The notes under the pieces were generated by a model. That model was given only the letters and a program-made list of their open reading frames with translations. It had not been told where the DNA came from and did no database searches. The translations under genes were made by a program, and so were the position numbers. From assembly GCF_002163715.1 (NCBI RefSeq), contig NZ_CP015699.1, positions 1-16,489 on the forward strand: a DNA stretch of 16,489 nt, in the 5' to 3' direction. Positions 1 through 16,489 of the stretch are shown in pieces. This DNA is from Curvibacter sp. AEP1-3. Lineage in GTDB: Bacteria > Pseudomonadota > Gammaproteobacteria > Burkholderiales > Burkholderiaceae_C. Position 1 is the stretch's first letter. Each line of letters starts with the position of its first letter.

Positions 1-220
1 CGTCCCGGCTTTTGATGAACTTTCGTACCGCTTCCGGCGATACCTTCAAGCCGTTGGCCGCGAGCCATTCGCACACCTGCCAATTGGCGTAGCCCTTGGC
101 CTTCAGCTCGAAGATTTGCGCCTGGAAGGGTTCAAGCCGCGAGCGTTTCGCCCGTGGCTGCTGCCTCTTCTCAAACTCTTCTATGTCCATTTTCTGGCCC
201 TTGTGTTGAACCGTTGCCAT
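1..220 (-). CDS. TraK-like oriT-region DNA-binding protein, N-terminal part (gene continues at the window's right end)
   Basis: This is the first half of a 151-aa gene that crosses the junction of the circle. The start is the ATG on the minus strand at 220-218, beginning MATVQHKGQK. The N-terminal half is basic (QQPRAKRSRLEP) and is followed by a helix-turn-helix-like segment at about residues 34-70, with KAKGYANWQVCEWLAANGL and then SPEAVRKFIKSRDG. It is the first gene leftward from oriT and is followed by an ATPase and a coiled-coil membrane protein, the order traK-traL-traM of IncP plasmids and close to stbABC of R388. By analogy it should bind the oriT side repeats (ACAACC array at 244-355), and help relaxosome assembly, segregation or both. 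Family naming rests on context, size and the HTH-like fold; no catalytic motif is expected. Confidence 0.7.
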   Translation of the reverse strand, partial: MATVQHKGQKMDIEEFEKRQQPRAKRSRLEPFQAQIFELKAKGYANWQVCEWLAANGLKVSPEAVRKFIKSRD

Positions 221-270
221 CTTAGCCGCTTTCAACCGTCAGCACAACCAAAAACAACCGTATGCCAAGC

Positions 271-299
271 ATGATACACCACAAAACAACCATAAGCAA
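271..299 (-). promoter_or_regulatory. Promoter candidate for the leftward traK-like operon
   Basis: Read on the minus strand there is TTGCTT (299-294), a 17-base spacer and TATCAT (276-271), about 50 bases before the ATG at 220. It overlaps one copy of the ACAACC repeat at 286-291, so a protein that binds the repeats, possibly the first gene product, could repress its own promoter as R388 StbA is known to do. Confidence 0.45.
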
Positions 300-393
300 C
301 ACCAAGCAACGCAAAACAATGTAGCGGCCAACGTGAAAACAACCGCAGAACAACCAAAACACACCACAAGCGGCTAGAGTGTGGCACAATACA

Positions 394-447
394 GGCACGA
401 TAGATATGTTTACATTCCCCTACGGGGAACGCTAACATATCCGTGCC
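394..447. repeat. oriT hairpin (nested interrupted inverted repeat)
   Basis: Arms nest in order: GGCACG (394-399) with CGTGCC (442-447); GATATGTT (403-410) with AACATATC (434-441); and TTCCCC (415-420) with GGGGAA (424-429) around a 3-base loop. The three arm pairs are separated by short unpaired ATA, TACA and CGCT segments. Such a structure next to the nick is typical of MOBP origins, where it is bound by the relaxosome and by the relaxase at termination. Confidence 0.75.
409..438 (+). promoter_or_regulatory. Promoter candidate for the mobC-relaxase operon inside the oriT hairpin
   Basis: TTTACA (409-414), an 18-base spacer and TAACAT (433-438) form a plausible sigma-70 promoter 86 bases before mobC. 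Both hexamers lie in the hairpin arms, so relaxosome binding would compete with RNA polymerase. Match quality is modest (5/6 and 4/6). Confidence 0.35.
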
Positions 448-502
448 AAAGGGTTCCCCTTTGAAACCCGGCGCTAACGCGCCAGAGCGGCCACGAGGCC
501 GC
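448..502 (+). promoter_or_regulatory. Three consecutive hairpins in the mobC leader
   Basis: Perfect small inverted repeats follow one another: AAAGGG/CCCTTT (448-462, loop 3), GGCGC/GCGCC (470-483, loop 4) and GCGGCC/GGCCGC (487-502, loop 4). They end nine bases before the GGAGG ribosome binding site of mobC (512-516). None has a U-tract, so they look like leader structure or protein sites, not terminators. Confidence 0.5.
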
Positions 503-523
503 GCCACCTACGGAGGCCAGTGC

Positions 524-889
524 ATGAGCAGCAAGACAAAGGACGATGCGGAGAAGCTAACCAGGCCGGTTAGCTTTCGCCTGACTGCCGCCGACCATGC
601 CGCCTACTTGGCGAAGGTCGAGGCATCCGGGTTGAAGCCATCCGCGTTTTTCCGCGATGCCGTCTTGACCAACAAAACGCAGATCGTCGCCCGACCGAAG
701 GCCAGCCCGGAGCGGGGCCGACTTGTCTATCTGATGAACAAGACAAGCAACAACATTAACCAGCTTGCGCACCGCGCAAACGCTGACCACCTAGCCGGGG
801 TCATATCAGAGACGACCTATATTCGCATTTTGGCCGAGCTTGAAACGCTGGCTCATTACATGGTATTGGCGGTTAAAAATGCTGATTAG
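524..889 (+). CDS. mobC: MobC-family relaxosome accessory protein
   Basis: The product is 121 aa. The ATG at 524 is preferred because GGAGG sits eight bases upstream; the frame opens earlier at 443 but inside oriT structure and without a ribosome binding site. Residues about 16-50 (RPVSFRLTAADHAAYLAKVE, then SGLKPSAFFRDAV) look like a ribbon-helix-helix DNA-binding fold. The C-terminal half carries the MobC-type motif around NKTSNNINQLAHRAN. MobC/TraJ-like proteins bind oriT next to the nick, open the strands locally and recruit the relaxase. The gene is first in the rightward operon and overlaps the relaxase start by 11 bases, which suggests translational coupling. Confidence 0.85.
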   Translation: MSSKTKDDAEKLTRPVSFRLTAADHAAYLAKVEASGLKPSAFFRDAVLTNKTQIVARPKASPERGRLVYLMNKTSNNINQLAHRANADHLAGVISETTYIRILAELETLAHYMVLAVKNAD

Positions 890-3578
890 AGTTAGTGGCG
901 GGAAAGATGGTATTGCCGATTATTTAGTTAACGGTCAGAAAGAAGGCCGTGAATTTTCCCGTGACGAGTTGGACGAGCGGGTAATTTTGGATGGAAGATT
1001 AGAAAAAACGGATGAAATAATCCGAGGGATGCAAAATGATGGCGATAGATATTTGCATATTACTTTGGCCTTCAAGGAGGAAGTTCTCGACGATGCTGTT
1101 CTAAAAGGAATCACCAGCGATTTTAAAAAATTCGCTATGAGTGCATACGATGATGATGAATTTGATTTTTATGCCGAAGCACATATACCAAAAATAAAAA
1201 CATACGTTAATAAAAAAACAGGCGAATTGGTGGAGCGTAGGCCGCATATTCACATAGTCATACCGCGCGCCAACCTTTTATCCGGCACTTTAATGGAGCC
1301 TCTTTGTAAGCCTGTTTTAAATAAAAAAACCGGGCTTATGGAGGTTCCAGAGGGGCAGCTTAAATGGCTTGATGCTTTCCAGGAGAGTACCAACCTCAAG
1401 TATGGACTTTCTAGCCCTAAAGATAATCGACGCCTTGAATTCACGGGAGAGAGCGAGATTATCAGTAGATATAAGGGCGACTTGTTCCAGGGCAGTGCAA
1501 AGGACTTGAAAGAGCGGATTTTGTCGGACGTACTAGACCGCAAAATATCCGATTACGACAGCTTTAAATCCTTGCTGGCCGAGCATGGTGCGACGCGCAC
1601 GCGCAACGCGGGCAAGGAAAACGAATATCAAAATGTGAAGCCGGAAGGGCGCGATAAGGGCGTAAATCTTACGGAGCATGTATTCAGCAAAGCATTCATA
1701 GAGCTTTCAGACATTGAAAAGCGCCGTGCTCTTGCTGACCGTGGAAGCATAGCTTACGAAGAACAAAAACAACCACGAGCAGCCGCACCGGAGTTAGATG
1801 CGACGTTGAAAGAGTGGCACGAAATCCGTGCGCCTGAACTGAAATACATCAATAGCGGAAGCCGCAAGCTATATGCCGCCTATCGTGCCGCCGACCAAGA
1901 CGGGAAGCGGGCAATTCTGGCCGACAGGGCCGCACGTTTCTACGCCAAACACCAAGAAGCCCGCGCGCATGGCGTAGGCACCTTAAAAACCTTCAATGAC
2001 AAGGAACCACGCAATGAACGACCAGACTACGACCGAATCAGCACCGAACGAGCCAAGCCAGGACAGCGCGCCGCCGCTGTATATCAGTCCGACCTTGAAA
2101 AATCTGGACGCGAAGCACCGCCCCGACCCCTCACCAGCGTGCGAAACCTGTCCGGCGTCGGTATGGTTCAGCACGAGCGATCAACTCAAATGCTTTTGCA
2201 GCCGAATGCATCTGATCGTGTGGGACGAGAGCGAGCCGCCGATTCTGAAATGCGACGGGCGCGAACTGGCGATTCTCGCGCTCATGGAGGCCAAGAGCTA
2301 GGAGCCGGAAAGCGCAGGAGCGCCGACAGCGTGACCGGCCAGCTTTTGGCCGACCAGCAGGAGCGCGCGACCCAGGCCAAGGCCGCGAGCCTGGCCGAGT
2401 TCGCACAGATTAAGCGAGAGCTTGATGCGCGCCGCTTGCTGGCCCACCTCAGCAAGACGCACGGCGTTATCCCCGACAAGTACGAAGTCACCAAGGGCAA
2501 AGACGGAGGCGACCGCATCAAGGCCGGTTCGCGCAACCTCAATGTGTCCGACTTCCTCACCCAAGAAATGCGCCTTCCCTTCACCGAAGCCGCGCCGATC
2601 TTGCGCCAGGTGTATGCAGCACAGCAGGGCCGCGAAGTGATCGAGGCGAAGTCAGGGCCACGCCGCGAGCTTTGGGAAGCCTTCCGCAAGGCGCAGCCCG
2701 ACCAGGCCGAGCAGAACGCCAAGGAGAGGCAAGCGCAGCGCAACCATGCAAAGGAACGGCTTGATGCGATCAAAGCCGATTGCAAGAAAAAGTGCCGCGA
2801 AATCGACAGCGACAGCACCAGAACAGGCAAAGAAAAAAAAGCCGCGAAGTCCATAGCTCGGATGGAGCGCGTTACCAAGGAAATGGCCTTGCGTGAGGCC
2901 GTGACTGCCGAACGTCAACAACTCAAAGAGAAGCACCGCCAGCCCTATCAAGAGCGTTACCGCGCCTTCCTGGCCGAGCGCGCGAACAAGGGCGATGAAA
3001 ACGCCCTTGCCGAACTTCGCCGCCAGCGTGATGCAAGCCCGGCACCGACCGGGCCGAACAGCATCGAGGGCGTGAGCCACAAGCGCGACGAGAAGGACAG
3101 GGCCGCGCACCTGGCGCGCGCACTGGCCTACAGCATCGACCGCGCGGGCAATGTCACCTATTACGCCGACCAGACCAAGCGCCGCGCGCTTGTCATCGAC
3201 TCGGGCCAGCGCGTGACCGTGGCCGCAGCCAAAGACAGCCAGGCCGTGGAAACCGGCTTGCGCCTGGCCGTGCAGAAGTTCGGCCCCGGTTTGAAGATCG
3301 AGGGCAGCGACGAATTCAAGCGCCAGGTGATCGAAGCGGCCTTGAAGACCGGCCTTCGCGTGGAGTTCGACAGCAAGGCCATGAACGACGAATTGACACG
3401 CCGCCGCGCAGAGCGCGACGACTTGCAAGCCCGCGGCAAAGCCTTCATTGCCAGCGAGAGAGAGAAAGCAGAGCAGACGAAGGCACCGAAGCAACCGACC
3501 CCGGAGAAGACACCGGAGCCGGAGCGCACACAGCAACCCGAACCCGAGCGCCGGAAGCCGCGCGGACATGAACGATAG
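879..3578 (+). CDS. Conjugative relaxase with C-terminal LPD7 domain
   Basis: The product is 899 aa from the ATG at 879 (MLIRVSGGKDG), inside the end of mobC. An upstream in-frame ATG at 840 would add 13 residues, but start 879 begins at the family's motif I. The probable nicking tyrosine is Y15 (GIADYL). The metal-binding histidines look like H102 (AEAH) and H123/H125 (RPHIHIV), with an insertion between them. Residues about 280-640 are low-complexity linker, partly overlapped by a second reading frame. Residues 744-840 (AYSIDRAGNVTYYAD, ALRLAVQKFG-like) match the LPD7 domain of large plasmid relaxases, and the tail is rich in E, K and P. The protein cuts oriT, stays attached to the strand and is exported through a type IV channel. 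The first 900 bases are far more AT-rich than the rest, suggesting a mosaic origin. Confidence 0.9.
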   Translation: MLIRVSGGKDGIADYLVNGQKEGREFSRDELDERVILDGRLEKTDEIIRGMQNDGDRYLHITLAFKEEVLDDAVLKGITSDFKKFAMSAYDDDEFDFYAEAHIPKIKTYVNKKTGELVERRPHIHIVIPRANLLSGTLMEPLCKPVLNKKTGLMEVPEGQLKWLDAFQESTNLKYGLSSPKDNRRLEFTGESEIISRYKGDLFQGSAKDLKERILSDVLDRKISDYDSFKSLLAEHGATRTRNAGKENEYQNVKPEGRDKGVNLTEHVFSKAFIELSDIEKRRALADRGSIAYEEQKQPRAAAPELDATLKEWHEIRAPELKYINSGSRKLYAAYRAADQDGKRAILADRAARFYAKHQEARAHGVGTLKTFNDKEPRNERPDYDRISTERAKPGQRAAAVYQSDLEKSGREAPPRPLTSVRNLSGVGMVQHERSTQMLLQPNASDRVGRERAADSEMRRARTGDSRAHGGQELGAGKRRSADSVTGQLLADQQERATQAKAASLAEFAQIKRELDARRLLAHLSKTHGVIPDKYEVTKGKDGGDRIKAGSRNLNVSDFLTQEMRLPFTEAAPILRQVYAAQQGREVIEAKSGPRRELWEAFRKAQPDQAEQNAKERQAQRNHAKERLDAIKADCKKKCREIDSDSTRTGKEKKAAKSIARMERVTKEMALREAVTAERQQLKEKHRQPYQERYRAFLAERANKGDENALAELRRQRDASPAPTGPNSIEGVSHKRDEKDRAAHLARALAYSIDRAGNVTYYADQTKRRALVIDSGQRVTVAAAKDSQAVETGLRLAVQKFGPGLKIEGSDEFKRQVIEAALKTGLRVEFDSKAMNDELTRRRAERDDLQARGKAFIASEREKAEQTKAPKQPTPEKTPEPERTQQPEPERRKPRGHER
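2014..2301 (+). CDS. Candidate nested gene inside the relaxase: 95-aa cysteine-motif protein
   Basis: This frame lies entirely inside the relaxase gene but in a different frame. The ATG at 2014 has AAGGA eight bases upstream; an ATG at 1996 is in frame but lacks a site. The protein looks like a real folded one: an acidic, proline-rich N-terminus (1-42), then C43-x2-C46, C60-x-C62 and C80, with hydrophobic and aromatic residues between (PASVWFS, RMHLIVWDE, CDGRELAILALMEA). This suggests a small zinc-binding domain. By contrast the relaxase frame here is low-complexity linker. Nested transfer genes are known (RP4 traH within traI; mobB within mobA of IncQ). I do not recognise the function. Codon choice in the second half looks like genuine coding. 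Confidence 0.55.
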   Translation: MNDQTTTESAPNEPSQDSAPPLYISPTLKNLDAKHRPDPSPACETCPASVWFSTSDQLKCFCSRMHLIVWDESEPPILKCDGRELAILALMEAKS

Positions 3579-3589
3579 GAGAAGCAACC

Positions 3590-3970
3590 ATGCAGCACAC
3601 CAACCAGGCCGACCCGGTGGCCGACAGCAAGCGCGAGTTTTCGCGCGCCGTGGACGACATCAAGGCGGGCATTCTGGCCGCTGGCGAACCGCGCCCGGAG
3701 TGGACGCAGGACGAGGCCATAGCCTTTGAATGCGCGCGCGAAGTCATCACCGACATGATGGCAATTTCCACGGGGCGCATTGCCGATGAAATGGAGAAGG
3801 AAGCGCCGGACGCCGACCGCCTGGCCGCGTTGCGCGCCGACCGCTCCAAGCTGGCCCAGGAGCGCGCCGCGCTCCATGTTGGAGACCATGCCGACATTGC
3901 CCGCATTCGCACCGACTACGGGGCAACCGTGCGCGCCTGGCGCGCTGAACACACCAAGGGGGAAAACTGA
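3590..3970 (+). CDS. Small hydrophilic protein of unknown function between relaxase and coupling protein
   Basis: The product is 126 aa. The ATG at 3590 has AGGAG nine bases upstream (3577-3581) and lies 11 bases after the relaxase stop. The TGA stop (3968-3970) shares its last base with the ATG of the coupling protein, so the two are probably translated together. It is predicted mostly helical and charged (EFSRAVDDIKAGIL; REVITDMMAISTGRIADEME; LAALRADRSKLAQERAAL), with no signal peptide, membrane segment or known motif. The position suggests a relaxosome or coupling-protein accessory factor. That role is inference from neighbours only. Confidence 0.8.
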   Translation: MQHTNQADPVADSKREFSRAVDDIKAGILAAGEPRPEWTQDEAIAFECAREVITDMMAISTGRIADEMEKEAPDADRLAALRADRSKLAQERAALHVGDHADIARIRTDYGATVRAWRAEHTKGEN

Positions 3971-5610
3971 TGGAAGCTATAGGAATATTCGGGCCGCTGC
4001 TGGTCGTGCTGTTGGTCAATCTGACCCTTGGCACAGTCTCCAAAACGCTGGCAAGCGTGGTGACGTGGGCCATTGTCATTGCGCCTGTTGTCTGGAGCCT
4101 CAACGAGCTACGCAAGGCCGGTAGGGATGCCCTGGCCCCTGCTAATTGGGGCTGGACGTTGAGCCATGTTCTTATCCTGGCCCCTGCTGTTCTTGTCGTC
4201 TATTGGATGCACACAGATCACCAGATATGGAGCTTGGGCGCGCTGCTGGTCTATGGCTTCCTGGCAAAAGGGGCTTGGCTGTCCATGCTGCAAAGCCTCA
4301 AGTTTTCGGGAGCCGGAGGCGGGGCAGGGGATGAAGTGGTGCGCCGTGGTTCGCGCGTGATCGAGGCCGACGAACTGGACGCGCGCACGTCCGACCGCAA
4401 GCGCCGTGATGATGCTGATGTGACCATCGGAGGCGTGACCATCCCGCGCATGTTGGAGGCCCAACACTTCCTAATTTCCGGCACCACGGGCGCGGGCAAA
4501 ACACAGGTCATCAATGGGATGCTTCGCAGCATCCGCAAGCGTGGAAACCGCGCCGTCATCGCTGACCCCGCAGGCGGTTTTTATGCCCGCTTCGGCCAGC
4601 CTGGCGACTTGCTTTTTAACCCCTTCGACCGCCGCACCGTCGATTGGTCGCCCTTCGCTGAAATCCGCGCTGACTACGATTGCGAGCGCATCGCCAAGGC
4701 GATCATTCCCGACTTGGACGGAGGCGAAAGCGCGCAATGGCAACTGTTCGCGCAAACGCTACTCGCCAAGGCCATGCTATCCATGCACCGCAACGGCGAA
4801 CGCTCCATGAAGCGCCTCATGCACTGGATGGCAAGCGCCGACCAGAAGGAGCTAGAGCCGCTTTTGTCCGGCACCGCCGCCGCCGTCATGTGCCAAAAGG
4901 GCAATGACAAGATGCTGAACAACACGCGGGCAACGATGCTGCCTTACCTCAGCATCTTTGACTATCTGCCCGACGAAGGCCAGTTTTCAATCCGTCAATT
5001 CATTCAAGAGGATTGGCGCGACAACTGGCTATTCATCACCTACCGCGATGACCAAATGGGGATGCTTCGCAACCTCGTGGCCACGGCTTTGGAAATGGCA
5101 CTGGTGGAGGGCTTGAGCCTGTCAGAGAACCAGGAGCGGGGCTTGTGGTACGTCATGGACGAAGTGGACTCACTCGGCAAAGTGACCAGCCTTCGCGCTG
5201 GCCTGACGAAGCTACGCAAGTACGGCGGGCGCTGTGTGCTTGGCCTGCAAACCGTGGCGCAGCTTCGCACGACCTACGGGCGCGACGAAGCGCAAACCTT
5301 GATCGCCAATACATCGGTGAAGTGCATCCTTCGCGCGGGCGACTCTGAAACCGCCAAGAACATGGAAAACGAACTAGGCGAGCAAGAGATTGAGCGAACC
5401 CAGGTCAACGACTCGTTCAGTACAAGCGACAACGGCCAGAGCCAGAGCCAAAACACATCCACCCAAGTGGTGCGGCAATCCGCCGTGCTGGCTTCGGAAA
5501 TCATGGGCCTGCCCGATCTGCAAGGCTTCTTGAAGATCCCCGGCGATGAAATCGCCCGCATCAAGGTTGAGTATGTCGCCATGCCCGACCAGAACCCCGC
5601 TTTTCAGTGA
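3970..5610 (+). CDS. Type IV coupling protein (TrwB/TraD/VirD4-like ATPase)
   Basis: The product is 546 aa. It links the relaxosome to a type IV secretion channel and pumps DNA by ATP hydrolysis at the inner membrane. The N-terminal 115 residues contain about four hydrophobic segments (residues 5-20, 27-45, 64-78 and 86-98 approximately). Walker A is GTTGAGKT at 171-178 and Walker B is LWYVMDE at about 392-398. NPFDRRTVDWSPF and LGLQTVAQL fit the TraD/TrwB DNA-binding family. The length is normal for TrwB-like proteins. It shares one base with the preceding gene. Coupling protein plus relaxase without channel ATPases marks the plasmid as mobilizable, with its own coupling function. Confidence 0.92.
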   Translation: MEAIGIFGPLLVVLLVNLTLGTVSKTLASVVTWAIVIAPVVWSLNELRKAGRDALAPANWGWTLSHVLILAPAVLVVYWMHTDHQIWSLGALLVYGFLAKGAWLSMLQSLKFSGAGGGAGDEVVRRGSRVIEADELDARTSDRKRRDDADVTIGGVTIPRMLEAQHFLISGTTGAGKTQVINGMLRSIRKRGNRAVIADPAGGFYARFGQPGDLLFNPFDRRTVDWSPFAEIRADYDCERIAKAIIPDLDGGESAQWQLFAQTLLAKAMLSMHRNGERSMKRLMHWMASADQKELEPLLSGTAAAVMCQKGNDKMLNNTRATMLPYLSIFDYLPDEGQFSIRQFIQEDWRDNWLFITYRDDQMGMLRNLVATALEMALVEGLSLSENQERGLWYVMDEVDSLGKVTSLRAGLTKLRKYGGRCVLGLQTVAQLRTTYGRDEAQTLIANTSVKCILRAGDSETAKNMENELGEQEIERTQVNDSFSTSDNGQSQSQNTSTQVVRQSAVLASEIMGLPDLQGFLKIPGDEIARIKVEYVAMPDQNPAFQ

Positions 5611-5624
5611 CCAGGCAGGCGCGA

Positions 5625-5642
5625 TTTTCGCGCCCGCGAAAA
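5625..5642. repeat. Palindrome TTTTCGCG-CC-CGCGAAAA, copy 1
   Basis: Perfect 8-base arms around CC, 15 bases after the coupling-protein stop and upstream of the ribosome binding site of the next gene. It is one of five copies in this plasmid. It has no downstream U-tract, so a protein-binding site is at least as likely as a terminator. Confidence 0.8.
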
Positions 5643-5665
5643 TTTGACCGACAGGAGAAACGACC

Positions 5666-6505
5666 ATGACAGACCACACCCCGCACCCACTCAGCGGCCA
5701 CAACCGCCACGGCCTGAACAACATCAATGAAGGGCTTGCCAGCACCTTGGACGGCATCACCAAGGGCTTGGCCGATGTGTTGGGCGACCTTGGCAAAGGC
5801 TTGATTGACTTCCTCAACCGCTTGACCTCGGGCGACAAGGACAAGACCCCCAACGAGGCCGAGAAGAAAGACGCCTTCGCCACCTTGAAGACCTGGCACG
5901 AGATGGAGCCAGACGACGACAAGCGCCGCGCCGTGGGCAATGCGGCCGACTTCATCAAAGACCAGTTCAAGCCAGCAGAGCAGGGCGCAGACCGCGACAG
6001 CGGCCAGCGCGCCGCCAGCGACACGCAGCAGGTACGCGAGCGCGTTATTGAGGTGCCGCAGTACATCAAGGACATGCCCGACTACGAAGCCATCCTGACC
6101 CGGCAGCGCGAGCTAGTCGCCCAGGAGCGGGCCACCATGTACCAGGGCTTGCGCAATGAATCGCGCATGGAGGCATACGAAGCCCAGGAGCAAAGCCGCG
6201 AACAGAAGGCCGAGCATGAGGCCCGCCAAGACCCTGCCAAGCCAGGCATTGAGAAGGGCGACCCCTACGCCCAAGCCGCCCAGGAGTTGAACGCCAAGCC
6301 CTTGGAGCAGGGGCAGGAGATCGAAGGCGAAGTGATCGAGGTAGCCAAGGCAGGCGGGCAAAACTACTACGTCATCGAGCAGGACGGCGAACGCCTGGCC
6401 GTGCCGGCGGGCGACAAGCCAGAGCATGAGAAGGGCGACGAAATCACGGCCACCCGCACCCCGGAGGGCTTCGAGACAGGGGAGGCATACGGCTATGGCC
6501 GCTGA
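5666..6505 (+). CDS. Acidic mobilization-region protein, possible KfrB-like C-terminal domain
   Basis: The product is 279 aa; the ATG at 5666 follows AGGAG (5654-5658). Residues about 20-54 form an amphipathic helix with repeated GL steps (LDGITKGLADVLGDLGKGLI). The middle (about 115-200) is rich in Q, E and R and likely coiled. The C-terminal 60 residues form a small beta-rich module (GEVIEVAKAGGQNYYVIEQ, GERLAVPAGD, KGDEITATRTPEG) that resembles the KfrB-type domain often found in plasmid transfer and stability proteins; this match is only moderate. There is no signal peptide. Being fifth in the rightward operon suggests an auxiliary transfer or maintenance role. The true function is unknown. 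Confidence 0.8.
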   Translation: MTDHTPHPLSGHNRHGLNNINEGLASTLDGITKGLADVLGDLGKGLIDFLNRLTSGDKDKTPNEAEKKDAFATLKTWHEMEPDDDKRRAVGNAADFIKDQFKPAEQGADRDSGQRAASDTQQVRERVIEVPQYIKDMPDYEAILTRQRELVAQERATMYQGLRNESRMEAYEAQEQSREQKAEHEARQDPAKPGIEKGDPYAQAAQELNAKPLEQGQEIEGEVIEVAKAGGQNYYVIEQDGERLAVPAGDKPEHEKGDEITATRTPEGFETGEAYGYGR

Positions 6506-6698
6506 CCCCTTCAAGGCGCGGCAGCAGTTGCGCGCCGACCTGGCCGAGCTTGCCCGGCGCTATGTTGCCGACCACCAGGGCGACGAACTGGACGGCCTCG
6601 CCGCCCTTGGTGAAGACCTGCTAAGGCTGGCCGACTGCACCGAGGGCCGCACAAGCTGGCTTGCCTTGCTGACGCGCTTGCAGCGCCTCAGCGGGTAG
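6495..6698 (+). CDS. Small protein of unknown function
   Basis: The product is 67 aa (MAADPFKARQQLRADLAELA). The ATG at 6495 overlaps the end of the preceding gene by 11 bases and has GGAGG (6481-6485) upstream, so coupling is likely. It appears fully helical and amphipathic with L and A heptads (LRADLAELARRYV; LAALGEDLLRLADC; LALLTRLQRL). It closes the rightward operon and is followed three bases later by a copy of the TTTTCGCG palindrome. No family is recognised. Confidence 0.65.
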   Translation: MAADPFKARQQLRADLAELARRYVADHQGDELDGLAALGEDLLRLADCTEGRTSWLALLTRLQRLSG

Positions 6699-6700
6699 CC

Positions 6701-6718
6701 GTTTCGCGGACGCGAAAA
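6701..6718. repeat. Palindrome TTTCGCG-GA-CGCGAAA, copy 2
   Basis: Sequence GTTTCGCGGACGCGAAAA starts three bases after the stop of the 67-aa gene. Its left arm has G in place of the first T; the core matches the other copies. Confidence 0.7.
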
Positions 6719-6747
6719 CGCCCCGCCACTACGTGCAACGGGTGTTA

Positions 6748-6845
6748 TGTCAAGCAACAAGCAAAAATTATTTAGCAGTGGTTCCCATTTTCTTATTATT
6801 CGGGTATAGTCTCAATTACTGACAACCACCCCAAAAGGTGACGAA
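6748..6845 (+). promoter_or_regulatory. Promoter/operator region of the toxin-antitoxin operon
   Basis: An AT-rich island in GC-rich surroundings. It holds TGTCAAGC (6748-6755), a motif shared with 8051 and 14802, and a likely -10 TATAGT at 6805-6810 with a weak TTCCCA (6782-6787) at 17-base spacing. The AGTCTCAATTACTGAC just after the -10 partly resembles the GTCTAAT operator at 14759-14778. The antitoxin ribosome binding site AAGGTGA lies at 6835-6841. Confidence 0.45.
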
Positions 6846-7307
6846 ATGGCTATCACTGCTGACACCATCGACCATGTGACCCTTGAACGCCTCGTTGAAG
6901 CCGGGGCAGTTCGCGGGGCCAACATCGTGGGCCAGCCTGGCGGCTGGGGCGTCGTCATCCAGTACGGCATGACCGAGCGCGTTCTAGCGGCCAAGCGTGG
7001 CGCTATCCGAATCTTCCGCAAGTTTGAAACACTGGTTGCCTACCTCAAGGGCATTGGCATTGCCAAGTACCAGGTAGACGCAAGCCACTTTGACCCCGTT
7101 GCGCTCAAGACCGAGCGCAAGCGCACCGACGCCGCCGAGCGCATGAAGAACGCGCACGAAGCCGCCGCCTATAAGGGCTGGCTTACCCAACAGGTGCAAG
7201 AAGCGATCGACGACCCCCGCCCCAGTGTGCCGCATAGCGAAGTTGCCGCCGAGTGGGCCACCGAGCGCGCCGCCTTGCTCAAACAGGCCGAGAGCATGGG
7301 GAGCTAA
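6846..7307 (+). CDS. ParC-like antitoxin/partition-associated protein (antitoxin partner of ParE-type toxin)
   Basis: The product is 153 aa. The N-terminal 85 residues (GWGVVIQYGMTERVLAAKRG, FRKFETLVAYLKGIGIAKYQ) match the ParC-type plasmid partition-associated proteins as I remember them. The C-terminal part (AAYKGWLTQQVQEAIDDPRP then SVPHSEVAAEW) resembles the toxin-binding tail of ParD/RelB-type antitoxins that act on ParE/RelE toxins (pattern DDPRPxxPHxEV). So this looks like a regulatory N-terminal domain joined to an antitoxin tail. The toxin gene starts two bases after its stop. The pair would hold the plasmid by post-segregational killing. The antitoxin role is inferred from the tail and from operon position. 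Confidence 0.7.
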   Translation: MAITADTIDHVTLERLVEAGAVRGANIVGQPGGWGVVIQYGMTERVLAAKRGAIRIFRKFETLVAYLKGIGIAKYQVDASHFDPVALKTERKRTDAAERMKNAHEAAAYKGWLTQQVQEAIDDPRPSVPHSEVAAEWATERAALLKQAESMGS

Positions 7308-7309
7308 TC

Positions 7310-7579
7310 TTGCCGTTATGGAAACCCGCCGCCATTGCCGACCGCAAGCGCATTACCCAATACATCGCCAAGGACAACCCAAGGGCGGCAATTGAAATGG
7401 GTGACATGCTGATGCAGAAAGCCGAACAGCTAGACCAGCACCCAACGCTTGGCCGTGTGGGGCGAGTAAAAGGGACGCGCGAGCTTGTCGTGCATCCCAA
7501 TTACATATTGATTTACAGGATTGTCGCCAAGGTTCCTGAAGTGCTGCGCGTCAAACACGCAGCGCAGAAATGGCCTTGA
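7310..7579 (+). CDS. parE: ParE/RelE-family toxin
   Basis: The product is 89 aa from a TTG start at 7310 (read as M-PLWKPAAIADRK). GGGGAG (7298-7303) lies at proper distance, and the start is two bases after the antitoxin stop. An in-frame start at 7253 would lie inside the antitoxin gene and add unrelated residues; the ATG at 7318 is out of frame. The family pattern is clear: RKRITQYIAKDNPRAAIEMG, QHPTLGRVGRVKGTREL, then VVHPNYILIYRIV and a final VLRVKHAAQKWP. ParE toxins poison DNA gyrase; RelE relatives cleave ribosome-bound mRNA. The pattern PxLGRxGRVxGTREL and the C-terminal RVxHxxxxWP favour the ParE branch. Length is normal. Confidence 0.85.
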   Translation: MPLWKPAAIADRKRITQYIAKDNPRAAIEMGDMLMQKAEQLDQHPTLGRVGRVKGTRELVVHPNYILIYRIVAKVPEVLRVKHAAQKWP

Positions 7580-7591
7580 CACAAAAGCGAA

Positions 7592-7616
7592 CGGCAAGGG
7601 GTTACGACCCTTGCCG
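7592..7616. terminator. Stable hairpin after the toxin gene
   Basis: CGGCAAGGG (7592-7600) and CCCTTGCCG (7608-7616) are perfect 9-base arms around a 7-base loop, 13 bases after the toxin stop. No U-run follows on either strand, so it may protect the toxin mRNA 3' end or attenuate read-through and is not a classic rho-independent terminator. Confidence 0.5.
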
Positions 7617-7650
7617 CTCTACCACGAAACCACCAGCAAAGGATACTTTC

Positions 7651-7926
7651 ATGGATACCGCAATTATGAGCCTTGACCGCCAAGAACTCTACAGCTTTTG
7701 CGACCTGCTGCCCGAGCCGATCATTGCCCGGCCAGTGGTCACGGCCAGCCGTGGCCGTGGCTTGACCCTGGCGCTTGAATACCAGGGCCAGCGCGTCACG
7801 CTGACCGAGGGCGGCAAGCCCTGCAAGTTCGGCTCTGTTGATGCCGTCTTGTTCGAGTTGGACGGAGCGCCCAACGTCGATACCGCCCGCCTCGTGATCG
7901 AAGCGGCCAACTACTGGCAGCACTGA
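7651..7926 (+). CDS. Small protein of unknown function
   Basis: The product is 91 aa, beginning MDTAIMSLDRQELYSF, with AAAGGA (7638-7643) before the ATG at 7651. The frame opens earlier at 7570, but that part overlaps the toxin end and the hairpin. It looks like a compact alpha/beta protein (LTLALEYQGQRVTLTEGGKP, SVDAVLFELDGAPNVD) without membrane segments or known motifs. It lies between the toxin-antitoxin pair and the repA leader and may be co-transcribed with repA. No family is recognised. Confidence 0.7.
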   Translation: MDTAIMSLDRQELYSFCDLLPEPIIARPVVTASRGRGLTLALEYQGQRVTLTEGGKPCKFGSVDAVLFELDGAPNVDTARLVIEAANYWQH

Positions 7927-7952
7927 CATGGACAGCGCCGCCACAAAGAAAA

Positions 7953-7984
7953 AAGGAGCGCCGAACGGGCATTCGGCACTCCTT
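7953..7984 (-). terminator. Rho-independent terminator on the minus strand, upstream of repA
   Basis: AAGGAG-c-GCCGAA (7953-7965) pairs with TTCGGC-a-CTCCTT (7972-7984) around a 6-base loop with one mismatch. Read leftward, the stem is followed by TTTTTTCTTT (complement of 7945-7954), a good intrinsic terminator. No protein gene runs leftward into it, so it suggests a short antisense transcript from the repA leader. Confidence 0.55.
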
Positions 7985-8026
7985 AGCCAGTTCATGCGGG
8001 TAGCAACCGCGCCCCTTTCGGGGTGT

Positions 8027-8221
8027 ATGGCTTCCACCAATGATAACGCATGTCAAGCAAAAACGCTTGACAAAAAGGAGGCCACGGCAGGCGCAGCAAT
8101 CGCCCAGGGCTTCCCGGTCATGGTGACAGGAGCCGGTGACGTTGTGGTGATGACCCCCGACGATCTAACCAGGCTTGCGCGCATGTTGCGCGGCCAACTC
8201 CCCAAGGAGGCCGCACCGTGA
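8027..8221 (+). CDS. Small leader protein before repA (start uncertain)
   Basis: The best supported part is 64 aa from ATG 8027 (MASTNDNACQAKTLDKKEAT), ending VVVMTPDDLTRLARMLRGQL. The frame opens already at 7928, but that stretch contains the 7953-7984 hairpin and has no ribosome binding site, so the longer version is doubtful; ATG 8120, giving 33 aa, is also possible. The TGA stop overlaps the GTG start of repA (GTGA), and the repA ribosome binding site lies inside this gene, so its translation could control repA expression. The middle contains a perfect inverted repeat (8051-8072). Function unknown. Confidence 0.45.
   Translation: MASTNDNACQAKTLDKKEATAGAAIAQGFPVMVTGAGDVVVMTPDDLTRLARMLRGQLPKEAAP
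8051..8072. promoter_or_regulatory. Operator-like inverted repeat TGTCAAGC-N6-GCTTGACA
   Basis: Perfect 8-base arms (8051-8058 and 8065-8072) around AAAAAC. TGTCAAGC also occurs at 6748 and 14802, both upstream of genes, so a shared repressor site is plausible. It is followed at once by AAGGAGG (8075-8081), which has no obvious start codon at normal spacing. Confidence 0.5.
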
Positions 8222-9264
8222 AGACCCTTACCGACCACCTGGCCGCGATACACGCGCGCATCAAAGAGAACGCAGAAAAGAAGCTGGCCGCACAGCCGGA
8301 GCTTGATCTAGGCATGGACGACCAGGCCGCGCCGGAGCAGGCACAGCTTGCCCCGGCCAGCGACGCAGACGCACCCAAGGCCAAGCCGCCGAAGGTGCGC
8401 CGCGAACGCTCAAAGCTGCTGCCATCCCATCACACAGGCCGCGATTTTTTCTTGTGTGACCTGTTCGACTACGCCATGAAAGATGACGGCGTGAGCATGG
8501 AAGCGCCGATTTTCACGCTTGCCACCAAGCCCGATTTATCAATCTGGCATTGGGAGAGCAAGGACGGCGCGCGCTCAGTGACCGTTACCCCGAGCGTGAA
8601 GGGCAGGGCCACGCAGTTTGATAAGGACGTGCTTATCTATGTGGTTTCGCAGATGACCGAGGCTTTGAACCGAGGCCGCGCAGACGCGCAAAACCGCACC
8701 GTCCGCTTTACCGTGTATGACTATCTGGTTTCGACCAACAAGGCGATTAACGGGCGCAGCTATGAGCGCCTTAGCGATACTTTCGAGCGCCTACGCGGTA
8801 CGACCTTGAAAACCAATATCAAGACCGGAGGCCAGAAGACGCGCGAGATTTTCGGCATCATCGAGCGGGCCAAGATCGTGGAGAAGTCGCCCGACGATGA
8901 ACGCATGGTTGCCGTGGAAGTTACCTTGTCCGAGTGGCTTTTTAATGCCATTCAAGCGCATGAGGTTTTGACGATTCACCGCGACTATTTCAGGCTTCGC
9001 AAGCCGTTGGAGCGCCGCTTGTATGAACTGGCCCGCAAGCATTGCGGCCATCAAACCATGTGGAGCATTGGCCTTGAGCTTTTGCAGGAGAAGGCCGGGA
9101 GCAAGTGCAGCTTGCGCGAGTTCCGCCGCATGGTGCGCGAGGTGGTCGAGGCCGACACGCTGCCCGATTACCGCATGATCTTGGACGACACCGACAAGGT
9201 TACGTTTTACGTCAAGAACCCCCGGCGCTTGTCCGCTGGCATCGCCAAGACCGTGACCGCCTAA
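8218..9264 (+). CDS. repA: Replication initiator protein RepA (RPA family)
   Basis: The product is 348 aa from GTG 8218, with AAGGAGG (8205-8211) upstream and a 4-base overlap with the preceding frame. Residues 1-60 are a charged, variable leader. From about residue 65 the sequence matches the plasmid replication initiator protein A family: HHTGRDFFLCDLFDYAMKDD, YVVSQMTEALNRGRADA, YDYLVSTNKAINGRSYERL, then RLRGTTLKTNI and HRDYFRLRKPLERRLYELAR. Such proteins bind origin iterons through winged-helix domains and load the host replisome. The iteron cluster 0.2 kb downstream is the likely target. IncW-type RepA proteins belong to the same broad family and are of similar size. Confidence 0.92.
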   Translation: MKTLTDHLAAIHARIKENAEKKLAAQPELDLGMDDQAAPEQAQLAPASDADAPKAKPPKVRRERSKLLPSHHTGRDFFLCDLFDYAMKDDGVSMEAPIFTLATKPDLSIWHWESKDGARSVTVTPSVKGRATQFDKDVLIYVVSQMTEALNRGRADAQNRTVRFTVYDYLVSTNKAINGRSYERLSDTFERLRGTTLKTNIKTGGQKTREIFGIIERAKIVEKSPDDERMVAVEVTLSEWLFNAIQAHEVLTIHRDYFRLRKPLERRLYELARKHCGHQTMWSIGLELLQEKAGSKCSLREFRRMVREVVEADTLPDYRMILDDTDKVTFYVKNPRRLSAGIAKTVTA

Positions 9265-9275
9265 GCCTTGGGGCT

Positions 9276-9293
9276 TTTTCGCTGACGCGAAAA
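9276..9293. repeat. Palindrome TTTTCGCT-GA-CGCGAAAA, copy 3
   Basis: Starts 12 bases after the repA stop. The left arm ends in T instead of G; otherwise it is the same element as the other copies. It is followed by CCGGGACGC, also seen beside copy 5. Confidence 0.75.
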
Positions 9294-9424
9294 CCGGGAC
9301 GCCCTTCCAGGCGCGCGCCTTCGCGCTTGGTCGCTGCGCGACTGGCCGCAAGCGGCCACCCTACAGACCGCCCTAGCCTTGCGCCATCCTGGCGCTATCC
9401 AGGCCCGCCGCAAGCGCCGGGCAA

Positions 9425-9456
9425 CGTGCAATCTGTCCCGCGTGTAATCTGTCCCG
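9425..9456. repeat. Tandem 16-base repeat upstream of the iterons
   Basis: Two directly adjacent copies of CGTGYAATCTGTCCCG differing at one base. They may be a second class of initiator or host-factor site, separate from the TTGTGCTATCACCCAC iterons. Confidence 0.65.
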
Positions 9457-9475
9457 AGCGGCCACGCAGCCGCTA

Positions 9476-9614
9476 TTGTGCGATCACCCACGCAGACCCC
9501 GGCGCGGCTTGTTGTGCTATCACCCACACCTGTGGACGGGCTTGTGCTATCACCCACGTTTTCCTGTGGATGGACTTGTGCTATCACCCACAAGCCTATT
9601 GTGCTTTCACCCAC
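9476..9614. repeat. Five origin iterons TTGTGCTATCACCCAC
   Basis: Same-orientation copies start at 9476 (CGAT variant), 9512, 9542, 9576 and 9599 (CTTT variant). Start-to-start spacing is 36, 30, 34 and 23 bases, less regular than usual. CTGTGGA sequences between copies (about 9530 and 9564) resemble parts of DnaA boxes. Location just after repA fits RepA-binding iterons. Confidence 0.9.
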
Positions 9615-9720
9615 ACGGCACAAAAAAAGACGCTTAAAAATCAACAGCTTAGACCACTTTTCCCGAGCCGTAACGCGCGCGCGCGGTTTTTTAACTTTTA
9701 AATTCTTTAACGTCTTTGCG
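9476..9720. other. oriV: Vegetative replication origin (oriV)
   Basis: It combines the iteron cluster (9476-9614) with an AT-rich block at 9687-9710 (TTTTTTAACTTTTAAATTC, then TTTAA) that can act as the unwinding element. The two are joined by a run of six CG dinucleotides (9674-9685). The next gene is more than 700 bases away. The arrangement repA, iterons, AT-rich region is standard for iteron plasmids. Confidence 0.8.
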
Positions 9721-10410
9721 GCCTAAAGGCCGGGGCACCCCTGCGGGGTTCCCCCACCCTGCGGGCGGCTCCCCCTCCCGTCTATCGAGGCCCCCGCAAG
9801 CGGGGGCAGGATGGTGCCCCCGGTCGCAGCACCACCGCCCAGGCTACGAACACCGACAGCGGTTCACCAGGCGATGAAAACCGGCTTTCAAGAAAAGACC
9901 GGCGACGGCCTGCGCGTTGAACAGCCGCCCAGGTGTGCAAAGGCTGCAAGCCTCCGGCGGCCCTACCGGGGGTCACTCGCCGTGAGGCATCAGCCGGGGG
10001 ATGCTTAACGGCCTGCGGCCTACACCCCCCGGCTATGCCGGTAGCGTTGGGTCGTTCCAGCCGCGTCAAGGGCCGGGCTTCGCCCTGAAATCCGCGCCCG
10101 TTCGGTGCTCGGGCTGCGCCCTGCGCTCCGCATGCGGCCTGTGGTTTCACCCTTGACCCGTCTTCCACTCAAAAACCGTGACGGATGACCTACGTTTCGT
10201 GTCGTTTGACCTATGGCGCGACAAATCCGGGGTTAGTCATTGCTGTGAGGATGCCAGCCGCGCCCGTTTTCCGGGCCGTGGAGCGATTTTTTAGACCTTG
10301 CCTATAGCGAGGCACCGCCACGCGGTGAAAAACGCGCCTACGGGCTTCTTTTTGGCCGCTGCTGGCGTAGGTCAAACGTCACGCGCTGGCCGGGACTGCA
10401 AAAAAGCCTC
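9721..10410. other. GC-rich non-coding region rich in inverted repeats
   Basis: No gene can be supported. Short hairpins include GGCCTAAAGGCC (about 9720-9731), GCCCCCGC-AA-GCGGGGGC (9790-9807) and CACCGC-CAC-GCGGTG (10313-10327). One arm of a long inverted repeat lies at 10143-10171. TGACCTA occurs at 10186 and 10207 and inverted at 10368-10374. Open frames here have no ribosome binding sites and contain low-complexity translations. Confidence 0.6.
10143..10171 (-). repeat. Left arm of a long inverted repeat flanking kfrA
   Basis: The reverse complement starts TGAGTGGAAGACGGGTCAAG and matches 11418-11446 over 29 bases without a mismatch. After two mismatched bases another 8 bases match (10133-10140). 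Confidence 0.85.
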
Positions 10411-10457
10411 ATTAGTTCGTTTATTTGTTTGTTTATTAGTTTGTTTGTTGCTATAAT
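10411..10457 (+). promoter_or_regulatory. kfrA promoter with overlapping direct repeats
   Basis: TTGTTT (10429-10434), 17-base spacer and consensus TATAAT (10452-10457) make a strong promoter. ATTAGTTCGTTT (10411-10422) and ATTAGTTTGTTT (10435-10446) are repeated 24 bases apart, within a T-rich GTTT/GTTTA series. KfrA proteins of IncP plasmids are known to repress their own promoter, so these repeats are the probable operator. Confidence 0.75.
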
Positions 10458-10487
10458 AGAGGCATCAACTCACCAAAGGACACCGCC

Positions 10488-11420
10488 ATGCGCCCCGCCG
10501 AATTTGCACCCGAAGCGATCATCCAAGCCGGTCAAGAACTGCAAGCGACTGGCCGCAACATCACCGGCTTTGCCCTTCGCCAGAAGGTCGGCGGCGGCAA
10601 TCCGACCAGGCTTAAACAAGTCTGGGATGAACACATCAACAGCCAAACCACGGCCAAGGCCGAGCCGGTTGCAGAACTGCCGGTTGAGGTTGCCGAGGAA
10701 GTGGCGAGCGTGACCAAGGCGCTTACCGAGCGGCTGGCCGCGCTGGCCGTTGAGTTGAACGACAAGGCAGTAAAGGCCGCAGAACGCCGGGTTCATGAAG
10801 TGGTGCGCGCCGCTGGCGAGCAGCGCGAGCAGGCCGAGCGCGAACTAGCCGACGCATCGCAGACCGTGGACGACTTGGAAAACAAGCTGGATGAGGCCGC
10901 AAGCGCCGCCGCCGCACTGGAAAAGCGCCTGGCCGACACCCAGGCCAGCCACCAGGCGCAAGCCGTCGAACTGGCCCAGGTGCGCGAACGCCTGGCACTG
11001 ATCGAGCAGACGGCCAAGGCCGCGACCGAGCAACACGCCGCCGAGCTTGCCCGCTTGAATGCCAGCATCGAGAGCGAACGCCAACGCCACCAGCAGGAAG
11101 CCGAGCAGCTACGCGCCGAACTGGCGAAGGTGCAGGCCAAGGCCGACGCCGCCGAGCAATCGCACCAGGAGCAGCGCAAGACCGCCGCCCAGGAAGCCCA
11201 CCGAGCCGCCGAACACATGACCAAGGCCCAGGCCGAACGCGACAGCGCCCGCAAAGAGGCCAGCGCAGCCCGCGAGGAAGCCGCCAAGCTGCGCGGCCAG
11301 GTGGAAGCCTTGCAGACCCAAGCCGCCGACCAGTTGCGCGCCCTGGCAATGCGCCAGGCACCGGAGGCCGAAGGCGAGGCCAAGCCACCGAAGACAACCA
11401 AGGCGAAGAAGCCGGAATGA
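10488..11420 (+). CDS. kfrA: KfrA-type DNA-binding, coiled-coil plasmid stability protein
   Basis: The product is 310 aa; ATG 10488 has AAAGGA (10475-10480) upstream. Residues about 10-55 form an HTH region (IIQAGQELQATGRNITGFAL, RQKVGGGNPTRLKQVWDEH) typical of the KfrA N-terminal domain. Residues about 75-285 are one long alanine/glutamate/glutamine-rich coiled coil (VDDLENKLDEAASAAAALEK; EQLRAELAKVQAKADAAEQ), followed by a basic lysine-rich tail (PPKTTKAKKPE). KfrA represses its own gene and forms filament-like multimers that support stable plasmid inheritance. The length fits the family. The gene has its own strong promoter and is followed by a KleE-like gene. Confidence 0.9.
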   Translation: MRPAEFAPEAIIQAGQELQATGRNITGFALRQKVGGGNPTRLKQVWDEHINSQTTAKAEPVAELPVEVAEEVASVTKALTERLAALAVELNDKAVKAAERRVHEVVRAAGEQREQAERELADASQTVDDLENKLDEAASAAAALEKRLADTQASHQAQAVELAQVRERLALIEQTAKAATEQHAAELARLNASIESERQRHQQEAEQLRAELAKVQAKADAAEQSHQEQRKTAAQEAHRAAEHMTKAQAERDSARKEASAAREEAAKLRGQVEALQTQAADQLRALAMRQAPEAEGEAKPPKTTKAKKPE

Positions 11421-11446
11421 GTGGAAGACGGGTCAAGGGTGAAACC
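11418..11446 (+). repeat. Right arm of the long inverted repeat flanking kfrA
   Basis: Begins within the kfrA stop codon (TGA 11418-11420) and matches the reverse complement of 10143-10171 perfectly. Homology resumes at 11449-11456 and again around 11456-11461, the left arm carrying about 11 extra bases. Confidence 0.85.
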
Positions 11447-11483
11447 GGAGGCCGCAGGGCGCGAAGTGAGAAAGGGGTACAGC

Positions 11484-11864
11484 ATGGGCAACATCGTTAG
11501 ATTTCCGAAGCGTCCAGAAGGGCCGCAGTCTGCCGAACTCGACGCCGACAACATCAAGGCCGCAGTGCGTTTGCCGCGCCCTTCCCTGCCCGCTTTGCTG
11601 GCCTGGCTGTGGCGTGTGCTGCGCTTGCCCTTGTTCCTTGTCCTGTACTGGCTTCGCCTGCCCATCGTTGGGCTGTGCAACCTCATTTCACGCCCTGCCC
11701 TGCTGGCCTTCATGGGCGGCTTTTTCCTCATTCCGGCAGCTTCGCCGCATCGGCATATCGTTTGGGTCTTCGGAGGCGTGAGCCTGGCCGCTTTCGCCCT
11801 TGGCTGGCTCTATGACTCGCTTTTGCTGGCCTTGGCCCCGGAGGGGGTTGTTATCGGTCTTTGA
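11484..11864 (+). CDS. KleE-like small inner-membrane protein
   Basis: The product is 126 aa. ATG 11484 is chosen because AAAGGGG (11471-11477) lies upstream and the protein then begins MGNIVRFPKRPEG, the kind of N-terminus seen in KleE proteins of IncP-type plasmids; an upstream in-frame GTG at 11421 lies in the inverted repeat. Two or three hydrophobic segments follow: about residues 36-68 (LLAWLWRVLRLPLFLVLYWL), 72-85 (LLAFMGGFFLIPAA) and 92-115 (WVFGGVSLAAFALGWLYDSL). KleE belongs to the IncP stable-inheritance functions. Co-transcription with kfrA is likely because the gap is only 63 bases. The KleE link rests mainly on the N-terminal motif and membrane topology. Confidence 0.65.
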   Translation: MGNIVRFPKRPEGPQSAELDADNIKAAVRLPRPSLPALLAWLWRVLRLPLFLVLYWLRLPIVGLCNLISRPALLAFMGGFFLIPAASPHRHIVWVFGGVSLAAFALGWLYDSLLLALAPEGVVIGL

Positions 11865-11866
11865 GA

Positions 11867-11884
11867 TTTTCGCGCCCGCGAAAA
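11867..11884. repeat. Palindrome TTTTCGCG-CC-CGCGAAAA, copy 4
   Basis: Identical to copy 1; starts three bases after the stop of the KleE-like gene. Confidence 0.8.
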
Positions 11885-12164
11885 ACAGGATGCCCGCACA
11901 CCGGCCCGGCTTCGCCAGGCCACGCCCTTACCCACCGTGCCGCCGCCGCTTCGCGCCGTCGCCTATGGACAACCGGCCTCTTGCAATGCTTAGGGCTTGC
12001 GGCCCGGTTGCCCACAGGTTCGCCCCGTGGATAAGGGCTAACACCGGATGCCAGGCGCAAAGCGCCCTGCACCAAGACCCCGACCCAACACCTTGCCCAC
12101 CCTAAAGACCAGCATCGGGCGGGCAATCGACACCAAGACGGCCAGAAGGCCATGCGCCCCGAAG

Positions 12165-12189
12165 CCGGACAGTCCGGGGGACTGTCCGG
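12165..12189. repeat. Perfect hairpin with 11-base arms
   Basis: CCGGACAGTCC (12165-12175) and GGACTGTCCGG (12179-12189) around GGG. No T-run on either side, so it may be a protein site, a recombination site or a transcription barrier. Confidence 0.75.
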
Positions 12190-12296
12190 TTTGCCGGTAG
12201 GAGCCGGGGCGGTAGCCCTGGCACCCGCCAAAGCGGGGGCCACTCCGAAGCCCGGCAAAGGGTATGGCCTGAATCACTGAACGCCGAGAGTCCAGA

Positions 12297-12314
12297 TTTT
12301 CGCGGACGCGAAAA
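12297..12314. repeat. Palindrome TTTTCGCG-GA-CGCGAAAA, copy 5
   Basis: Perfect 8-base arms around GA, immediately beyond the virB5 terminator when read leftward; its A-run overlaps the T-tract of that terminator. Confidence 0.8.
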
Positions 12315-12337
12315 AAAACCGGGACGCATCCCGGTTT
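12311..12337 (-). terminator. Rho-independent terminator of the virB6-virB5 operon
   Basis: Read leftward: AAACCGGGA (12337-12329), TGCG loop, TCCCGGTTT (12324-12316) and continuing T's to 12311. It lies 35 bases after the virB5 stop and is a textbook intrinsic terminator. Confidence 0.85.
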
Positions 12338-12371
12338 GAAAAGCCGCTGTCACACGGAAAAATCTAATAGG

Positions 12372-13103
12372 TCAAGGCGTAACCGTAACGCGGGGAATGG
12401 GGCGATTGGTTCCCGCCATGCGAATGGACGTATCACGCGCTTGCATGTCACTGATCTTTTGTTCAGCTTGAACCAGCATCGACATAGCTTGAATCTTGGC
12501 ATGTTCGTTTTGAATAATGCCCTGCTCCGTGTTGATGCGGGCCTGTAGCTCTGCAATAGCCTTCGGGTCTTGTGTTTGGCTGACCTGGCTAATCATGTTT
12601 TCGAGGTTTTGCAGCCGTTGCGTTGCATCCGTATAGGCTTCCATGCTCAAAGCCTTCTGTGACGCTGCCCGGTTCAAATCCGCTGCCCACTGATCGGATG
12701 CCGACTGACTGCCAAAGTCTGACGGCGATAGCGTGGACGTAGATTGCTTGATGCTGTTGATCGAGCTTGCAAGGTTGCCATACGAACCACCGTTAGCCAG
12801 GCTCAAGAGCGTTTGCGCATCGGGCGGCAACATGCGCCGCGCCGCCTGATAAGTCGGGTCATTCAGCAATGCAGAGAAGCCACGCCCGCCCGTGGTGTTT
12901 TGAATCTGTTGCTGCATTTGCTGGATTTGCTGCACCATTTGTTGGTACTGCTGCGCCCAGGCCGCGACCTGCTGGATTGCTTGCGCAAGCTGCGTTTGTT
13001 GAACTGCTACGCTTGTAGCGTCGATAACCGGAATGCCTGCAAAGGCTTGGCTACCGCCAAAAATACCGACCACGAAGGCCAGGATACGAAGAAATTTTTT
13101 CAT
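12372..13103 (-). CDS. virB5: VirB5/TrbJ-family type IV secretion minor pilin
   Basis: The product is 243 aa; minus-strand ATG at 13103, with AAGGG seven bases upstream. It has a signal peptide (MKKFLRILAFVVGIFGGSQAFA, cut probably after AFA at residue 22), then a long Q-rich helix typical of VirB5 (QLAQAIQQVAAWAQQYQQMV, QIQQMQQQIQNTTGGRGFS). A second helical stretch follows (QRLQNLENMISQVS, INTEQGIIQNEHAKIQAM). VirB5 proteins sit at the tip of conjugative pili and help in target-cell contact. The last 15 residues (MAGTNRPIPRVTVTP) nearly repeat a motif in the nearby lipoprotein. It is last in a leftward operon with a VirB6 homologue, without any VirB4, VirB11 or core-complex genes. Confidence 0.85.
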   Translation of the reverse strand: MKKFLRILAFVVGIFGGSQAFAGIPVIDATSVAVQQTQLAQAIQQVAAWAQQYQQMVQQIQQMQQQIQNTTGGRGFSALLNDPTYQAARRMLPPDAQTLLSLANGGSYGNLASSINSIKQSTSTLSPSDFGSQSASDQWAADLNRAASQKALSMEAYTDATQRLQNLENMISQVSQTQDPKAIAELQARINTEQGIIQNEHAKIQAMSMLVQAEQKISDMQARDTSIRMAGTNRPIPRVTVTP

Positions 13104-13144
13104 GGTTGCTACCCTTGAAAGTTGAGAGGTTGAAAAACTGAAAA

Positions 13145-14203
13145 CTAGGCCGCTCTGCGACGGCTTGAGGCTGACGTTATCTTGCGATAGATAGCCATCG
13201 GAGCGCCTGCGCGTGTGCCCTGCACGCTGCCCCCCTCTGACCCCTTACCGAAACGACCAGCCGCCCCACGAAGACCGCCATAAGCCGCCCTGCCCGCTTT
13301 GTAGCCTGCCTTTGCCATGCGCGGGGTGTTGCTGGCCGCGCCCTTGATCTTGTCGTAAGCCCATCCCAATGGACTGGCCGAGCCAGTGGACAGAGAGCCG
13401 CCAATGCTTCCGGCTAGTACAGGCATTTTGAAGATCGTGAACACACCGGCAATGGCGTATATCACCAGTGCGCTAATTGCCGACATGGTGACGATTCCGC
13501 TATTCGCCGCAGCATCCGATTGTGTGGCGTCATAGGTTGCGCTCATGAGCTTAAATATGAGTGTTGCAGCCATAACGGACATGACGATTGCAAGTCCCTC
13601 CGTGATAACTGTTCCTAGCCAAGCATCGAACCAACGGCGCGTTGATTCAAACATCAGCCCAAGAATGAAAAGCGGGCCAATGGCTAGCGTGATTGCAAGC
13701 CCATATTTTGCTGTGATGATGACAAGGCCAGTGATCGCCGCGCTAATCCACGTCGTGAGGTATACCGTGATTGACAGGAAATAAGCGCCTATGTTGGCGA
13801 GGCTTGCTTTCTCCCAGGCTTGGCCTCCAAGGAGATTGCCTTTATCTAGCATCTGATCGAGCATTTGCGCTGAATCAGTGACGGCCCCCCCTTGCAACGT
13901 GCTTGCTAATTCTGTCGGCCACTGGAAAAGGAAGTTTGAAATATAGCTGGCATAAAGTGCTGAATTTGTTGCCAGCGAGAAGATGGTGAAGATTTTGACA
14001 ATGCGCCAAACACCATCCATAACCGGTTCTTGAATCATGCCACGCATCATCGACCACCCCCACAGAATCACATAGAGGATGAGCAATTGCCGTCCAAAAC
14101 TTTGGAGGGTTCCTGCCATAGTGGCCGCAATATCGGTAACGTACTTTGCTACCGCTGCATCGACATACTGGAACAGCGTTTGAAAAACTTGTGACGAGTC
14201 CAT
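13145..14203 (-). CDS. virB6: VirB6/TrbL-family type IV secretion inner-membrane protein
   Basis: The product is 352 aa; ATG at 14203 shares one base with the stop of the upstream lipoprotein gene. Five to six hydrophobic segments are visible: about residues 38-55 (LLILYVILWGWSMM), 68-85, 137-160 (YFLSITVYLTTWISAAITGL), 162-185 (YGLAITLAIGPLFILGLMF), 195-218 and 238-260 (ISALVIYAIAGVFTIFKM). The central GPLFILGLMFESTRRWFDAW is the usual VirB6/TrbL signature region. The tail is a basic, glycine-rich cytoplasmic segment. VirB6 proteins form the inner-membrane part of the DNA channel. It lies between the lipoprotein and virB5. Having it without VirB4, VirB8 or VirB10 is unusual. Confidence 0.88.
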   Translation of the reverse strand: MDSSQVFQTLFQYVDAAVAKYVTDIAATMAGTLQSFGRQLLILYVILWGWSMMRGMIQEPVMDGVWRIVKIFTIFSLATNSALYASYISNFLFQWPTELASTLQGGAVTDSAQMLDQMLDKGNLLGGQAWEKASLANIGAYFLSITVYLTTWISAAITGLVIITAKYGLAITLAIGPLFILGLMFESTRRWFDAWLGTVITEGLAIVMSVMAATLIFKLMSATYDATQSDAAANSGIVTMSAISALVIYAIAGVFTIFKMPVLAGSIGGSLSTGSASPLGWAYDKIKGAASNTPRMAKAGYKAGRAAYGGLRGAAGRFGKGSEGGSVQGTRAGAPMAIYRKITSASSRRRAA

Positions 14204-14409
14204 TATTTACCCCCGTCTTTTTTCGGTTGAGGGGTGTTATCTGGCGCGATCACAATACGAGGGATAGGGCGATCTTTTCCGGCCATCTTTTGGCTTGTTT
14301 CCGTGCCTTCCTTGATGGTCTTATCCAGTTCGCTTTCCTTGTCGTTGCAGCCTGCCAGGGAGAGGGCGACGACCGCGCCAATGCAAGCCATGAGAATGGT
14401 TTTTTTCAT
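14203..14409 (-). CDS. Small lipoprotein, candidate entry-exclusion protein (TrbK/Eex-like)
   Basis: The product is 68 aa. ATG at 14409 is preferred to a TTG at 14415 because GGGGAG lies eight bases before it. A lipoprotein signal peptide is clear: MKKTILMACIGAVVALSLAG with lipobox LAGC and lipidated C21. The rest is short and hydrophilic, containing MAGKDRPIPRIVIAP, which nearly matches the end of the VirB5 homologue, and a lysine-rich end. Small lipoproteins next to virB5/virB6 genes (TrbK of RP4, Eex of IncN/W plasmids) block entry of related plasmids. The exclusion role here is inference from size, lipobox and position. It is translationally linked to the genes on both sides. Confidence 0.75.
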   Translation of the reverse strand: MKKTILMACIGAVVALSLAGCNDKESELDKTIKEGTETSQKMAGKDRPIPRIVIAPDNTPQPKKDGGK

Positions 14410-14411
14410 GG

Positions 14412-14723
14412 TCAATACTCCCCGCGCTCAACGATGACACCGGCTTGCGCCTGGCGCTCTAGCATCCGCTCGAAAGCGAGATAAGCCGCCATCACACAAA
14501 TGCCGATACCGCCGAAAACAAGAGGCAAGGCCGCTGTCAGCAAGACATTCAGTCCAAAGATGCCCGCGAACTCCGCGACGTGGCCGCTTGCCGCAGCCGT
14601 GCGCCCTTGTTCCGCAATGTCCGACATTGGCCCGGTAATCAATGCCCATTGCCCGGCCAGGAGTGCCACAACAGCAATGCCCGTTGCTGCTTGTGCCACC
14701 TGTTTCAAAGTCAATTTTTTCAT
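14412..14723 (-). CDS. Small membrane protein, first gene of the VirB6-VirB5 operon
   Basis: The product is 103 aa from ATG 14723 with AAAGGA (14737-14732) upstream; a GTG just before it would add one residue. Two hydrophobic segments, about residues 12-31 (ATGIAVVALLAGQWALIT) and 55-83 (FGLNVLLTAALPLVFGGIGI then CVMAAYLAF), flank a hydrophilic stretch of about 22 residues. The C-terminus is charged (ERMLERQAQAGVIVERGEY). Size and two-helix form recall VirB2 pilins or small VirB3-like proteins, but no specific signature is seen. It starts an operon with the lipoprotein, VirB6 and VirB5 homologues, so it probably works with them at the inner membrane. Confidence 0.75.
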   Translation of the reverse strand: MKKLTLKQVAQAATGIAVVALLAGQWALITGPMSDIAEQGRTAAASGHVAEFAGIFGLNVLLTAALPLVFGGIGICVMAAYLAFERMLERQAQAGVIVERGEY

Positions 14724-14758
14724 CACATTTTTCCTTTACGGTTGCTACCCGATTGATC

Positions 14759-14778
14759 GTCTAATACCTGAATTAGAC
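14759..14778. promoter_or_regulatory. Operator-like inverted repeat GTCTAAT-N6-ATTAGAC in the virB6 operon promoter
   Basis: Perfect 7-base arms. On the minus strand it overlaps the -10 and spacer of the candidate promoter TTGCAA (14789-14784), 17 bases, TATTAG (14766-14761). Repression by a plasmid or helper regulator is plausible. Confidence 0.5.
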
Positions 14779-14786
14779 TACTGTTG

Positions 14787-14832
14787 CAAGCGAAATGCAC
14801 ATGTCAAGCCGCTTGTCAAGTTGTTTCGCTTG
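14787..14832. promoter_or_regulatory. Upstream regulatory cluster: CAAGCGAAA inverted repeat and TGTCAAG copies
   Basis: CAAGCGAAA (14787-14795) is inverted at 14824-14832 (TTTCGCTTG). Between them lie TGTCAAGC (14802-14809) and TTGTCAAG (14813-14820). The TGTCAAGC motif is shared with 6748 and 8051. The cluster sits just before the leftward operon's promoter. Confidence 0.45.
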
Positions 14833-14838
14833 TCAGTT

Positions 14839-15414
14839 TTATTTCCCCCTTTCCGCGTTAATCGTCGCCCTGGCTTTGTTGTCCAACTTGTCCCATGAAG
14901 CCGCTACCACTTTGCCCAAGTCGGTAAAGGCCGCGTCTCGCTTGTCATAGGTAAGCAGGTTGGCACCGAGTACCACGCCGCCGCCGACCATGCCGCAGGC
15001 CAGGCAGAGGGCGAGCGTTCGCCAAATGCTTTGTTGTTGCGACCTCAGAACCTTTTGCACTGGTGCGGCTATTTCTGTTTGCACCGTGTTTTTAACGGTG
15101 CGCTCTACCTCTGTCAGTGCTGCCCGTATTGCTGCGCTTGAATCGCGGTCAAATTGAGCCTTAGCCGCTTGCGCGTCCTTTTCCATTGCCGCGCGTACTT
15201 TGTCGCCCTGGGCATTGGTATAGGCTTCTAGTTGCGCTTTGTAGGCATCCCCGGCTTTGATGAGCAAACCGACAAGGCCGGTAATCTTGGCCTCGACTTC
15301 CTCAACTTGACCAGGCAGGACGCCTTTTAGCGACTCGACGGAATCATGCAACCGGCCAATATCACCGAGCATTTCCGCAATGAGCGCATCACGGGCTGTA
15401 GGTTCTGCCGCCAT
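14839..15414 (-). CDS. Coiled-coil membrane protein, TraM-like by position
   Basis: The product is 191 aa; ATG at 15414 with AAGGGG nine bases upstream. Residues 1-125 are predicted helical and coiled (EMLGDIGRLHDSVESLKGVL; LEAYTNAQGDKVRAAMEKDA; AAIRAALTEVERTVKNTVQT). One membrane segment follows at about 130-152 (TLALCLACGMVGGGVVLGAN). The C-terminus is a short charged domain. It is third in the leftward operon after the TraK-like protein and the ATPase, the place of TraM in IncP Tra1. RP4 traM supports conjugation but its biochemistry is poorly known. A structural or membrane-anchoring role for the relaxosome or the plasmid is possible. Confidence 0.65.
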   Translation of the reverse strand: MAAEPTARDALIAEMLGDIGRLHDSVESLKGVLPGQVEEVEAKITGLVGLLIKAGDAYKAQLEAYTNAQGDKVRAAMEKDAQAAKAQFDRDSSAAIRAALTEVERTVKNTVQTEIAAPVQKVLRSQQQSIWRTLALCLACGMVGGGVVLGANLLTYDKRDAAFTDLGKVVAASWDKLDNKARATINAERGK

Positions 15415-15434
15415 GCTTAATTACCCCTTGTGGA

Positions 15435-16130
15435 TTATTTGAAAAGCGTTTTGAAAACCGCGTCCAATTCTTCGGTTACGCCAGCGGCCAGGCGCTTGAC
15501 GCCCACCATTTGCGCGAAGTGCAATTTTTCTTCCGAGTCCTTGGCCGTCTTAATCATTTCCTTGTAGTCGGTCGGGTCGTTGAGAATGTCTTTAATGCTC
15601 TTTTCCGCATCCTTCAACTTGCCGTAAATATCATTGACGTGAATAACGGCATCGGGGCGCAAAGTGAAATTCTTGGCCGCAGCATGGAATTCAAACAGGC
15701 CGGAGAAAATGCGCTCTGGCGTTTCGTCCAGTTCTACCATGTTGAACACAAGCCGGATTTTTTTGGCCGGAACGCCAATTTCTGCAAGCGCCTCAATCGT
15801 GCTGATGGTGTCGCGCTGCTGTTTGTGCTTGGAAATCGTCGGGACGACGAAATAATCAAATTCCTCGTGACTGCCCCGGTATTGCTTCATGAGTTGCACG
15901 AAGACTTCGACGTTAGAGGAGCCAACGTCCACCACGGCATCATCCATCATGGTCAATGCTTCTTGCAGTTCGCCAAACTGCTTACCCTTGATGGCTTCAT
16001 CTTGCGAGCCGTCCGAATTGATGGATTCGACCGGGATAATGTTTGCGTCTTTCAGGCGCGGGGCGAGCAGGTGCCGGGAAATAGTGGATTTACCAACATT
16101 ACCCGAGAAATTGATAACTGCAACTTTCAT
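15435..16130 (-). CDS. ParA/MinD-superfamily ATPase, TraL/StbB-like
   Basis: The product is 231 aa; ATG at 16130 overlaps the previous stop by four bases (ATGA), with AAGGAG upstream. The N-terminus MKVAVINFSGNVGKSTISRH carries a P-loop (GNVGKST, residues 10-16) that lacks the first signature lysine of typical ParA deviant Walker motifs. DDAVVDVGSSNVEVF at about 63-77 is the switch/Walker A' region, and YFVVPT follows near 93-98. StbB of R388 and TraL of IncP plasmids belong to this group; StbB is known to influence conjugation and plasmid positioning, but is not a full partition ATPase. No ParB gene exists here. So the role is more likely transfer- and stability-linked than classical partition. 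Confidence 0.8.
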   Translation of the reverse strand: MKVAVINFSGNVGKSTISRHLLAPRLKDANIIPVESINSDGSQDEAIKGKQFGELQEALTMMDDAVVDVGSSNVEVFVQLMKQYRGSHEEFDYFVVPTISKHKQQRDTISTIEALAEIGVPAKKIRLVFNMVELDETPERIFSGLFEFHAAAKNFTLRPDAVIHVNDIYGKLKDAEKSIKDILNDPTDYKEMIKTAKDSEEKLHFAQMVGVKRLAAGVTEELDAVFKTLFK

Positions 16131-16489
16131 TTACTTTTCTCCTTAATAAGGCGCTTGACGAGGGAATGAGCGGGGTTGCCTGGCTTGCCGATGTATTTAT
16201 CTGCGAGCAGTTCCCGCCGTTGTTTGCTGTCCAGTCCTGCCAGTTCATCGGCGGGGCTTACTTCGCCAGCTTCCGGCACGTCCGGGGAGACTGGCGACAC
16301 TTTCGGCGCTGCACTGGCCGGGGCCGTGTTCGCGCTTGGCATCGAGGCCGGGGAGGTGGAACCGTCCCGGCTTTTGATGAACTTTCGTACCGCTTCCGGC
16401 GATACCTTCAAGCCGTTGGCCGCGAGCCATTCGCACACCTGCCAATTGGCGTAGCCCTTGGCCTTCAGCTCGAAGATTTGCGCCTGGAA
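16127..16489 (-). CDS. TraK-like DNA-binding protein, remainder (same gene as 1-220)
   Basis: This is the rest of the gene that starts at 220; bases 16363-16489 duplicate 1-127 because the circle closes here. The residues unique to this end are a Pro/Ala/Ser-rich linker (TSPASMPSANTAPASAAPKV) and a compact C-terminal part (ADELAGLDSKQRRELLADKY, PAHSLVKRLIKEKSK). Over the whole circle it is 151 aa. The TGA stop (16127-16129) overlaps the ATG of the ATPase gene, so the two are translationally coupled. Confidence 0.7.
   Translation of the reverse strand, partial: FQAQIFELKAKGYANWQVCEWLAANGLKVSPEAVRKFIKSRDGSTSPASMPSANTAPASAAPKVSPVSPDVPEAGEVSPADELAGLDSKQRRELLADKYIGKPGNPAHSLVKRLIKEKSK

What the first reader, a model, noticed from the sequence alone, without database searches (positions are those of the whole stretch)
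12372..14723. Orphan VirB5-VirB6-lipoprotein operon on a plasmid without a type IV channel
The whole circle is visible, and it has no VirB4, VirB11, VirB8, VirB9 or VirB10 gene, yet it keeps a regulated, terminated operon for a two-helix membrane protein, a lipoprotein, a VirB6 and a VirB5 homologue. Degenerate leftovers would not be expected to keep intact frames, tight couplings and a clean terminator. SGI1 is a known precedent: it encodes TraN, TraH and TraG that replace helper IncC subunits and evade exclusion. This set may let the plasmid re-tool a helper's pilus tip and inner channel, or block it.
Basis: partly seen in the sequence, partly recalled or inferred. Interest (0 to 1): 0.82.

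Follow-up and report, generated by a model that had tools for sequence, protein, structure and literature searches.

The report
Orphan VirB5–Eex–VirB6 exclusion-identity cassette
A small plasmid that cannot transfer by itself keeps three parts of a DNA-transfer machine, and the end of its exclusion-type lipoprotein copies the end of the machine's tip protein, a likeness also seen on classic plasmids that suggests how plasmids recognise and refuse their own kind.

Summary
The circular plasmid (127-base terminal overlap, so 16,362 bp) codes relaxase, coupling protein, VirB5, VirB6, a lipoprotein and a small membrane protein; VirB2/3/4/8/9/10/11 were not found, and the host genome has no VirB4-family match. 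It is not decay: 14 fetched plasmids of nine genera carry a like set, all frames open, with dN/dS 0.04-0.12 in four close pairs. New finding: within a plasmid the last ~15 residues of VirB5 match the C-terminal tail of the exclusion lipoprotein. In 15 VirB5 families the cognate lipoprotein is the best match in 14, and 0 of 20,000 permutations reach the observed sum. In 14 families assembled after the idea arose, R388 and R751 among them, it is best in 12 (not R46, L063). Codon identity is at chance, so this is protein-level constraint, not gene conversion. In three pairs of related plasmids VirB5 tail, lipoprotein and VirB6 differ strongly while coupling protein and relaxase do not. I read the operon as a portable exclusion-identity cassette: it would re-tool a helper's stalk (as SGI1 does to IncC) and exclude kin, the lipoprotein mimicking the VirB5 tail, most likely at VirB6. 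Published TrbJ/TrbK results mostly fit. Binding and transfer are untested.

The parts
12372..13103 (-). VirB5 (243 aa), last gene of the operon
   Evidence: PF07996 2.7e-41, TIGR02791 above cut-off
12375..12422 (-). VirB5 C-terminal tail RMAGTNRPIPRVTVTP, the motif copied by the lipoprotein
   Evidence: cognate lipoprotein scores 66 and ranks 1 of 32; no secondary structure and low confidence for 233-242 in a poor overall model
13145..14203 (-). VirB6 (352 aa), inner-membrane stalk base; likely exclusion target
   Evidence: PF04610 1.3e-40; model matches TrwI 8rt9_F E 7.1e-10; 52% aa identity to L016 where MobC, relaxase (parts held), coupling protein and StbB are 98-100%
14203..14409 (-). Lipoprotein (68 aa from ATG; 70 from TTG at 14415), Eex-like by position, lipobox LAGC and tail; below the EexN and TrbK model cut-offs
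14242..14289 (-). Lipoprotein tail KMAGKDRPIPRIVIAP, mimic of the VirB5 tail
14412..14723 (-). TM2, small protein with two hydrophobic stretches (by eye), first gene of the operon; role unknown
   Evidence: ORF; no Pfam hit; no match in the plasmid collection at E 0.01; 67-90% identical in L014-L016
12316..12337 (-). Intrinsic terminator after VirB5
   Evidence: 9-pair stem plus T run
14759..14778 (.). Perfect palindrome GTCTAAT-N6-ATTAGAC upstream of TM2, possible operator; kept in L016
443..889 (+). MobC/NikA-like relaxosome protein
   Evidence: PF21983 5.7e-11
840..3578 (+). LPD7-domain relaxase
   Evidence: PF18821; tblastn to LPD7 proteins of plasmids typed MOBP
3970..5610 (+). VirD4-type coupling protein
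   Evidence: PF10412 405 bits
15435..16130 (-). StbB
   Evidence: NF041292 322 bits

Best explanation
The operon is a portable exclusion-identity cassette of a P-type (MPF_T) conjugation machine, carried by a plasmid that brings its own relaxase and coupling protein but borrows the rest of the channel. Shown by sequence: VirB5, VirB6 and lipoprotein are intact and selected; the lipoprotein's C-terminal tail copies the cognate VirB5 tail; VirB5 tail, lipoprotein and VirB6 change together while coupling protein and relaxase do not. Inferred: (1) in the donor, plasmid-coded VirB5 and VirB6 replace the helper's subunits in the stalk, so the mating pore takes on this plasmid's identity and escapes exclusion by helper-bearing recipients, as SGI1 TraG does with IncC; (2) in the recipient, the lipoprotein displays a mimic of the VirB5 tail that occupies the site normally used by that tail, most probably on VirB6, and so blocks entry of the same plasmid type. 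The mimicry appears general for EexN/TrbK systems.
For: Tail match: 15 VirB5 families, mean cognate score 40.4 against 15.2 non-cognate, 0 of 20,000 permutations, cognate best in 14 of 15; three control segments weak or null, p 0.034, 0.94 and 0.55. Pairs found after the idea: 14 families, z 9.9, best in 12 of 14. 4 of 4 TrbK loci with an upstream TrbJ identified without its tail match at scores 41-70, all in R751's VirB5 family. Codons: 99 of 237 identical residues share a codon, 94.0 expected. Co-divergence in three pairs; pXap41 has a PromA-like VirB5 core (75%) but tail (68%) and VirB6 (69%) nearest the P. syringae plasmid. Partial Mantel VirB5 tail~VirB6 given VirB5 core r 0.52, p 2e-4. 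dN/dS 0.04-0.12 in four close clade-B pairs. Literature: recipients expressing TrbJ or TrbK resist the RP4 machine (PMC11045733, passages); C-terminal truncation of TrbK abolishes exclusion (PMC8923210, passages); VirB5 sits on VirB6 (PMC9259494, passages).
Against: No binding or mating data for this plasmid. The lipoprotein misses the EexN (13.6 against 33 bits) and TrbK (12.8 against 23) cut-offs. Cognate pairs that are not best: R46 (third of 15), L080 (15th of 32), L063 (second of 14). VirB5 core also correlates with VirB6 given the tail (r 0.59), so VirB6 as tail receptor is not isolated. TrbK of pKPC_UVA01 is also needed in the donor for exclusion, which simple competition does not explain, and it excludes IncP and IncN plasmids too. 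StbB also differs in two of the three pairs (77%, 63%), so other modules switch as well. No close helper found, and the host has no VirB4.
Confidence: 0.5

Rival explanations
1. Homotypic tail recognition: the lipoprotein tail binds the donor's VirB5 tail itself (like to like) and traps or blinds the pilus tip; VirB6 changes along only because VirB5 sits on it.
For: Matching sequences are also what self-recognition needs. VirB5 is at the pilus tip, so it can meet a recipient protein (PMC12624023 passages). TrbJ in the recipient protects.
Against: VirB5 tail similarity tracks VirB6 even given the VirB5 core. Exclusion partners named in the passages read are VirB6-type (F TraG/TraS; IncC TraG).
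Confidence: 0.2
2. Receptor occupation: the VirB5 tail binds a recipient envelope protein and the lipoprotein pre-occupies it.
For: VirB5 is the tip protein and may contact the recipient.
Against: Tails differ strongly between plasmids with nearly identical VirB5 cores (94% core, 32% tail) and change with VirB6, a donor protein, which a host receptor does not predict. The two hosts differ, however (Variovorax, Xanthomonas).
Confidence: 0.12
3. Fertility inhibition: VirB5, VirB6 and TM2 poison the helper's machine to suppress the helper's own transfer.
For: Only partial machine subunits are coded; foreign subunits could be dominant-negative.
Against: A mobilizable plasmid with its own relaxase and coupling protein needs a working helper channel; inhibition does not explain the lipoprotein's tail match.
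Confidence: 0.1
4. Decaying remnant of a conjugative plasmid.
For: Clade B order virB5-x-eex-virB6 resembles the order inside complete operons such as R388.
Against: All three frames open in 18 of 18 sets checked: window, L014-L016 and 14 named plasmids. dN/dS in four close pairs as low as the coupling protein's. Clade A has a different gene order and its own terminator. 67 VirB6 clusters in the protein collection.
Confidence: 0.03

Closest known systems
SGI1 traN/traH/traG remodelling of IncC (Carraro 2017, PMC5389848; abstract and Discussion read)
   Same: A mobilizable element codes replacement mating-pore subunits including the VirB6-type exclusion target; TraG(S) allows transfer between cells bearing IncC.
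   Different: Other machine type; genomic island; three pore genes without an exclusion lipoprotein among them. Here VirB5 tip, Eex-like lipoprotein and VirB6 form one operon on a plasmid with its own relaxase and coupling protein.
TrbJ-TrbK-TrbL of IncP and VirB5-EexN-VirB6 of IncN/IncW
   Same: Same three functions, lipoprotein next to VirB6; VirB5/Eex tail match strong in R751, clear in R388, weak in R46.
   Different: There the trio is part of a complete Tra/Trb machine; here it stands alone, and in clade A the order is TM2-lipoprotein-virB6-virB5.
F TraS/TraG exclusion; SXT Eex/TraG (recalled)
   Same: A recipient membrane protein and a donor VirB6-type protein form a specific pair.
   Different: The F system has no VirB5 (PMC12857230 passage), so no VirB5-tail mimic is possible there.

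Membership tests
VirB5 family (TIGR02791/PF07996) | curated model cut-off | tested here: met
   157.1 against 132.25 bits; 142.6 against 24.7
VirB6/TrbL family (PF04610) | curated model cut-off and TrwI fold | tested here: met
   139.9 against 25.9 bits; Foldseek best hit 8rt9_F, E 7.1e-10
EexN lipoprotein (NF033894) | curated model cut-off | tested here: not met
   13.6 against 33 bits
TrbK lipoprotein (TIGR04359) | curated model cut-off | tested here: not met
   12.8 against 23 bits
Entry-exclusion lipoprotein (works like) | small lipoprotein directly upstream of virB6, in an operon with virB5 | tested here: met
   lipobox LAGC by eye; stop overlaps the virB6 start by one base
Entry-exclusion lipoprotein (works like) | lowers entry of the cognate plasmid when present in the recipient | not testable with these tools
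   needs mating assay
SGI1-type remodeller of a helper pore | non-self-transmissible element coding homologues of helper pore subunits | tested here: met
   absence rests on a shallow tblastn and family scans
SGI1-type remodeller of a helper pore | subunits replace the helper's and change transfer or exclusion | not testable with these tools
   no mating data; helper unknown
Self-transmissible MPF_T plasmid | VirB4 and core-complex genes | tested here: not met

The most novel reading that the evidence does not exclude
Entry exclusion in P-type conjugation machines works by molecular mimicry: the exclusion lipoprotein carries a copy of the C-terminal tail of the cognate VirB5 tip protein and competes for that tail's docking site on VirB6. 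VirB5 tail, Eex and VirB6 are thus the identity code of the machine, and whole lineages of mobilizable plasmids carry this code as a stand-alone cassette to overwrite a helper's identity.
Probability: 0.4. Interest if true: 0.93.

Novelty: new variant of a known kind. Interest (0 to 1): 0.85.

Why it matters
How exclusion proteins stop a donor machine is still described as unresolved (review PMC12624023, passages). The tail match gives a short, precise candidate for the recognition element in EexN/TrbK systems, fits the report that TrbJ or TrbK protects a recipient, and points to VirB6 as the likely partner. If right, exclusion groups could be predicted from sequence. It also shows that 12 of the 14 fetched plasmids, two of them with carbapenemase genes, are labelled 'conjugative' in the plasmid collection although no VirB4 was found on them, which matters for surveillance.

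Tried and rejected
Decaying remnant: rejected. Gene conversion or recent duplication as source of the tail match: rejected, codon identity at chance (L080 left out). Chance or composition: rejected by permutation and control segments; the segment VirB5[-45:-25] gives p 0.034 in the 15-family set. Resident helper in the host: none found, VirB4 family only. Close helper in the plasmid collection: none for the window's VirB5/VirB6. TM2 relatives in plasmids: none at E 0.01. Viral contigs: no VirB6 relative; two with StbB relatives, in whose stretches no VirB5 or VirB6 of the window's kind was found. VirB5 structure: poor model (mean pLDDT 57), so the tail's disorder is weak evidence and no fold search was run on it. 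No tool here predicts complexes.

Rows dropped, added or chosen by hand. 45 EexN loci were examined; 13 had a VirB5 by a tail-less profile; L052 was dropped as a near-duplicate of L053, leaving 12. Where several frames overlapped, the lipobox frame was taken, in part by hand. L087 was added by hand because my lipobox pattern missed it; results without it: best in 11 of 13. Of nine named VirB5 hits fetched after the idea, three (L101-L103) had no lipoprotein gene between virB5 and virB6 and were not scored as pairs; a lipoprotein ORF after virB6 in L103 does not match (score 20). In one search, 42 loci entered, 5 had no upstream ORF and 37 were scored (mean 19.3 against 14.6, 0 of 20,000 permutations, best in 3 of 37); only 4 had a TrbJ upstream (scores 41-70), the other 33 scored 7-22. 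L007's VirB5 was cut at the record's end and completed. The families found after the idea are not all new: R388 clusters with L003, and the PromA group with clade B.

Literature searches for the orphan cassette or the tail match. None of the titles or abstract beginnings listed reports either. Most subscription papers and all preprints are not held, and the Xanthomonas plasmid papers were seen only as a listing.
Full report
What is there. The window is the whole second contig of a 4.38-Mb genome. Its ends share 127 exact bases, so the circle is 16,362 bp. It codes MobC, an LPD7 relaxase, a VirD4-type coupling protein, a PaaA2/ParE pair, RepA and KfrA and StbB. On the minus strand lies the operon TM2 - lipoprotein - VirB6 - VirB5, closed by a terminator. 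Family scans of 20 main ORFs and tblastn with R46, R388 and R751 proteins show no VirB2, 3, 4, 8, 9, 10 or 11; VirB1 and VirB7 were not queried. No VirB4 family match exists anywhere in the genome.

It is a widespread kind of plasmid. A like set without the rest of the channel is on Variovorax (L002), Bordetella parapertussis (L003), Xanthomonas (L004, L005, L047, L048, L049 = pXap41, L050), Pseudomonas (L007), Comamonas (L008), Sulfuriferula (L043), Pandoraea (L044), Achromobacter (L045, with IMP-19) and Enterobacter (L046, with GES-5) plasmids: 14 records, nine genera. tblastn finds no VirB2/3/4/8/9/11 in any of these 14, nor in the window or the stretches held of contigs L014-L016; Comamonas L008 has a 121-aa piece of a TrbI-type VirB10. 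The search is of limited depth: it missed VirB5 and VirB6 in L045 and L046 and VirB5 in the window, L004 and L005. Vibrio L006 has a like mobilization backbone without the cassette. Gene order is TM2-lipoprotein-virB6-virB5 in the window's clade (A: window, L013-L016) and virB5-(in most, a membrane protein)-eexN-virB6 elsewhere. The VirB6 family has 67 clusters in the protein collection; for 65 the longest contig is under 26 kb, though many contigs are fragments. All three frames are open in 18 of 18 sets. Four close clade-B pairs show dN/dS of 0.04-0.11 for virB5, 0.05-0.12 for the lipoprotein and 0.04-0.10 for virB6, like the coupling protein (0.05-0.14 in three of them). In clade A the pairs are too far apart for clean ratios: where computable, 0.11-0.17 for virB5, 0.22-0.41 for the lipoprotein and 0.20-0.23 for virB6.

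VirB5 tail, lipoprotein and VirB6 change together. Contig L016 (Sideroxydans MAG) is 94-100% identical to the window in DNA over most of the backbone, but 49-65% across the lipoprotein and most of VirB6. It is not the only dip: parts of 6101-6300, 9801-10200 and 11701-11800 fall to 63-90%, 11901-12300 is absent, and the relaxase gene is only partly held. At protein level: coupling protein 100, StbB 100, TM2 90, VirB5 core 86, VirB5 tail 59, lipoprotein 46, VirB6 52%. Variovorax L002 against pXap41 L049: MobC 100, relaxase 93, coupling protein 99, StbB 77, VirB5 core 94, but VirB5 tail 32, membrane protein 34, Eex 69, VirB6 52%; the break lies inside virB5, before its tail. Achromobacter L045 against Sulfuriferula L043: relaxase 96, coupling protein 95, StbB 63, VirB5 core 83, tail 27, membrane protein 72, Eex 53, VirB6 43%. 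pXap41's VirB5 core is PromA-like (75%) while its tail (68%) and VirB6 (69%) are nearest a P. syringae plasmid. Whether the joint change came by single recombinations or by fast divergence is inferred, not proved. StbB and the clade-B membrane protein also switch between otherwise similar plasmids.

The tail mimicry. Reading the lipoproteins beside the VirB5 proteins, the lipoprotein's C-terminal tail resembled the tail of its own plasmid's VirB5: window MAGTNRPIPRVTVTP / MAGKDRPIPRIVIAP; L015 SEIPRVQITP / SEIPRVVLTP; L004 MNARRGFSPLKPVEF / MNARRGFSPLKPVTF; L050 PSAPQTWRSVVR / PSEPQKWHSVVR. I then collected complete systems. R388 gives GMPTIQ / GMPKIR, R751 SPARTW / SPKREW, R46 a weaker match. 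With 39 pairs reduced to 15 VirB5 families (core identity below 60%), the cognate score averages 40.4 against 15.2 for non-cognate; 0 of 20,000 permutations reach the sum; the cognate lipoprotein is best in 14 of 15, R46 third. Controls: VirB5 tail against the middle of the lipoprotein p 0.94; VirB5 residues 31-50 p 0.55; a segment just before the tail p 0.034. At 90% clustering it is best in 17 of 32, L080 only 15th; several of the others lose to a relative with a like tail. Using only the 25 pairs found after the idea (14 families): z 9.9, 0 of 20,000, best in 12 of 14, the exceptions being R46 (third) and L063 (second); without the hand-added L087, best in 11 of 13; four other length settings give z 9.4-9.9 and best in 10-11 of 14. 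Among TrbK loci, 4 of 4 with a TrbJ recognised without its tail match at 41-70; all four fall in R751's VirB5 family. In 31 pairs, 237 identical residues share a codon 99 times, 94.0 expected from codon usage: the likeness is kept at protein level.

Link to VirB6. Over 22 dereplicated sets VirB5-tail similarity follows VirB6 identity after correction for VirB5 core (partial Mantel r 0.52, p 2e-4); Eex tail follows VirB6 too (0.32, 4e-4); VirB5 tail does not follow the Eex body (0.08, p 0.18). VirB5 core also follows VirB6 given the tail (0.59, p 2e-4), as expected for proteins that touch. In R388 a VirB5 pentamer sits on a VirB6 pentamer, and the paper cites that VirB5 is lost without VirB6 (PMC9259494, passages).

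Fit with published experiments. Of the RP4 genes tested singly in recipients, only TrbJ (VirB5) and TrbK gave resistance to the RP4 machine (PMC11045733, passages): both would carry the tail under the present reading (R751 stands in for RP4, whose record I did not obtain). Truncation or an early stop near the C-terminus of TrbK of pKPC_UVA01 abolishes exclusion, and the authors cite the same for RP4 TrbK (PMC8923210, passages). Against a simple picture, that TrbK is also needed in the donor for exclusion, and it excludes IncP and IncN plasmids. SGI1 shows that a mobilizable element can replace the VirB6-type subunit and so evade exclusion (PMC5389848, abstract and Discussion).

Reading. The orphan operon carries VirB5 with its tail, the lipoprotein mimic and VirB6, the likely receptor: the identity code and little else of the machine. 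I propose that it overwrites the identity of a borrowed helper machine and marks the cell against its own kind. Shown: anatomy, spread, selection, mimicry, joint change. Inferred: subunit replacement, escape from helper exclusion, VirB6 as the docking site. Candidate helpers by likeness: IncW for the Bordetella plasmid (VirB5 core 79%, VirB6 69% to R388) and PromA-, pUSA011- or X. citri 47-kb-type plasmids for clade B; none for the window's clade among the eight complete systems compared. The main live rival is tail-to-tail recognition with VirB5 itself.

Noticed in passing
L002, L004, L005, L007, L008, L043, L044, L045, L046, L047, L049, L050 (typing lines): PLSDB/MOB-suite labels these 12 of 14 plasmids 'conjugative, MPF_T' though no VirB4 or complete core complex was found on them; the label may rest on the orphan VirB5/VirB6.
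   Followed up: partly
window 1-127 and 16363-16489: Exact 127-base terminal overlap: the contig is a circle of 16,362 bp with duplicated ends.
   Followed up: yes
L002/L007 and L045/L046 stbB: StbB switches type (20% and 42% identity) between plasmids whose relaxase and coupling protein are 95-100% alike, a second interchangeable module.
   Followed up: no
L002, L007 protein between virB5 and eexN: The small membrane protein between virB5 and eexN switches type (32% identity) between L002 and L007 while VirB5, Eex and VirB6 stay 95-98% identical.
   Followed up: no
L101 (Vibrio sp. B1ASS3 plasmid 3) 2501-4257: virB5 directly followed by virB6 with no lipoprotein between, beside stbB and an LPD7 relaxase: perhaps an orphan pair without Eex; the rest of that plasmid was not examined.
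   Followed up: partly
window 14412-14723: TM2, a clade-A small membrane protein at the head of the operon, has no relative in the plasmid collection and is conserved (90% to L016) where the lipoprotein is not (46%).
   Followed up: partly
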